DNA from: Alphaproteobacteria bacterium
GTDB taxonomy: Bacteria > Pseudomonadota > Alphaproteobacteria > Rhizobiales > Rhizobiaceae
Length of the DNA stretch: 64,000 nucleotides
Assembly (NCBI GenBank): GCA_024742485.1
Contig: JANSYK010000001.1
Coordinates: forward strand, 1,550,001-1,614,000
Reading direction: 5' to 3'
The position numbers and the translations under genes are program-made. Below, in pieces: positions 1 through 64,000 of this stretch (within the stretch, counting starts at the first letter, position 1; every line of letters begins with the position of its first letter). The notes beneath the pieces are model-generated. The model did no database searches and had not been told where the DNA came from. It saw only the letters and a list, made by a program, of their open reading frames with translations.

Positions 1-191
1 AGCGTCTCCCGATAATGCAAGCTCATTTGCCCCAGAAACCAGCGGAATTTCTCGCGGCCGATTTCGCGTCCACCCTGATTGATGTCGTGAACGACATCCT
101 CATCAAGCAGGGCAAGGAGCCCATCGGTGTCATTGGCGTTGAAGGCGGCAAGATAGTCGCCGATCAGGTGTCTCGTTTCATGGGGTGACAT
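1..191 (-). CDS. SnoaL-like / ketosteroid isomerase-related protein (C-terminus outside window)
   Basis: The reading frame begins with ATG at 191-189 and runs off the left edge, so only about 63 N-terminal residues are visible. The start, MSPHETRHLIGDYLAAFNAN, followed by a run of acidic and leucine residues and a HDINQGGREIG segment, fits the first helices and strand of the SnoaL/NTF2-like fold used by small isomerases and hydrolases. The start lies inside the end of the GST-like gene upstream (14 bp overlap), so translation is probably coupled. Substrate cannot be told. The family call rests on the N-terminus only. Confidence 0.55.
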   Translation of the reverse strand, partial: MSPHETRHLIGDYLAAFNANDTDGLLALLDEDVVHDINQGGREIGREKFRWFLGQMSLHYRET

Positions 192-861
192 GAGCAACGC
201 CTTTCTTGGGTTCGGCCGCAAAGACGGTGACCGGATCACCGGGCGACCAGGCGGCATATTTGTTCATGACCAGCACAAACCGGTCCGATTGTTCGAATTC
301 TCTCAGCCATCGTCGAACGCCGGACCAGTTCTGCCCATCGAACCAGTCGCGATCCACATTGGCAAATTGTCGAACAAACGGCAGGATCGCCATATCGGCC
401 AGGCTGGCGCGGGCACCGAAAAGCCAGGGTGCGGTAACAAGCCGCCGGTCCAGATCATGCAAAAATCCCGCCGCAGCCTCGCGTTCCGCCAGCGGATCGC
501 AACCGGCATGCCGCACGTGATATTTGTAGCGGTCGAGATGATGCTTGAACGGACCGTCATTGCGATCGATCAGATCAAGTCCGTCATCATGCGGTCCGGT
601 TTCGGGCATCAGCCATCCTTCGGGATCATGGCGGCTCAGCGCCCATACCATGATGTCGAGGCTTTCATCGATGATGGTCGTATCGGAGCCAACCAGTGTC
701 GGCACCGTGGCCGATGGGGACGCTTCGAGGAAGGCCTGCGGCTTGTCGCGCAGGACGACCTCTCGCAAGGCAACGGCCATTCCGCTTGACCACACGGCCA
801 GGCGCGCCCGGATCGCGTAGGGACAACGGCGAAACGAATAGAGGATGGGCAGATCGGACAT
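178..861 (-). CDS. Glutathione S-transferase family protein
   Basis: A 227-residue protein with an N-terminal thioredoxin-like domain (residues 1-75) carrying the redox or glutathione-binding motif RRCPYAIRAR and a VPTLV cis-proline loop followed by IIDES, then an all-helical C-terminal domain. These are GST hallmarks; a Cys-Pro instead of Ser or Tyr resembles the omega/beta-like bacterial members. I chose ATG 861 because MSDLPILYSFRRCPYA is how homologues begin; a GTG at 876 would add five residues and would overlap the stop of the upstream gene as GTGA. It sits second in a three-gene run (YjbQ, GST, SnoaL-like) with overlapping ends. The substrate is unknown. Confidence 0.85.
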   Translation of the reverse strand: MSDLPILYSFRRCPYAIRARLAVWSSGMAVALREVVLRDKPQAFLEASPSATVPTLVGSDTTIIDESLDIMVWALSRHDPEGWLMPETGPHDDGLDLIDRNDGPFKHHLDRYKYHVRHAGCDPLAEREAAAGFLHDLDRRLVTAPWLFGARASLADMAILPFVRQFANVDRDWFDGQNWSGVRRWLREFEQSDRFVLVMNKYAAWSPGDPVTVFAAEPKKGVAHVTP

Positions 862-872
862 TCGCTTGGAGT

Positions 873-1280
873 TCACGTCGACAGGTGGAGCACGATTTCA
901 CGCCGATGCGGGGCGCTGCGATGCTCGAAAAGATAAAGCCCCTGCCAGGTGCCCAGAACCATTGCGCCTTTTGAAACCGGGACCGACAGGCTGACCGCCG
1001 TCAGCGCCGCCTTGATATGCGCCGGCATGTCGTCAGGCCCTTCCATGGTATGGCGCAGCCAGCTCATGTTTTCCGGCACCATCCGCGCAAAAAACTCGTT
1101 GAGATCCAGCTTGACGTCCGAATCGGCATTTTCCTGGATCAGCAATGAGCAGGATGTGTGGCGCACGAAGACCGTCAACAGACCGACATTCACATCGCTG
1201 CCGGCAACGAAACCGGCAGCATCGCGGGTGAACTCGTAGAGCCCCTGCCCGCTGGTCTGAATGGTCACCATCGTCTGCAT
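873..1280 (-). CDS. YjbQ/UPF0047 family protein (secondary thiamine-phosphate synthase enzyme)
   Basis: The 135-residue protein shows the UPF0047 signature: HTSCSLLIQENAD near residue 45, DLNEFFARMVPEN, and a C-terminal GTWQGLYLFEHRSAPHRREI block. The family is a compact trimeric beta fold; some members have weak thiamine-phosphate synthase activity, but the physiological role is not settled. ATG 1280 is chosen because GAGG lies 5 nt upstream and homologues start MQT; a TTG at 1292 gives only a four-residue extension. It is the first gene of the YjbQ-GST-SnoaL run and follows rpoD on the same strand after a hairpin. Confidence 0.9.
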   Translation of the reverse strand: MQTMVTIQTSGQGLYEFTRDAAGFVAGSDVNVGLLTVFVRHTSCSLLIQENADSDVKLDLNEFFARMVPENMSWLRHTMEGPDDMPAHIKAALTAVSLSVPVSKGAMVLGTWQGLYLFEHRSAPHRREIVLHLST

Positions 1281-1302
1281 CGGACCTCGCAAGGCGAGTC
1301 AG

Positions 1303-1321
1303 GGCGGTTCCATGAACCGCC
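1303..1321 (-). terminator. Hairpin downstream of rpoD
   Basis: GGCGGTTC, a three-base loop and GAACCGCC form a perfect 8 bp stem only 9 nt after the rpoD stop. No T-tract follows on the minus strand, so it is either a weak or factor-dependent terminator or an mRNA 3'-end stabiliser between rpoD and the YjbQ gene. Confidence 0.45.
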
Positions 1322-1329
1322 GAAAGGAA

Positions 1330-3360
<2,031 letters not shown>

Positions 3361-3851
3361 ATATCCCGTCGCTTTCCTTACCGTATCAAACCCCGTCCAC
3401 TTCGTCGCCCGTGTGGCGGCGAAGCCTGCCCATCCGAATCGGCTATGAACTGAATAAGGGGTTGATGCTTAATTCCCGATTAACCATGGTAAAATCGCCA
3501 TAGTGGCGTGCCAAGCTGTGCCTGTCGCATCTCCATCGCCCAAATGCGCCGGTGGACAACTTTGCAAATATCTTGACCAAATGAAACGTCTCGCCTGTCA
3601 GGTGATTCCGTCTATTTTCCCGCCCGTCAAGCGTAACCGGCAAAAAAACATGTTTTTTGGTGCAAAAACACAAAAAAACACAGATTCCAGCCGGAGACGA
3701 CACCCAATGGTGTCGCGATGCAGCGTTCAGGGCTTCAAGGCAGTTTCATCTGATTTCAGGAGCAAGCCCGAAGCGCTTGTCCAAATTCTGCCTCGGGAAG
3801 TATTTAGGGGGCATCCGTCACATTGCAAGTCCGTGAAAGGTCGGAAATCGA
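3361..3851. other. Long dnaG-rpoD intergenic region
   Basis: There are 491 bp without a convincing gene. It probably contains the rpoD promoter and leader, but no good -35/-10 pair stands out on the minus strand. It is AT-rich around 3640-3680, with a 16 bp perfect palindrome of six A, CATG and six T at 3643-3658, followed on the plus strand by further A-rich runs. An 86-codon minus-strand frame (3443-3703) lacks a ribosome binding site and any recognisable sequence. Confidence 0.5.
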
Positions 3852-5828
3852 CTATTTCGCCGCAGCACCGCGCACCCGTCCCGACAGCACACCGAAACCC
3901 TCGATCAGGGCGTCCTGGTGCTCCAGTCTTTCGACCTCCAGCTGGATCGATTGCAGCGACCGGATCAGTTGCGGAACCGCCTCATCGTCTCCGGACTCGG
4001 TTGCATCGGCAATATCTTGCTCAAGCTCGGTCTTTTGCAGCCGAAGCACCTGGGTGCGACGGAACAACGAAAGAAGTTGGTGAAAGGCTTCACGTGCATC
4101 TTCAAGGGCAGCCTCCGTCGTCGCCGTCCATTCCCGCGTGTTGCGGATCTGCTGGTCGATCTGCCCGATGAGATCGCCATAGCCGCGCTTGTCAAGCTCG
4201 GAGCGAACGGCATCCCGTTCCATCGTTTCGCTGCTCGCACAGATATCAAGGAGATTAGACAGTACCGCCACCATCTGCGGATGATCGAATTCGATCGCCG
4301 CGACCTCATCGAATTCGGTGATCAGCAATTCAGGATGATTGACCAGAGTCAGCGCCAGCGCGCTTTCCCGCAAAACCGGCAGGGACGACGCACCGCGCAC
4401 CAGCGCCGACCGCGCCAGTTGATGGCTCATCGCGTAGCGGCGGCCGGCCCGTGCATCGCCTGGCCGCTGTCCGCGCCGCGGAGCATCCCTGCGAAACCGG
4501 TCCCCGCCTGAGCCGGTTGCTGATCGCGCATTGCTGCTTTCAAAATAGGCGTGCAGGCGGTCTCGCATATCCTGTACGTAATGGCGCTGAACGGCTTCAT
4601 CGCCGATCGCCGCTGTAATTGTCTTGAATTTCGCCTCAAGTGCAGCGCGTTTTTCCGGCGTGTCGAACACGTCCGCCGACGTTTCCCGCATCCACAACAT
4701 GTCTGCGAGCGGCCGCGCCTTGCCGATCACCGCATCGAAGGCCTGCCGGCCTTCCTCGCGCACCAGATCATCCGGGTCCTTGCCTTGCGGAAGCAGTGCA
4801 AATCGGACCGACTTGCCGGGTTTGAGACCCGACAGGGCGATGTCAGCCGTCCGATTGGCCGCGCGCAGGCCAGCCTCATCGCCGTCGAAGCAGAGGACCG
4901 GCTCGGGCGTCATCCGCCACAGCAACTCAAGCTGGTTTTCCGTCAGGGCCGTTCCGAGCGGCGCAACGGCATTTTCAATACCGGCCTGATAAAGCCCGAT
5001 GACATCCATATAGCCTTCGACCGCAATCACGGTTCCGGCACTGTTTGCGCCTTGTCCGGCCCGCCGCGCCCGACTGAAATTGTAGAGCACCTGTCCCTTG
5101 TGGAACAATTCGGTTTCGTTCGAATTGAGATATTTTGCCGGGCTGTCGGCCGACATCGCCCGGCCACCAAACGCAATCACCTTTTCACGTGAATTGAGGA
5201 TCGGAAACATGATGCGATCCCGAAACCGGTCATAGGACACGGCGATATTGGGACCGTGAACAACCAGGCCGCACGCCTCGATCTGCTGTCTTTCGACGCC
5301 TTTCGACGCAAGGTATTCCTTCAGCACATTGCGCCCGTCCGGTGCGAATCCCAGACGAAACGCTTCAATGGTCTTGCCGGACAGGCCGCGGTCACGCAGA
5401 TAGGCCCGCGCCCTGGCACCTTGCGATGTCTGCAGCTGTTGCTGATAAAATCCGGTTGCCAGTTCCATGACATCCGACAGGCTTGCCCGCACTTTTTCCC
5501 GGCGCGCCGCCTGCGGGTCAGGCGCCGGTACCGAAACGCCGGCGAGATCCGCGATCTGCTCAACGGCTTCGGGAAATGACAGTCCGTCCAGCTCCGTCAG
5601 AAAGCGGAAATGATCCCCGCTGACCCCGCAGCCGAAGCAATGGTAGCGCCCTTTTCGATCCTCGCAGTGAAAGCTCGGCGTCTTTTCGCCGTGAAACGGG
5701 CAACAGGCCCACCAATCACCTCGCGCCGCATTGGTTTTGCGCTTGTCCCAGGTCACGCGTTTGCCGATGACTTCCGAGATCGGAAGCCGGTCGCGCAGAT
5801 TGTCCAGAAATGAAGAATCGAACCGCAT
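3852..5828 (-). CDS. dnaG: DNA primase DnaG
   Basis: A 658-residue primase that makes RNA primers at the replication fork with the DnaB helicase. The N-terminal CHC2 zinc finger is visible as CPFHGEKTPSFHCEDRKGRY and then CFGCG (about residues 42-70). The catalytic TOPRIM domain shows VIAVEGYMDVIGLYQAGIEN and CFDGDEAGLRAANR. The C-terminal third, rich in Glu and Gln helices, corresponds to the helicase-binding domain. The length and ATG 5828 start agree with the family. It is transcribed toward rpoD, with yqeY upstream on the same strand. Confidence 0.98.
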   Translation of the reverse strand: MRFDSSFLDNLRDRLPISEVIGKRVTWDKRKTNAARGDWWACCPFHGEKTPSFHCEDRKGRYHCFGCGVSGDHFRFLTELDGLSFPEAVEQIADLAGVSVPAPDPQAARREKVRASLSDVMELATGFYQQQLQTSQGARARAYLRDRGLSGKTIEAFRLGFAPDGRNVLKEYLASKGVERQQIEACGLVVHGPNIAVSYDRFRDRIMFPILNSREKVIAFGGRAMSADSPAKYLNSNETELFHKGQVLYNFSRARRAGQGANSAGTVIAVEGYMDVIGLYQAGIENAVAPLGTALTENQLELLWRMTPEPVLCFDGDEAGLRAANRTADIALSGLKPGKSVRFALLPQGKDPDDLVREEGRQAFDAVIGKARPLADMLWMRETSADVFDTPEKRAALEAKFKTITAAIGDEAVQRHYVQDMRDRLHAYFESSNARSATGSGGDRFRRDAPRRGQRPGDARAGRRYAMSHQLARSALVRGASSLPVLRESALALTLVNHPELLITEFDEVAAIEFDHPQMVAVLSNLLDICASSETMERDAVRSELDKRGYGDLIGQIDQQIRNTREWTATTEAALEDAREAFHQLLSLFRRTQVLRLQKTELEQDIADATESGDDEAVPQLIRSLQSIQLEVERLEHQDALIEGFGVLSGRVRGAAAK

Positions 5829-6116
5829 GCATGCTCGCTATGGCAAAGGGCGCATTTAGAAATATTGCCCAACTCAATCTATAGGGCTGCCCGGCCAAGG
5901 ACGCCACCGCGTTCACAGGCAATGCACGCTATTCACAGCCCCACCTCTGACAACGGTCAAAGCAATTGCCCATTTGCCGTCGTGACTCGAAACGCTTTTG
6001 CCGCGATGGGCAAAGTCCATGGCGGGAAGACAGCGCGTCACATCCGGCATGATGGATACAGGGGCGATACAAACGGTATTGCCGGCGGCCGCTGATGAAC
6101 ACCGGCAGCCGGCTCG

Positions 6117-6575
6117 TCAATCGTGGTGTAAGAGACCTTTGACCACGCCGGACGCTTTGGAAAAATCCATCTGTCCGGAATATTCGGTTTTCAAGGCGTT
6201 CATGCACTTGCCCATATCCCGCAATCCCTGCGCACCGGTCTCCTGGACCACGCGCTGGCAGGCTTGCTTGACATCCTCATCGGACAATTGCTCGGGCAGA
6301 AAGGACCGAATCACCTGTATTTCCTCACGCTCCTGTTGCGCGAGTTCCAGCCGTGCGGCGTCCTCGTAAATGCGCGCCGATTCTTCACGCTGCTTTATCA
6401 TCTTGCCAAGAATCTGCATGATATCATCGTCGCAGACCGGATCCTTGCCGGCCCCGCGATTGGCGATATCACGATCCTTGACGGCAGCCTGAATCAGCCG
6501 AATCGTCGACAGACGACGGCTATCCTTTGCCTTCAGCGCCTCTTTCAAGGAGGCAGCCAACCTATCACGCATCAT
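6117..6575 (-). CDS. GatB/YqeY domain protein
   Basis: The 152-residue protein is a stand-alone YqeY domain, homologous to the C-terminal tail of GatB that binds tRNA in the amidotransferase. MRDRLAASLKEALKAKDSRR at the N-terminus, the IKQREESARIYEDAARLELA helix, LPEQLSDEDVK, and the ending SGVVKGLL are typical. Two adjacent ATGs (6575, 6572) follow AGGAG at 5 and 8 nt; the upstream 19 codons are unlikely to be translated. It heads the yqeY-dnaG-rpoD group and is divergent from carA, the usual alphaproteobacterial arrangement. Its precise role is not established. Confidence 0.92.
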   Translation of the reverse strand: MMRDRLAASLKEALKAKDSRRLSTIRLIQAAVKDRDIANRGAGKDPVCDDDIMQILGKMIKQREESARIYEDAARLELAQQEREEIQVIRSFLPEQLSDEDVKQACQRVVQETGAQGLRDMGKCMNALKTEYSGQMDFSKASGVVKGLLHHD

Positions 6576-6697
6576 AGCTTCTCCTGCATTTCGCCGCGAA
6601 CCATATTCCGAACGGCTCGCCATTGCAAACAAAACGAAATGACCTAACCTACTGTAAAAATTGCGTTTTTAAATTGTGATCGACGCGGCTCGGCGAA

Positions 6698-6726
6698 TTG
6701 ACGCAGTTGCGGGCCTTGTTTATCTT
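6698..6726 (+). promoter_or_regulatory. Predicted sigma-70 promoter of carA
   Basis: TTGACG at 6698-6703 and TATCTT at 6721-6726 are separated by exactly 17 bp. Transcription would start near 6733, giving a leader of about 140 nt before carA. The leader can form a stem between CCGGGCC at about 6815 and GGGCCGG (one mismatch), but no terminator or known riboswitch is evident. Confidence 0.6.
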
Positions 6727-6873
6727 CCCGCACCTGCATAGACACAATCAAATTGGAGCAAGGCCGCGGGATCACATTACCCAAACGCCTCTGCGCCGTA
6801 ATTTGGGGCGCTGACCGGGCCGTTTCAAGGGCCGGCAAACAACCAGCCCGATGGCCACCGGAAGCAACGGACA

Positions 6874-8076
6874 ATGACCGAAACAACAGCCTGGAAAACA
6901 CATCTGCCGACCGCACTCCTCGTCCTGTCCGACGGGACGATCATCGAGGGGACGGGCCTTGGAGCAATCGGCGCCGTCGAGGCGGAAATCTGCTTCAACA
7001 CGGCGCTGACCGGCTACCAGGAGATATTGACCGATCCATCCTATGCCGGACAGGTTGTGACCTTCACATTTCCCCATATCGGAAATATCGGCGTCAATGA
7101 CGAGGATGTGGAAGGTCTGGATGCCGACGTCCAGAGCGGCGCCATCGGTGCCATTTTCAAGGCGGGCATCACCGATCCATCCAACTATCGGGCGGCGGCC
7201 CATCTGGACAACTGGCTGAAAGCGCGGGGTATCGTGGCGATGTCCGGCATCGACACACGGGCGCTGACCGTCTGGATCCGCGAAAACGGAATGCCCAATG
7301 CAGTTCTTGCCCACAGTCCGGACGGCAAATTTAACATTGACGATCTGAAACGGCGGGCCGCCAACTGGCATGGTCTGGAGGGTCTGGATCTGGCGAAATC
7401 CGCAACGGTGGAAAAATCCGCACCTTGGTCACAAACGCCCTGGGTTTGGGACGAGGGCAACGGTGAACACGCCGCGCGGGACGGCGACATCCACATCGTC
7501 GCCATCGACTTCGGCGTCAAGCGCAACATTCTGCGGCTCTTCGCGGGACTGGGGTGCCAGGTCACGGTCTTGCCCGCCACGTCCAGTGCAGAAGAGATTC
7601 TGGCACACAAACCCGATGGAATTTTTCTGTCCAACGGCCCCGGTGATCCGGCTGCGACCGGCATCTATGCGGTCCCGGCCATCAAGACGTTGCTATCCGG
7701 CGATGTCCCCATATTCGGAATCTGCCTCGGGCACCAGATTCTCGCTCTGGCGCTGGGTGCAACGACGGTCAAAATGCACCAGGGGCACCATGGCGCCAAT
7801 CATCCGGTCAAGGATCACACCACAGGCAAGGTCGAGATCGTATCGATGAATCACGGGTTTGCCGTTGACGGGACAACGCTGCCGCAAGGCGTCAGCGAAA
7901 CCCATGTGTCGCTGTTTGACGGCAGCAATTGCGGTCTGCAGGTCAACGGCCGCCCGGTATTTTCTGTCCAGCACCATCCCGAGGCTTCACCGGGACCACA
8001 GGACTCTCACTATCTCTTTCGGCGCTTCATCAATCTGATCCGCGAGAAACGCGGTGAAGAAGCGCTGGCCGAATAG
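6874..8076 (+). CDS. carA: Carbamoyl-phosphate synthase small (glutaminase) subunit
   Basis: A 400-residue CarA that hydrolyses glutamine and passes ammonia to CarB for carbamoyl phosphate, feeding pyrimidine and arginine synthesis. The N-terminal CPSase_sm domain has LVLSDGTIIEGTGLG and NTALTGYQEILTDPSYAGQ. The C-terminal class I amidotransferase shows the nucleophile elbow FGICLGHQ (Cys near residue 284) and the catalytic pair in QHHPEASPGPQD. All catalytic residues are present. It is divergent from yqeY behind a good sigma-70 promoter. carB is separated from it by a gene on the opposite strand, so the two subunits are transcribed independently. Confidence 0.98.
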   Translation: MTETTAWKTHLPTALLVLSDGTIIEGTGLGAIGAVEAEICFNTALTGYQEILTDPSYAGQVVTFTFPHIGNIGVNDEDVEGLDADVQSGAIGAIFKAGITDPSNYRAAAHLDNWLKARGIVAMSGIDTRALTVWIRENGMPNAVLAHSPDGKFNIDDLKRRAANWHGLEGLDLAKSATVEKSAPWSQTPWVWDEGNGEHAARDGDIHIVAIDFGVKRNILRLFAGLGCQVTVLPATSSAEEILAHKPDGIFLSNGPGDPAATGIYAVPAIKTLLSGDVPIFGICLGHQILALALGATTVKMHQGHHGANHPVKDHTTGKVEIVSMNHGFAVDGTTLPQGVSETHVSLFDGSNCGLQVNGRPVFSVQHHPEASPGPQDSHYLFRRFINLIREKRGEEALAE

Positions 8077-8113
8077 ACCGATTGAAAGAGCCGTCATTGG
8101 CCCCGGCAATGGA

Positions 8114-9049
8114 CTACACCGGATTGTTAAATGTGTCGCACGCTTCGAGACGACCGGTCTCGTAGCCTCTGGTGAACCATGTCTTGCGCTGTTCGGAGGT
8201 GCCGTGGTTGAAGCTGTCCGGCACAACGAAGCCTTGGGTAGCACGCTGCAGCGTGTCATCGCCGATCTGGTTTGCTGCCCGTAGCGCCTCATTCAGATCG
8301 CCGCGTTCCAGCAGTCCCTTCTGCCCGGTGTAGTAGGCCCATATGCCGGCAAAGCAGTCGGCCTGGAGTTCCACTCGAACGGACATCCTGTTTTCTTCAA
8401 CCTTGCCCATTGTTCGCCGCAAGCGATTGAACTCCGGCAGAACGCCGATCAGGTTCTGGACATGGTGCCCGACCTCATGGGCCAGGACATAGGCTTGCGC
8501 GAAGTCTCCTGCCGCGTCAAAGCGCTGGGCCAGTTCATCAAAAAAGCCCAGATCAATGTACACCTTGCGGTCGGACGGGCAATAGAATGGTCCGGACGCC
8601 GAACTGGCCCGGCCGCACGCAGAATCCACGCGGCCCGTGAACAACACCAAAGTGGGCTCCTGGTAGTTTACGCCATTGGATTGAAAGATACCGTTCCAGG
8701 TGTCCTCGGTCTCGGCCAGCACGGTGGCGATGAACTGGGTCATTTCATCGCTTTGTTGTGGCGACAATTGCCGGTTACCTGGCGCCGTGGTTTGCTGGCT
8801 TTGCGTGAGCCCGCCTCCACCGTCGAGCAACAGGGCCGGATCAATGCCGAGCGCCCGCAGAACGAAAAATCCGACGACCAGGATGATGATCATCGTGATT
8901 CCGCCCCCCGTTGCGCGCCGCGCGCCGCCACGCCGGGTCGGCAATCGCAATCGTCCACCGCGGCCGAACGGATTGGCCGATCGCCGCCCGGACGATGCGC
9001 CTCGCCGGTCTTCGATATTGCTGCTCTGGCGTCGCCCCTTCCAGCGCAT
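8114..9049 (-). CDS. YpfJ-family neutral zinc metallopeptidase, membrane-anchored
   Basis: A 311-residue protein of the zinc_peptidase (YpfJ) family. The N-terminus is basic and cytoplasmic (RRGGARR), followed by one hydrophobic anchor, ITMIIILVVGFFVLRALG, so the catalytic domain is probably periplasmic. The zinc site HEVGHH lies in AYVLAHEVGHHVQNLIG, with a downstream glutamate ligand in VELQADCFAGIWAYY, both diagnostic of the family. ATG 9049 follows GGGAG; the in-frame codons upstream to 9253 are arginine-poor and lack homology. The substrate is unknown. The gene sits convergent to carA and divergent from carB. Confidence 0.92.
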   Translation of the reverse strand: MRWKGRRQSSNIEDRRGASSGRRSANPFGRGGRLRLPTRRGGARRATGGGITMIIILVVGFFVLRALGIDPALLLDGGGGLTQSQQTTAPGNRQLSPQQSDEMTQFIATVLAETEDTWNGIFQSNGVNYQEPTLVLFTGRVDSACGRASSASGPFYCPSDRKVYIDLGFFDELAQRFDAAGDFAQAYVLAHEVGHHVQNLIGVLPEFNRLRRTMGKVEENRMSVRVELQADCFAGIWAYYTGQKGLLERGDLNEALRAANQIGDDTLQRATQGFVVPDSFNHGTSEQRKTWFTRGYETGRLEACDTFNNPV

Positions 9050-9190
9050 GGACAGATTCTCCCATCTTGGCCCCGTATGGCGCCTGAACGGACCTTGATA
9101 CACAAGCTCGCCCGACAACGATAGAAAAAAAGAGCGGCGGAAAACAGGCAGCTTTCGCGCCAAATACGGCACAAAAGCAATAAGATATCG

Positions 9191-9209
9191 GCCCGGGAAA
9201 AAACCGGGC
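9191..9209. other. Stem-loop in the ypfJ-like/carB divergent region
   Basis: GCCCGG and CCGGGC form a 6 bp stem around an A-rich 7-nt loop. A second small stem (CTCGTT/AACGAG, 9283-9297) lies nearer carB. Either may be in the carB leader; neither resembles a terminator or a named regulatory RNA. No strong carB promoter could be assigned in the 282 bp interval. Confidence 0.3.
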
Positions 9210-9331
9210 AACACAGGGTTTCCCTGCACAAACCTTTCCCCTATAAGCCCCACTTAGCCCACAATCACAGACCCTGCAGGGGCTCGTTTTCAACGAGGTC
9301 GTTGCGGAGCCTGCCTGCCGGATGATGGAAA

Positions 9332-12300
9332 ATGCCAAAACGCACTGATATCAAATCAATCCTCATCATCGGTGCCGGACCGATCGTGATCGGACAAGCC
9401 TGCGAGTTCGACTATTCGGGGACACAGGCCTGCAAGGCGCTGAAAGAAGAGGGCTACCGCGTTATTCTGGTCAACTCCAATCCGGCCACCATCATGACCG
9501 ATCCCGGACTGGCTGACGCGACCTATGTCGAACCGATTACGCCGGAGGTTGTGGCAAAAATCATCGCCAAGGAACGGCCGGATGCGCTGTTGCCCACCAT
9601 GGGCGGTCAGACAGCGCTGAACACAGCCCTCTCGCTGCGCCGCATGGGTGTGCTCGATCGTTACAATGTGGAAATGATTGGCGCCAAACCCGATGCCATC
9701 GACAAGGCCGAGGACCGGGCCCTGTTTCGCGAAGCGATGGCCAGTATTGACCTCGAGACGCCGCGGTCCATGTTGGCCAATGCCACGGAAGCCAAGGAGC
9801 AGGACCGCAAGGCCCACGAAGCCGAGCGCGCCAAGCTGTCGGCGCAATTTGACGGCGGTGAACTGGATACGGCGCTTGATGCACTGGAAACAGAATGGCA
9901 GCTTGGCGAAACCGACCGAAAGCAACGTTATCTCGGTCATGCACTGGGGGTTGCCGCAAAGGCGCTTGACCATGTCGGTCTGCCGGCCATTATTCGTCCA
10001 TCCTTCACGCTGGGCGGCACCGGCGGCGGGATCGCCTTCAACCGTTCGGAATTCTACGAGATCGTCGAATCGGGACTTGATGCGTCCCCGACAACCGAAG
10101 TGCTGATCGAAGAATCCGTCCTTGGTTGGAAGGAATACGAGATGGAGGTTGTCCGCGACAAGGCCGACAACTGCATCATTATCTGCTCGATTGAAAACGT
10201 CGATCCCATGGGTGTGCACACGGGCGATTCGATCACCGTTGCCCCGGCCCTGACGCTGACCGACAAGGAATATCAGATCATGCGCAACGCCTCGATTGCG
10301 GTGTTGCGGGAAATCGGTGTCGAAACCGGCGGCTCCAATGTCCAGTTCGCCGTCAATCCGGCGGATGGGCGCCTGGTGGTCATTGAAATGAACCCGCGCG
10401 TGTCGCGTTCATCCGCGCTGGCCTCCAAGGCCACCGGGTTTCCGATCGCCAAGGTCGCGGCAAAGCTCGCGGTCGGTTACACGCTGGACGAACTGGACAA
10501 CGACATTACAGGGGGCGCAACACCGGCATCGTTCGAGCCCTCAATCGACTATGTGGTCACCAAGATACCGCGCTTTGCATTCGAGAAGTTTCCCGGAGCC
10601 GCACCGCTCTTGACGACGTCGATGAAATCGGTTGGCGAGGTCATGGCGATCGGACGAACCTTTGCCGAATCGCTGCAAAAGGCATTGCGCGGCCTCGAAA
10701 CCGGTCTGACCGGCCTCGATGAAATCGAGATTGCGGGCATTGGCGAGGGCGACGACAAGAACGCTATTCGCGCCGCTCTGGGCACACCAACACCGGATCG
10801 CCTCCGTGTCGCTGCCCAGGCTCTGCGTCTTGGAACAGATCCGGCCTCCGTCCATGACAGCTGCAAGATCGATCCCTGGTTCATCGACCAGTTGAAGACG
10901 ATCGTCGACATGGAAGAACGCATTCGCTCGATCGGCCTGCCAACTGATCAGGCCAATTTGAGAATGCTCAAATCGATGGGATTTTCCGATGCCCGCCTTG
11001 CATCGCTGACCGGACAGCGCGAGACCGACATTGCGAAATTGCGCAGCGCGCTGGATGTCCATCCGGTCTACAAGCGCATCGACACCTGCGCCGCCGAATT
11101 CGCCTCCCCCACGGCCTATATGTATTCGACCTATGAGGTGCCCTTTGCGGGCGCCCTTCGGTCGGAGGCGGAGGTGTCCGACCGCCAGAAGGTTGTCATT
11201 CTCGGAGGCGGGCCGAACCGGATCGGCCAGGGGATCGAATTCGACTATTGCTGCTGTCACGCCGCTTTTGCGCTCGATGACGCCGGCTATGAATCGATCA
11301 TGATCAACTGCAATCCGGAAACCGTCTCGACCGACTACGACACCTCCGACAGGCTCTATTTCGAACCGCTGACGGCTGAAGATGTGCTGGAGATCCTCAG
11401 GACCGAACAGCAGAGCGGAACCCTGCACGGCGTCATCGTGCAGTTCGGCGGCCAAACACCGCTGAAACTGGCAGAGGCGCTGGAGAAAGCCGGTATCCCG
11501 ATCCTTGGAACCGCCCCCGATGCGATCGACCTTGCGGAAGACCGTGACCGGTTCCAGAAGCTGCTGACGAAACTTGATCTCAGGCAACCCAGAAACGGCA
11601 TCGCCCATTCGGTCGAACAGGCCCGCCTTGTCGCAACGGAATTGGGCTTCCCGCTCGTCGTGCGCCCCTCCTATGTGCTCGGCGGCCGGGCCATGCAGAT
11701 CATCCGGGAGGAAGGCGACCTGTCGAATTATCTGCTCGGAACGGTCCCCGAACTCGTTCCCGAAGAAATCAAGGCACGCTATCCGAATGACAAGACCGGC
11801 CAGATCAACACCTTGCTGGGAACCAATCCCCTGCTTTTCGACAGCTACCTGAGCAACGCGACCGAGGTCGACGTTGACTGCCTGAGCGACGGCAACAGTG
11901 TCTTTGTCTGCGGCATCATGGAACACATCGAGGAGGCCGGGATCCATTCCGGTGACAGCGCCTGTTCCCTGCCGGTCCATTCGCTGAGTGAAGAGACGGT
12001 GGATGAGTTGGAACGTCAGACTCGGGAGCTTGCGCGTGCGCTCAATGTCGGGGGGCTGATGAATGTCCAATACGCCATCAAAAACGGCGATATCTACGTT
12101 CTCGAGGTCAATCCCCGCGCGTCCCGGACTGTGCCTTTTGTGGCCAAGACAGTTGGTGCGCCGATCGCAAAAATCGCGGCGCGGATCATGGCTGGCGAGG
12201 ATCTCGACGCCGCCATCGCCGCCTATGGCGAAAAGCCGGACCCTCGTGCGCTCAATCACATTGCCGTCAAGGAGGCTGTGTTCCCATTTGCCCGATTCCC

Positions 12301-12823
12301 CAATGTGGACACGTTGCTCGGACCGGAAATGCGGTCAACCGGCGAGGTCATGGGGCTCGATACGGACTACGCACTGGCCTTTGCAAAGTCGCAGCTGGGC
12401 GCGGGTGTCGAACTGCCCCGCGAAGGCAATGTCTTCATTTCGGTTCGCGACGAGGACAAGGAACGGGTGCTGCCCGCAGCAAAACTGCTGCAGGAGAGCG
12501 GATTCGGGGTTGTCGCGACAGCCGGAACAGCGCGGTTTCTCAACGATCAGGGTGTCGCAGCGACCAAGATCAACAAGGTTCTGGAGGGACGGCCGCATGG
12601 CGAAGATGCCATCAAGAACCGAGAAATTCAGTTGGTGATCAACACCACGGCCGGCGCCAAGGCGATCTCCGATTCCAAATCACTGCGCCGCGCAGCCCTA
12701 ATGCAGAAAGTCCCGTATTACACAACCATGTCCGGTTCCATCGCGGCCGTGCGGGCGATCATCGCGCTGAGAGCCGGAAATCTTGAAGTAAAACCGCTGC
12801 AACACTATTTTTCCACGAACTGA
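9332..12823 (+). CDS. carB: Carbamoyl-phosphate synthase large subunit
   Basis: A 1163-residue CarB. Two homologous ATP-grasp halves are visible: the first begins [20 protein letters not shown] and contains [12 protein letters not shown]; the second begins [20 protein letters not shown] and contains [12 protein letters not shown]. The carboxyphosphate and carbamate halves each end with an [18 protein letters not shown] or [18 protein letters not shown] block. The C-terminal MGS-like allosteric domain follows (from about residue 1025). It is about 90 residues longer than enterobacterial CarB, mainly because of a charged insert around residues 150-215 in the first half. carA lies 1.3 kb upstream beyond an oppositely oriented gene. 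Confidence 0.98.
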
Positions 12824-13037
12824 ACGAACGGATTGATGGCCGTCGGTTGGAGCTGATCCACCGCACGCCCACAAACCACCTTCGGTATGAAAATACTGGA
12901 ATTATTGTCACAATTGCTGCTACAATTGGCGCGTTGTTGTTCAGGCGGTTCTGGAACGGGTGTTTCAGGAGCCGTTTTATTTTGCGCTGTTTGCCGGCAA
13001 ATCGCCGCGCCCATGCGCCAAAAACATGGAGAAGGAC

Positions 13038-13514
13038 ATGGTTGAAAAAGTCCCCATGACGCAGGACGGGTTTGCCAAGCTGCATGAAGAATTGCGCTGG
13101 CGCCAGCAGGAAGAGCGTCCGCGGATCATCGAAGCGATTGCCGAGGCGCGCGCCCATGGCGATCTGTCTGAAAACGCGGAATATCATGCCGCCAAGGAAG
13201 CACAAAGCCTCAATGAGGGTCGTGTTGCGGAACTGGAGGATCTGACGGCGCGCGCCGAAGTCATCGACCTGACGAAGATGTCCGGAGACACCATCAAATT
13301 CGGTGCAACCGTCAAAATCGTCGATGAAGACACGGACGAGGAAAAGACCTACCAGATCGTTGGCGACCAGGAAGCCGATGTTAAGCAGGGGCGGATTTCC
13401 CTGTCTTCTCCAATCGCCCGTGCAATGATCAGCAAGCAGGTCGGTGACAGTATCGAAGTGAACGCTCCGGGTGGAGCCAAAGCCTATGAAATTCTGGACG
13501 TGAGCTGGGGATAA
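13038..13514 (+). CDS. greA: Transcription elongation factor GreA
   Basis: A 158-residue GreA, the factor that stimulates transcript cleavage in backtracked RNA polymerase. The N-terminal coiled coil carries the family signature with the acidic tip [12 protein letters not shown] and ARAHGDLSE; the C-terminal FKBP-like domain ends in [19 protein letters not shown] 13038 is chosen because GGAGAAGG lies just upstream and the length is then the family standard. An in-frame start at 12960 would add 26 residues without homology. The gene leads a conserved rhizobial run with lpcC, lrp, trxB and lsrB. Confidence 0.97.
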
Positions 13515-13554
13515 GATCCAGCTCGCGGGGGGCGCGGCAACCGGCATATCAAAC

Positions 13555-14622
13555 ATGGTTGACGGCGTGGAACTGATAGTCACGAACATGCACCGGAATT
13601 TCACCGGGGTCTCATCGACCGCGGCCGCTGTCGTGCGAAAACAAGTCGATCACTATGATATGCGGCTCGTCGGAAAGGCTCTCCCCGGCTGCCCGGATCC
13701 CATTTCAGTAACCGAGGCCATCGGTCTGTCGCGGCTGCATTCGGCGAATCGTCCTTTCGCCATCTGGCATGTTCGGCGCAACAATGAAATGCGGGCAGCC
13801 CTGTTTGCGCGTGACGTCCTGCAATGTCCGATCAAAATCGTCTTCACGTCCGCGGCCCAGCGGCGCCATTCTGCACTTCCGCGATGGCTCATTTCACGCA
13901 TGGATATGGTGATTGCCACAACTCGGTCGGCAGCCAAATTCGTCCCCAATGCCCGCGCCATCATTCACCATGGCGTTGATACGGAGCAGTTTCACCCCGC
14001 TGAAGACCGTCCGAAATCCTGGTTGAACACCGGGATGCCGGGAAAGATGGGGATCGGCACGATCGGTCGCATTCGACCGGAAAAGGGAACTGATCTGTTT
14101 GTTGACGCGATGATTTCCCTTCTTCCGCATCACCCGGAAGCTACAGCCGTGGTTGTCGGCAAGGCGAAGCGTGAACATCGCGCTTTCGAGGCAGCCCTGC
14201 GCAGCCGGATCGAGACCGCCGGATTGTCCCATCGGTTTGTCTTTACCGGCGAGGTCGGTCCCGGCGAGCTGCCGGAACTGGTCCGCAGCCTGTCCCTGCT
14301 CGTCGCACCGCCGCGTTATGAAGGTTTCGGCATGACGCCTCTCGAGGCCATGGCCAGCGGCGTCCCGGTCGTCGCAACCCATACGGGCTACTTTTCGCGT
14401 TTCATCGGCAACAATGAAGCCGGCCTCTTGGTCAGCGAAACCAGCGCCGCTGCGGTTGCCCGTGCCGTGCATGCCCTTTTGAAGGAACCGCTTCGACGCG
14501 GCGCCATGAACGCCACGGCAAGGGAACGCGCGCTCGCAATGTTCAGCGTCAACAACGAGGTCAGCGGTATTGCCCGCATCTATGAAGAGATGTGGCGCGA
14601 GGGGATCAAACCCGCCGCCTGA
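13555..14622 (+). CDS. lpcC: Family 4 glycosyltransferase, probable LPS core mannosyltransferase LpcC/LpsB
   Basis: The 355-residue protein has a GT-B fold with the GT4 donor-binding elements: GTIGRIRPEKGTDLFVDAM around residue 165 and the E-x7-E motif RYEGFGMTPLEAMASGVPVV near residue 260. The N-terminal half starts ELIVTNMHRNFTGVSST, with an Asn-rich acceptor region typical of the rhizobial LpcC/LpsB group, which adds mannose to Kdo in the LPS inner core at the cytoplasmic membrane. The greA-glycosyltransferase-lrp-trxB neighbourhood is the known location of lpsB/lpcC in rhizobia, which supports the specific name. Acceptor specificity is inferred from synteny, not shown. Confidence 0.82.
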   Translation: MVDGVELIVTNMHRNFTGVSSTAAAVVRKQVDHYDMRLVGKALPGCPDPISVTEAIGLSRLHSANRPFAIWHVRRNNEMRAALFARDVLQCPIKIVFTSAAQRRHSALPRWLISRMDMVIATTRSAAKFVPNARAIIHHGVDTEQFHPAEDRPKSWLNTGMPGKMGIGTIGRIRPEKGTDLFVDAMISLLPHHPEATAVVVGKAKREHRAFEAALRSRIETAGLSHRFVFTGEVGPGELPELVRSLSLLVAPPRYEGFGMTPLEAMASGVPVVATHTGYFSRFIGNNEAGLLVSETSAAAVARAVHALLKEPLRRGAMNATARERALAMFSVNNEVSGIARIYEEMWREGIKPAA

Positions 14623-14646
14623 TCGACAGGAATACGCTGATCCAGG

Positions 14647-15123
14647 TCAGCGACCGAGCGCCACGGCTCCTTCATCCTTGATTTGACGAATCGTCAGCAT
14701 CGACCGGACCGTGTCGACATTGTCCGCAGCTGTCAGCTCGTCAATCACGAAATCCTGAAAATGCGTCAGGTCTTCCGCGACGCAGTGCAGCAGAAAATCG
14801 GATTCACCGGACACCATCCAGGACTGGCGCACGATCGGCCATTGCAGAGTCTTTTCTGCAAAGGAACGCAAATGTATCTCGGATTGCTGAGCAAGACCGA
14901 TCATGCAGAAGGCGACGAGATCATAGCCCAACGCAGCGGCATTGATCATCGCCCTGTATCCCTCGATGATGCCGGCCTGTTCCAGCTTGCGCACCCGCCG
15001 AAGACAGGGCGGCGCAGAAATCCCGACCCGTTCGGACAAATCGACATTGGTGATTCGACCTTCATTCTGCAGTTCGCGCAGAATTTTGAGGTCAATCTCG
15101 TCAAGTTCCGCTCTGATCGGCAT
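14647..15123 (-). CDS. Lrp/AsnC-family transcriptional regulator
   Basis: A 158-residue Lrp-type regulator. The N-terminal HTH runs through LDEIDLKILRELQNEGRITN, VDLSERVGISAPPCLRRVRK and LEQAGIIEGYRA; the C-terminal RAM/AsnC effector domain includes VSGESDFLLHCVAEDLTHF, the usual ligand-binding fold. ATG 15123 has GGGAGG 5 nt upstream; upstream in-frame codons (to 15357) are non-homologous. It converges with lpcC and diverges from trxB. A candidate self-binding site lies at 15172-15187. Confidence 0.92.
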   Translation of the reverse strand: MPIRAELDEIDLKILRELQNEGRITNVDLSERVGISAPPCLRRVRKLEQAGIIEGYRAMINAAALGYDLVAFCMIGLAQQSEIHLRSFAEKTLQWPIVRQSWMVSGESDFLLHCVAEDLTHFQDFVIDELTAADNVDTVRSMLTIRQIKDEGAVALGR

Positions 15124-15171
15124 CACGGCCTCCCACCGAACCTTTGATTGCGCCGGTGATTGGATCAGTTG

Positions 15172-15187
15172 TTGCGCATTGGCGCAA
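15172..15187. promoter_or_regulatory. Candidate Lrp operator upstream of lrp
   Basis: TTGCGC, ATTG and GCGCAA form a perfect 6 bp dyad, 49 bp upstream of the lrp start, flanked by an A/T-rich AGAAAATTT. Another TTGCGC copy lies at about 15148. Lrp-family regulators usually bind A/T-centred dyads of about 15 bp and often regulate themselves; assignment to this Lrp is inference. Confidence 0.35.
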
Positions 15188-15416
15188 GAAAATTTCGCAG
15201 GCTGCCCCACGCCGCCCATGGCTTGGGCAGCGATCACCCGCACCCTGTGACTATTGTGTGAAAACCCGGCCATGCTCTTGAAACCGGCCCATACGAATTC
15301 GTACATTGCAATCAGGAAACCGAGCCTGAAATGGCAGCGGGCTTTATCCCACCGCACGGGCTTACCGACCAGGTCTCGCGCGGCCGGAATGAGTTTGCAG
15401 AAAAGGAACTATCACA

Positions 15417-16382
15417 ATGACCATCCGACATGCCCGCGTCCTGATCATCGGTTCAGGACCCGCCGGTTACACAGCCGCGATTTATGCCGCGCGTGCGCTG
15501 CTCGAGCCCGTCCTCATTGCCGGAATGGAACAGGGCGGCCAGCTGATGATTACCACTGAGGTCGAAAACTATCCGGGTTATGCCGAGACCGTTCAGGGTC
15601 CCTGGATGATGGAACAGATGCTCAAGCAGTCTCAAAATGTCGGGGCCGACATTGTCAATGATCTGGTCACCGAGGTCGATTTGAATGTCCGCCCGTTCCG
15701 GCTCAAAACCGATTCCGGTCAGGAGTACAGCTGTGACACGCTGGTAATCGCCACCGGTGCGCAGGCCAAGTGGTTGGGCATCGAATCCGAACAGACGTTC
15801 ATGGGCTTCGGCGTTTCGGCCTGTGCGACTTGTGATGGATTTTTCTATCGCGGCAAGAATGTCGTCGTTGTCGGAGGCGGCAACACGGCCGTCGAAGAAG
15901 CGCTCTACCTGTCCAATCTGGCCGCCAAGGTCACCCTTGTGCATCGGCGCGACGAACTGCGTGCCGAAAAGATCCTGCAGCAAAGGCTCTTCAACAAGGA
16001 CAATGTCGAGATCATCTGGGACAGCCAGTTGGAAGAAATCACCGGCGAGACCACGAAACCGCCGTCGGTAACCGGTGTACGCCTCAAAAACGTCAAGACC
16101 GGCGACATCACGGAACACCAGACCCATGGGGTGTTCATCGCGATTGGCCACGCCCCATCCGTCTCGCTGTTTGAGGGCAAGGTCAAACAGAAGCCCAACG
16201 GCTATCTGTGGACGGAGGCAGACTCGACCGCAACCGACATTCCAGGAGTGTTTGCCGCCGGCGACGTGACGGACGACATCTACCGCCAGGCAGTGACCGC
16301 CGCCGGCATGGGATGCATGGCAGCCCTTGAGGCGGAAAAGTATCTGGCCGAACACGAGACGATTGCCGAAGCCGCGGAATAG
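15417..16382 (+). CDS. trxB: Thioredoxin-disulfide reductase
   Basis: A 321-residue FAD/NADPH enzyme that reduces thioredoxin. The FAD-binding GSGPAGYTAAIYAARA is at the N-terminus, the redox-active disulfide is Cys136-Ala-Thr-Cys139, the NADPH-binding VVVVGGGNTAVEEALYLS follows, and the second FAD motif GVFAAGDVTDDIYRQAVTAA is near the C-terminus. Length and motifs match low-molecular-weight TrxB. It is directly followed (44 bp) by the LsrB-type regulator, the rhizobial arrangement linking thiol redox and oxidative-stress control. Confidence 0.98.
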   Translation: MTIRHARVLIIGSGPAGYTAAIYAARALLEPVLIAGMEQGGQLMITTEVENYPGYAETVQGPWMMEQMLKQSQNVGADIVNDLVTEVDLNVRPFRLKTDSGQEYSCDTLVIATGAQAKWLGIESEQTFMGFGVSACATCDGFFYRGKNVVVVGGGNTAVEEALYLSNLAAKVTLVHRRDELRAEKILQQRLFNKDNVEIIWDSQLEEITGETTKPPSVTGVRLKNVKTGDITEHQTHGVFIAIGHAPSVSLFEGKVKQKPNGYLWTEADSTATDIPGVFAAGDVTDDIYRQAVTAAGMGCMAALEAEKYLAEHETIAEAAE

Positions 16383-16426
16383 CTCGACCGGGGGCTTGGT
16401 TCCGCACCTCAACAGGGAGAGACGGC

Positions 16427-17323
16427 ATGCCGCTCGACTGGGACAAGTTGCGAATATTTCATGCTGCGGCCGAGGCTGGGTCCTTCACCCACGCGGCGGA
16501 GGAACTGCATCTTTCCCAATCGGCGATCAGTCGCCAGGTCAGCGCCCTGGAACAGGATATCGGCGTTCCGTTGTTTCATCGTCATGCCCGCGGCCTGATC
16601 CTGACGGAACAGGGAGAACTGCTCTATCACACCGCCCACGACGTTCTGCTGCAGCTTGAAGCGGCCCGGGTCCGGCTGACGGAAACGACCGATAAGCCGA
16701 CCGGCAGGCTGCGCGTGACGACCACGGTCGGGCTCGGCTCCGGATGGTTGACCGAGCGCATGCAGGAGTTCACCGAACTCTATCCGGACATCAAGATTCA
16801 ACTGCTCCTCGACAATGAAGAACTTGATGTCACCATGCGTCATGCCGATTGCGCCATCCGGCTGCGCCAGCCGCAACAGCCCGATCTCATCCAGCGCAAG
16901 CTCTTCACGGTGCATATGCATGTCTACGCCGCGCCGGCCTATCTGAACCGATACGGCAAGCCTGAAAAGGTCAGCGATTTCGACAAGCACAAGATCGTCA
17001 CCTTCGGCGAACCGGCACCGAGCTACCTGCTGGACGTCAACTGGCTGGAGGTCGCGGGCCGGCCGGCCGCAGATCCGCGTACGCCGCAGTTGCAGATCAA
17101 CAATATCATCGCGATCAAGAAAGCGGCGCAGCTTGGTGTCGGCATCGCCATCCTTCCCGACTACGTGGTCGAGCACGATGCCGGGCTTGTTCAGCTTGAC
17201 ATTGGTGCCGATGTGCCGTCGTTCGACTGTTTCTTCTGCTACGCGGAAGAAATGCGCGGATCGGCAAAACTCAAGGCCTTCCGCGATTTCCTTATCTCCA
17301 AGGCACGGAACTGGAAATTCTGA
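16427..17323 (+). CDS. lsrB: LysR-family regulator, LsrB/VtlR type
   Basis: A 298-residue LTTR. The winged HTH covers residues 1-60 (LDWDKLRIFHAAAEAGSFTHAAEELHLSQSAISRQVSALEQ split by the usual turn), then the linker and a periplasmic-binding-protein-like effector domain to residue 295. Position directly behind trxB and the high resemblance of the N-terminus identify it as the LsrB (Sinorhizobium, Agrobacterium) / VtlR (Brucella) regulator, which in those genera affects LPS, oxidative stress, virulence or symbiosis and activates small RNAs. The specific name depends on synteny. The preceding ATG has GGGAGA upstream. Confidence 0.85.
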   Translation: MPLDWDKLRIFHAAAEAGSFTHAAEELHLSQSAISRQVSALEQDIGVPLFHRHARGLILTEQGELLYHTAHDVLLQLEAARVRLTETTDKPTGRLRVTTTVGLGSGWLTERMQEFTELYPDIKIQLLLDNEELDVTMRHADCAIRLRQPQQPDLIQRKLFTVHMHVYAAPAYLNRYGKPEKVSDFDKHKIVTFGEPAPSYLLDVNWLEVAGRPAADPRTPQLQINNIIAIKKAAQLGVGIAILPDYVVEHDAGLVQLDIGADVPSFDCFFCYAEEMRGSAKLKAFRDFLISKARNWKF

Positions 17324-17407
17324 ACGAACGGCCCGCGCCGTCAAACCCGAATGGCAGTCGGACTCGATGGTATGCAGGCCGGGCTCGAAGTCCGTCCGGC
17401 TCGATTG

Positions 17408-17716
17408 TCACATGTCCAGCACTTCACTGACTTCCACGGAACCGGCATCCAGGATCGGGCAACCCTTGGCCATCGCGACCGCCGCCTCGGCATTTTCCGC
17501 ATTGACGACAGAATACCCCGAGAGCGGATTGGCGCCGCCGCCATCGGAGACACCGGCAGCTGTTACGGTTCTGGATTCACCAACCGGTCCGCCACCATCC
17601 ACGACCGCATCGCCCAGTTCTTCAAACCATGCACCCCAGGCAGCCATGACCTTGGCACCCTCTTCCGGACTTTCCGGCATTTTTCCACCATGATAGGCAA
17701 AAACGAATTTCGGCAT
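17408..17716 (-). CDS. YCII/DGPF-domain protein
   Basis: The 102-residue protein has the ferredoxin-like YCII fold: MPKFVFAYHGG at the start, a central GAWFEELGDAVVDGG, NPLSGYSVVNAENAEAAVAM, and the C-terminal GSVEVSEVLDM. Members are often stress-linked proteins, partnered with ArsR or SRPBCC genes, or anti-sigma-like; the reaction is unknown. ATG 17716 follows GGAGGGAG. Its promoter overlaps a near-perfect 30 bp inverted repeat, so it is probably under tight repression by a regulator that is not encoded next to it. Confidence 0.82.
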   Translation of the reverse strand: MPKFVFAYHGGKMPESPEEGAKVMAAWGAWFEELGDAVVDGGGPVGESRTVTAAGVSDGGGANPLSGYSVVNAENAEAAVAMAKGCPILDAGSVEVSEVLDM

Positions 17717-17746
17717 GACAACTCCCTCCAAATTCAGGCATCAAAT

Positions 17747-17776
17747 TAACAAACATGTTATTTAACATATTTGTTA
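17747..17776. promoter_or_regulatory. 30 bp operator-like inverted repeat before the YCII gene
   Basis: Two 14 bp arms, TAACAAACATGTTA (17747-17760) and TAACATATTTGTTA (17763-17776), are separated by TT and complementary at 13 of 14 positions. It lies 31 bp upstream of the YCII start and covers the -10 region of the predicted promoter, so binding of a dimeric repressor (ArsR-, TetR- or MarR-like) would block transcription. Confidence 0.65.
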
Positions 17777-17793
17777 TTTTATGGATCTGTCAA
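17764..17793 (-). promoter_or_regulatory. Predicted promoter of the YCII gene
   Basis: On the minus strand TTGACA (17793-17788) and TATGTT (17769-17764) are 18 bp apart. The -10 element is inside the right arm of the inverted repeat. Confidence 0.6.
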
Positions 17794-17845
17794 TATTTGG
17801 ACAAACATGTCTCGGCAGGGCTTTTCCGATCAGTGAAAACTGGCT

Positions 17846-19006
17846 TTAGAACCGCCAAACCGTTTGCGGACCGTCAAATCCCTTCAGATCGACTTCACCG
17901 GCGCTGCTGCACCGTTCCGGAACAAGCTTCGCCAGTTCGGATGACAGAACATTGTCGCACCTCAATTGGGAAGCCGCCGACAACAGGCGCGCCGTATAGT
18001 TGACGGGCGGCCCGATCGCCGTGAAGTCAAGGCGGTTCGCGCCACCGATATTGCCGTAGTGAAACGTTCCGCAGTGCAGGGCAGCCCGAAACTCCACATC
18101 ATAGTGTCCATCGTCGGCCAGCGCCGCCCGGCCTTCATGAACGGCATCGATGGCAGAAGCGGCAATCTCGGCAATCTGATCTTCGCTCTCATAGGGAAAT
18201 ATGGCGAAAAATCCGTCGCCCATGAATTTGAGAATCTCACCGCCGCGCTGGTTGACCGGCGGCACCAGCCGATCGAAGGTATCGTTCAGCAGATCAACAA
18301 CTTCACTGCCTTGCTTGCTGTTCGACATGGCGGTGAAATCCTTCACATCGACAAACAGGATCACCGCGCTGATGCCCTCGCCGTCCCCGCGATGAACCTT
18401 GCCCTGGAGGATTTGCGCACCGCTGTTGCGCCCGACATAGGTCGACAACAGCACGGCTGAATTCAGCCAGAGCATGTAGGTCTCCGTCAGCCGGGCCAGC
18501 GGAGCATTGATCTGTTGCAGGATATCGAGATCGCGCTCGCTGAACCCGCCCTTCTGTGCCGACGACCAGGTACAGACATGGGTTTCTCCGGAGGTGAAGA
18601 TCAGCGGTTGAGCGAGATAATCGGTAAAACCCTGCTCCCTCAGCTCGCCAATAATAATGTAATCATCGGGGCAATCGTCCCGCTCGAGATGCCGTCGCAA
18701 TGGTTTCTGCTCCTCGATCACACGCGGCAGCGGATTGGAGGTGTAAATCTCCTGGGAAAACGTTCCCATCGGTGCCTGCGCGATGTCGATCCCTTCCCCC
18801 TTTATCCAGCGGAAGCGTTGTCCCAGAAGGTTCGGATGCAGGGTGTAGATGAACAACATGAAGCGATCGACGGCAACATCGAGATCGACGAGCCGATCGC
18901 AAATACCAGTGACGATCTGGCGGGCATCCGAACTCGGACGGGCACCGTCGACCATCCATTCGACGAGGTCCCTGCTGTCCGTCATATGTTCTTGCCTGCG
19001 CTGCAT
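17846..19006 (-). CDS. Class III adenylate/guanylate cyclase with N-terminal sensory region
   Basis: A 386-residue soluble protein. Residues 1-190 look like a GAF-like input region without membrane segments; residues 205-375 form a class III cyclase domain. The first metal aspartate is in ILFVDVKDFT, the second in LKFMGDGFFAIF together with the base-selecting lysine, and the adenine-type aspartate and transition-state Asn/Arg are in RLDFTAIGPPVNYTARLL, so the site looks intact and favours ATP. The ATG at 19006 has GGGAG and AGGGG upstream. It is a single gene downstream of the sulfatase, so its signal cannot be read from context. Confidence 0.85.
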   Translation of the reverse strand: MQRRQEHMTDSRDLVEWMVDGARPSSDARQIVTGICDRLVDLDVAVDRFMLFIYTLHPNLLGQRFRWIKGEGIDIAQAPMGTFSQEIYTSNPLPRVIEEQKPLRRHLERDDCPDDYIIIGELREQGFTDYLAQPLIFTSGETHVCTWSSAQKGGFSERDLDILQQINAPLARLTETYMLWLNSAVLLSTYVGRNSGAQILQGKVHRGDGEGISAVILFVDVKDFTAMSNSKQGSEVVDLLNDTFDRLVPPVNQRGGEILKFMGDGFFAIFPYESEDQIAEIAASAIDAVHEGRAALADDGHYDVEFRAALHCGTFHYGNIGGANRLDFTAIGPPVNYTARLLSAASQLRCDNVLSSELAKLVPERCSSAGEVDLKGFDGPQTVWRF

Positions 19007-19114
19007 GGCCCCTGCTCCCCGGCTGTGACAACCCGTTGATCACAATACTACCGGGACGGCGTCACACAAAACATCGCAACCGCATTCCTCATCAACATTT
19101 GATGTTGGGGTGCC

Positions 19115-20491
19115 TCAGACGACCCAGGGGGCCGTCTGGTTCGTCGGCTCGGGACCGCCATCCCGGATGCCGGAATTGGCCGGCACCTCATAGTGCCGGA
19201 AATGAGCGTCGAGTTGTTCCGTGAGTCGCTGGACCAGACCTGCAAATTCCATCTCCTGCGCCAGATTCAGCGTCTCCCGGGGATCCTCCTTCAGGTCAAA
19301 AAGGAGCGTTTGACCGGAATGATGGTGACGCAGCAACTTGTATCGCGTTGTTCGAATCATGCGGGCAGATCCGTATTCGCAAAACTGTGTCGTTCTCCAG
19401 GATTCCTCAAGCGGATCATTTGTCAGCATTGGAAGAAAACTGCGTCCCGCGTATCCCTTTTGTGGTTCGGGATCGGCACCGACACCGGAAAAAGCGGCAA
19501 GGGTCTGGAACAAATCCAGATGGTCAACAAACTCAATCCGGCGCTGGCCGGAAAACAGCTTTGTCGGATGATTGAAAATCATCGGAATCCGAATGCTCTC
19601 CTCCACCATATTGAGTGGCATCGTCCCGTTGCCCTTGCCCCAGATTCCATGATGGCCGCAGCACAAACCATGGTCAGACGTGTAGACGATCAAGGTGTCG
19701 TCGCGCACGGCAAGCGCTTCCAACTCATCGATCAGCCGGCCGACGGCCTCATCGAGACTGGAGACTGCGGCGTAATACTGCATCAGCGCTTCACGCGATT
19801 CCGTGCGTGAAATGAGATCACGCGATTCCAGGTTTTGATGACCGAAGGGGTAGGCCGTGTCGGGTGGGATATCGCCGAAATGGCAATCGCGATATTGGTC
19901 CACAAGGCGTTGCGGGTGATCGGCCCAGGGACTGTGGGTTGCCGTATGCCCGACAAACAGAAAGAACGGCCGCTCAGCATCACGGCCGCGCAGAAAGTCA
20001 ATCGCGGCGTCCGTAATCACCTGTGATTTGTACCCTTCCAATTCGACGACATCGCCGTCCCGGCTGTAGCGGTACGCTCCCCTGGCCTCGATCGGATAGT
20101 CACCGCTCAGCGCAAACCATCGGTCAAATCCCGGATGGGGCTCCAGGTCATTTCCCAGATGCCATTTGCCTGACATGCCCACTTGATATCCGGCGTCCTG
20201 CAGCAGCTCCGGCAGCGTTAGTTCGGCGTCGAGCCAGCGTCGTTGTTCAAACCCCTGACCGCTGGCGATATAGTCGTGCAACCCGTGTTGAGACGCCAGC
20301 CGTCCTGTCTGAAAGCAAGCCCGTGCGGGCGAGCACACGGGCGTCGGTGTAAAGGCGTTCTCCATGACGACACCGGTCCGGGCCAGATGATCGAGCGTGG
20401 GTGTCCGCAACTCCGAATTGCCATAGGCCGGCAGCGCCCATTGGCCGTGATCATCATTGAAGATCACGACGATATTTTTGCGAGATGGCAT
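19115..20491 (-). CDS. Type I sulfatase (formylglycine-dependent)
   Basis: A 458-residue alkaline-phosphatase-fold sulfatase. The metal-binding start NIVVIFNDDHGQ and the formylglycine motif CSPAR (Cys53) in TPTPVCSPARACFQTGRLAS are intact, as are the downstream GKWHLG lysine/histidine motif and IVYTSDHG metal ligands. No signal peptide is seen, so it probably acts in the cytoplasm on an imported sulfate ester. I place the start at ATG 20491 (14 bp after the permease stop); an upstream start at 20545 would overlap the permease by 41 bp. It is last in the iclR-ABC transporter-sulfatase run. The maturase that oxidises the cysteine is not in the window. Confidence 0.9.
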   Translation of the reverse strand: MPSRKNIVVIFNDDHGQWALPAYGNSELRTPTLDHLARTGVVMENAFTPTPVCSPARACFQTGRLASQHGLHDYIASGQGFEQRRWLDAELTLPELLQDAGYQVGMSGKWHLGNDLEPHPGFDRWFALSGDYPIEARGAYRYSRDGDVVELEGYKSQVITDAAIDFLRGRDAERPFFLFVGHTATHSPWADHPQRLVDQYRDCHFGDIPPDTAYPFGHQNLESRDLISRTESREALMQYYAAVSSLDEAVGRLIDELEALAVRDDTLIVYTSDHGLCCGHHGIWGKGNGTMPLNMVEESIRIPMIFNHPTKLFSGQRRIEFVDHLDLFQTLAAFSGVGADPEPQKGYAGRSFLPMLTNDPLEESWRTTQFCEYGSARMIRTTRYKLLRHHHSGQTLLFDLKEDPRETLNLAQEMEFAGLVQRLTEQLDAHFRHYEVPANSGIRDGGPEPTNQTAPWVV

Positions 20492-20504
20492 GTTTCCAGT
20501 TGAC

Positions 20505-21320
20505 CTAGTAATTTGCTGCGGACCGCACGAAACGCCCGATAACATGTTTACCGAACATTTTCCAAGAATAGTCAGTCAACAGGCCAAGAAAGCCGAGAAG
20601 AAAAATCCCGACAAACATCCAATCGATCTTGAAATAGAGTTTGGAGGTCCAGATCAAGTAACCAAGCCCGGACTCGGCCGCAAGCATCTCAACCGCAACG
20701 ATTACAAGAAAGGACGAAGCCAGCGCCAGGCGCATTCCGACATAGATGGACGGCATGGCGGCCGGGATCGTCACCCGCCAGAATATCTGCCACATCGAAG
20801 CACCAAACGTGCGTGCGGCCAGCCGCTTGTTCTGATGGATTGTCACCACACCCGTGGCGGTGTTGACCATAACAATGAAGGCGGTCGCATACATCACCAG
20901 CAGGATTTTCGACAGTTCACCTACACCGAACCAAACGATGAAGAGCGTCACAAGGGCAATCGCCGGAATGAACCGCAGGAAATGGATATAGGGATCGATG
21001 ATCCGCTTGGCATTCAGGAAACTGCCGACCAGCAATCCGATGGGGATCGCCACAAGGCTGCCGAGGATCCAGCCACCGAGGATGCGGACAAGACTGGCGG
21101 ATATGTGCGTCAGCAACAGATCCTGCTGATGCAGTTCCACGGCACCGAGAAAGATGGCCGATACCGGTGGCAGAAAAAACGGATCGATGAAAAGCCGCGC
21201 GCCGACTTCCCAGATCAGCAGACCGATAAGCACCGATAACGGCGATATCAGATTCGCCGCCAACACCCATTTTGTCGCCCCGCCCACTTTCGCCGGCTTG
21301 GATTGATCGATCACTGCCAT
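20505..21320 (-). CDS. ABC transporter permease, SsuC/TauC type
   Basis: A 271-residue inner-membrane permease with about six hydrophobic segments (for example SPLSVLIGLLIWEVGARLF, ILGGWILGSLVAIPIGLLVG, WMFVGIFLLGFLGLLTDY). The EAA-like cytoplasmic loop coupling to the ATPase is visible in LAARTFGASMWQIFWRVTIPAAMPSIYVGMRLALA. This is the family that imports taurine, sulfonates and related anions. Its ATG overlaps the end of the ATPase gene by 10 bp, and the sulfatase follows at 14 bp, so the three are one transcription unit. Confidence 0.92.
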   Translation of the reverse strand: MAVIDQSKPAKVGGATKWVLAANLISPLSVLIGLLIWEVGARLFIDPFFLPPVSAIFLGAVELHQQDLLLTHISASLVRILGGWILGSLVAIPIGLLVGSFLNAKRIIDPYIHFLRFIPAIALVTLFIVWFGVGELSKILLVMYATAFIVMVNTATGVVTIHQNKRLAARTFGASMWQIFWRVTIPAAMPSIYVGMRLALASSFLVIVAVEMLAAESGLGYLIWTSKLYFKIDWMFVGIFLLGFLGLLTDYSWKMFGKHVIGRFVRSAANY

Positions 21321-22084
21321 ACCTTGCTGACCTCTTCTTCAATGTCAGCCGAAATGCGCTCAAGCAGGTCAATGTAAAGCGGATCGCTCTGCTTGCGCGG
21401 ATAGTCCATCGGCACGTCATAGCTGTGCTTGATATTGGCCGCCGGTCCAGCCGACATGAGGATGATGCGCTGCCCCAGATTCAGCGCTTCGCGAATGTCG
21501 TGGGTAACATAAATCGCGGTGCCGCCCACTTCTGTCCAGATCGAGACCATCTGGTTTTGCAGTATCTGTCGCGTTTGGGCGTCAAGCGACGCAAAGGGCT
21601 CATCCATCAACATGATTGAGGGGCGCATGGCCAGCATGCGTGCGATCTGTACACGCTGTTTCATGCCGCCGGACAACGCATCGGGAAATTTGTCGCCATG
21701 GTCAAGCAGATTGACCATTTTCAGTGCCGCATCGCGTCGTTCAATCCGTTCCTGGCGCGGTACCCCGTCGATCTGAAGACCGAATTCAACATTCTCGCGA
21801 ACGGTCAGCCACTCGTAAAGCGCGCTCTCCAGATCCTGAAACACCATCCCCCTGTCCTTGCCGGGACCTGAAATCGGTTTCCCGTCAATCTGCAATCGTC
21901 CTTCACTCGCGTGATCAAAACCCGCGACAAGTCGCAACAGGGTCGACTTGCCGCAACCGCTCGGACCGAGAAGGATGAGAAACTCGCCCTCGGCGATGGT
22001 CAGATCGATGTTGCGAAGGATCATTGGTGACGACCGTCCCGCCGTTTCATAGGCGAACCCGACCGACTCGAGCGAAATTGTCAT
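21311..22084 (-). CDS. ABC transporter ATP-binding protein, SsuB/TauB type
   Basis: A 257-residue ATPase with Walker A GPSGCGKST near residue 40, Q-loop VFQDLE, signature LSGGMKQRVQIAR, Walker B IMLMDEPFASLD and switch histidine VTHDIREA, all intact. It powers the adjacent permease. Start ATG 22084. A stem-loop between the binding-protein gene and this one (22131-22154) may lower its expression relative to the binding protein. Confidence 0.95.
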   Translation of the reverse strand: MTISLESVGFAYETAGRSSPMILRNIDLTIAEGEFLILLGPSGCGKSTLLRLVAGFDHASEGRLQIDGKPISGPGKDRGMVFQDLESALYEWLTVRENVEFGLQIDGVPRQERIERRDAALKMVNLLDHGDKFPDALSGGMKQRVQIARMLAMRPSIMLMDEPFASLDAQTRQILQNQMVSIWTEVGGTAIYVTHDIREALNLGQRIILMSAGPAANIKHSYDVPMDYPRKQSDPLYIDLLERISADIEEEVSKVWQ

Positions 22085-22130
22085 AGTATCACCCCACCGC
22101 TGACGGATTGTCCGTGGATAGTCGGCGGCC

Positions 22131-22154
22131 GCACCGGCAGGTTGAAACCGGTGC
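22131..22154 (-). other. Intercistronic stem-loop after the TauA-like gene
   Basis: GCACCGG and CCGGTGC form a 7 bp stem with a 10-nt loop, 18 nt after the stop of the binding-protein gene. No T-tract follows, so an mRNA-stabilising or partial-terminator role, common after binding-protein genes, is more likely than full termination. Confidence 0.45.
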
Positions 22155-22171
22155 GACCAGCATCAAAATTG

Positions 22172-23164
22172 TCAGTCGAGACTGTCGACCGTCGGCGCAT
22201 TCGGTGCGGCTTCCTTCAGCACTCCGAGATCGAATTGGGCCGCGTAATCATAGGGCGGATCAATGACACCCTGCGCGATCAGGAATTCATATTTGTCCTT
22301 CAGCGAGTCCATTGCGGTTTTTTCAAAGCTCAGCCCGTAATTCTGGCCCATGATCACCGGTTTGACCTTTGTGGCGTCCCCGGCAATTCCCTTGGCAACG
22401 ATTGCGGCAGCTTCCTCGACGTCGGTTTTCACCACAGCGCCAGCCTTGTCGAGAGCCCGCAAGGTCCCGACGACCGCATCGCGATTATTGGCCAGAAAAT
22501 CCTTGGAGACCACCAGCAACGCTGTGGTTTTCTGATTGACGATGCTGTCATCGGCTTCAAACCGGTAACGATCATCATCGGCGATCTGTTCGACACCCTG
22601 CCCCCAGATCCATGCTGCATCCACGCGGCCAGCTTTCATCGCTCCGATGATTTCGAACAGGCTTCCCAGCCCGACAAGTTCGACATCCTCGTCGGGATTG
22701 ACTCCATTGTCGCGCAGATGGGTGCGGGTCACAAATTCCTGAGCCGTTCCTGTTGCGACCGCAATCTTCTTGCCCTTGAGATCTTCCGGGCCCTTGTAAT
22801 CCTGTGTCACATACAATTTGTGCCATCCCGGATTCGGAGTCCCGATCAACGTTGGCACCGCCAGCTTGTCGGAACTCAGGCGCGTCAGAAGCGGCATATC
22901 GATGATCACACCGAAATCAGCCTGTCCAGCCAACACCGCGTCAACCGTGTCGACGCCATAGGAAAAGGTCAGCATGACCGGCTCGATATTTTCCTCGGCC
23001 AGATAGCCCTTCGCTTCCGCCACCCGAATAAGCGTTCCCAGCACAAAGCCATCAACTGCGTATCGCACCTTGGTATCAGCCGCCACGACGGATGTGGCCG
23101 TTCCTGCGGCGATGCCCGCGCCAACAAGCAATCCCATCAAGCGTCGAAAAGAAAACCGTGACAT
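22172..23164 (-). CDS. ABC transporter substrate-binding protein, SsuA/TauA (NMT1-like)
   Basis: A 330-residue periplasmic protein. The signal peptide MSRFSFRRLMGLLVGAGIAA plus GTATSVVAA ends at an Ala-x-Ala cleavage site near residue 29. The mature part follows the NMT1/SsuA-like pattern: KVRYAVDGFVLGTLIRVAEA, a DFGVIIDMPLL segment, and LKGKKIAVATGTAQEFVTR in the hinge. With the sulfatases on both sides, a sulfate ester or sulfonate is the likely ligand, but the sequence alone does not fix it. The start has GGGAG upstream and lies 31 bp after the IclR gene. Confidence 0.9.
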   Translation of the reverse strand: MSRFSFRRLMGLLVGAGIAAGTATSVVAADTKVRYAVDGFVLGTLIRVAEAKGYLAEENIEPVMLTFSYGVDTVDAVLAGQADFGVIIDMPLLTRLSSDKLAVPTLIGTPNPGWHKLYVTQDYKGPEDLKGKKIAVATGTAQEFVTRTHLRDNGVNPDEDVELVGLGSLFEIIGAMKAGRVDAAWIWGQGVEQIADDDRYRFEADDSIVNQKTTALLVVSKDFLANNRDAVVGTLRALDKAGAVVKTDVEEAAAIVAKGIAGDATKVKPVIMGQNYGLSFEKTAMDSLKDKYEFLIAQGVIDPPYDYAAQFDLGVLKEAAPNAPTVDSLD

Positions 23165-23195
23165 TTCATTCTCCCGTTCCGTTGAGGTATAGATG

Positions 23196-23963
23196 TTATG
23201 GCAAATTCTGCCCCGCCAATCGCAGGGACAGATCCGCTCTGTTATTGAGGCGTCGTTCCGCCTCTTCGGCCGCTATGCGGACCGAATTCAGACAAGAATC
23301 TGTTTCGTCCGGATTCATGTTGATAGCCGCGATGGCAACCACACCCTTGACGGTGTGACCAACGCCCTGATGCACCGGCACGGCAATCCGTGTGACGGCG
23401 CCTTCGCGGCTGATATGATGCCCATCCCGCCTGATCGTCCGCAGGAGAGCGACAAACCCTTCGATATCGCCATCGCCGATTTGTTCTTCGAGCAGATAGC
23501 GGGCGATGTCAGGCTCCTGATAGGCCAGCAAGGTCAGCGCCATGCCGTTGTCGTGCAATTCGTAGTGCTTGAAATACAGCTCGATGAAATGAAACGAGGA
23601 CGGCATTTCGGTCTTGGTTGTCAGGACGAAGGAATCATTGGCAAAGCGTGCAAAACAGGCGGAATGCCCCGTGGCGATGGCCAGATCCTTGACCACCGGC
23701 TCGATGATCTCGTGCTCCGACCAGTGCCCGCTCAAATGGCGGGCCAATGTCATGGTGCGCGCACCGACAACGTAACGCCCCCGTTGCTCCGTTTCGATCC
23801 AGCCTTCGTTCAGCAGCATCTTCAAAAGACGCGACAGGCTTGCCGCCGAGACGCCAATCTCGATTTCAAGCTTGGAAAAGGACAAGCCTTCCGGCGCCCG
23901 GGACAGAGCATCGACGACGCTCAGCGCCCTGCGCCCCGCCAGCAGTTGATTTTCACCGACCAT
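23196..23963 (-). CDS. IclR-family transcriptional regulator
   Basis: A 255-residue protein with the IclR N-terminal winged HTH (AGRRALSVVDALSRAPEGLS, FSKLEIEIGVSAASLSRLLK) and the C-terminal effector domain (SACFARFANDSFVLTTKTE, AVTRIAVPVHQG, VKGVVAIAAINMNPDE). It is the promoter-proximal gene of the transporter operon and divergent from the second sulfatase, so it most likely controls both. A 34 bp dyad in the shared promoter is a candidate operator. Confidence 0.9.
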   Translation of the reverse strand: MVGENQLLAGRRALSVVDALSRAPEGLSFSKLEIEIGVSAASLSRLLKMLLNEGWIETEQRGRYVVGARTMTLARHLSGHWSEHEIIEPVVKDLAIATGHSACFARFANDSFVLTTKTEMPSSFHFIELYFKHYELHDNGMALTLLAYQEPDIARYLLEEQIGDGDIEGFVALLRTIRRDGHHISREGAVTRIAVPVHQGVGHTVKGVVAIAAINMNPDETDSCLNSVRIAAEEAERRLNNRADLSLRLAGQNLP

Positions 23964-24002
23964 TGATTAGTTTCATTACCAATAGTTACTTTCAATTATG
24001 GA

Positions 24003-24036
24003 AGTCTTGACTCGCCTCCTGGAGCTTGTCAAGTCT
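24003..24036. promoter_or_regulatory. Candidate operator in the iclR/sulfatase divergent promoter
   Basis: Arms AGTCTTGAC (24003-24011) and GTCAAGTCT (24028-24036) are complementary at 8 of 9 positions; the centre contains CTCC-T-GGAG (24016-24024), itself a dyad. The site lies 39 bp from the iclR start and 65 bp from the second sulfatase. Assignment to IclR is inference from position. Confidence 0.4.
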
Positions 24037-24101
24037 GTGCATAGTTCCCCTGCAGCACCGGAATCGATCGGTTCGGTCCATCAAAGGAAACCCAGCAAGC
24101 C

Positions 24102-25535
24102 ATGCGACCGAATATTTTGTGGATCTGCACCGATCAGCAACGCTTCGACACCCTCGGTTGCACGGGGAACCGGTTCGTCACAACGCCGAACATAGACGCA
24201 TTGGCCCGCGAATCGGCGCAATTCGAACATTGCTACGTGCAGAGCCCGATCTGCATGCCGAGCCGTGCGAGCTTCCTGACCGGTCGCTATCCTCGCACCA
24301 CCAGGCTTCGGCAAAACGGTCAAACCATCCCATCCGACGAGAAGCCAATCAGCAGGTTGCTTGCCGATGCAGGATATCATTGTGGGCTGGTTGGAAAGTT
24401 CCATCTCGCACCGGCCGACCCGGCGGTAAATGCCACCATAGAGGCGCGCATCGATGACGGTTACAGCGAGTTTTGCTGGGCCGGCGACCCACACGACAAT
24501 TGGGGCAATCACAGTGGCTACACAGCATTTCTTTCCGGCCATGGAAAGCAATTCGAGACCCGCCCGCATCCCGATTGCGCCTTTGTCGAAATCGGTATGC
24601 CTGAAGCTCTGCACGAGGCAAGCTGGTGTGCAAATCAGGCGATCGAATTCATCGAACGAAGGGCCGGCTCGGGCTCGCCCTGGATGTTCTCGCTGAACAT
24701 GTTCGCGCCGCACCATCCATTCAATCCGCCCGAACCGTATCTACAACCCTATCTCGATAGAATCGACGAGATTCCGCTGCCCGCCGCCCTCGATGACGAC
24801 CTTTCCGGCAAACCGGCCTATCAGGCCATCGACGCGGAAGGCGCCTATGGACGTACGATGCCCTATTGGCGTGGCATGTCTGACACGGATCACCGAATCG
24901 TGCGCGCGGCCTATTGGGCCATGTGCGACCTTGTCGACGTCAAAGTCGGCACAATCCTTGATGCTCTGACGCGCAGTGGCCAGCGTGACAACACGATCGT
25001 GATTTTCATGAGCGATCACGGTGAGATGCTGGGCGATCACGGCATTTATCTCAAAGGCCCCTATTTCTACGATCCTGCAATCCGGGTTCCGTTGATCATC
25101 AACTGGCCCGGCAGGATCGTGCCCAAACGCCATGCGGGTCTGACGGAGCTCGTCGATCTGGCGCCAACGCTTTTGGACGCAAGCGGTATCGATCCATATC
25201 CGGGTATGCAGGGACACTCCCTGTGGCCTGAACTGAATGGACAATCCCCACCCGAAGGCCGTGAGAGCGTCTATTGCGAATATTACAACGCGATGCCGTT
25301 TCACAGCGATCCAACGGCGCAGCTGACCATGCTGCGAACACAATCCCACAAGATTGTTGTCGATCATGCGAACGGGAACGGCGAGTTGTATGACCTGGAT
25401 GCCGATCCGCTCGAGACCATCAACCTCTGGCGGGATTCCACCGCATTGGCGGTGAAGGCCGAGATGCTGACGCAACTGACCCACCGGATGGCATTCACCG
25501 TCGATCCGCTGCCGCCGCGAATCTCAGAGTGGTAG
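24102..25535 (+). CDS. Type I sulfatase / phosphonate-monoester-hydrolase-like enzyme
   Basis: A 477-residue member of the sulfatase superfamily, distinct from the other sulfatase here. The metal site begins RPNILWICTDQQRFDTLGC; the formylglycine motif is CMPSR (Cys51) in QSPICMPSRASFLTGRYP; VGKFHLAP supplies the conserved Lys/His and VIFMSDHGEMLGDHG the distal metal ligands. No signal peptide is present. The C-x-P-S-R form also occurs in promiscuous phosphonate monoester hydrolases, so an arylsulfatase or phosphodiester activity cannot be separated by sequence. It diverges from iclR and faces a non-coding interval. Confidence 0.88.
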   Translation: MRPNILWICTDQQRFDTLGCTGNRFVTTPNIDALARESAQFEHCYVQSPICMPSRASFLTGRYPRTTRLRQNGQTIPSDEKPISRLLADAGYHCGLVGKFHLAPADPAVNATIEARIDDGYSEFCWAGDPHDNWGNHSGYTAFLSGHGKQFETRPHPDCAFVEIGMPEALHEASWCANQAIEFIERRAGSGSPWMFSLNMFAPHHPFNPPEPYLQPYLDRIDEIPLPAALDDDLSGKPAYQAIDAEGAYGRTMPYWRGMSDTDHRIVRAAYWAMCDLVDVKVGTILDALTRSGQRDNTIVIFMSDHGEMLGDHGIYLKGPYFYDPAIRVPLIINWPGRIVPKRHAGLTELVDLAPTLLDASGIDPYPGMQGHSLWPELNGQSPPEGRESVYCEYYNAMPFHSDPTAQLTMLRTQSHKIVVDHANGNGELYDLDADPLETINLWRDSTALAVKAEMLTQLTHRMAFTVDPLPPRISEW

Positions 25536-25721
25536 ACGTCAAGCTGTTCGCACGATGTCGCAACGGATCGCGTTTTCTAGAATTCTGGCTCTAATCCAAT
25601 ATGCTCCGGAACGACAAAACCGAAGCATCAGCAAGAGCTTGAGAGAAGCTATGCGCTGGGCGCATAGCTGCCATGCGCCCGTTACCATTGCAAATTCTGC
25701 CCCGAATAAACATATCTGGTT
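25536..25721. other. Non-coding interval upstream of the candidate small RNA
   Basis: No gene is visible. A TTGCAA at 25688-25693 and ATATCT at 25712-25717 (18 bp spacing) form a weak candidate promoter for the small RNA. The main structure is the pair of competing hairpins at 25647-25680. Confidence 0.4.
25647..25680. promoter_or_regulatory. Overlapping dyads upstream of the candidate small RNA
   Basis: AGCTATGCGC (25647-25656) pairs perfectly with GCGCATAGCT (25660-25669), a 10 bp stem with a TGG loop. The same central bases also pair another way: GGGCGCAT (25658-25665) with ATGCGCCC (25673-25680). As DNA, the second dyad is centred about 50 bp upstream of the expected RNA start, a typical activator position for a LysR-type regulator. 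As RNA the two stems are mutually exclusive. Confidence 0.45.
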
Positions 25722-25848
25722 GAGCTGACAACGCGATGGACACCTCCTCCCGGTCTCATCCTTGTCAGCTGTGTTCCCCTCTGGAGGTTTTGATTATAAA
25801 CCTTCCAATTCATCGAGCCGGAGAGAAATCTCGCGGCTCGTTTTTTTT
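25722..25848 (+). ncRNA. Candidate trans-acting small RNA with CCUCCUCCC anti-Shine-Dalgarno loop
   Basis: Three consecutive stem-loops are visible. Hairpin 1: AGCTGACAA (25723-25731) pairs with TTGTCAGCT (25762-25770), then GATG/CATC and GAC/GTC stack inside it and present the 11-nt loop ACCTCCTCCCG, with CCTCCTCCC at 25743-25751. Hairpin 2: 25782-25790 with 25798-25807, one bulged base, loop TGATTAT. Hairpin 3 is a terminator. A CCUCCUCCC loop is the hallmark of the alphaproteobacterial cuckoo/alpha-r14-type RNAs, which normally carry two such loops; only one is seen here. Its loop could also pair with GGAGGT in hairpin 2. The 5' end is estimated. Confidence 0.7.
25814..25848 (+). terminator. 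Strong rho-independent terminator of the small RNA
   Basis: CGAGCCG-GAGA, a GAAA tetraloop, TCTC, one bulged G and CGGCTCG form an 11 bp stem, followed by eight T (25841-25848). It is oriented on the plus strand, and no protein gene ends just before it. Confidence 0.9.
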
Positions 25849-25973
25849 GGGCGAACCACTGTCCTGCCATACACCGGAGTCATTCAGGTTCTGACGGAAT
25901 GGGCAAAACCTGCGCGCATCACCAAAACAACGACCGGCACCGCGGTTACGTTCCTGGCAAAAGGTGAAACAGT

Positions 25974-26945
25974 CTAGGTAAACAGCCTCTCACCCTCGAT
26001 CCCGTCATAGAGATGCGCGACCTGCTCGCCATAGCCATTGTACAACAATGTTGGCACGCGCTCGCCCGTGTGAAGGATCCGCTCTTCCGCCTGGCTCCAG
26101 CGACGATGTGGCACTTCAGGATTCACATTTGCCCAAAATCCGTATTCCTGTGGAAGTATTTCCTCCCAGAAACTGACCGGGCGCGTGTCGGTGAAACTGA
26201 TCCGCTTGATCGACTTGATGGATTTGAATCCATATTTCCACGGCAGCGCCAGACGAATGGGTGCGCCGAACTGATTGTCGAGCACCTTGCCATACGCGCC
26301 GGTCACCAGGAAGGCAAGGTCATTTCCGGCCTCCTCCATCGTGACGCCCTCGACATAGGGCCAGGGGTACCAGGACTGCTTTTGTCCCGCTGCAACGGAT
26401 GGATCCATGAACGTCTCGAAGCGAACATATTTGGCTGAGGACAGGGGTTTCGCTATGGCCACAAGGTCAGCAAGGCGAAAACCGGTCCACGGAATGGTCA
26501 TCGACCAGGCTTCGACACAGCGATGCCGGTAAAGCCGCTCCTCAAGGGCAACGCGCCCCAGAAGGTCGTCAAATCCGATGGTGAAAGGTTCTTCGACCAG
26601 TCCATCGACCGTGATGTCCCAGGGGCTGGTCTTCAAGGCCTGCGCAGCCCGCCAGATCTGCTTGTGCGAACCGAACTCATAGAAATTGTTGTATTTCGAG
26701 TTGACCTCCCACGGCGTCAATTCGCGATCGATCGTGTGAGCCTCGTTGCGTTTTGCCGGATAGAGATCCTTGGTCGCATCATTGGCCGCGCTGGCAATTC
26801 CGGGCTTGAGCGCCACGGCCGCTGCCAATCCGAGACCGGCAAACCCCAGGTTCTTGATCAATGTCCGCCGGTTGATAAACGCGTCCTGCGGCGTCGCGAG
26901 CGCTTCGTCGATATGCCAGGATGGTTTTTGAATGATATGTGCCAA
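25974..26945 (-). CDS. msrP: Protein-methionine-sulfoxide reductase catalytic subunit MsrP (YedY)
   Basis: A 323-residue periplasmic molybdoenzyme that repairs oxidised methionines in envelope proteins. A twin-arginine signal is visible (INRRTLIKNLGFAGLGLAAA). The molybdopterin-ligating cysteine lies in YRHRCVEAWSMTIPWTGF, and the family blocks ELTPWEVNSKYNNFYEFG and WPYVEGVTMEEA are intact. The usual partner, the haem membrane protein MsrQ, is not next to it within this window; downstream lies the small-RNA interval. Start at ATG 26945; a more upstream frame has no homology. Confidence 0.95.
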   Translation of the reverse strand: MAHIIQKPSWHIDEALATPQDAFINRRTLIKNLGFAGLGLAAAVALKPGIASAANDATKDLYPAKRNEAHTIDRELTPWEVNSKYNNFYEFGSHKQIWRAAQALKTSPWDITVDGLVEEPFTIGFDDLLGRVALEERLYRHRCVEAWSMTIPWTGFRLADLVAIAKPLSSAKYVRFETFMDPSVAAGQKQSWYPWPYVEGVTMEEAGNDLAFLVTGAYGKVLDNQFGAPIRLALPWKYGFKSIKSIKRISFTDTRPVSFWEEILPQEYGFWANVNPEVPHRRWSQAEERILHTGERVPTLLYNGYGEQVAHLYDGIEGERLFT

Positions 26946-27033
26946 GCCACTGTCTCCCGTTCGCGCCGATCATAGTATTCGACCGCAACCGGGCAATTCA
27001 TCCCTCTTCACAATCCGGTGTTTGGGCTTTCAG

Positions 27034-29190
<2,157 letters not shown>

Positions 29191-29358
29191 GAACAGGTCT
29201 CGTTGCTCGGCCCCATTCCTTAATCGGTCACAATAAAACCACAACATCTGTCCAACGCGGCCAAATTTTGGTCTCCAAGCAACCGCGTTCAAGGCGTTGT
29301 CTGGTTCCCCTGAACTCGGGTCAGCCGATTTGATCCGGATCAATAGAGGGACAGGCGC

Positions 29359-29595
29359 ATGGAAACCGGGTTTGAATTTCCTGAACGGCGAAACGACACG
29401 ATCAGGGCACGCCGCAGGCTCAGGCTTTGCTTTGTGGCATTGCTGGCATGCGTCCTCATGATGGCCGACCTGATTTCAGACGCAAGCACTGCCATTCACG
29501 CGCAAAACCTGTTCGACCATTCATCAGGGACGACTGCGATCGAGCACCGCAGATCACCCGTTGAGACGGATGCGACCGGCCACAACCGACTTTAA
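29359..29595 (+). CDS. Possible small membrane or exported protein
   Basis: A 78-codon frame begins with ATG 29359, 7 nt after GAGGGA. It encodes a basic N-terminus (RARRRLRL), a single hydrophobic stretch CFVALLACVLMMADLI and a polar tail. This fits a signal anchor, but the sequence is not recognised and the composition gives little support. The rest of the 29191-29681 interval shows no other gene. Confidence 0.35.
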   Translation: METGFEFPERRNDTIRARRRLRLCFVALLACVLMMADLISDASTAIHAQNLFDHSSGTTAIEHRRSPVETDATGHNRL

Positions 29596-29681
29596 ATCCC
29601 GCCTGCATCCACTATGTTCACAGTTCACTGCCAGAAATTGGAATGCCTGGCATGGACGCGGATCTGTCGGAGTTGTGGAAC

Positions 29682-30806
29682 ATGAAGAAAAGCTATCTGT
29701 GTGCATTTTTACCTTTGCTGGCGGTCAGTCCGGCCCCGGCGGCAGATTCCATACAGACTGAAAAGGTTCCGATCGTGGTTGAGACGGTGGCAACCGGACT
29801 GGAACATCCATGGGGAGTCGAGGTCCTCCCGGATGGCGCCTATCTGGTCACCGAACGGCCGGGTGGCATGAGAATTGTGAAGGATGGTCGCATGTCTGCG
29901 CAATTCGGTGAGTTACCCGGCCTTGTCGTTGGCGGCCAGGGCGGCCTGCTTGACGTTGCGCTCGCAAATGATTTCGCACAGTCAGGAACGATTTTTGTGT
30001 CCTACTCGCAGGCAGGTGACGGCGGCGCCGGCACCGCAATTGCCCGCGCAAAACTGGTTCGCGATGGCATGTCGGCAACGCTGGAAGATGTGGATGTGAT
30101 ATTTTCAATGCCGGGCAAAACTCGACGCGGCCAGCATTTCGGCTCCCGCATCATGCAGGACACAGATGGCTCGATCTATTTTTCCATTGGTGATCGCGGT
30201 GACGGCGACCGCGCGCAGGACATGTTCGATCACGCCGGGGCCATCCTGCGCATCAATGCGGACGGATCGATCCCTGACGACAATCCCTATGCCGATGGTA
30301 AGGCGGGCAAGCCGGAGCTTTGGTCGAAGGGTCATCGCAATCCGCAGGGCATGGACATCGATGCCAAGACCGGCACTCTCTATGCCGTTGAACACGGAGC
30401 CCGCGGCGGTGACGAAATCAATCGCCCCGAACCCGGCAAAAATTATGGCTGGCCCGAAATCTCCTATGGCCGGCACTATTCCGGCGCCAAAATCGGGATC
30501 GGAACCGAAGCCGAGGGCTTCGAACAGCCGATATTCTACTGGGACCCCTCCATCGCCCCTGGCGGCATGACGGTCTATCGCGGGGAAATGTTTCCCGAAT
30601 GGGACGGTGATTTTCTGGTGGCCGCGCTGAAGGATCAGATGTTGGTACGCGTCAAACGAGGCGAGGACGGAACGGTAACGGGGGCCGAAAACATGTTCCC
30701 GGGCCAATATGGCCGCATCCGGGAGGTCAAGACTGCGCCCGATGGTTCGCTCATCTTGCTGACGGACGAAAGCGACGGCGCCATCCTGCGCATCCGGCGC
30801 CAGTAG
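29682..30806 (+). CDS. PQQ-dependent sugar dehydrogenase (YliI/Asd-like beta-propeller)
   Basis: A 374-residue secreted glucose/sorbosone-dehydrogenase-family protein. The signal peptide MKKSYLCAFLPLLAVSPAPA is cleaved near residue 21. The six-bladed propeller motifs include HPWGVEVLPDGAYLVTERPG, GGQGGLLDVAL, the catalytic-type RGQHFGSR, GHRNPQGMDID and EHGARGGDEINRPEPGKNYGWP. These conserve the PQQ and calcium-binding pattern of soluble aldose dehydrogenases; substrate and PQQ use are inferred. ATG 29682 gives a clean signal peptide with GGAG 9 nt upstream; an earlier ATG at 29643 would hide it. Confidence 0.88.
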   Translation: MKKSYLCAFLPLLAVSPAPAADSIQTEKVPIVVETVATGLEHPWGVEVLPDGAYLVTERPGGMRIVKDGRMSAQFGELPGLVVGGQGGLLDVALANDFAQSGTIFVSYSQAGDGGAGTAIARAKLVRDGMSATLEDVDVIFSMPGKTRRGQHFGSRIMQDTDGSIYFSIGDRGDGDRAQDMFDHAGAILRINADGSIPDDNPYADGKAGKPELWSKGHRNPQGMDIDAKTGTLYAVEHGARGGDEINRPEPGKNYGWPEISYGRHYSGAKIGIGTEAEGFEQPIFYWDPSIAPGGMTVYRGEMFPEWDGDFLVAALKDQMLVRVKRGEDGTVTGAENMFPGQYGRIREVKTAPDGSLILLTDESDGAILRIRRQ

Positions 30807-30961
30807 GTCCCGGAATCTGGTCGGCAACCGGCCCGTGCAAAGTCCGATAGGCGCGGACACAACCCCGAAGCGCAATTGGGCAGGACAACTCTGTTCTTGC
30901 CGCTTTTGGGCTCACCTGATAACGCAGCGCTTCGAGCAATGGCAGCCGGAGCCTGTCTTTC

Positions 30962-31849
30962 ATGAACCGAACAAGGGCAAATGCCCTGCTGCTGTTGGCA
31001 GGTGCGATCTGGGGGATGGGTTTCGTTGCCCAGAGCACGGCGATGGCCTCCATCGGTCCGCTGCTATTCGTCGGACTGAGATTTGCCGTTGCGACGGCGG
31101 TCACGTTGCCCTTTGCGTTTCGGGAAGCCCGCCACGCGCCGCACATCCTCGAAAAATCGGACATGATGGGCTTCTTCTGGATCGGGGTCTGCCTGTTCGC
31201 CGGGATGATTTTTCAACAGGTCGGTCTGCTGACGACATCGGTCACGAATACGGGGTTTTTGACCGGACTTTATGTTGTGTTCGTTCCCTTCCTGGTGGTC
31301 ATTTTCCTGCGGCAACAGCCGCACCCGATCGTCTGGCCCTGCGCGGCGCTCGCCTTTGCCGGCATATGGCTGCTGAGCGGCGGTAGCATCCTTGAGATGA
31401 AACGCGGCGATGTTCTGGTGATCATCTGTGCCGTTTTCTGGGCCTGTCAGGTTCTGCTGATCGGGGTCTATGCGCGCCGCTCGAACCGACCGCTTGCGCT
31501 GTCGGTCGTCCAGTTTGCCATCTGCGCCATTGCCGGTCTTGGCGCCGCAGCTTTTCTGGAACCTGTTTCCTGGCCGGCCATCGCCGACGCCATGCCTGAA
31601 ATTCTCTATTCGGGCATATTTTCCAGTGGCCTGGCATTTTCTCTCCAGGCAATCGGTCAGCGCCATACGACGTCCGCGCAAGCTGCAATCTTCCTGTCGT
31701 CCGAGGCGTTATTTGCGGCCATTTTTGGTGCGCTCTTTCTGGGAGAGAGCATCCCGGCCATCGGTTATCTCGGCTGCGTTCTCATATTTGCAGCCATCCT
31801 TGCAGTTGAAATCATCCCAGCGGCAAGAGCTAAACAGTCGCACCCTTGA
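30962..31849 (+). CDS. EamA/DMT-superfamily membrane transporter
   Basis: A 295-residue inner-membrane protein with ten hydrophobic segments arranged as two EamA repeats. The first repeat starts ALLLLAGAIWGMGFVAQSTA and the second VLVIICAVFWACQVLLIGVY; the conserved PLLFVGLRFAVATAV and FLSSEALFAAIFGALFLGE blocks are typical. Such exporters move amino acids or metabolites outward, but the substrate is unknown. It has no operon partner: 155 bp separate it from the dehydrogenase upstream. Confidence 0.9.
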   Translation: MNRTRANALLLLAGAIWGMGFVAQSTAMASIGPLLFVGLRFAVATAVTLPFAFREARHAPHILEKSDMMGFFWIGVCLFAGMIFQQVGLLTTSVTNTGFLTGLYVVFVPFLVVIFLRQQPHPIVWPCAALAFAGIWLLSGGSILEMKRGDVLVIICAVFWACQVLLIGVYARRSNRPLALSVVQFAICAIAGLGAAAFLEPVSWPAIADAMPEILYSGIFSSGLAFSLQAIGQRHTTSAQAAIFLSSEALFAAIFGALFLGESIPAIGYLGCVLIFAAILAVEIIPAARAKQSHP

Positions 31850-32237
31850 GATGAGACCAAATGCATCAATATTGCGCCCTCGGATTGGGCAACTGCACAA
31901 ACAAGAGGCATTTTATTCAAAAACCGCCGAACACGTTTCTTATATGATTGTAATATAAAATGGTCACAAAACTTTCTCTTGAAAATTTTTTTGAGCTGCC
32001 CCAATCTGTCTGCCGTTCGGGCAATTAGCGAACACGGGAAAACCTATTGAAAGCGATGCGGACCGGAGACGCAAAACAATCCGGGTGATCAGGATAAACA
32101 GTGCGGCCAGGGAACGGGCCGGCGATCACGATAACAGGGACCTTTCCGCAAACTTCGAGAACTGCCTGCCTTACCCGGCTTCCGGGTAAATACTGAACGC
32201 TGGCACATTGCTGGCGGCGAAAAGAGGACCTGAGAGC
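31850..32237. other. Intergenic region and probable long cspA leader
   Basis: There are 388 bp without a gene. The distal half is AT-rich (31910-31995). A perfect hairpin, TTACCCGG-CTT-CCGGGTAA (32171-32189), lies 49 nt upstream of the cspA ATG. Long structured 5' leaders that refold on cooling are usual for cold-shock genes. No confident promoter could be assigned. Confidence 0.45.
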
Positions 32238-32456
32238 ATGGCCGAAACGGGCACAGTAAAATTCTTCAACACCGACAAGGGCTTTGGATTCATCAAACCC
32301 GACAACGGGGAATCGGACATCTTCGTTCACATTTCCGCCCTCAAGGATTCCGGCCTGGAATTCCTGGAGGAAAATCAGAAAGTCAGTTTCGACACGGAAC
32401 CGGACCGGCGCGGCAAAGGCCCGAAGGCGGTCAACCTGTCCATCGTGGCTGAATAG
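32238..32456 (+). CDS. cspA: Cold-shock protein (CspA family)
   Basis: A 72-residue single cold-shock domain. RNP1-like KGFGFIKPD and RNP2-like DIFVHISAL are intact, giving the five-strand OB fold that binds single-stranded RNA and DNA. ATG 32238 is preferred because MAETGTVKFFN is the family start; a TTG at 32208 is in frame but lacks homology. It is a monocistronic gene with its own terminator. Confidence 0.96.
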   Translation: MAETGTVKFFNTDKGFGFIKPDNGESDIFVHISALKDSGLEFLEENQKVSFDTEPDRRGKGPKAVNLSIVAE

Positions 32457-32483
32457 CGCAGTCAATTGCGTGCAATGTGATGT

Positions 32484-32508
32484 GCCCGGCCAAAAGCCGG
32501 GCATTTTT
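32484..32508 (+). terminator. Rho-independent terminator of cspA
   Basis: GCCCGGC, loop CAAAA, GCCGGGC, then A and five T. It lies 27 nt after the cspA stop. Confidence 0.85.
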
Positions 32509-32559
32509 GGTTCTACATTGGTACCAATCATTAATTTTGTTTAATATTTCAAACTGTTC

Positions 32560-32594
32560 CGTTCAGTTTGCATTCATGGAGTTTCGCCTAGGGT
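32560..32594 (+). promoter_or_regulatory. Tandem-repeat promoter, copy 1 (before the 98-residue exported protein)
   Basis: CGTTCAG-TTTGC-ATTCA at 32560-32576 is a direct repeat with an 11 bp period, one helical turn, as bound by OmpR-type response regulators. A TAGGGT -10 element (32589-32594) follows the second TTCA after 12 bp. The same layout recurs before the next gene. Confidence 0.55.
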
Positions 32595-32651
32595 CAAACC
32601 AATCGATGGACGAAGTGGTCCAACACAGTGTCGTTCGAAAGGAATGAACCC

Positions 32652-32948
32652 ATGAATACTATTGCAAAGTCAATGATCGCAGCATCTGCCCTGATTGCCA
32701 CCGCAATCGTACCGGTTACCGGCGCTTCAGCCGCTGGCATTTACAACAAACCACCAAGCGGCAAGCATCATGTCTACAAGGGCGGACCAGGCTATCACTA
32801 CAAGAAGGGTCCGAAAATGAGCCACCCGCGTGGTTACAACAAGAAACGACCACCGGTCGTCGTCCACAAGGGCAAGAACAATGGCGCAGCTCTCGGCATT
32901 TTGGGCTTTGCCGCCGGTGCCATCGTCGGCAATTCACTGGCCAGATAA
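32652..32948 (+). CDS. Small basic exported protein
   Basis: A 98-residue protein. The signal peptide MNTIAKSMIAASALIATAIV plus PVTGASAA is cleaved near residue 28. The mature part is very basic and rich in His, Lys, Gly, Pro and Tyr (HHVYKGGPGYHYKKGPK), then ends with a small glycine/alanine-rich helix, GILGFAAGAIVGNSLA, like a glycine zipper. This resembles the C-terminal helix of the next gene's product, ILGIIGLAAGALITGAIL, so the two are distant relatives. GAAAGGAA precedes ATG 32652. No function is known. Confidence 0.78.
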   Translation: MNTIAKSMIAASALIATAIVPVTGASAAGIYNKPPSGKHHVYKGGPGYHYKKGPKMSHPRGYNKKRPPVVVHKGKNNGAALGILGFAAGAIVGNSLAR

Positions 32949-32975
32949 GCCTCACCCAACCCAAGGAAAACAACG

Positions 32976-33005
32976 GCGCCCGACCCATGGTCGGGTGCTT
33001 TTTTT
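32976..33005 (+). terminator. Rho-independent terminator
   Basis: GCGCCCGAC, loop CCATG, GTCGGGTGC (one G-T pair), then seven T. It separates the two small exported-protein genes, so each has its own transcript. Confidence 0.85.
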
Positions 33006-33017
33006 GCCATTGATGAC

Positions 33018-33052
33018 CGTTCAGCTTGCGTTCAGGCAGACCGAATTAGTCT
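33018..33052 (+). promoter_or_regulatory. Tandem-repeat promoter, copy 2 (before the BA14K gene)
   Basis: CGTTCAG-CTTGC-GTTCAG at 33018-33035 is the same 11 bp direct repeat as copy 1, and TAGTCT (33047-33052) follows the second TTCA after the same 12 bp. No -35 hexamer is present, so activator-dependent initiation is likely. Confidence 0.55.
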
Positions 33053-33102
33053 CCATGATCACAGGGCGCGCCTGCTCCCCAAGCAACACAGGAACAAGTC
33101 AA

Positions 33103-33678
33103 ATGGCCAAATTCGTTACAACGATCATCGCAAGTGCGGCCCTTGCCGCAACAACCCTGGTTCCGGTCTCGCAGTCCTTCGCCCATGACAGGAATTTCCA
33201 GCACTATCACAATGCTGGCGGTGGCTGGGGAGGCGGAAATGGCTGGCGTGACGATTACTATGACAATCGTCGCCACGAAGCGCGCCGCCATCACCGCAAG
33301 CACAAGAAAAACCAGCCCATCGGCCGGGTCAAACGCAATGATGACGGGGTGATATTGGGCATTATCGGTCTGGCTGCAGGCGCTTTGATCACCGGAGCGA
33401 TTCTGAGCGACCAGCAGAACCGTCGCAATCGCACACCCCAGCGACGCTACATCGATCCGGCGCCCAACGGCTATGACAATTACGAACCGTCATACGGTCA
33501 GGTTGACCGTGACTATTATCCACCCGCGCCGCGCGATGACTATGCAGCGGCCGGCGGCATCGAGCCCTGGACCAATGAATGGTACCGCTACTGTTCACAG
33601 CGCTACCGTTCCTTCAAACCGGCCACCGGCACCTTTCGCGGCTATGACGGCCAGGATCATTTCTGCGTCGCCCGCTAG
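33103..33678 (+). CDS. BA14K-family exported protein
   Basis: A 191-residue protein. A signal peptide ends after QSFA (about residue 27). The middle is Gly/His/Arg-rich, with a basic RRHHRKHKKN run, then a hydrophobic glycine-zipper-like helix ILGIIGLAAGALITGAIL. The C-terminal BA14K module is clear: EWYRYCSQRYRSFKPATGTF followed by RGYDGQDHFC with its two cysteines. BA14K proteins are rhizobial/Brucella envelope antigens with lectin-like activity reported for some; the role here is unknown. It shares its promoter design with the preceding small exported protein. Confidence 0.88.
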   Translation: MAKFVTTIIASAALAATTLVPVSQSFAHDRNFQHYHNAGGGWGGGNGWRDDYYDNRRHEARRHHRKHKKNQPIGRVKRNDDGVILGIIGLAAGALITGAILSDQQNRRNRTPQRRYIDPAPNGYDNYEPSYGQVDRDYYPPAPRDDYAAAGGIEPWTNEWYRYCSQRYRSFKPATGTFRGYDGQDHFCVAR

Positions 33679-33698
33679 CGCAGTTCAGGTTTCGGCGG

Positions 33699-34346
33699 CT
33701 ACAACCCCTTCAAAAACGGATTGGTAAGGCGCTCTTCACCGATCCGGCCGCCGGGACCGTGGCCGCAAATGAAGCCGACCTCGTCACCAAGCGGCAAAAC
33801 CTTGTCGCGGATCGATGCCAGCAATTGATCATGATCGCCGCCTGGCAGATCCGTTCGTCCGATCGAACCACGAAACAGGACGTCACCGAGATGAGCAAAA
33901 CCGGCAGCACGATTGAAAAAGACAACGTGACCAGGCGCATGCCCGGGACAGTGAAGAACCTGGAATTCGTGTCCGTCAAATGAAAGGGTCTCACCCTCGT
34001 CGAGCCAGCGGTCCGGCTGCACATTGCGCACCGCTTCGGTCAGTCCGAACATTTTGGCCTGGTCTTCAAGACCATCCAGCAGCGGCTTGTCATCCCGGTG
34101 CGGTCCGATGATATCGACGCCCAGCGCCTCTTTCAAATCCATCGCACCGCCGGCGTGATCGATATGCCCATGGGTCAGCCAGATCGCCTTGACCTCGATT
34201 CCGTTTTCCTTGATGACGTCAAGGATCGTTGCAACATCACCCCCGGGATCGACAACCACACCGGTTTTGCTCTCATCGTCGAAAAGCACGGTACAATTCT
34301 GCTGGAATGCGGTTACGGCAATGACGCCGGCTTGAATCTGACCCAT
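33699..34346 (-). CDS. MBL-fold metallo-hydrolase (glyoxalase II-like, YcbL type)
   Basis: A 215-residue metallo-beta-lactamase-fold hydrolase. The dinuclear metal site motif THGHIDHAGG lies near residue 58; the further ligands are in LHCPGHAPGHVVFF, AHLGDVLFRGSIGRTD and ICGHGPGG. The length and short C-terminus fit the YcbL-type single-domain glyoxalase II enzymes, which hydrolyse thioesters such as lactoylglutathione; the precise substrate is not fixed. It converges with the BA14K gene (20 bp gap) and lies downstream of ilvE beyond a terminator. Confidence 0.9.
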   Translation of the reverse strand: MGQIQAGVIAVTAFQQNCTVLFDDESKTGVVVDPGGDVATILDVIKENGIEVKAIWLTHGHIDHAGGAMDLKEALGVDIIGPHRDDKPLLDGLEDQAKMFGLTEAVRNVQPDRWLDEGETLSFDGHEFQVLHCPGHAPGHVVFFNRAAGFAHLGDVLFRGSIGRTDLPGGDHDQLLASIRDKVLPLGDEVGFICGHGPGGRIGEERLTNPFLKGL

Positions 34347-34416
34347 GATGATCTTCCAAATTGTTCGGCCGAGCTGTGCCGGAAGATCCGGTCAGCGGTC
34401 CGTATGCAAAAAGAAC

Positions 34417-34450
34417 AAAAAAGGCGCATGCCGCGGTTCCGGCATGCGCC
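34417..34450 (-). terminator. Rho-independent terminator of ilvE
   Basis: On the minus strand GGCGCATGCCG pairs with CGGCATGCGCC (11 bp) around a six-base loop, followed by six T and a further T-rich stretch. It is 22 nt after the ilvE stop. Confidence 0.88.
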
Positions 34451-34472
34451 CGACAATTGAAAACCGCCCTTG

Positions 34473-35363
34473 CTATTGCGCAGCCTGTTTGACCGGCTGG
34501 ACGGCCTCCATGTAGTCATTGACCATATTGGCGGTGATCTCGCCGACCTCGAATGTGTACGGGCCTATCTCGGAAACCGGTGTCACCTCGGCCGCCGTAC
34601 CGGTCAGGAAACACTGCTCGAATTCTGCCATTTCTTCCGGCCAGATCGCCCGTTCGATGACCTCGTAGCCCCGTTTGCGCGCCAGGTCGATCACGGTTCG
34701 ACGTGTGATGCCATCCAGAAAGCAATCCGGTGTCGGTGTGTGAAGGGCACCATCCTTGACAAAAAAGACGTTGGCACCGGTGGCTTCGGCGATCTGACCG
34801 CGCCAGTCATACATCAGCGCATCGGCATAGCCGTGATCTTCGGCTTCGTGCTTGGCCAGCGTGCAGATCATGTAGAGGCCTGCCGCCTTGGACTTCGATG
34901 GAATGGTCGCCGGGTCGGGCCGCCTGTATTTGGCGATTTCGAGCCTGATTCCCTTCAGCCGTTCCTCCGGCTTGAAGTAGGACGGCCACTGCCAGATGGC
35001 AATCGCCAGATTGATCCTGTTGGCTTGCGCCGACACGCCCATCATTTCGCTGCCGCGCCAGGCGATCGGCCGGACATAGGCGTCCTCAAAACCCTGCTTC
35101 TTCAACAGTGCGTTGCAGGCATCGTCAATTTCCTCCACACTGTATGGAATTTCAAATCCAAGAATACGAGCCGACTCATGCAGGCGCTCTGTGTGTTCCC
35201 GAAGCTTGAATATGACACCGCCATAGGCGCGCTCGCCCTCGAAAACCGAACTGCCATAGTGCAGGCCATGAGACAGCACATGCAGTTTTGCATCCTCCCA
35301 CGGGACAAATTCGCCATTGTACCAGATATGGCCCTCAAGTTGATCGAAAGGGACCGATGCCAT
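34473..35363 (-). CDS. ilvE: Branched-chain amino acid aminotransferase
   Basis: A 296-residue fold-type IV PLP enzyme catalysing the last step of leucine, isoleucine and valine synthesis. LSHGLHYGSSVFEGERAYGG near the N-terminus, the PLP lysine in ATIPSKSKAAGLYM, and the EATGANVFFVKDGALHTP block are diagnostic. ATG 35363 has GGAGGA 7 nt upstream; the 113 upstream in-frame codons lack homology. A divergent promoter with an inverted repeat is shared with the MarR-type gene. Confidence 0.95.
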   Translation of the reverse strand: MASVPFDQLEGHIWYNGEFVPWEDAKLHVLSHGLHYGSSVFEGERAYGGVIFKLREHTERLHESARILGFEIPYSVEEIDDACNALLKKQGFEDAYVRPIAWRGSEMMGVSAQANRINLAIAIWQWPSYFKPEERLKGIRLEIAKYRRPDPATIPSKSKAAGLYMICTLAKHEAEDHGYADALMYDWRGQIAEATGANVFFVKDGALHTPTPDCFLDGITRRTVIDLARKRGYEVIERAIWPEEMAEFEQCFLTGTAAEVTPVSEIGPYTFEVGEITANMVNDYMEAVQPVKQAAQ

Positions 35364-35521
35364 CGCACATTCCTCCAGCGCCATCGCGCATTCCGAGTGA
35401 AAAATTCGGCGGGAATTCCAATTCCCCGTCAACAATGTGTCTGGCGTTTCAAACGGCGGTCTTTGCCGGTGACTCAGCCACAACGGCTCCTTCTGGAGCA
35501 TGCATCCTTGACGCTCTTGAA

Positions 35522-35550
35522 AGCTATCAATAGCATCAAAATATGTCAAC
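35522..35550 (-). promoter_or_regulatory. Predicted sigma-70 promoter of ilvE
   Basis: On the minus strand TTGACA (35550-35545) and TAGCTT (35527-35522) are 17 bp apart. The -35 element lies in the left arm of the inverted repeat at 35542-35564. Confidence 0.55.
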
Positions 35551-35564
35551 AAAGCTGACATATA
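35542..35564. promoter_or_regulatory. Operator-like inverted repeat between ilvE and the MarR gene
   Basis: ATATGTCA, seven bases, TGACATAT: two perfect 8 bp arms, 49 bp before the MarR start. The size suits a MarR dimer, and it overlaps the ilvE -35 element, so it could couple both genes. Confidence 0.55.
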
Positions 35565-35613
35565 TGGCACGATATGCCAAACCAGTTCGAGCTGTTTGAG
35601 GGGAATGACCGAT

Positions 35614-36096
35614 ATGCCGCCCGATGAGGCTGAAAACCGATCCGATCCCGGCGCATTGACGCGGCCACAGCCGGACAATGATGATGTCAATTTCGACATC
35701 ATCGAATTGCTGTTCTTCGCCTATCGGGACTTCATTTCCGACCCTGATGCCATATTGTCGAAATCCAAATTCGGGCGCGCCCATCACCGGGTTGTGCACT
35801 TTGTCAATCGGCGTCCGGGGCTGACTGTCGCCGATCTCCTTGAAACGTTGAAAATCACCAAGCAGAGCCTCGCCCGCGTGCTCAAACAACTCATCGATTC
35901 AGGCTATATCCATCAGGTCGCGGGCCATGACGACCGACGCCAAAGGCGCCTTTATCCCACGCAAAAGGGTCGCGAATTGGCAATGGAACTTGCAAGGCCA
36001 CAGTCTCGCCGCATAGCAAAAGCACTAAGGGATATCGATCCGGGCGGCCAAGCCGCGATCCGGCAATTCCTCAAGGGAATGGTCGATCCGCAGTGA
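35614..36096 (+). CDS. MarR-family transcriptional regulator (PetP-like)
   Basis: A 160-residue protein with a MarR winged HTH: LTVADLLETLKITKQSLARVLK and the wing GHDDRRQRRLYPTQKG. A MarR protein directly followed by an OmpR-type response regulator is the petP-petR arrangement known from Rhodobacter capsulatus, so PetP is the closest named relative by context. ATG 35614 sits 9-10 nt after GAGGGG; the ATG at 35605 is too close to that site. The stop overlaps a GTG of the next frame. An inverted repeat upstream is the likely operator. Confidence 0.85.
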   Translation: MPPDEAENRSDPGALTRPQPDNDDVNFDIIELLFFAYRDFISDPDAILSKSKFGRAHHRVVHFVNRRPGLTVADLLETLKITKQSLARVLKQLIDSGYIHQVAGHDDRRQRRLYPTQKGRELAMELARPQSRRIAKALRDIDPGGQAAIRQFLKGMVDPQ

Positions 36097-36128
36097 ACCC
36101 GGTGCAAATGATGTATGAGGGAAGTCAC

Positions 36129-36827
36129 ATGGATGCTGATCCGCTATCCGACGACGCGGCGCATTTGCTGGTGGTCGATGACGACACCCGCATCCGCGAC
36201 CTGTTGAACCGTTATCTCAGTGACCAGGGTTTCCGGGTCACGACAGCCGGCGATGCCGCCGAAGCGCGCCGAAAACTGGAGGGTCTGGAATACGATCTCC
36301 TGGTGGTTGACGTCATGATGCCCGGTGAGACGGGGGTCGCGCTGACCAAGGATCTCAGGCAGATTCGTGACGTGCCGATTCTGATGCTGACGGCTCTCGC
36401 CGAGATCGACAGCCGGCTGGAAGGGCTGGAAGCCGGCGCCGACGATTATCTGGGAAAACCCTTCGATCCGCGGGAACTGGTCTTGAGGATCAACAACATC
36501 CTCAAACGGGGTGGACCGCCGGACATCCAGAAAATCGAACAGATCGTTTTTGGTCCCTACACATTCGGACTGTCACGCCGCGAGCTGAAACGCGGCCCGC
36601 AGGTGGTTCGCCTGACGGACCGCGAGCAGGAAATCATGGTCCAGTTTGCCCAGCGTCCGGGCGAAACGATCCCACGGCATGAACTCGTCGGCGAGGAAGT
36701 CGATATCGGCGAACGTACGATCGATGTCCAGATCAACCGGCTGCGCCGCAAGATCGAGGACGACCCCGCCAATCCCATGTGGCTGCAGACCGTGCGCGGC
36801 ATTGGATACCGGCTGAGCGTCGAATAG
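36129..36827 (+). CDS. OmpR/PhoB-type response regulator (PetR-like)
   Basis: A 232-residue two-domain response regulator. The receiver has the acidic pocket LLVVDDDTRIRD, phospho-acceptor in LLVVDVMMPGETG, LTALAE and LGKPFDPREL. The C-terminal winged helix has LTDREQEIMVQFAQRPGETI and ERTIDVQINRLRRKIEDDP, ending GIGYRLS. ATG 36129 follows GAGGGA by 6 nt; a GTG at 36093 overlapping the MarR stop is an alternative. The histidine kinase 126 bp downstream is its likely partner. Confidence 0.92.
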   Translation: MDADPLSDDAAHLLVVDDDTRIRDLLNRYLSDQGFRVTTAGDAAEARRKLEGLEYDLLVVDVMMPGETGVALTKDLRQIRDVPILMLTALAEIDSRLEGLEAGADDYLGKPFDPRELVLRINNILKRGGPPDIQKIEQIVFGPYTFGLSRRELKRGPQVVRLTDREQEIMVQFAQRPGETIPRHELVGEEVDIGERTIDVQINRLRRKIEDDPANPMWLQTVRGIGYRLSVE

Positions 36828-36953
36828 CTTCACGACTCACGGTGCGCCAAGACGCGCCCCATTTGCGGCCTCACACAACTGTGCGGTTTTGGTCCAACAA
36901 TCGGATTGTTTGGTATAGTATCCTCTCGCTGCGCGAGGCGTGTAGGAACGGCT

Positions 36954-38336
36954 ATGACGACAATGGACTCCATTCGACGGGAATATGAGCGTTATCCGCC
37001 AAGGGGATACCGCCGTCTGACGCGCTGGTTCACCAAGCGCATTCCCACCGGCCTTTACGGTCGAACGCTGCTGATCATCATTGTGCCCATGGTGATCCTG
37101 CAGTCGGTGATCGCCTTCGTATTCATGGAACGGCACTGGCAGACCGTGACCCAGAGGCTGTCGACGGCGGTCACCCGCGACATTGCAGCAGTCATCGACG
37201 TCATCGAGACCTATCCGCAGGGTGCCGACTATGAGGAAATTGTCCGCATCGCCCGTGACCGGCTCGAACTCAATATTGCCATCGAGCCCGATGGCAGTCT
37301 TCCCCCGCCCCGGTCCAAACCCTTCTTCTCGATCCTCGATTCCATTCTCAGCGAGGAAATCACCCGGCAGATCAAACGCCCCTATTGGATCGACACGATC
37401 GGCGATTCCAACCTCGTCGAGGTGCGAATCCTCCTCGACGACAAAATCCTGCGCGTCTTTGCCCGACGAAGCCAGGCCTATGCCTCCAACACCCATATCT
37501 TCCTGCTGTGGATGGTCGGCACGTCGCTGGTTCTGCTGATCATCGCCATCCTGTTTCTGCGCGGCCAGATCCGTCCCATCCTCAGCCTCGCCCGCGCAGC
37601 CGAAAGCTTCGGTAAAGGTCAGAAGACACCGGACGAGTTTCGTCCGCGTGGCGCCGATGAGGTGCGCCGGGCCGGGCTGGCATTCATGCGCATGCGCGAG
37701 CGCATCGAGCGGCAGATCGAGCAGCGCACTGCCATGCTGACCGGCGTCAGCCACGACCTGAGAACCATCCTGACACGGTTCAAACTGCAGCTTGCGCTGG
37801 TTGGCGATGAAGCCGAAACCGCTCGCCTCAACGATGATATCGACGACATGCAGTCGATGCTTGAAGGCTATCTGTCCTTTGCTCGCGGCGAAGCACAGGA
37901 AGATGTCGGCGATCTCGATCTCGAGGCGCTTTTCAAGAAGCTGCGCCAGGAGGCCGGGCTTCACGAGCGGACCATGACGACCGCGATCGAAGGCGAACCA
38001 GTCGTCAAGGTCCGGCCAAACGCTTTTGCCCGCCTGGTCACCAACCTTGCCTCCAACGCCTGGAAGCATGCCGAAAATATCAAGATTCAGGCAACAATCC
38101 GGACCGGCTGGCTGACCATTGTCATCGACGATGACGGCTGCGGTATCCCGGCCAATGCGCGTGAAGATGTCTTCCGGCCATTCTTCCGTCTGGACGAAGC
38201 CCGCAATCAGGATGAATCGGGAACAGGCCTGGGCCTTGCCATTGCCCGCGACATCGCCCGGAGCCATGGCGGTGACATCTCGCTGGCCTCCAGCCCCATG
38301 GGCGGCCTGCAGGCAGTAATCAGGATACCGGCGTAG
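36954..38336 (+). CDS. Membrane sensor histidine kinase (EnvZ-like)
   Basis: A 460-residue kinase. TM1 is LLIIIVPMVILQSVIAFVF (about 38-56), then a periplasmic region of about 120 residues and TM2 IFLLWMVGTSLVLLIIAILF. HAMP follows, then the H-box GVSHDLRTILTRFKLQL, N-box LVTNLASNAWKHA, and G-boxes DDDGCGIPANA and ESGTGLGLAIARDIARSHGG. All catalytic boxes are intact. AGGA precedes ATG 36954. It is the third gene after the MarR and response-regulator pair and probably phosphorylates the latter. The signal is unknown. Confidence 0.92.
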   Translation: MTTMDSIRREYERYPPRGYRRLTRWFTKRIPTGLYGRTLLIIIVPMVILQSVIAFVFMERHWQTVTQRLSTAVTRDIAAVIDVIETYPQGADYEEIVRIARDRLELNIAIEPDGSLPPPRSKPFFSILDSILSEEITRQIKRPYWIDTIGDSNLVEVRILLDDKILRVFARRSQAYASNTHIFLLWMVGTSLVLLIIAILFLRGQIRPILSLARAAESFGKGQKTPDEFRPRGADEVRRAGLAFMRMRERIERQIEQRTAMLTGVSHDLRTILTRFKLQLALVGDEAETARLNDDIDDMQSMLEGYLSFARGEAQEDVGDLDLEALFKKLRQEAGLHERTMTTAIEGEPVVKVRPNAFARLVTNLASNAWKHAENIKIQATIRTGWLTIVIDDDGCGIPANAREDVFRPFFRLDEARNQDESGTGLGLAIARDIARSHGGDISLASSPMGGLQAVIRIPA

Positions 38337-38346
38337 ACAGTTCGAT

Positions 38347-38946
38347 CTAGATATCGCTTGATGCAACAATCGCGTCTGCGATATCGGCAATGCTGGTTTT
38401 CGTGTTCTGTGATTTATCTCGAAGGCGCCGATAGGCTTCTTCCTCGGAGATATTTCTGGTTTCCGACAGGATTGCCACTGCCTTCTCGATTTTCCGGCGG
38501 GCTTTCAACGTATCATCCAAGGATCGAATGCGTTGTGTCAGCCGGCGTTCGTGCCTGGCTATGCCGAGCGCCGTGGTCAACACGGCAAGGATGCCGAATA
38601 TACGGATCGGCTTGGTCAGAACGCCATGCACGTTCAAGCGTTCAATCTCTGCCAGAATCTCCGGCGTCTCAAACGAGATGATCGCAATTCGCGCGATGGC
38701 CGCACTATTGACCATCCATGACAGTGAGCGTCGGTCGCTGATTTTCGTCAGTACAAACAGCACAACATCGACATGGTCCGGCAGACTATCCGGAGCTGGC
38801 CAGACACTCTCAACCTGACAACCGATCCTCTTCAAATGGGCCAGAAACATCTGTCGTTCGGGATCGTCCGGATGGATCACCAGAACACGCATTCGACGCA
38901 ATCGGCGCAAGAGGTTTTCGTTTCGAAGTGGAGCGGTTTCCGTCAT
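38347..38946 (-). CDS. amiR: AmiR-type ANTAR transcription antiterminator
   Basis: A 199-residue protein. Residues 18-130 form a receiver-like domain (RVLVIHPDDPERQMFLAHLK) lacking a clear phospho-acceptor aspartate (VVLFVLTKIS), as in AmiR. A coiled coil leads to the ANTAR RNA-binding domain at about 138-196: ARRKIEKAVAILSETRNISE and EEAYRRLRDKSQNT. AmiR binds hairpins in the leader mRNA and prevents termination when released by AmiC. It overlaps the AmiC-type gene as ATGA, so both are translated together. Its target is probably the leader of this same operon. Confidence 0.9.
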   Translation of the reverse strand: MTETAPLRNENLLRRLRRMRVLVIHPDDPERQMFLAHLKRIGCQVESVWPAPDSLPDHVDVVLFVLTKISDRRSLSWMVNSAAIARIAIISFETPEILAEIERLNVHGVLTKPIRIFGILAVLTTALGIARHERRLTQRIRSLDDTLKARRKIEKAVAILSETRNISEEEAYRRLRDKSQNTKTSIADIADAIVASSDI

Positions 38947-40106
38947 ACGGTCAACTGATCACTGATCGATCGGTCATAGGATACCAGATAGGGATCGGGT
39001 CCCACGATAGCGGGGCTTTTCCAGACAATGTCGAAAGCCCCATCCTGTCTGGATTTTCCGACAAGCGGACGCATGGTGAAATGGTTTGTCTCGATATCGA
39101 TAAACAAATCACCGGCTGGAGACTTGAACACCGCCCCGGACAGGGCACTCAGTATCTCATCGGTTCCCGCACTGCCGGCCAACCGCACGGCATCGGCAAA
39201 AATGTGCACAAGAGAATAGCCGACTTCACTGTAGACACCGGGCATGATGTCTGTTCCATACCTTCCAGCGAAGGCATCGACAAAATCCTGGTTGCGTGAC
39301 GACTGTACGGAGCCAAAATAGGGAGATACGGACAGATGACCACCGCGAACTTTCGGTTCCATCTTCGCCAATTCGGATTCGGTGGTCGTCAGTGAAGCGA
39401 TGGGAACATCACCACTGAACTGGTTTATTTGCGAATAGGCGGTATAGAGGGTGATGCTGTCTTCGCCGACAACCGTGGACAGGATCACGTCCGCATTCTG
39501 ATCGGCAATCTGCTCAAGGACTGACCGCATTTGGCGACCATCAGCACCAAAAGGCAGGTAGACCTCAGAAACAATCTTTCCATCGCTGCTCGACAGAAAT
39601 TCGGTCACAATCCGGTTGATCTCGCGTGCATAAAGCGTGTCGGACCCGATCAACGCCACGTTTCGCCCGAGTGTGCTGTAAACATATTGCAGCAGCGGCA
39701 GGATCATCTGATTGGGAACAGCTCCGCCGTAGATGACATTCGGAGAGTATTCGAAACCTTCATAGACAGACGGGTAGAACAAAACGCCATCATATCGTTC
39801 AATGATCGGAAGAACCGCCTTTCGGCTTGTCGACAGGCAGCAACCAAAAATGGTGTTGACCTTGTGCTTCAAAAGCAGCTCAAGCGCCATCTCTGCATAG
39901 CGGTGGTCATCCCCACCCGGATCGAGAATGACCGGCTCCAGCAGGTTACCATCGATTCCGCCGCTTTCATTGATCTCGTCACAGGCCAACAAGATGCCCT
40001 GAAGGTGAGCATTCTCCGTTACGGCCATGGTTCCCGACTGGGAAAAGAGCACACCGATTTTTATTGGCTCGTTCTGCAAGTCCACCTCATCTTCCACCGA
40101 TATCAT
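38943..40106 (-). CDS. amiC: AmiC-type amide sensor (periplasmic-binding-protein fold, no signal peptide)
   Basis: A 387-residue Peripla_BP_5/6 protein without a signal peptide, so cytoplasmic like AmiC. PIKIGVLFSQSGTMAVTENA, GCCLSTSRKAVLPIIERYDG, LFYPSVYEGFEYSPNVIY and the hinge VGEDSITLYTAYSQ resemble the amide-sensing AmiC and the related UrtA group. In Pseudomonas AmiC sequesters AmiR and releases it on binding an amide; adjacency with amiR here supports the same role. The start overlaps the amidase gene by 20 bp. Confidence 0.88.
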   Translation of the reverse strand: MISVEDEVDLQNEPIKIGVLFSQSGTMAVTENAHLQGILLACDEINESGGIDGNLLEPVILDPGGDDHRYAEMALELLLKHKVNTIFGCCLSTSRKAVLPIIERYDGVLFYPSVYEGFEYSPNVIYGGAVPNQMILPLLQYVYSTLGRNVALIGSDTLYAREINRIVTEFLSSSDGKIVSEVYLPFGADGRQMRSVLEQIADQNADVILSTVVGEDSITLYTAYSQINQFSGDVPIASLTTTESELAKMEPKVRGGHLSVSPYFGSVQSSRNQDFVDAFAGRYGTDIMPGVYSEVGYSLVHIFADAVRLAGSAGTDEILSALSGAVFKSPAGDLFIDIETNHFTMRPLVGKSRQDGAFDIVWKSPAIVGPDPYLVSYDRSISDQLTV

Positions 40107-41445
40107 TGTCGATTATACGGGCAATTGCCAGAAGGTCCTCGTCGCGTCCGGGTCTGCCCATCAGCATGAGGCCAATGGGAAGGCCAGACAGGGAAGTTCC
40201 AGCCGGGATGCTTATACAGGGAAGTCCCGCAAGATTACCAAGCCAGCAAAACCAGGTCATTGCGTCCTGGGTCGCAACCCTGCGGCCACCGAATTTCTGC
40301 CAGTCCTCTCCATGTCGCGGCGCAGCAACAGGAAGTGTCGGCAGCGCCAATGCGTCCCATGGCGGAAGGTCATCGAAAAGCGCCCGAACCAATTGGCCGC
40401 GAACTTTTTGCGCCTCCAGAAGCTCCACACCCGTCAACCGTTTTCCGGCTTCCAGATGGGCACGGGTCACATCGGAGTAACCCTCGGCGCCCTTTTCAAG
40501 GCGCCGCCGATGATAGGCCGATGCCTCGCAATGCAAGATCGCCTCCCAGGCAGCGAAATAGGTCGAGATGCGGGGTAGCTCTGCTTCACACAGCTGGGCT
40601 CGGGTTGAATCAAGGGCGTTCCTGACAGTAGCATCAACCTCGTCCGATCTTTCAAGCCCCCTGCCGGTCAGGTGAACAAGGCGTGGCCGAAGAACCGGCG
40701 GCTGCGCTTGAAAGGCCTCGGCTGATCGGGTGGACTGGTCTTTTGGATCGGCGCCGAAAAAATAGGGCAAGAGCCGTGGAATATCGTCCAGCGCCGTCGT
40801 TATCGGTCCCGGCGCATCCAGTGACCAGCTTAGCGGCAACACCCCGTGCCGGGACGCTCTGCCATAGCTCGGTTTAAACCCGTATGTGCCACATGCTGAG
40901 GATGGAATGCGGACCGACCCACCGGTATCGCTCCCCAATGCCGCTGAAACGATACCGGCGGCAACGGCTGCTCCAGACCCGCCACTGCTGCCCCCGGTAA
41001 TATGATCAAGGTTATGCGGGTTTCTCGTCACGCCTATGTTCGACGTTGTATTGGTGGCCCCAAAGGCCCATTCATGCATGTTGGTCTTGGCAAATATGAT
41101 GGCACCGGCAGCGCGAAGATTGGCAACAATCGTAGCGTCAACACCACCCGGTTCAATCGGCGCTGCATCCGAACAGGCGGTCGTTGGATAGTCTTTCGTC
41201 AAGTAGTTGTCCTTGACAGCGATGGGTATTCCATCAATCGGGCTCCTTGGACGGCCCGATTTCCGCCGTTCTGTCGCAGCGGACGCTTGGTCCATGACAA
41301 TTGAGGCCTCAATCGACACGAACGCATTCAGGGCCGACTGATGCCTTGCTTGTTCCAGGGAATGCTCGGCAAGGGATACTGGTGTGCTCGATCCATCCGC
41401 CAGGGCACTGATCTGCCCTGTCAGGCTGTCAATCTGGTTTGCCAT
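40087..41445 (-). CDS. Amidase-signature-family amidohydrolase
   Basis: A 452-residue amidase with the Ser-cisSer-Lys triad: lysine in [12 protein letters not shown], cis-serine in [15 protein letters not shown], nucleophile in [12 protein letters not shown]. This places it in the AtzE/GatA-like amidase signature family, not the nitrilase-type AmiE of Pseudomonas. ATG 41445 has CGGAG 7 nt upstream. It overlaps both neighbours (a 51-residue GatC/AtzG-like gene and AmiC). The substrate is probably a small amide taken up by the transporter encoded upstream. Confidence 0.93.
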
Positions 41446-41584
41446 CGGGCAACTCCGGCGAGAAAACATGGGCGGGCTCTTCGTACAGGTTCACCTCTGA
41501 CCGCTGCAATCCGCGCCTGATGCGCCTGAGGGTAGCCGCGATGCGCCTTTCTTGGTCTTTGGTAAGTTTCACCTCTTCGGTCAC
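41429..41584 (-). CDS. Small GatC/AtzG-like (DUF4089-type) protein
   Basis: A 51-residue protein starting at GTG 41584, 6 nt after GGGAG and 1 nt after the ATPase stop, and ending 17 bp inside the amidase gene. It contains the helix KLTKDQERRIAATLRRIRRG and a tail EPAHVFSPELP, resembling the short partner proteins (AtzG, GatC) that wrap amidase-signature enzymes. Tight packing in the operon and the position directly before the amidase support this; similarity is too short for certainty. Confidence 0.6.
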   Translation of the reverse strand: MTEEVKLTKDQERRIAATLRRIRRGLQRSEVNLYEEPAHVFSPELPDGKPD

Positions 41585-41585
41585 G

Positions 41586-42284
41586 TCACACTCCCAGCAA
41601 TTCCTGCTGAAGTGCCTTGTCGTGGCGCAGGCGGTCCCTGTCGGTTTCCATTCGAATGGAACCCTTCTCCATGACATAGGCGCGATCAGCGATGGAAAGG
41701 CAGAAATCAAGGTTCTGCTCGGCAATCAAAATGGCGATTCCGCGCTCAGTGTTCATTCGTTTCAAAACACCGGCCATCTCATCGATGATCGATGGCTGTA
41801 CACCTTCGGTCGGCTCGTCCAGGAGCAATATTTTCGGTTTGATCGCCAGTGCACGTGCGAGCGCAAGAATTTGTTGCTGCCCCCCTGACAGACCTCCGGC
41901 CAGATCGTCAACTTTCGGTTTGAGAAGCGGAAAATCCAGCAACAATTCCGCGATGGTTTCCTTGGCGTCGTGACCATTTGACGCGGCCGCGACGGCGATA
42001 TTTTCGGCAACGCTCATTCGCGGAAAAACAAACCGTCCCTGCGGTACATATCCCAGCCCCATTCGCGCGCGTTTGGCGGGTGCCGGCGGGGCTGTCCTGT
42101 CATCAATTTCAACAAGGCCCGATTTTGACGGAATGAGCCCGGTGGCAAATCGCATCAGGGTCGTTTTGCCCACACCATTGCGACCCAGCAGGGCAACCGC
42201 CTCACCCGTTTTGACGGAAATGGAGACGTCCCGAATGATGATCGTCTTACCGTATCCACCCGTTGCGTTGCTGATCTTAAACAT
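41586..42284 (-). CDS. ABC transporter ATP-binding protein, LivF/UrtE type
   Basis: A 232-residue ATPase with Walker A GRNGVGKTT, LivF-type GLGYVPQGRFVFPRMSV, signature LSGGQQQILALARAL, Walker B ILLLDEPTEGVQPS and AEQNLDFCLSIADRAY, all intact. It overlaps the fused permease/ATPase gene by 8 bp. ATG 42284 follows AGAGG by 5 nt. With the fused ATPase domain it would form the ATPase pair of a HAAT-type importer. Confidence 0.94.
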   Translation of the reverse strand: MFKISNATGGYGKTIIIRDVSISVKTGEAVALLGRNGVGKTTLMRFATGLIPSKSGLVEIDDRTAPPAPAKRARMGLGYVPQGRFVFPRMSVAENIAVAAASNGHDAKETIAELLLDFPLLKPKVDDLAGGLSGGQQQILALARALAIKPKILLLDEPTEGVQPSIIDEMAGVLKRMNTERGIAILIAEQNLDFCLSIADRAYVMEKGSIRMETDRDRLRHDKALQQELLGV

Positions 42285-44088
42285 GCTCGCCTCTTCCCAG
42301 ATAGATGTCGAGAACAGCATCATTCAAGCGCAGGGAATCAATATCGCCTTCCGCAAACAGCTTTCCCTGATGAAGGACGGTCACGTGACCCTCAAGCGTG
42401 CGGACGAACTCCATATCGTGCTCCACGACCACCACCGTCGTGTGCCGTGCCAATGTTCTGACGAGCAGCGATAGTTCCCTTGTTTCCTCATTGGTCATGC
42501 CGGCCGCCGGTTCGTCCAGCAGAACCACGCGCGGCGCAAGGCAAAGTACCATTCCGATGTCCAGCCACTGCTGTTGGCCGTGAGAAAGCGCATCAGCCTG
42601 AACCTTTGATTGGGCTTCAAGGCCAAGCATGCCCAGTACTTTCTGGCTGATTTCCCTGGCACGGACATCATCACGCGTCCTCGCGAATGCCGCGGTCCAA
42701 AGATTGTCCAGGACAGTCAGTTCACCAAACACCTGCGGCTTCTGGTTTTTAACCCCCAGCCCCCTTCGAACGCGATCAAAGACCGCGACATTGGCGATCT
42801 CATCGCTACCGAGCCTGATCGTTCCGCCTTCTGGCCGGTAGAGGCCGACACAGGTTTTCAGAAAGGAACTCTTTCCGGCGCCGTTCGGGCCAATGAGAGC
42901 GTGCGGCTTGCCTTCAACAAAGTGACGGCTGACCTTGTTGACCGGAATAACGCCACCGAAACGTTTGAGCAAATCCTCCGTCAACAATGGTTTCGCAGGT
43001 CCCGCCTGCCGCTCGGCATCGATCAAAATGCTCTCGAGCACCGCTGTGTCGATTTTGACAGCACCGGTGTTGCGTGCCGCATCGTTCGGATCCGGAAGGA
43101 AACGTTTCCAAAATCCACCGATGGCTCCGAGAAAGCCGTTTTGGAGAAACAACACAAGGAGGACCAGGACGGCGCCGAGAATGAGGGTGGTCTGGCCACC
43201 AACGGTCCCGCCACCAAGCCAGAACGAAAGCCAGCCAATTCCAATGGCGCCGAGGAACGGACCAGCCAAAGTCCCCAATCCCCCAATCAGGACATAGATT
43301 GGAACGAGCAAAGCTTCCTGCACCGAGAAGATCGATGGATTGAGATAATTGGCCCACAGTCCGAACAGCGCTCCGGCAACACCAGCGACCGCCCCCGAAT
43401 AGGCGAAATTGATGACCTGGTATTTGCGGATGTCATATCCCAGGAGCTCCGTTTTTTCGATGTCGATGCGAATGCAGTCGACGATGCGCCCAAAATTGCT
43501 GCGCATCAGCCATCGCGTTACGAAATAGATGGAAGCGGACAACAGAACCACCGTGACAAATGCGGCATTGGGTCCGAGTGCATCAGAATCCGCGCCGAGA
43601 CCCAACACAATGCCAGGTATGTTGGCCAGCCCATTGTCGCCACCGATATCTGCAGCCCCAACATCCAATTTGAATGTTTGCGTAACCGACCAGAGCAGGA
43701 GCGTGAACGTATAGGATAGGATGGTGCTTTGGAGGTCGCCCATGCGAGCAAAAAAGATCACATATCCCAGGGCCGCCGCCACCAATGCTCCGAAGGCTGC
43801 ACCAGCTGGTAGAGCCCAGACGAGGGTCAGGCCGGTTGTGGGCGCCATGTTGATGGCAACGACACTGCCCAGATAACCGCCCAGTCCATAGAAAGCGGTC
43901 TGGGCGAGACTGAGAAATCCGCCACGTCCCCAGATGATATCAAGACTCAATCCAAGCAGGCCGAAAATGACCCACGATGTAGCAACGAAAGCAAGATACG
44001 GGTCGATATGCCCTGCCAGAGCCACGGCCAGAAGTGTAGCGATGGCTGGAAAGATCAGGCCGGAAGATGAAAAGAGCTTTTCTGACAT
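42277..44088 (-). CDS. LivM-LivG fusion: permease plus ATP-binding protein in one chain
   Basis: A 603-residue two-domain protein. Residues 1-325 form a LivM/UrtC-like permease with about nine membrane segments, including IIWGRGGFLSLAQTAFYGLG and the GLGTLAGPFLGAIGIGWL region. After a linker (about 326-365), residues 370-600 form a LivG/UrtD-like ATPase with Walker A GPNGAGKSS, signature LSHGQQQWLDIG, Walker B VVLLDEPAAGM and VVVEHDMEFVR. No frame break is seen at the junction. The separate LivH permease lies 9 bp upstream. Confidence 0.93.
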   Translation of the reverse strand: MSEKLFSSSGLIFPAIATLLAVALAGHIDPYLAFVATSWVIFGLLGLSLDIIWGRGGFLSLAQTAFYGLGGYLGSVVAINMAPTTGLTLVWALPAGAAFGALVAAALGYVIFFARMGDLQSTILSYTFTLLLWSVTQTFKLDVGAADIGGDNGLANIPGIVLGLGADSDALGPNAAFVTVVLLSASIYFVTRWLMRSNFGRIVDCIRIDIEKTELLGYDIRKYQVINFAYSGAVAGVAGALFGLWANYLNPSIFSVQEALLVPIYVLIGGLGTLAGPFLGAIGIGWLSFWLGGGTVGGQTTLILGAVLVLLVLFLQNGFLGAIGGFWKRFLPDPNDAARNTGAVKIDTAVLESILIDAERQAGPAKPLLTEDLLKRFGGVIPVNKVSRHFVEGKPHALIGPNGAGKSSFLKTCVGLYRPEGGTIRLGSDEIANVAVFDRVRRGLGVKNQKPQVFGELTVLDNLWTAAFARTRDDVRAREISQKVLGMLGLEAQSKVQADALSHGQQQWLDIGMVLCLAPRVVLLDEPAAGMTNEETRELSLLVRTLARHTTVVVVEHDMEFVRTLEGHVTVLHQGKLFAEGDIDSLRLNDAVLDIYLGRGEHV

Positions 44089-44097
44089 GACGCGCCT

Positions 44098-44964
44098 CTA
44101 GAGCTTGCGGCGCCATTTGGACGATATCCCGAGGGGATAGAGCCAAAGCAGCAGTGCTGTTGCGAGAAAGAAGAACACGTCACCGATAACGGACGTCATG
44201 AAACTCGCGGTCACCGACGCACCCCCGCCAAGCCCAACCGCTGTCAGGGCCGTACCGGTCAGAGCCACCGGACCAGCGACAACAACCGTCAGAAATCCCT
44301 TGACGGCAAAAAACAGTCCCATGGAGGGGGTGGCGGGAATAATCGGCAGCAACACCGCACCGGCAAAGCCGGCCAGGCCTGTTCCGATCGCAAAGGTAAG
44401 CATGTTGATCCGGGACGAATCGATACCGATTGCCTGTGCCATTTCCGGCTCCTGGATCGACGCGCGCGCCTTCATTCCATAGACTGTTCGGGTCAACAGC
44501 AGATAGACGAATGCAAGCGTACCGGCGGCAACTGCAATCATCGCCAGAGGATAAGCGGCGAGACTGAACTCGCCGATCCTGATGCTGTATTGCGGCATGC
44601 CGATACCCGGAGAAACAGTTCCAAATAACAGCACCGCTCCCTGGTTGAATACCATGCCGAGGCCCCATGTCGCGAGCATCGTGTCAAACAACCTGCCATA
44701 GAGGCGCCTGACGACAAGGACTTCGACGACACCACCAATCAACATCGTGATCATGACCGCGACCGGAATGGCCAGCACATATGGAATGCCGATTTGTGTG
44801 GCAGTCAGCGCGGAATACGCACCGACCATCAGGAACTCACCATGCGCAAGGTTGATGACGCCCATGAGTCCGTAAACAACTGCAAGTCCCAGCGTCGCGA
44901 TGAGCAGGATTGATGCGCTTGAGAGTGACGACAGCAACACTGTTGCCAGGTAGTCCGGTTCCAT
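44098..44964 (-). CDS. ABC transporter permease, LivH/UrtB type
   Basis: A 288-residue membrane protein with eight to nine hydrophobic segments. The family signature GVINLAHGEFLMVGAYSALT is present, followed by VVRRLYGRLFDTMLATWGLG. ATG 44964 has GGGAG 6 nt upstream. It is preceded by a 10 bp intercistronic hairpin after the binding-protein gene and followed closely by the fused permease/ATPase. Confidence 0.93.
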   Translation of the reverse strand: MEPDYLATVLLSSLSSASILLIATLGLAVVYGLMGVINLAHGEFLMVGAYSALTATQIGIPYVLAIPVAVMITMLIGGVVEVLVVRRLYGRLFDTMLATWGLGMVFNQGAVLLFGTVSPGIGMPQYSIRIGEFSLAAYPLAMIAVAAGTLAFVYLLLTRTVYGMKARASIQEPEMAQAIGIDSSRINMLTFAIGTGLAGFAGAVLLPIIPATPSMGLFFAVKGFLTVVVAGPVALTGTALTAVGLGGGASVTASFMTSVIGDVFFFLATALLLWLYPLGISSKWRRKL

Positions 44965-44981
44965 TGCGATCTCCCGATAGC

Positions 44982-45005
44982 GGTGCGCCTGCAAGCAGGC
45001 GCACC
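44982..45005 (-). other. Intercistronic hairpin after the amide-binding protein gene
   Basis: A perfect 10 bp stem, GGTGCGCCTG with CAGGCGCACC, and a four-base loop lie 9 nt after the binding-protein stop. No T-tract follows. Such hairpins stabilise the upstream cistron and explain excess binding protein over membrane components. Confidence 0.6.
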
Positions 45006-45014
45006 TCTGGCTGC

Positions 45015-46223
45015 CTATTCGTTTTCAGGGGTAAAATGCTCAGCCGTATCAGGGCTGGCAATCAGATCGCATTTTTCATTTTCATAGGTCGGCGCTGAAC
45101 CCGGATAGGTCTGTACGATCCTGAAACCATGATTGGCGTCACCCTCGGCAATGTAGATGTCCTGACGCAGATGGTGCGATCCGGGTTCCAGTGTGACATT
45201 GCCATTTGGTGCGTTGAATGTGAGGCCGCTTTCAAGCGCTGCAATGACCGCGTCCGGGTCCGTTGAACCGGCTTTGTTTGCGGCAGCAGCCCAGAGGTGT
45301 ACGGCGTTCCACACATCCACGGCTCCAGCCACGATCGGCGTGTCGTTTCCGTATTTCGCCTGCCACAACTCGATGAACTCGGCATTCGCCGGGCTGTCCA
45401 CCGATGGAAAGTAGCCCATGCTTGCTATCAGCCCTTCGCCGGCTGCCGGCGACACGACAACCTGCTGGTTTCCAGATCCGTAATTGGTGGACACAACGCC
45501 AATGTCCTCTTTGAGCCCCGCCGCCGCGAACTGTTCAAGGAATCCCGTCTGGTTAGCGCCGACTGGCAGGGCAACAACGAAGTCAGGTTTTGCCGCCTGA
45601 ATCTTCTGAATGGTCGGTGCATAGTCCGTTACCGACAAGGCGAGGTAATCTTCACCGACGACTTCCGCACCGTTTTGCGCTGCATATTCATGGATCCAGT
45701 GTCCAGAAATCGTGCCGAAATTGTAGTCCGGCGCCATGATGTATATGCGCTTGCCATAGTTTTCGACCGCCCATTTCATCAGCACTGACAATTGCTGTGA
45801 TGCCGACGAGCCGGTGACAAATGTCTGCTTGTCACAGGCGCCGCCCTCATACAGCGATGAATAGAAATAAGGGATATTTGCCTTTCGGAAGATCGGACGA
45901 ATGGCTTCCCGCGACGAACTGGTAAGGCCGGCGAACATCGCCGCTATTCCATCGCGAAGAACCGCCGTATTGGCGTATTGAGTATATTTGGACAGTTCGG
46001 ACTGTGCATCGTAACCAATAACGGCAACCGGTTCACCGTTCACACCACCGGCAGCATTGATGCGCTCGACCGCAAGGTTCAGAGCATTGTTTTGCTGAAT
46101 GCCATAAATGTTGAGGCCGCCTGTGAGATCGAATATGGCGCCTATTTTGGTCTGTGCATGTGAGATCGCGCTTGGCATTGTGACGGACAACGCCACACCG
46201 AGGGCTGCAATGGCTATTTTCAT
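45015..46223 (-). CDS. Periplasmic substrate-binding protein (urea/short-chain amide type, HAAT family)
   Basis: A 402-residue Peripla_BP protein with signal peptide MKIAIAALGVALSVTMPSAI and cleavage after SHA near residue 23. The mature part starts KIGAIFDLTGGLNIYGIQQN and contains LNLAVERINAAGGVNGEPV and the ligand cleft AGLTSSSREAIRPIFRK, as in UrtA and amide-binding proteins. GGGAGG lies before the ATG. It is first in an eight-gene operon ending in amiR. Confidence 0.92.
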   Translation of the reverse strand: MKIAIAALGVALSVTMPSAISHAQTKIGAIFDLTGGLNIYGIQQNNALNLAVERINAAGGVNGEPVAVIGYDAQSELSKYTQYANTAVLRDGIAAMFAGLTSSSREAIRPIFRKANIPYFYSSLYEGGACDKQTFVTGSSASQQLSVLMKWAVENYGKRIYIMAPDYNFGTISGHWIHEYAAQNGAEVVGEDYLALSVTDYAPTIQKIQAAKPDFVVALPVGANQTGFLEQFAAAGLKEDIGVVSTNYGSGNQQVVVSPAAGEGLIASMGYFPSVDSPANAEFIELWQAKYGNDTPIVAGAVDVWNAVHLWAAAANKAGSTDPDAVIAALESGLTFNAPNGNVTLEPGSHHLRQDIYIAEGDANHGFRIVQTYPGSAPTYENEKCDLIASPDTAEHFTPENE

Positions 46224-46297
46224 TTGAGGTATTCCTCCCGTTGGAAAACAGACTGAACACCGTCATCAATGTTTGGAAAAGGAGTGCTTCAAATACA

Positions 46298-46338
46298 AAG
46301 CGACCCATACAGGATTGTGGTGTCCAGCAGAGTCGCTT
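46298..46338 (-). promoter_or_regulatory. Leader hairpin P2 (possible ANTAR-controlled terminator)
   Basis: On the minus strand AAGCGAC (46338-46332) pairs with GTCGCTT (46304-46298) over a 27-nt loop that can itself fold (CCACA with TGTATGG). A weak T-rich run (TTTGTATTTG) follows, as for an inefficient intrinsic terminator. It lies about 75 nt upstream of the first gene. Confidence 0.45.
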
Positions 46339-46348
46339 GATGATTTTA

Positions 46349-46364
46349 GGTGCATCGTCGCACC
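46349..46364 (-). promoter_or_regulatory. Leader hairpin P1 with six-base loop (ANTAR-type)
   Basis: GGTGC and GCACC enclose the hexaloop GACGAT. ANTAR targets are paired stem-loops with six-base loops having A at position 1 and G at position 4; here G4 is kept and position 1 is G. It precedes P2 in the leader of the operon that encodes AmiR. Confidence 0.5.
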
Positions 46365-46690
46365 ATTCAAAAAACACACACCCTTCAAATTTTGTCAAGT
46401 CCGGTCAGGTGGGAACCGCTTGCGGCCCCTGAAAATCCGGTTTCATTGTGTTCCGATCAACGCCAAAAACCTTGGCAGATTCGCCTTGGATCTCCGGTAT
46501 TCGACGAGATCGGCCGCCAACGATCGAACCGTCGGCACCAGATGATGCCAGTCCAATATCGCGGTGATCGAGGTGCAAGGATCATGAAGTTGCGGCACAA
46601 TTCGCGTTTTCCACTGCAACCAATCCGTGCTTTACTCTCACCGATTCCCGATGCGCCCGATCGTCTTTCGAACAGCCGGTACGAACCGCC

Positions 46691-48550
46691 ATGTCGTTCT
46701 CAGACTTGATTTATCGTCCCTTTGAAACACTTGTCCGTCCCTTGGAAATCCCCTATGGGCCGCTGCCGGCGAAAAGCCCGCTGGCGCTGGTCCTGCACTT
46801 TGCGCGCATGTTTCGCGGCGTTCTCGTCGCCATTGTCATTTTCAGTATCGCGGTCGAATGCATCAATCTGTCAGTGATCTGGGGCATTTCATTCATTGTT
46901 GACGGCGTGAGCGCCAAGGGCGCCTCGGTCTTTCTGCAGCAGGACTGGCTGACACTGGCGGTTTTGGGTGTCCTCTTCTTTCCCGTTCTGCCCCTGTGCA
47001 TTTTTCTCGCCAATACACTGAATTCGCAGGTCATTACAGTATGTCTGCCGGCCGTCATGCAATGGCAGGGCCACAAGGCCGTCGAACGCCAAGACCTTGC
47101 ATTCTTCCACGATCTCCTGGCCGGTCAGGTGGCGGCGCGCATCTCGCAGGTTGCGTCAGCTCTGCAACAACAGATTGCAGTCGCCTTTCAGAGCCTGCCG
47201 CACTTTACCGTCCAGTTTGTCGGGTCGCTGATTCTGCTCGGCGCCCTGGCCTGGCCATTGGCCGTTCCGGTCCTCATCTGGATCGTCGCGAATGTCATCT
47301 TGGCTGTGTTGGCGGTGCCGCGTTTTTCCGAGCGCGCCCGTCGAACCGCCCGTGCCCGCAGCCTGGTCGCCGGCGCCATGACCGACCTTTACAGCAACAT
47401 CCAGATGGTCAAGCTCTTTGCCGCGGAAGACAGTGAAGCCGGCGCGATCCGAAAGATCATGGGTGACGCCGTCGAAACCCAGCAGTTCGAACGCCGTATC
47501 TACCTGACTGCCGACAGCTATGTGGTTCTCTTCAACGTCCTCCTGACATTGAGCAATGTCGCCATCGGGCTATGGGGCCTTGTGAGCGGCTTCGTCACTC
47601 TTGGCCAGTTTGTCGCCTCGATTGCCGTCGTTCAACGGCTGTCGGCCAATGCAAGGGCCTTTCTGCAGATGGGGCAGCAGATCTTTCAGGCCGTCGGCAC
47701 GATCCGCGATGCAATGCCCGTCGTCACCACGCCGCCGGTCATCACTGATGCAGCGGATGCAGCAACGCTTGCGGTCGAGAACGGCGAGGTCGAGTTCCAG
47801 GACATCCGGTTCGAATATCAGCAAGGGCAAAGGGTCATTCAGGACCTGTCTTTGACGGTCCGCGCGGGTGAGAAAGTCGGGCTGGTTGGCGTATCGGGTG
47901 CCGGAAAGTCCACGCTTGTGAGTCTGCTGCTTCGGTTTTTCGATCTGGAGCGCGGTGCGATTCGCGTCGACGGTCAGGACATCCGCTGCGTCACCCAGGC
48001 CAGCCTGCGAGAAAACATCGGCGTCGTCACCCAAGACGTCTCCTTGCTGCACCGTTCTGTTGGCGACAATCTCCGCTACGGCCGGCCGAATGCTTCGCAG
48101 GAGGAGATGGTGCATGCCGCAAGGCTCGCCGAAGCCGACGGCTTCATTGCCGACCTCCGCGACAGCGAAGGACGCACCGGTTACGAAGCTTTCGTTGGAG
48201 ATCGGGGCGTCAAACTGTCCGGCGGACAGCGCCAGCGTGTCGCCATCGCACGTGTGCTGCTCAAGGACGCGCCAATCCTGATTCTGGATGAGGCAACATC
48301 CGCTCTCGACAGTGAAGCTGAGGCAGCCGTCCAGGAAAAGCTCGCTCTCCTGATGGAAGGCAAGACCGTCATTGCCATCGCCCACCGGCTCTCGACGATC
48401 GCCAGCATGGACCGCATTGTCGTGCTCGACAACGGACAGATCGTCGAAGAAGGAACACCGGAAGCGCTGCTCGAGACAGGTGGGATTTATGCTCGTCTGT
48501 GGAAACGGCAAACCGGTGGATATATCGCCGATGCGATGGACCCGGCATAA
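46691..48550 (+). CDS. ABC exporter, membrane and ATPase domains fused (MsbA-like)
   Basis: A 619-residue half-transporter. The N-terminal membrane domain has six hydrophobic segments (starting FRGVLVAIVIFSIAVECINL), with the family helix VAARISQVASALQQQIAVAF. The nucleotide-binding domain has Walker A GVSGAGKST, Q-loop VVTQDVSLLHRSVGDN, signature LSGGQRQRVAIARVL, Walker B ILILDEATSALD and switch His in AIAHRLSTI, all intact. It would work as a homodimer exporting lipids, peptides or drugs; the substrate is not given by sequence or context. Confidence 0.93.
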   Translation: MSFSDLIYRPFETLVRPLEIPYGPLPAKSPLALVLHFARMFRGVLVAIVIFSIAVECINLSVIWGISFIVDGVSAKGASVFLQQDWLTLAVLGVLFFPVLPLCIFLANTLNSQVITVCLPAVMQWQGHKAVERQDLAFFHDLLAGQVAARISQVASALQQQIAVAFQSLPHFTVQFVGSLILLGALAWPLAVPVLIWIVANVILAVLAVPRFSERARRTARARSLVAGAMTDLYSNIQMVKLFAAEDSEAGAIRKIMGDAVETQQFERRIYLTADSYVVLFNVLLTLSNVAIGLWGLVSGFVTLGQFVASIAVVQRLSANARAFLQMGQQIFQAVGTIRDAMPVVTTPPVITDAADAATLAVENGEVEFQDIRFEYQQGQRVIQDLSLTVRAGEKVGLVGVSGAGKSTLVSLLLRFFDLERGAIRVDGQDIRCVTQASLRENIGVVTQDVSLLHRSVGDNLRYGRPNASQEEMVHAARLAEADGFIADLRDSEGRTGYEAFVGDRGVKLSGGQRQRVAIARVLLKDAPILILDEATSALDSEAEAAVQEKLALLMEGKTVIAIAHRLSTIASMDRIVVLDNGQIVEEGTPEALLETGGIYARLWKRQTGGYIADAMDPA

Positions 48551-48799
48551 GCCACTGGACAGCACCAGCAATGATGATCGACGAGAGAGACCCTCCGCAA
48601 GGGATGAGTGAGTCTGAAGTTGACACGGCGCCCTTTGCCCCGTTCACGGGCAGCGCCTTCGCACCCAACCGGCATCCGTTTCAATACAACATAATTCGTT
48701 ATCCAAATTTTTCTGGCTCACTGATCCGCTGCGCAGGACGCGGCGTATATGTGGGTGCTTGCAAGCAGAAACCTCGAATTTCACTGGAGAAACGACGAA

Positions 48800-49279
48800 A
48801 TGCTGAGACGTACCCTTCTTGCTACCTTTGCTGTTATCCCCCTTGCTTTCGGCACTGTTGCCGCAAAGGCTGCAGATATTGTTGATACCGCCGTATCTGC
48901 AGGCAATTTTGAAACCCTTGTTGCTGCTGTTCAGGCTGCCGGCCTTGTGGATACGCTGAAAGGCGAAGGCCCCTTCACGGTTTTTGCTCCGACAGACGAA
49001 GCGTTCGCGAAACTTCCGGCAGGCACGGTGGATGACCTCCTGAAGCCGGAAAACAAGGATCAACTGGTCGCCGTTCTGACCTATCATGTGATCCCGGGCA
49101 AAGTGATGTCAGGTGACATCGCGGGAAAGAAGACCATGGTGAAAACCGTGCAGGGAAGCGAATTGACCGTTGATGCCATGGACGGCGTCAAGGTGGACAA
49201 CGCAACCGTGGTCACAGCCGATATTGAAACCTCCAATGGCGTGATTCACGTCATCGACGCTGTCGTGCTGCCGAAATAA
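48800..49279 (+). CDS. Fasciclin (FAS1) domain exported protein
   Basis: A 159-residue protein with signal peptide [20 protein letters not shown], cleaved after AKA near residue 25, and one FAS1 domain. The H1 motif [20 protein letters not shown] and H2 motif [14 protein letters not shown] are clear, with the conserved LTYHVIPGK between. Such proteins are secreted adhesion or matrix-associated modules. GGAGA lies 9 nt before the ATG. It is monocistronic with its own terminator. Confidence 0.92.
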
Positions 49280-49304
49280 CAACCATAACATCAAAGCACC
49301 AACT

Positions 49305-49331
49305 GGGCCGGCTTCTTGCCGGCCCTTTCTT
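49305..49331 (+). terminator. Rho-independent terminator of the fasciclin gene
   Basis: GGGCCGGC, loop TTCTT, GCCGGCCC, followed by TTTCTT. It is 25 nt after the stop. Confidence 0.82.
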
Positions 49332-49401
49332 CGTGGGCTGCATAAAGAGACCTGTCAGCTGCGCCGCCGGTCGTCGGCGATTTCACGGCAAGCACGTCTG
49401 C

Positions 49402-49743
49402 CTAAAACAGCCTGCCGCCATTGGGGACTTTTCGATCGATCGCACCGAGCACGACATTGCCGTCTTCATCCGGAAATCCGAGAACCAGAACCTCCGACAT
49501 CATCGGCCCGATCTGGCGCGGCGGAAAATTGACCACCGCCATGACCTGTTTCCCGACCAGCATATCCGGATCATAATAATGGGTCAGTTGCGCTGAAGAT
49601 TTGCGAATGCCGATCGTTTCGCCGAAATCCACCTTCAGCTTGATTGCCGGTTTCCGCGCTTCCGGGAACGGAGCAGCCTCGACAATCGTGCCGCACCTGA
49701 TGTCGACTTTCTCGAAATCCGACCAGGCAATCTCTTCCGTCAT
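49402..49743 (-). CDS. csaA: tRNA-binding domain protein CsaA
   Basis: A 113-residue OB-fold protein of the EMAP-II/tRNA-binding family. DFEKVDIRCGTIVEAAPFPE, GIRKSSAQLTHYYDPDMLVG, QVMAVVNFPPRQIGPMMSEV and LGAIDRKVPNGG are characteristic of CsaA, a dimeric tRNA-binding, chaperone-like protein. It follows the YbjN-domain gene by 21 bp on the same strand and converges with the fasciclin gene beyond its terminator. Confidence 0.93.
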   Translation of the reverse strand: MTEEIAWSDFEKVDIRCGTIVEAAPFPEARKPAIKLKVDFGETIGIRKSSAQLTHYYDPDMLVGKQVMAVVNFPPRQIGPMMSEVLVLGFPDEDGNVVLGAIDRKVPNGGRLF

Positions 49744-49764
49744 CGCATCAGCGCCCGTTGAAAG

Positions 49765-50265
49765 TCAGGCTTCACCGACCGTCTCGAACATCACCGTTTC
49801 CGTCGCAGACTTGGCGTCCATCCCCGACCAGACGACAAATTGAAAGGCCTGAAAGTAAAGCTCGCAGCTCTCGAGCGCGCTTGCCAGAAGCACCTCGACC
49901 TGCTGGTTGGTCGGTTCCGCACCCCCGGCCAGGAGAAGCGATTGACGGAAAATCACCACGTCTTCCTGCTGCCACAGATCGAAATGCCCCATCAGCACCT
50001 GACCGTTGATCATGAAGAGGAGCTTGACCACCTCATTGACCCGGTGATCAGGCACCTGAACATCAAATGCACAGGCCAGATGGAGGGCCTCGAAATCCTC
50101 CATCCAGGAAAAGGACACATGATAATCGGACCAGCGGCCCTTGATTGTCATGGCAATCTCGTCCTCACCGGAACGTTCAAATGACCAGTCATTGTTGGAC
50201 GCAACATACTCAATCATATCCACCGGATTGAGTTGCCGCTCATATTCAACTTCCATTAGGTCCAT
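49765..50265 (-). CDS. YbjN-domain protein
   Basis: A 166-residue YbjN-family protein. The aromatic-rich DWSFERSGEDEIAMTIKGRW and YHVSFSWMEDFEALHLACAF blocks and the LFMINGQVLMGHFDLW segment match a type III secretion chaperone-like fold. Function is not established, although E. coli YbjN affects motility and stress responses. It is immediately upstream of csaA. Confidence 0.88.
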   Translation of the reverse strand: MDLMEVEYERQLNPVDMIEYVASNNDWSFERSGEDEIAMTIKGRWSDYHVSFSWMEDFEALHLACAFDVQVPDHRVNEVVKLLFMINGQVLMGHFDLWQQEDVVIFRQSLLLAGGAEPTNQQVEVLLASALESCELYFQAFQFVVWSGMDAKSATETVMFETVGEA

Positions 50266-50699
50266 GCCGCACCTTCTATGTCCGCGCTCTTAGTTTCCCC
50301 GTAACGGCGATGAATCACCGCGCCCACTCAATCGAACTCGAAGACAATGATACCCATCGCTACGCTTGATGATCCCGGCGACTTTCATTGACCGCTCCTG
50401 ATCAGGACCTGTTCCGAATCATCTATAAAAATCAGTCTATAACGGCAGAGTCAGAGCGCCACCCCTGTTTCACGAGAAGACATCAAACGGGTGTGGACAG
50501 AGCTTGAATCAACGCGTCAGGCGCGAGTCCTAAGCGACTCTTCGAAAAGGTTTTTTCCGAAGCCTCCACAGGTGAAAAAAAAATTCAAAAAAAAATCTGT
50601 AAATAGTCCGGATGCTCAAACCCGGCTTGTGCTGACCGGCCAATTCGGAAAGGCCAGCCCCAATTGGGTCGCCCGTTCACCGGAAATCGGTAAACCCGA
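50266..50699. other. Intergenic region with twin A9 tracts
   Basis: There are 434 bp without a convincing gene. A run of nine A (50575-50583), TTC and nine A (50587-50595) stands out; read from the minus strand it is a T-rich stretch about 105 nt beyond the UbiK-like gene. A weak dyad CTTCG...CGAAG lies at about 50539-50561. A 70-codon lysine-rich frame across it begins with GTG and has no ribosome binding site. Confidence 0.45.
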
Positions 50700-51014
50700 C
50701 TAGGCGGATTTGCCACGGGCCGCAGCAGGCTTGCGCGTTGCTTTCTGCTTTGCAGGTTTCTCCAGCGCCGCGAGTTTCTTTTCAAGCGTTGCGATCTTTT
50801 TGCCCAGCGCCTCGTTCTCGTCCCTCGCTGCGATTGCCATTTCGCGCACGGCTTCGAACTCTTCGCGCTGAACAACATCCATCGAATTGAGAACACGCTC
50901 GGCTTGAGCGCGCAATGCGGTTTCGACCTCACTTCGCACGCCTTGCGCTGCGCCAGCGGCGTCGGTCATCAGTTTCGCAAAATCATCCAGGATGCGATTA
51001 GAACCGTTGGTCAT
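50700..51014 (-). CDS. UbiK-family accessory factor (BMFP domain)
   Basis: A 104-residue helical protein. NRILDDFAKLMTDAAGAAQG and VVQREEFEAVREMAIAARDE, followed by a leucine-zipper-like coiled coil (NEALGKKIATLEKKLAALEK) and a basic Ala/Lys tail, match the BMFP/YqiC family; UbiK assists aerobic ubiquinone synthesis and binds lipid. ATG 51014 with GAGG 7 nt upstream gives the family length; earlier codons (to 51494) are unrelated. It diverges from lgt, the usual rhizobial arrangement. Confidence 0.88.
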   Translation of the reverse strand: MTNGSNRILDDFAKLMTDAAGAAQGVRSEVETALRAQAERVLNSMDVVQREEFEAVREMAIAARDENEALGKKIATLEKKLAALEKPAKQKATRKPAAARGKSA

Positions 51015-51161
51015 TTGCTTGCCTCGTCTCTGGGTCGGTTGATCCATCGAAAACGTCACAATAGCAGGTAAGCACTCCCGACGGCACCTGCAACCCTTGA
51101 CCTGCCATGGCAGCATCGGCATGGTCCGCGCGACCGAAACTCGATCAGAGTGCACTCGACC

Positions 51162-52019
51162 ATGGAAATCGTACAGGCTTCCCTTCCCTTTCCCAATATC
51201 GACCCGGTGCTCATTTCCATCGGACCGCTGGCCATACACTGGTACGGGCTTGCCTATGTGGTCGGGATTTTGCTCGGCTGGCAATATGCCCGGCTTCTGG
51301 CGCGAACCGAGCGCCTGTGGGCACCCGGAAAACCAGCCATGACGCCAGTCGATATCGATGATTTCCTGCTCTGGGCCGCGCTTGGTATCGTGCTTGGTGG
51401 CCGGATTGGATATATTCTGTTTTACGATTTCGGTGCCTTTGCCGCCAATCCGCTTCGCCTGCTTGAGATCTGGAACGGCGGCATGTCTTTTCACGGTGGT
51501 TTGCTCGGCACCATCATCGCCATGATTGTCTTTGCCCGACGCCGCAACATTGTCGTCTGGAGCCTGTTTGACGTGGTTGCAGCATCGGCCTGCATCGGTC
51601 TTTTTCTCGGACGCATCGCCAATTTCGTCAATGCCGAATTGTGGGGCAAGGTATCCGACGTGCCGTGGGCAGTCGTGTTTCCAACCGGCGGTCCGCTACC
51701 ACGCCATCCCAGCCAACTATACGAAGCCGTCCTCGAAGGACCGGTCCTGTTTGTCATTCTCGCTGTCTTGATCTGGCGGTTCGGTAAACTCAATACACCG
51801 CGCTATGTGGGTGGCGCCTTCATTGCTGGCTACGCCGTCAGCCGCATTTTGGTGGAATTCGTGCGTGAACCCGATGCCCATATCGGTTATCTGTTTGGTG
51901 GCTGGCTGACGATGGGAATGGTGCTCTCTATCCCGATGCTGGCGATCGGCATCGGAGCGATGATGTTCGCCAGACCGACTGGACCTTCGTCGGCGTCCAC
52001 CGGCAAGGAGACTGCGTGA
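51162..52019 (+). CDS. lgt: Prolipoprotein diacylglyceryl transferase
   Basis: A 285-residue inner-membrane enzyme that attaches diacylglycerol to the lipobox cysteine, the first step of lipoprotein maturation. [17 protein letters not shown], the catalytic-region [25 protein letters not shown] and the signature [17 protein letters not shown] are intact; HPSQLYEA and [18 protein letters not shown] follow. Seven membrane segments are visible. ATG 51162 is preferred over GTG 51150, though neither has a strong ribosome binding site. The stop overlaps the next gene as GTGA. Confidence 0.96.
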
Positions 52020-53116
52020 CAACGCCGCTCGGCCGCAAAATCATCGATCTCATTCGGCTTAATGGACCGATATCTGTCTCGGAATATTTCGCGCTTTGCC
52101 TGGGCGATCCCGAATTCGGCTATTACAGCAATCGCGAGCCTTTCGGCACCGACGGAGATTTCATCACGGCACCGGAAATCAGCCAGCTTTTTGGGGAACT
52201 CATTGGTATCTTCCTGATCCTCGCCTGGCAGGCCCATGGACGGCCGGACGAATTGCAGGTGGTGGAAATCGGCCCCGGGCGCGGCACATTGATGGCCGAT
52301 CTCCAGCGGGTGATTGCCGAACTCAAGCCCGACATGGCGGCAAAGGCACAGTTCAACCTCGTCGAGACAAGTGCCCGCTTGCGGAACGTTCAAAAGAAAA
52401 CCCTGGCAGAAAACGGCCTTCGCAATCACTGGCACGAGGCTCTGCAATCCGTGCCACCCGGATTGACGCTGCTTGTGGCAAATGAGCTGTTCGACGCCAT
52501 TCCGATCCGGCAATTCGTCAGGTGCCCCGAAGGATTTCGCGAGCGCGTGGTGACCATCGATGACACCGGACAATTGGTATTTGCCACGGGTGTCGCCGAA
52601 ATCGAAACCGAATTGCTGCCATTGACCGGGGACCCGATTGCGGACGGAACGATCTTTGAAACCGCCCCTGCCCGCAATGCCATGATGGAGCAGATCGCCA
52701 GCCGACTGGTCGATCAGGGAGGCATCGGTCTGATCATCGACTACGGACATCTGCAAACTGCCTTTGGCGATACCATGCAGGCTGTGAGAAACCATGGCTA
52801 TGAAGGCACCCTCGCTTCGCCCGGTGAGGCCGATCTGACAAGCCATGTGGATTTTGCTGCGCTCGGCAGGGTTGCGCGGGCGCAGGGAGCCCATGTCGCT
52901 GCGCCATTGACCCAAGGACAATTCCTCCTCGAACTGGGCCTACTGGAACGCGCCGGCGTATTGGGCGCCGGCAAATCACAGCAGGCTCAACAGGCCATAC
53001 AACAATCCGTCAACCGCTTGGCAGGCAGCGGAGAAAATCAAATGGGCAGCCTTTTCAAAGCCTTGTGTATACTCGGGTCTGAAAAAGTGATTCTTCCCTT
53101 TGAACGCGCTGATTGA
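52016..53116 (+). CDS. MidA/NDUFAF7-type SAM-dependent methyltransferase (DUF185)
   Basis: A 366-residue methyltransferase of the family to which NDUFAF7 belongs; that mitochondrial member methylates an arginine of complex I subunit NDUFS2. The N-terminus [20 protein letters not shown] and [16 protein letters not shown] is diagnostic, followed by SAM motif [16 protein letters not shown] and [14 protein letters not shown]. It starts at GTG 52016 with AGGAG 5 nt upstream and overlaps lgt by 4 bp. The bacterial target is inferred. Confidence 0.9.
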
Positions 53117-53173
53117 CAGCGCAGTTTACTTTGACCACCATCCCGCCGGTTTCCTTGGTACGAAAGGCCAGCC

Positions 53174-53974
53174 ATGCTAGTTCAGGAGCAACCTCTCCCG
53201 ATTACCAGCGATCTGCTGACCGACGCCTGTTCAGGTTCCACGATACGCCATGGTTTCTTCACCCGGGCAGGCGGCGTATCGGGTGGTCTATATCGCGGTC
53301 TCAATGTCGGTCTGGGTTCGGGAGACGACAGGGAAGACATCAATGAAAACCGAAAGCGCGTCTGCCGTTCCTTTGCAGCAGCGCCGGACCGGCTGGCAAC
53401 GCCCCATCAGATTCACTCTCCCGATGTTTGGCTTGTCGATCAGTCCTTTGACGGAGCTCGGCCAAAAGCCGACGCGGTGGTATCCGCCACGCCAGGGATC
53501 GTGCTGGGTGTCCTGACAGCCGATTGCGGTCCGGTTCTTCTGGCCGACGCAAAGGCGGGCATCATTGGCGCTGCTCATGCCGGCTGGAGCGGGGCGCTGT
53601 CGGGTGTGGTGGAAAACACAGTTGACCGGATGGTGGAAATCGGCGCGGCCCGAGAACGCATCACCGCGTGCCTTGGCCCATCGATCAGTGCCGCGAATTA
53701 TGAAGTTGGCCCTGAATTTGTCTTCCGGTTCATCGAAGACGATCCGTCAAATGACCGTTTTTTCAGCCCGAGCGGCAAGAACCAACACTGCTTGTTCGAT
53801 CTTCAGAGCTACACATTGAAACGGCTGGCACGCGCCGGAATTTCGGCCCACCTGTCCGGCCACTGCACCTATGCGGACGAAGACAAATTCTTCTCATACC
53901 GACGCGCCACCCACCGTAACGAGCCCGATTACGGGCGGCAGATTTCTGCTATCAGCATAGTCGATGGAGGCTAA
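53174..53974 (+). CDS. pgeF: Peptidoglycan editing factor PgeF (YfiH/laccase domain)
   Basis: A 266-residue DUF152/Cu-oxidase_4 protein. IRHGFFTRAGGVSGGLYRGL, the metal-binding histidine in ATPHQIHSPDV, the TADCGPVLLAD cysteine and AHAGWSGALSGVVENTV histidine are present; the end has the GHCTYADEDKFFSYRR motif. YfiH acts on mis-incorporated serine in peptidoglycan precursors. It is preceded by a 57 bp gap after the methyltransferase and followed by the pita-bread gene with a 1 bp gap. Confidence 0.93.
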   Translation: MLVQEQPLPITSDLLTDACSGSTIRHGFFTRAGGVSGGLYRGLNVGLGSGDDREDINENRKRVCRSFAAAPDRLATPHQIHSPDVWLVDQSFDGARPKADAVVSATPGIVLGVLTADCGPVLLADAKAGIIGAAHAGWSGALSGVVENTVDRMVEIGAARERITACLGPSISAANYEVGPEFVFRFIEDDPSNDRFFSPSGKNQHCLFDLQSYTLKRLARAGISAHLSGHCTYADEDKFFSYRRATHRNEPDYGRQISAISIVDGG

Positions 53975-53975
53975 C

Positions 53976-55127
53976 GTGGCCCTACATTTTGAACTTGAGG
54001 AATATCATTGGCGCATGCGTCGCCTGCGCGATGCCATGCAGGATGAAGGCCTGGACGCGATGCTGCTATTCGCCCAAGAAAGCATGTATTGGCTAACCGG
54101 ATACGACACTTTCGGATTTTGCTTTTTTCAAACACTGGTCGTGAAGTCGGATGGAACCATGCACCTTCTGACCCGGTCGGCGGATTTGAGACAGGCGCGG
54201 CACACTTCGATCATCGAGGAAATCTCGCTTTGGACTGATCGCGTCAATGCAGACCCAACGTTGGACCTGAAGAATCTGCTGAGCGATATGGACCTCCTTG
54301 GATGCCGCATTGGTATCGAATACGACACGCACGGGCTCACAGGCGCCGATTGCCGAAAACTGGATGTGCAATTGCAATCGTTCGGCGATCTGGTGGATGC
54401 GTCACACGTGGTTTCCGGTCTCAGATTGATCAAGAGTCCGGCCGAAATCCACTTCATCAAGATGGCCGCCGAACTTGGCGACGCGGCCCTCGACGCCGCT
54501 TTGCCGCTGATAAAGCCGGGCGCAAATGAAGCCGATATTCTGGCGGCCATGCAGAGCGCCGTGCTATCGGGCGGCGGTGATTATCCGGGCAATGAGTTTA
54601 TCATCGGGTCCGGACGTGATGCCCTGCTTTGCCGCTACAAGTCGGGCCGCAGAACACTTGAAGACCAGGATCAGGTGACACTTGAATGGGCCGGTGTTTT
54701 TGCCCACTACCATTCGGCCATGATGCGCACGATCATAGTCGGAAAGGCAACCGAACGGCATCTGGAGCTTTATGATGTCTGCCGCGAAGCCCTGACTGAA
54801 ATCGAGGATGTCCTGCGCCCCGGCAACAGTTTTGGCGATGTCTTCGCGACCCATGCGAGGGTGCTGGAAGACCGCGGTCTGACCCGCCACCGCCTGAATG
54901 CCTGCGGCTATTCCCTCGGAGCCCGTTTCACACCCAGCTGGATGGAGCGCGAGATGTTTTTTTCCGGCAATGAACAAATAATTAAGGCGGACATGTCACT
55001 GTTTGCGCACATGATTATCATGGATTCCGAAACCGAAACCGCGATGACACTTGGACAAACCTATTTGACGACCGAGGATGCGCCGAACGCACTTTCGACA
55101 CATAACCTTGATTTGATTGTCCAATAG
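53976..55127 (+). CDS. M24 (pita-bread) family protein with altered metal site, creatinase/DoeA-like
   Basis: A 383-residue protein: an N-terminal creatinase-like domain (YHWRMRRLRDAMQDEGLDAM) and a C-terminal pita-bread domain from about residue 150. In true M24 aminopeptidases five ligands (Asp, Asp, His, Glu, Glu) hold two metals. Here the first pair region reads LEWAGVFAHYHSAMMRT without Asp, and the final Glu-Pro-Gly segment reads LFAHMIIMDSETETAMT, so the metal site is not preserved. Such forms include creatinase and ectoine hydrolase DoeA. Start at GTG 53976, with perfect GGAGG 5 nt upstream, preferred over ATG 53964. Confidence 0.82.
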   Translation: MALHFELEEYHWRMRRLRDAMQDEGLDAMLLFAQESMYWLTGYDTFGFCFFQTLVVKSDGTMHLLTRSADLRQARHTSIIEEISLWTDRVNADPTLDLKNLLSDMDLLGCRIGIEYDTHGLTGADCRKLDVQLQSFGDLVDASHVVSGLRLIKSPAEIHFIKMAAELGDAALDAALPLIKPGANEADILAAMQSAVLSGGGDYPGNEFIIGSGRDALLCRYKSGRRTLEDQDQVTLEWAGVFAHYHSAMMRTIIVGKATERHLELYDVCREALTEIEDVLRPGNSFGDVFATHARVLEDRGLTRHRLNACGYSLGARFTPSWMEREMFFSGNEQIIKADMSLFAHMIIMDSETETAMTLGQTYLTTEDAPNALSTHNLDLIVQ

Positions 55128-55154
55128 AGGCGGCCGAACTGGAGATGCTGACGC

Positions 55155-55805
55155 TTGCGTACGAACCTCATCACACCAGTCCTGATGAGCTTGGTCCTGC
55201 TGTTGACGACGGGCTGTAATGTCAGCAGGCCATTCGAGTCCATTCCGGGGCTGCGCCCAAAAGCTGAAATACCCAATTCTACAGATCCGCTGACCACACA
55301 GGCCGGTCCCGCCGACGTGAGCAACCCGGCTGAACAGGACAGCCAGAGCCAGCCGCCGCCAGCCGCCACCACGACCGCAGCGACCAGCGGCAATTTCCTG
55401 CGCACGACCTCTGCAACCACCGGCACGCCGGCGGCCCGATCCGGCACGATCAGTTTTACACCGGTGATTGGTGCACCGGTGGATGCCGTTCAGCCGCTAT
55501 CCCGCCGTTTGGGGGCCGAGGCCAAGAACCACGGTCTGACCATTCTTCAATCGACCTCTGGCGATAGCGATCATATCCTGAAGGGTTACTTTTCCGCCTT
55601 CGCCGACGGCGACAAGACAACAGTCGCTTTTGTCTGGGATGTCCTCGACAGTTCCGGCACCCGGCTTCATCGAATCCGCGGCCAGGAAGTCGCCCAGGGC
55701 ACGGCCTCCGACCCATGGGAAGTGGTGCAGGCCTCAACCATGGAAACAATTGCGACCAAGACCATCACCAGCTACCTGTCCTGGCGGTCGACCTCCGGTT
55801 CCTGA
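55155..55805 (+). CDS. Lipoprotein of unknown function
   Basis: A 216-residue protein. The signal peptide ends in the lipobox LLTTGC with Cys21, so it is lipidated, probably using the lgt product encoded nearby. Residues 30-95 are a low-complexity Pro/Thr/Ala/Gln-rich linker; the C-terminal part (about 110-205) is a compact domain containing ILKGYFSAFADGDKTTVAFV and VWDVLDSSGTRLHRIRGQE. The start is TTG 55155 with GGAG 10 nt upstream, because no ATG is in frame before the lipobox. Function is unknown. Confidence 0.82.
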   Translation: MRTNLITPVLMSLVLLLTTGCNVSRPFESIPGLRPKAEIPNSTDPLTTQAGPADVSNPAEQDSQSQPPPAATTTAATSGNFLRTTSATTGTPAARSGTISFTPVIGAPVDAVQPLSRRLGAEAKNHGLTILQSTSGDSDHILKGYFSAFADGDKTTVAFVWDVLDSSGTRLHRIRGQEVAQGTASDPWEVVQASTMETIATKTITSYLSWRSTSGS

Positions 55806-55848
55806 GTGCGATTGGTGCCCACCTTTATCAGCGCCCCCATGATTCCAT

Positions 55849-55857
55849 TGGTATAAT
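55849..55857 (+). promoter_or_regulatory. Extended -10 promoter of prs
   Basis: TGGTATAAT combines a consensus TATAAT (55852-55857) with the TGn extension. No good -35 hexamer lies at 16-18 bp, as expected for an extended -10 promoter. The prs ATG is 87 nt downstream. Confidence 0.5.
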
Positions 55858-55867
55858 CACGTGAATA

Positions 55868-55891
55868 CGCGAATGGCCCCTTGCATTCGCG
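55868..55891 (+). other. Hairpin in the prs leader
   Basis: CGCGAATG, an 8-nt loop and CATTCGCG form a perfect 8 bp stem just after the predicted transcription start. It may affect message stability or translation; no T-tract follows. Confidence 0.45.
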
Positions 55892-55944
55892 CGTCAGCCC
55901 GGTAAAACGCCGCCCATCAGGGGTACCATCACAGGCGGCACGCC

Positions 55945-56877
55945 ATGAAGCTCTTCGCAGGCAATTCCAACCGGGTCCTGGCGGAATCCATCTGTAACTA
56001 TCTCAACATCCCGCTCGGAAATGCGATCGTCCGGCGTTTCGCCGATCAGGAGATCTTTGTCGAGATCAAGGAAAACGTCCGCGGCGAGGATGTCTTCATT
56101 ATCCAGTCGACCTCCTTTCCGGCCAATGATCATCTGATGGAACTGCTGATCATGATCGATGCCGCGCGCCGCGCATCGGCCCGGCGGATTACGGCGGTGC
56201 TTCCCTATTTCGGCTATGCTCGCCAGGACCGCAAAGCTGGACCGCGAACCCCGATTTCAGCCAAACTGGTGGCCAATCTGATCACCGAAGCCGGTGCCAA
56301 CAGAGTGCTGACGCTCGATCTGCACGCCGGTCAGATTCAGGGCTTTTTCGATATTCCGACGGACAACCTTTTTGCCGTGCCGATCCTCGCGCGCGACATC
56401 AAGGAGAATTACGACGTCTCCAACGTGATGGTGGTCTCGCCTGATACCGGTGGGGTGGTGCGCGCACGGGCACTGGCCAAGCGGCTGGATTCCATGCTGG
56501 CCATTGTCGACAAGCGGCGCGACCGGCCGGGTGAATCCGAAGTGATGAATGTCATCGGAGACGTCAGCGGCAAGGACTGCATACTGATCGACGACATCGT
56601 CGATTCCGGCGGCACGTTGTGCAACGGTGCCGAAGCGTTGCTGGAAAACGGTGCGACCAGCGTTCTTGCCTATATCACCCATGGAGTTCTGTCGGGCGGC
56701 GCAGTAGCACGGGTCACGTCGTCAAAGCTGAGGGAATTGGTCATTACGGATTCCATTCAGCCAACAACGGCAGTCCAGAATGCCCACAACATTCGCGTCA
56801 TCACCACATCGAATCTGATTGGAGAGGCGGTGACCCGCACGGCCGCGGAAGAATCCGTGTCGAGCCTGTTCGACTGA
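55945..56877 (+). CDS. prs: Ribose-phosphate pyrophosphokinase
   Basis: A 310-residue PRPP synthetase, supplying PRPP for nucleotides, histidine and tryptophan. [23 protein letters not shown]-binding [20 protein letters not shown], the flexible-loop signature [20 protein letters not shown] and the PRPP loop [20 protein letters not shown] are intact. Class I length. It is followed after 48 bp by a TPR protein on the same strand. Confidence 0.97.
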
Positions 56878-56925
56878 GGGATTCGGGTCAATTCGATGGC
56901 CGCCGACGTAACATCGGAGGATTCG

Positions 56926-58581
56926 ATGACAGACTATTATGACCTCGGTTCACACACCTTTCCGGTGACGACAACGTCTCCCAACGCGCAGCAATGGTTC
57001 GACCGCGGGATTGTCTGGTGCTACGGCTACAATCACGAAGAGGCTATTGCCTGCTTTGAAAAGGCGCTGCGGGAAGATCCCGGCTGTGCCATGGCCCATT
57101 GGGGCATCGCCTATGCGCTCGGACCCAACTACAACAAACCGTGGCCCCTCTTCGATCCGCAGGACAAGGCTGCCTCGCTGGCGCGCGCCCATGAGGCAAC
57201 ACAAGCGGCTCTGGGATTGAAGGACACTCTATCGCCGCTGGAATGCGCCCTGATTGACGCACTGCCGGCACGCTATCCGCAACCCGATCCGCTGGAGGAT
57301 CAGGCACCATGGGACGCCGCCTATTGTGACGCCATGCGCCGCGTCCATGCCACTCAACCGCAATCCATGGATGTATGCAGTCTTTTTGCCGAATCCATCA
57401 TGGTTCTGACCCCCTGGAAGATGTGGGACCTGTCGACCGGCGAGATCGCCGACGGCGCGGGAACGGATGAGGCCATACACGTTCTCGAAAGTGCATTTGC
57501 CCGGACACCCGATGCGATGAACCATCCCGGTGTTCTGCATCTTTATGTGCATCTGATGGAAATGTCGCCCTTCCCGCAGCGGGCTCTGCGGGCCGGCGAC
57601 CGTTTGCGCGAGCTGGTGCCCGATGCCGGGCATCTGATCCACATGCCGACCCATCTCGATGTCCTGTGCGGCCATTATCATGATGTTGTCCACTGGAACC
57701 AGAAGGCCCTGGTGGCCGATCGCAAATATCTCGATCGGGCAGGACCGCTGAATTTCTATTCCGCCTATCGCATTCACAACTACCATTTCGCGATCTACGG
57801 CGCGATGTTTCTGGGACAGTTCGAACCGGCCATTCAGGCGGCCGAAGAACTGATCGCAACCACGCCGGAAGACTTGCTGCGGATCCCCTCCCCGCCCATG
57901 GCGGATTATCTGGAAGGCTATATTGCCATGAAGCAGCACGTTCTCGTGCGATTCGGCAAATGGCGGGAGATCATCGCGCAGCCCCTGCCCGACGATGCGG
58001 ATCTCTACCGCGTGACCACCGCCATGATCCACTACGCCAAGGGTGTCGCCCACTCGGCGCTCGGCAACGTTGATGAAGCCGAATCCGAACGGAACAGGTT
58101 TGCCGCTGCCTATGAACGGGTTCCCGACACGCGGCTGATCCACAACAACACCTGTCGGGATTTGCTCGCAATCGCCGCCGAGATGTTGAATGGAGAGCTG
58201 GAATACCGGCGTGGAAATTTCGACGTCGCATTTGACCACCTCCGGCGTTCGGTCGCGCTCGACGATGCATTGCCCTATGACGAGCCCTGGGGCTGGATGC
58301 AACCGGCCAGGCACGCTCTCGGAGCCCTGCTTCTGGAACAGGATCGAGCGGACGAAGCCGAGGCGGTCTATCGGGCCGACCTTGGCCTGGACGGAAAACT
58401 CAGTCGCGCCTGCCAGCATCCGGACAATTTGTGGAGCCTGCATGGGCTGCATGAGTGTCTGGTCCGCCGGGGCGAACGCAACGAGGCCCCATTGATCAAG
58501 CAGCGGCTGGACCTTGCGGCGGCGCGGGCGGACGTGCCGGTGACGGCGTCATGCTTTTGCCGGCAGAACGCGGTCAGCTAG
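56926..58581 (+). CDS. Tetratricopeptide-repeat protein
   Basis: A 551-residue soluble helical protein with TPR units at both ends (NHEEAIACFEKALREDPGCA near residue 45; ALGALLLEQDRADEAEAVYR near residue 485). The centre carries unusual His-rich conserved blocks, for example HPGVLHLYVHLMEM, AGHLIHMPTHLDVLCGHYHD and YSAYRIHNYHFAIYG, suggesting a metal-linked or catalytic function beyond scaffolding. No signal peptide is visible. ATG 56926 follows GGAGG by 5 nt; an earlier ATG at 56896 is less likely. No function is known. Confidence 0.85.
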   Translation: MTDYYDLGSHTFPVTTTSPNAQQWFDRGIVWCYGYNHEEAIACFEKALREDPGCAMAHWGIAYALGPNYNKPWPLFDPQDKAASLARAHEATQAALGLKDTLSPLECALIDALPARYPQPDPLEDQAPWDAAYCDAMRRVHATQPQSMDVCSLFAESIMVLTPWKMWDLSTGEIADGAGTDEAIHVLESAFARTPDAMNHPGVLHLYVHLMEMSPFPQRALRAGDRLRELVPDAGHLIHMPTHLDVLCGHYHDVVHWNQKALVADRKYLDRAGPLNFYSAYRIHNYHFAIYGAMFLGQFEPAIQAAEELIATTPEDLLRIPSPPMADYLEGYIAMKQHVLVRFGKWREIIAQPLPDDADLYRVTTAMIHYAKGVAHSALGNVDEAESERNRFAAAYERVPDTRLIHNNTCRDLLAIAAEMLNGELEYRRGNFDVAFDHLRRSVALDDALPYDEPWGWMQPARHALGALLLEQDRADEAEAVYRADLGLDGKLSRACQHPDNLWSLHGLHECLVRRGERNEAPLIKQRLDLAAARADVPVTASCFCRQNAVS

Positions 58582-58593
58582 AGCGACGGACGC

Positions 58594-59172
58594 TCAAATC
58601 TCGCACCCCAGCAATTCACCCAAAAGGCCCCTCCAGTCGGCTTCTGCCGCGCCGGCCTTGCTCATCGCCTGTGCCCCAAGATAAAGGCGCGTGATAATCG
58701 CGGCCTTTCGGCGTTTCGAGTGCTCACCGTCATTGGCAAGGCCCGGCACATCTTTGAGTGCATCGAAAATCGCCCCTTCAAGCCGCGCTGACATGGCCGC
58801 AGTTCTGGCCGTGACTTTGGCATCACCGGGGCCGTGTTCTACCATGGCATTGCAGACGAGACAGCCACGACGGGCGGCCTTGTCTTCCTGTTCCGTGCCT
58901 TCAAACAGCCGCAACAGGCGTTGTGTGCCTGAACCCTTCGATTGGTCGGTCAAAAGTGCAACGGCCGCACTGATACAAGTCCGGTCATACCGGTCGAGCG
59001 CCGCCAGATACGCGGAGTGTTTGTCGCCAAAGGCCTTGTAGAACGAGCCGCGGGTCAGACCCATGGCACGCAGCAGGTCAGGTAAATTGGTGGCTGCATA
59101 TCCCAGCCGCCAGAAAATCTGCATCGCGCCATCCACCGCGGTATCCATGTCGAATTCACGTGGTCTGGCCAT
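58594..59172 (-). CDS. TetR/AcrR-family transcriptional regulator
   Basis: A 192-residue protein. The N-terminal HTH runs through AVDGAMQIFWRLGYAATNLP and LTRGSFYKAFGDKHSAYLAA; the rest is an all-helical ligand domain containing RRGCLVCNAMVEHG, whose two cysteines could sense thiol-reactive compounds. It diverges from the YHS-domain gene, with a palindrome overlapping that promoter, so it is likely to repress both. Confidence 0.92.
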   Translation of the reverse strand: MARPREFDMDTAVDGAMQIFWRLGYAATNLPDLLRAMGLTRGSFYKAFGDKHSAYLAALDRYDRTCISAAVALLTDQSKGSGTQRLLRLFEGTEQEDKAARRGCLVCNAMVEHGPGDAKVTARTAAMSARLEGAIFDALKDVPGLANDGEHSKRRKAAIITRLYLGAQAMSKAGAAEADWRGLLGELLGCEI

Positions 59173-59264
59173 CGGACACCCCGCATTCCTTTTCGATACT
59201 CATCCTTCAGGTGATAGGAGCGCAATCGAGAATTTCAATCAAGTTCCTCTCACATTCATTTGTT

Positions 59265-59293
59265 TTGTACCAATTGGTTCCTAATAATACAAC
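59265..59293 (+). promoter_or_regulatory. Predicted promoter of the YHS gene
   Basis: TTGTAC (59265-59270) and TACAAC (59288-59293) are 17 bp apart. The palindrome ACCAATTGGT overlaps the -35 element and the spacer. Confidence 0.5.
59269..59278. promoter_or_regulatory. Candidate TetR operator
   Basis: ACCAATTGGT is a perfect 10 bp palindrome sitting on the -35 element of the YHS promoter, 97 bp upstream of the divergent TetR start. ACC-N4-GGT cores are common in TetR-family sites. Confidence 0.5.
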
Positions 59294-59369
59294 GGGGTCA
59301 TCCACCGATTCCGGATGCCCCGGATCCCTGGTTCACTTTTTTGCTTTTGGTTCAATCAAGGAGAATGAA

Positions 59370-59849
59370 ATGTTCAAGGCAATCACGACAGCGCTGGCCG
59401 GGTTGGCCATCTCGGCAACCCTTTTTGTGTCGGCATTCGCTGCAGGCGTGGACGTCAATGCCACCACCACCGGTCTCGCGTTGCGCGGATATGACCCGGT
59501 CGCCTATTTCACTGCGGGGGCACCGACGGAAGGCGACTTTCAGATCACCGCCACCCACAATGGCGCCACCTACCGCTTCGCCAGCGAGGAAAACAAGGCC
59601 CTTTTCGTCGCCAATCCGGAAGCCTACGCGCCAGCCTATGGCGGTTTCTGCGCCTTCGGCACGGCCATGGGATTCAAATTCGATGGCGACCCTCATCTGT
59701 GGCGGATCGTCGACAACAAGCTGTATCTGAATCTCGCTCCCGGAATCCAGAAGCGTTGGGAAGCCGACCGTGCCAACCTGATCGTTTCAGCCGATACCAA
59801 ATGGTCTGAAATCGCCGACAAGACACCGGAAGAACTGCAGGCCCAGTAG
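59370..59849 (+). CDS. Exported YHS-domain protein
   Basis: A 159-residue protein with signal peptide MFKAITTALAGLAISATLFV, cleaved near SAFAAG (about residue 25), and a YHS domain: LALRGYDPVAYFTAGAPTEG, then YRFASEENKALFVANPEAYA and PAYGGFCAFG with a conserved cysteine. YHS domains occur in metal-handling proteins; a role in copper or heavy-metal stress is possible but not shown. AGGAG lies before ATG 59370. It is controlled by the divergent TetR gene in all likelihood. Confidence 0.9.
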   Translation: MFKAITTALAGLAISATLFVSAFAAGVDVNATTTGLALRGYDPVAYFTAGAPTEGDFQITATHNGATYRFASEENKALFVANPEAYAPAYGGFCAFGTAMGFKFDGDPHLWRIVDNKLYLNLAPGIQKRWEADRANLIVSADTKWSEIADKTPEELQAQ

Positions 59850-59880
59850 AACCGGTAGCCACCGTTAAATCCTCCCTCGA

Positions 59881-59909
59881 CCGGGCAGTGGAATCGCTGC
59901 CCGGTTTTT
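59881..59909 (+). terminator. Rho-independent terminator of the YHS gene
   Basis: CCGGGCAG, an 8-nt loop, CTGCCCGG, then five T. A second perfect 8 bp stem, GACCCGGA with TCCGGGTC (59916-59934), follows at once without a T-run. Confidence 0.85.
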
Positions 59910-59934
59910 CGTTGCGACCCGGAAAATCCGGGTC

Positions 59935-59963
59935 TTGCATAGGGTCACACCCTCGGCTATATA
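59935..59963 (+). promoter_or_regulatory. Predicted promoter of rplY-pth-ychF
   Basis: TTGCAT (59935-59940), 17 bp and TATATA (59958-59963), the latter part of the rhizobial CTATAT-type -10. The rplY ATG is 124 nt downstream. Confidence 0.6.
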
Positions 59964-60086
59964 GCGCGCGTCCGCGCAGACACCCTTGGAGGCAACGCGG
60001 ATGGGGCGGCGAATGCCGCTCGATGTTTTTCCAGGGTTGAAAACAGCCCGAAAGACACTCCAGACAGAACCTCGAAAGGACTAGCC

Positions 60087-60755
60087 ATGAGCGACGTATA
60101 TGAGCTCAAGGCCGAGGCGCGCGAACGGGTAGGTAAGGGGTCCGCCCGAGAACTTCGCCGCAACGGTAAAATTCCAGCCGTCATCTATGGTGACGGACAA
60201 CCCCCGGTTTCCATCGCACTTCCCTACAAGGAAGTTACGATGCAGATCCACAGTGGCGGCTTCATGACGACGATCGCAACGATCGACGTCGATGGCAAGA
60301 AAATCCGCGTGCTGCCCAAGGATTACCAACTCGACCCAGTGCGCGACTTCACCATGCATGTGGATTTCCTGCGCATCTCCAAGAATACGTCTGTGACGGT
60401 GGACGTGCCTGTCCACTTCATCAATGAAGACGATTCACCTGGCATCAGCCGTGGCGGAGTTCTGAACACCGTTCGCCATACGGTCGAGGTCAACTGCCCG
60501 GCGGATTCGATTCCGGACGCGTTCATTGCAGACCTGACGGGTCTCGAACTCGGTGACGGTATTCACATCTCCAACATCACGCTCCCGGACGGCGTAGAGC
60601 CGACCATTACGGATCGCGATTTCACCATCGCCACCATTGCGGCACCCGCCGGCCTCAAGAGCGAGGAAGACGCTGCCGAGGATGCAGAAGGCGCTGAGGG
60701 TGAAGGCGAAGAGGATGCCGCAGGGGAAGAGCAGGAAGAAGGCGGCGAGGAATAA
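60087..60755 (+). CDS. rplY: 50S ribosomal protein L25 (Ctc form)
   Basis: A 222-residue L25/TL5/Ctc protein. The N-terminal 5S-rRNA-binding domain has [20 protein letters not shown] and [11 protein letters not shown]; the C-terminal TL5 domain includes [12 protein letters not shown] and [17 protein letters not shown]. The last 40 residues are a very acidic Glu/Asp/Ala/Gly tail common in alphaproteobacteria. It starts an operon with pth (32 bp) and ychF (4 bp). Confidence 0.96.
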
Positions 60756-60787
60756 CCGCCTGTTCCCCGTGAACGGAGACCGTTGCA

Positions 60788-61513
60788 ATGCTGTTGATTG
60801 CAGGCCTTGGGAATCCAGGTCCACGCTATGCAAAGCAACGCCACAATATCGGCTTCATGGCGGCGGACGCGATTGTCCGCCGCCAGTCTTTTTCCGGATG
60901 GTCGACCAAGTTCAAGTCACTGATTGCCGAGGGCTCGATTGGTGACGAGAAGGTCCTCCTCATCAAACCGCAGACCTTCATGAACCTGTCCGGCGAAGCG
61001 GTTGGGCAGGCGCTTCGCTTCTACAAACTCACCACGTCGGATCTGATTGTCATTTATGACGAACTGGACCTGCAGCCGGGCAAGGTCCGCATCAAGACGG
61101 GTGGAGGAAGCGGCGGGCACAATGGCATCAAGTCAATCGATGCCCATTGCGGCAAGGACTATCGGCGCCTGCGGCTCGGTATCGGACACCCCGGTCACAA
61201 GGAACGGGTCAACCATCACGTGTTGGGTGACTTCGCCAAGGCGGACCATCAGTGGCTGGACCCGCTACTGGAGGCGATCGGTGATCATTGTGACCTGCTG
61301 GTGCGTGGTGACGACTCCAGCTTCCTGAACAAGCTGTCCCTGGCCGCCGGTTCCGGGTCGGACAAACAGGCTCAACGTCAAGCCGGCAAAACGGCACCTG
61401 CCAAGACATCGAAGTCCCATATTCACGCCGCGCGCCGCAAGGCGCCCGTCGCAACGCCGCAAAAGGGTCCGATGGCGGACATGTTGAAAAAACTATTCGG
61501 AAACAAGGAATAA
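60788..61513 (+). CDS. pth: Peptidyl-tRNA hydrolase
   Basis: A 241-residue hydrolase recycling peptidyl-tRNA. [20 protein letters not shown] includes the catalytic histidine; [20 protein letters not shown] and [20 protein letters not shown] (with its Asp) and [13 protein letters not shown] follow. About 50 residues longer than the E. coli enzyme owing to a basic Lys/Ala/Pro-rich C-terminal extension after residue 185, frequent in rhizobia. Confidence 0.97.
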
Positions 61514-61517
61514 TGTG

Positions 61518-62621
61518 ATGGGTTTCAAATGCGGTATCGTCGGCCTGCCCAATGTCGGCAAGTCGACCCTGTTCAATGCCCTGACCAAAACCGCCGCCGC
61601 CCAGGCCGCCAATTATCCGTTCTGCACCATTGAACCCAACACCGGCGAGGTGGCCGTTCCGGACCAGCGGTTGAGCAAGATCGCGGCGATTGCCCAATCC
61701 AAGGAAATCATTCCGACCCGCATATCGTTCGTCGACATCGCCGGTCTGGTGCGCGGAGCGTCCAAGGGTGAAGGCCTTGGCAATCAGTTTCTCGCCAACA
61801 TCCGTGAAGTCGAAGCCATCGTTCACGTGCTTCGGTGCTTCGAAGACGACGACATCACCCATGTGGAAGGCAGGATTGACCCGGTCGCCGATGCTGACAC
61901 AATCGACACCGAGTTGATGCTGGCCGATCTTGAGAGCCTTGAACGCCGCACCGAACAGACCCGCAAACGCGCAACCGGCCGCGAAAAGGAAGCCATTCTC
62001 GTCCTGCCCATGATGGAAAAGGCCCTGGCTCTGCTGCTGGACGGAAAGCCTGTGCGCCATCTGCTCGATGGAATAGCCGCTGAAGATCTGCGTATCCTCC
62101 AGTCCCTCAACCTGCTGACCTCAAAGCCCGTCTTGTATGTCTGCAATGTCGAGGAAGGCGATGCGGCAACCGGGAATGCGCAAACTCAGGCCGTCGCCGA
62201 AATGGCCGCCGCGCAAGGGGCCGAACATGTCGTCATCTCAGCGGAAATCGAATCGCAACTGGCCCAGCTTGACGGCGATGAGGCCGCCGAGTTTCTTGCC
62301 GATCTCGGTCTCGAGGAAGCCGGTCTCGATAAGCTCATTCGCGCCGGATACACATTGCTTGACCTGATCACCTACTTCACCGCGGGTCCGAAAGAAACGC
62401 GTGCCTGGACCGTCAAACGCGGATCCAAGGCGCCCCAGGCGGCCGGTGTCATTCATACGGATTTCGAGCGAGGCTTCATTCGTGCCCAGACCATCGCCTA
62501 TGAAGACTATGTTTCATTGGGCGGAGAGGTGGCAGCACGCGATGCCGGCAAGGCGCGTGACGAAGGCAAGGAATATGTGGTTCAGGATGGCGATGTCCTA
62601 CTTTTCAAATTCAACACCTGA
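61518..62621 (+). CDS. ychF: Redox-regulated ATPase / GTPase-like protein YchF
   Basis: A 367-residue Obg-family protein. Walker A GLPNVGKSTLFNAL, switch region YPFCTIEPNTGEV, DIAGLVRGASKGEGLGNQFL and NxxE-type VCNVEEGD (which favours ATP over GTP in YchF) are present, with a central coiled coil and a C-terminal TGS domain ending DYVSLGGEVAARDAGKARD and GDVLLFKFN. ATG 61518 is preferred over GTG 61515. It associates with ribosomes and represses oxidative-stress responses in E. coli. Confidence 0.96.
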   Translation: MGFKCGIVGLPNVGKSTLFNALTKTAAAQAANYPFCTIEPNTGEVAVPDQRLSKIAAIAQSKEIIPTRISFVDIAGLVRGASKGEGLGNQFLANIREVEAIVHVLRCFEDDDITHVEGRIDPVADADTIDTELMLADLESLERRTEQTRKRATGREKEAILVLPMMEKALALLLDGKPVRHLLDGIAAEDLRILQSLNLLTSKPVLYVCNVEEGDAATGNAQTQAVAEMAAAQGAEHVVISAEIESQLAQLDGDEAAEFLADLGLEEAGLDKLIRAGYTLLDLITYFTAGPKETRAWTVKRGSKAPQAAGVIHTDFERGFIRAQTIAYEDYVSLGGEVAARDAGKARDEGKEYVVQDGDVLLFKFNT

Positions 62622-62688
62622 TCCCGGACCGTCAAGCAGGTGACTGGCGCTTCTTGATGCCTGGAGCGCGCTCAGGCATCGTGCGCCG

Positions 62689-63276
62689 ATGAACACCCAG
62701 ACCCATGTTCTGCTGGCTGCAGCCATACTGGCAAAGCCGAACGCTTCGGCCAGGAACTCGGCTGTCATCATCGGGGCACTGGTTCCCGATCTGGCGATCT
62801 ACACGCTGTTTGTCTGGTCGAAATTCGCCGGTATTCCCGAGCCCACGGTCTGGAACGAGCTCTACTACAATCCACCCTGGTCCGACGCGGTTACCATCGG
62901 CAATTCCGCACCCATCTATCTGAGCCTGCTGCTCATCGGCCTATTGGTATCCCTGCGTTGGCGGGTCGCCATGATTGTGGCCTTCTTCGCCGGTGCGGCG
63001 CTGATTCATGTCGCAAGTGACCTGCCCGTTCATGTCGACGACGCACACGCACATCTCTGGCCGCTGTTCGGCTGGCGGTTTCGCTCTCCAATCTCCTACT
63101 GGCATCCCGATCATTTTGGCACAATTGTCTCGATTGTGGAGATCGGTGTCGGCCTGATCCTTTCCGCCATTTTGTGGCGTCGTTTTTACGCCCCCTGGGT
63201 TCGCGGCCTGCTTGTGTTGGCAATTCTGGCCTATCTCGGACCGCCGATCTATTTTGGTGTTCTCGGAAATTTCTAG
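62689..63276 (+). CDS. Conserved integral membrane protein (YdjM/DUF457-like)
   Basis: A 195-residue protein with four or five hydrophobic segments. The start MNTQTHVLLAAAILA with a conserved His, AVIIGALVPDLAIYTLFVWS and the His/Asp cluster IHVASDLPVHVDDAHAHLWP resemble membrane-bound metal-dependent hydrolase-like proteins (YdjM group). In some genomes homologues are labelled CobQ, without support. It follows ychF by 67 bp. Function unknown. Confidence 0.75.
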   Translation: MNTQTHVLLAAAILAKPNASARNSAVIIGALVPDLAIYTLFVWSKFAGIPEPTVWNELYYNPPWSDAVTIGNSAPIYLSLLLIGLLVSLRWRVAMIVAFFAGAALIHVASDLPVHVDDAHAHLWPLFGWRFRSPISYWHPDHFGTIVSIVEIGVGLILSAILWRRFYAPWVRGLLVLAILAYLGPPIYFGVLGNF

Positions 63277-63359
63277 AAGGTGGCACTCTCCCTTCCGCAA
63301 GACAGATTGGCGATCGGACAGCGTTGAACAATGCCACTTCCCGCGCCATAAAGAACCGC

Positions 63360-63842
63360 ATGAACACAGTTACGCAAAACGCCCTGAAATATGCCTATGA
63401 GGATTTTACGCCTGGGACGCGGTTTGAACTCGGACCGCATACGATCAGTGCGGAGGAGATCATCGATTTTGCCGCAGAATTCGACGCGCAGCCCATGCAC
63501 CTGGAGGAAACTGCAGGAAAAGCCAGCCTGCTTGGAGGTCTGGCAGCGTCCGGCTGGCAAACCAGTGCCATTTTGATGCGCATGATTTGTGACGCCTTCC
63601 TGCTCGAAACTGCGTCCCAGGGTTCGCCAGGGGTTGATTTTGCCCAATGGAGGAGCCCGGTGCTGGCCGGTGATCGGCTGCATGGAAATTGTGAAGTGCT
63701 GGCGGCCCGGCCCCTGGCATCCCGGCCTGGATTGGGCCTAGTCAAGTTTCGCCACGAGCTGTTCAATCAAAGAGAACAATTGGTTCTGGCATGCGAAAAC
63801 CCGATTTTTGTTGCCCGCCGGCAGACGGAGAACAAATCATGA
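63360..63842 (+). CDS. MaoC-family dehydratase (first of a tandem pair)
   Basis: A 160-residue hot-dog-fold protein. YAYEDFTPGTRFELGPHTIS and EIIDFAAEFDAQPMHLEETA match the R-specific enoyl-CoA hydratase pattern, with the Asp/His pair replaced in part (DAQPMHL), and ASGWQTSAILMRM follows. ATG 63360 gives the family start. Its stop overlaps the next MaoC gene as ATGA, so the two proteins are probably made together and may pair as a heterodimer. Confidence 0.85.
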   Translation: MNTVTQNALKYAYEDFTPGTRFELGPHTISAEEIIDFAAEFDAQPMHLEETAGKASLLGGLAASGWQTSAILMRMICDAFLLETASQGSPGVDFAQWRSPVLAGDRLHGNCEVLAARPLASRPGLGLVKFRHELFNQREQLVLACENPIFVARRQTENKS

Positions 63843-64000
63843 GCGCTCTCGACGCTTTTGTCCCGGGTGAACGCATGGACTACGGCGAACACGTCTTCAC
63901 CGCTGAAGAGATCATTGCCTTTGCGACCAAATATGATCCCCAGCCCTTTCATATCGATCCTGTCGCGGCAAAACAGTCAATGTTCGGTGCGCTATGCGCC
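63839..64000 (+). CDS. MaoC-family dehydratase (second of the pair; C-terminus outside window)
   Basis: Only 54 codons are visible before the window ends. ATG 63839 overlaps the stop of the previous gene by 4 bp. FVPGERMDYGEHVFTAEEII and FATKYDPQPFHID repeat the N-terminal pattern of the neighbour, with the canonical D-x-x-P-x-H hydratase motif (DPQPFH), so the active-site half is preserved here. Confidence 0.85.
   Translation, partial: MSALDAFVPGERMDYGEHVFTAEEIIAFATKYDPQPFHIDPVAAKQSMFGALCA

Follow-up and report, generated by a model that had tools for sequence, protein, structure and literature searches.

The window, by which we mean the whole 64-kb stretch of DNA analysed here (C154:1550001-1614000), carries between a sulfatase gene and msrP a predicted plus-strand RNA of about 126 nt including its U tail, which extends from approximately 25723 to 25848. 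Its first element is hairpin 1 (SL1, 25723-25770), whose outer stem joins AGCTGACAA (25723-25731) to TTGTCAGCT (25762-25770) and continues inward in GATG/CATC and GAC/GTC, thereby presenting loop 1, ACCTCCTCCCG (25742-25752). This loop contains the motif CUCCUCCC (aSD1, 25744-25751), while a second motif, UUCCCCUC (aSD2, 25774-25781), is located between hairpin 1 and hairpin 2 (SL2, 25782-25807), the latter with GGAGGT at 25783-25788 in its 5' arm. The RNA ends in a Rho-independent terminator (25814-25848) composed of a stem with a GAAA loop (25814-25840) and eight T (25841-25848). An earlier note made from this DNA had described these stems, the loop, the second hairpin, the terminator and the eight T, all of which are indeed found in the sequence. 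From the extent given there (25722-25848) the end can be retained, whereas the start has to be moved by one base to 25723, where the covariance-model match described below begins. The terminator serves no obvious protein gene, as had been noted, since the sulfatase stops at 25535 and msrP is convergent.

Scanning the window with the Rfam models yielded a single match at gathering score, namely to the ar15 (AbcR) family RF02345 at 25723-25844 (+), which covers model positions 1-112 of 112 and reaches 54.8 bits compared to a gathering score of 40. The stretch is thus very probably a real small RNA gene and a member of the AbcR/ar15 family. A score of 54.8 bits is modest, as the best members in other genera reach 127 bits, and the loop CUCCCGG differs from the ar15 consensus cCUcccagU. 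Both motifs are letter-for-letter those reported for AbcR1/2 of S. meliloti (PMC8844928). In keeping with ar15 RNAs, UCCUCCC lies in the loop of the 5' hairpin (compare PMC8844928, PMC3712013) and aSD2 between SL1 and SL2 (PMC8844928), and the three-hairpin fold ends in a Rho-independent terminator. In its own genome, where 150 out of 222 first-look candidates were scored, the RNA is the one ar15 match at E <=0.001. Searched with stricter filters, 34 of 61 related genomes contain a match at E <=0.001 (26 above the cut-off), and each of the eight same-genus genomes searched shows one. Among genomes sampled from the family, 227 of 297 show an ar15 match; none of the 14 control genomes does. The exact core pattern of the genus type was found in six records, i.e. 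Hoeflea poritis E7-10, Nitratireductor sp. XY-223 and four Rhizobiaceae metagenome or uncultured assemblies, so that an AbcR1-type RNA is now placed in a genus group with named neighbours. With one match per genome and no sibling copy, AbcR1 function could be easier to study in this genus, although a single ar15 match is also seen in many other genomes of the family.

The predicted minimum free energy of -48.1 kcal/mol lies well below that of shuffled sequences (mean -30.26, sd 3.43; z -5.2), none of 200 shuffles being as good. To evaluate the fold by covariation, nine sequences (eight of the genus and G026) were scored on the structure of the window RNA. Here, 95.0% of the cells are paired compared to a shuffled mean of 88.3, both-side changes occur in 12 of 36 pairs compared to 6.2, and the covariation score amounts to 0.316 compared to 0.174, in each case without a single one of 500 shuffles reaching the observed value. 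When the partners are slid out of register, pairing falls to 28-51%. One of the five measures runs in the opposite direction, with 19 further pair types against 22.4 in shuffled alignments. The both-side changes are found in 8 of 16 pairs of hairpin 1, in 3 of 11 pairs of the terminator and in 1 of 9 pairs of hairpin 2, where five pairs never vary. Covariation thus supports the three hairpins. The unpaired 5% of cells stem mainly from pair 9/42, which breaks in four of the nine sequences, and from pair 19/35, which breaks in three. As changes in paired bases are mostly compensated, the uncompensated changes which the earlier note had named as evidence against its RNA do not characterize this alignment. 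For the wider family we used an alignment (A1) of 36 of the 38 ar15 loci prepared, omitting L030, which is devoid of a normal hairpin 1, and L065, in which the RNA was missed at a contig start; the additional ar15 matches from the searches of related genomes and of the family stand outside it.

The genomic surroundings resemble those of known AbcR1 genes. The window contains trxB (15417-16382) followed by a LysR-type regulator gene of the lsrB/vtlR type (16427-17323, +), the likely activator of the RNA, which has LysR domains and 86% identity to its counterpart in G005. As no NCBIfam LysR model reaches its cut-off among the matches listed for this gene, the likely name lsrB/vtlR is based on synteny with trxB and AbcR together with the literature. 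On the other side of the RNA, msrP (25974-26945, -; NCBIfam 408.8 bits compared to a cut-off of 207) runs towards it, followed by an aminotransferase gene (27034-28356) that scores 556.6 with the aspartate transaminase model, i.e. below the cut-off of 617. The order trxB-lsrB-RNA-msrP is found in G002 and G004 and trxB-lsrB-RNA in G005; in these three genomes the RNA follows lsrB directly, within about 160-260 bases. According to BLAST, msrP adjoins the RNA in five of seven same-genus loci (G001-G004, G007), while ORF picking gave no msrP in G005 and G006, probably because an overlapping frame was kept instead. Elsewhere lsrB and the RNA are further apart, by 8.4 kb in the window and 8.3 kb in G003, by about 4.9 kb in both G006 and G007, and by about 14.9 kb in G001. 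Given the shared trxB-lsrB-AbcR-msrP block, the window RNA occupies the position of AbcR1, with further genes intervening between it and its likely regulator. In the interval 17324-25661, a cyclase-like gene and an IclR-like regulator were recognized by inspection; two genes resembling sulfatases and one for the binding protein of a sulfonate-type ABC transporter score below the NCBIfam cut-offs. With its variable length, the spot looks as if it were an insertion hotspot.

Upstream of the RNA, an exact match to the LsrB/VtlR box GCAT-N3-TG-N3-T (GCATAGCTGCCAT) is found at 25662-25674 (+), corresponding to -61 to -49 relative to the inferred start. It is followed by a probable sigma-70-type promoter, assigned by eye, with TTGCAA and CATATC separated by 17 bases (25688-25716, +). 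In S. meliloti, the PabcR1 promoter reads CTTGAC-N17-CTATAT and has an LsrB box at the same position (-61), for which LsrB dependence was shown (PMC8844928). Since the pattern is frequent by chance, with 16 occurrences in the window compared to 12.8 expected, the argument is carried by position and conservation: the box is present at -62 to -60 in 24 of the 36 ar15 loci, with all eight same-genus loci among them, and somewhere within the 100 bases upstream, in either orientation, in 28 of 36. It remains with the RNA in all eight genomes of the genus despite the variable distance to lsrB. The RNA thus combines an upstream LsrB/VtlR box with linkage to lsrB, the two features of the AbcR1 branch. 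As judged from published descriptions and the Rfam model, it shares with AbcR1 of Sinorhizobium meliloti the covariance family, the 8-nt aSD1 and aSD2 motifs, the three hairpins, the box at -61 to -49 and the lsrB linkage. It differs in its distance of 8.4 kb from lsrB and in being present as one copy, whereas S. meliloti possesses a tandem AbcR pair. In Agrobacterium tumefaciens, vtlR likewise follows trxB and is located next to the RNA, and the box has the same GCAT-N3-TG-N3-T form (PMC7486931), but abcR1 and abcR2 are arranged in tandem. Taken together, we are confident in identifying the element as abcR1, which makes it the AbcR/ar15 representative of its Rhizobiaceae source bacterium, with a mode of action deduced from its relatives, and its function is most likely like that of AbcR1. 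It adds one member to a known family and, as the novelty claimed for it does not hold, is of low surprise. The single loop copy, for example, had been put forward as a new point, whereas one aSD1 loop is normal in the published descriptions of S. meliloti AbcR1/2.

Two other assignments of the element were considered. By its loop, which carries CCUCCUCCC, the RNA had been filed under the ar14/cuckoo (NfeR1) family, RF02344, with which it has this anti-Shine-Dalgarno loop in common and for which an overlap in targets is predicted. RNAs of the ar14 family, however, are described as having three hairpins each with CCUCCUCCC, and their founding member NfeR1 as acting independently of Hfq (PMC10746234; see also PMC3927594), while the window RNA has one such loop. 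No ar14 match at gathering score is present in the 64-kb window, and between 25600 and 25950 the only other match at E <=1 scores lower and falls in the ar15 clan, of which ar14 is not a member. Of the covariance models that had been suggested as a check, AbcR/ar15 matches at the 54.8 bits given above and ar14 does not. Moreover, the genome has its own, separate ar14 matches at C154:458588, 459078 and 915773, with scores of 106.8, 66.0 and 54.9 bits; the first two exceed the cut-off of 58.8, and the best of them displays three CCTCCTCCC stretches. Because these "cuckoo" RNAs reside elsewhere in the genome, the window RNA is a different gene, and ar14 membership, which we rejected on the covariance model, the number of CCUCCUCCC hairpins and these separate copies, has next to no chance of being correct. 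The ar14/NfeR1-type matches lie at 1501-1624 in L068, 1501-1617 in L069 and 1501-1617 in L070, the latter below cut-off; two of them are separated by about 490 bases, and a tRNA precedes the first by about 310 bases. It is likewise very improbable, if slightly less so, that the sulfatase mRNA simply ends in this element as its 3' untranslated region and terminator. The sulfatase is encoded on the same strand and ends 187 bases upstream, but in G002, G004 and G005 the RNA comes directly after lsrB, the conserved box and the promoter-like sequence upstream stay together with the RNA, and both AbcR1 and AbcR2 of S. meliloti are reported to be independent transcription units (PMC3712013).

The earlier note had further proposed a conformational switch for the RNA, be it AbcR-like or cuckoo-like: loop 1 would be accessible in the open form, and in the closed form its ACCTCC would be paired to GGAGGT in hairpin 2. 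The two six-base segments are exactly complementary, as claimed. The arm is part of the ar15 consensus and no peculiarity of the window RNA, so that its presence in hairpin 2 stands and its novelty does not. Among the 36 ar15 sequences, a Watson-Crick run of at least five between arm and loop is found in 30, more often than such an uninterrupted run in hairpin 2 itself (19 of 36, with G-U pairs and bulges not counted), and the switch cells pair to 80.6% in register compared to 42-65% with the partners slid. With a predicted -8.7 for the six pairs and -10.5 when their context is included, the loop:arm duplex roughly equals hairpin 2 (-8.8) in strength. A nested closed fold nevertheless costs +15.3 kcal/mol, the largest probability of any switch pair is about 2e-11, and these pairs are absent from all eight growing prefixes of the RNA. 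The full six pairs can form in just 3 of the 36 sequences, and covariation is lacking, with a score of 0.136 compared to 0.143 for shuffled alignments and 80.6% compared to 80.7% of cells paired. In five relatives (L017, L021, L022, L028 and L066) the arm is changed such that the match to loop 1 drops to 3-4 while hairpin 2 keeps 5-7 contiguous pairs; two further arm variants, L026 and L063, keep five pairs with loop 1. As the family as a whole conserves both CCUCC in the loop and GGAGG in the arm, their match could arise without a switch. We thus rejected the nested closed state on energy and the switch on covariation, and regard the proposed alternation as quite unlikely.

A pseudoknotted closed form would lose hairpin 2 (-8.8) and gain a duplex that is roughly as stable, with any pseudoknot penalty still to be added. 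This leads to a related idea, to which we give barely more credence than to the switch, namely that AbcR RNAs carry, in the conserved GGAGG of hairpin 2, an internal mimic of a Shine-Dalgarno sequence which, by pseudoknotting with loop 1 or pairing with another AbcR molecule, might tune the anti-Shine-Dalgarno loop throughout the family, the six-pair version found here being the tightest. When the open-licence literature was searched loosely for a pseudoknot or self-masking in AbcR, AbcR1 was mentioned in none of the 20 papers listed, and neither "pseudoknot" nor "GGAGG" occurs in the main text of PMC8844928. In the 36 ar15 RNAs the columns of the hairpin-2 5' arm (UGGAGGU, 25782-25788) are 92-97% identical compared to 39-94% in the 3' arm, a difference to which misalignment of the 3' arm probably adds. 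The examined portions of the AbcR literature give no reason for the conservation of the 5' arm. Under the abcR1 assignment preferred here, hairpin 2, with its conserved 5' arm, would have a structural role rather than that of a lid on loop 1.

In S. meliloti, AbcR1/2 are reported to repress mRNAs via two independent motifs that pair at ribosome binding sites, and AbcR, unlike NfeR1, interacts with Hfq (PMC8844928). In the window RNA, the five bases CUCCC in loop 1 are predicted to be unpaired with a mean probability of 1.00, and the aSD2 columns of alignment A1 are invariant or nearly so. For Brucella, the 6-mers M1 CUCCCA and M2 GUUCCC have been described (PMC5461406); here, GUUCCC is present at 25773-25778, whereas M1 reads CUCCCG, the Brucella 6-mers being a description of that genus and not a family-wide rule. 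An Hfq gene is encoded in the genome. The U tail is present, and the A/U-rich single strand preceding the terminator, the Hfq site of the family, is short, comprising about six bases (ATTCAT, 25808-25813). By analogy, LsrB would activate transcription of the RNA, the transcript of about 126 nt with its terminal U tail would be bound by Hfq, and aSD1 in loop 1 as well as aSD2 between the hairpins would base-pair at the ribosome binding sites of messages that encode the binding proteins of transporters and other metabolic functions, which should block translation and favour mRNA decay. An LsrB-controlled, Hfq-assisted block of ribosome binding on transporter mRNAs is therefore the likely role that we infer, in line with the core proposal of the earlier note, a small RNA with a gene of its own that probably obstructs ribosome binding sites by means of an exposed anti-Shine-Dalgarno loop. 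This mechanism does not depart from those published for S. meliloti and A. tumefaciens.

We compared the leaders of 65 binding-protein genes with those of 60 control genes. The former comprise 65 of 69 fetched matches from three families (L096, L097, L098 and L128 were dropped as below cut-off or fragments), the latter the 30 top-scoring matches each of the SDR (out of 96) and LysR (out of 73) families, lsrB included. Start codons were picked by a simple score with group-specific length preferences, not by annotation. Binding-protein leaders show the higher complementarity to the aSD1 region (p 0.0003), with 1 of 60 shuffled oligos separating the groups equally well, while the aSD2 region performs no better than shuffled oligos, 20 of 60 being as good. 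Complementarity to the 16S tail is likewise higher in binding-protein leaders (p 1.4e-5), and since these statistics are confounded by Shine-Dalgarno strength, they do not single out targets. The pairing energy with aSD1 hardly differs between binding-protein leaders (-11.6) and SDR controls (-11.2); it is mostly the LysR genes that account for the aSD1 difference between leaders and controls. The aSD1 region has exact 7-base matches in 10 of 65 binding-protein and 5 of 60 control leaders, those to the aSD2 region in 2 of 65 and 2 of 60, respectively.

A match of this length to either motif region is found in 12 of the 65 binding-protein leaders, among them that of an ABC-transporter binding-protein gene in the window (45015-46223, -; Peripla_BP_6). 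At its ribosome binding site lies the predicted target site CGGGAGGA (46233-46240, -), which could form eight contiguous pairs with 25745-25752 of the RNA. The computed energy is -14.6 kcal/mol for the eight pairs and -17.2 for the best duplex, and opening the site in the isolated leader would cost about 8 kcal/mol. This gene is one of two urea-type ABC transporter binding-protein genes in the window (38943-40106 and 45015-46223, -), which score below the NCBIfam cut-offs of the urea models and lie about 5 kb apart.
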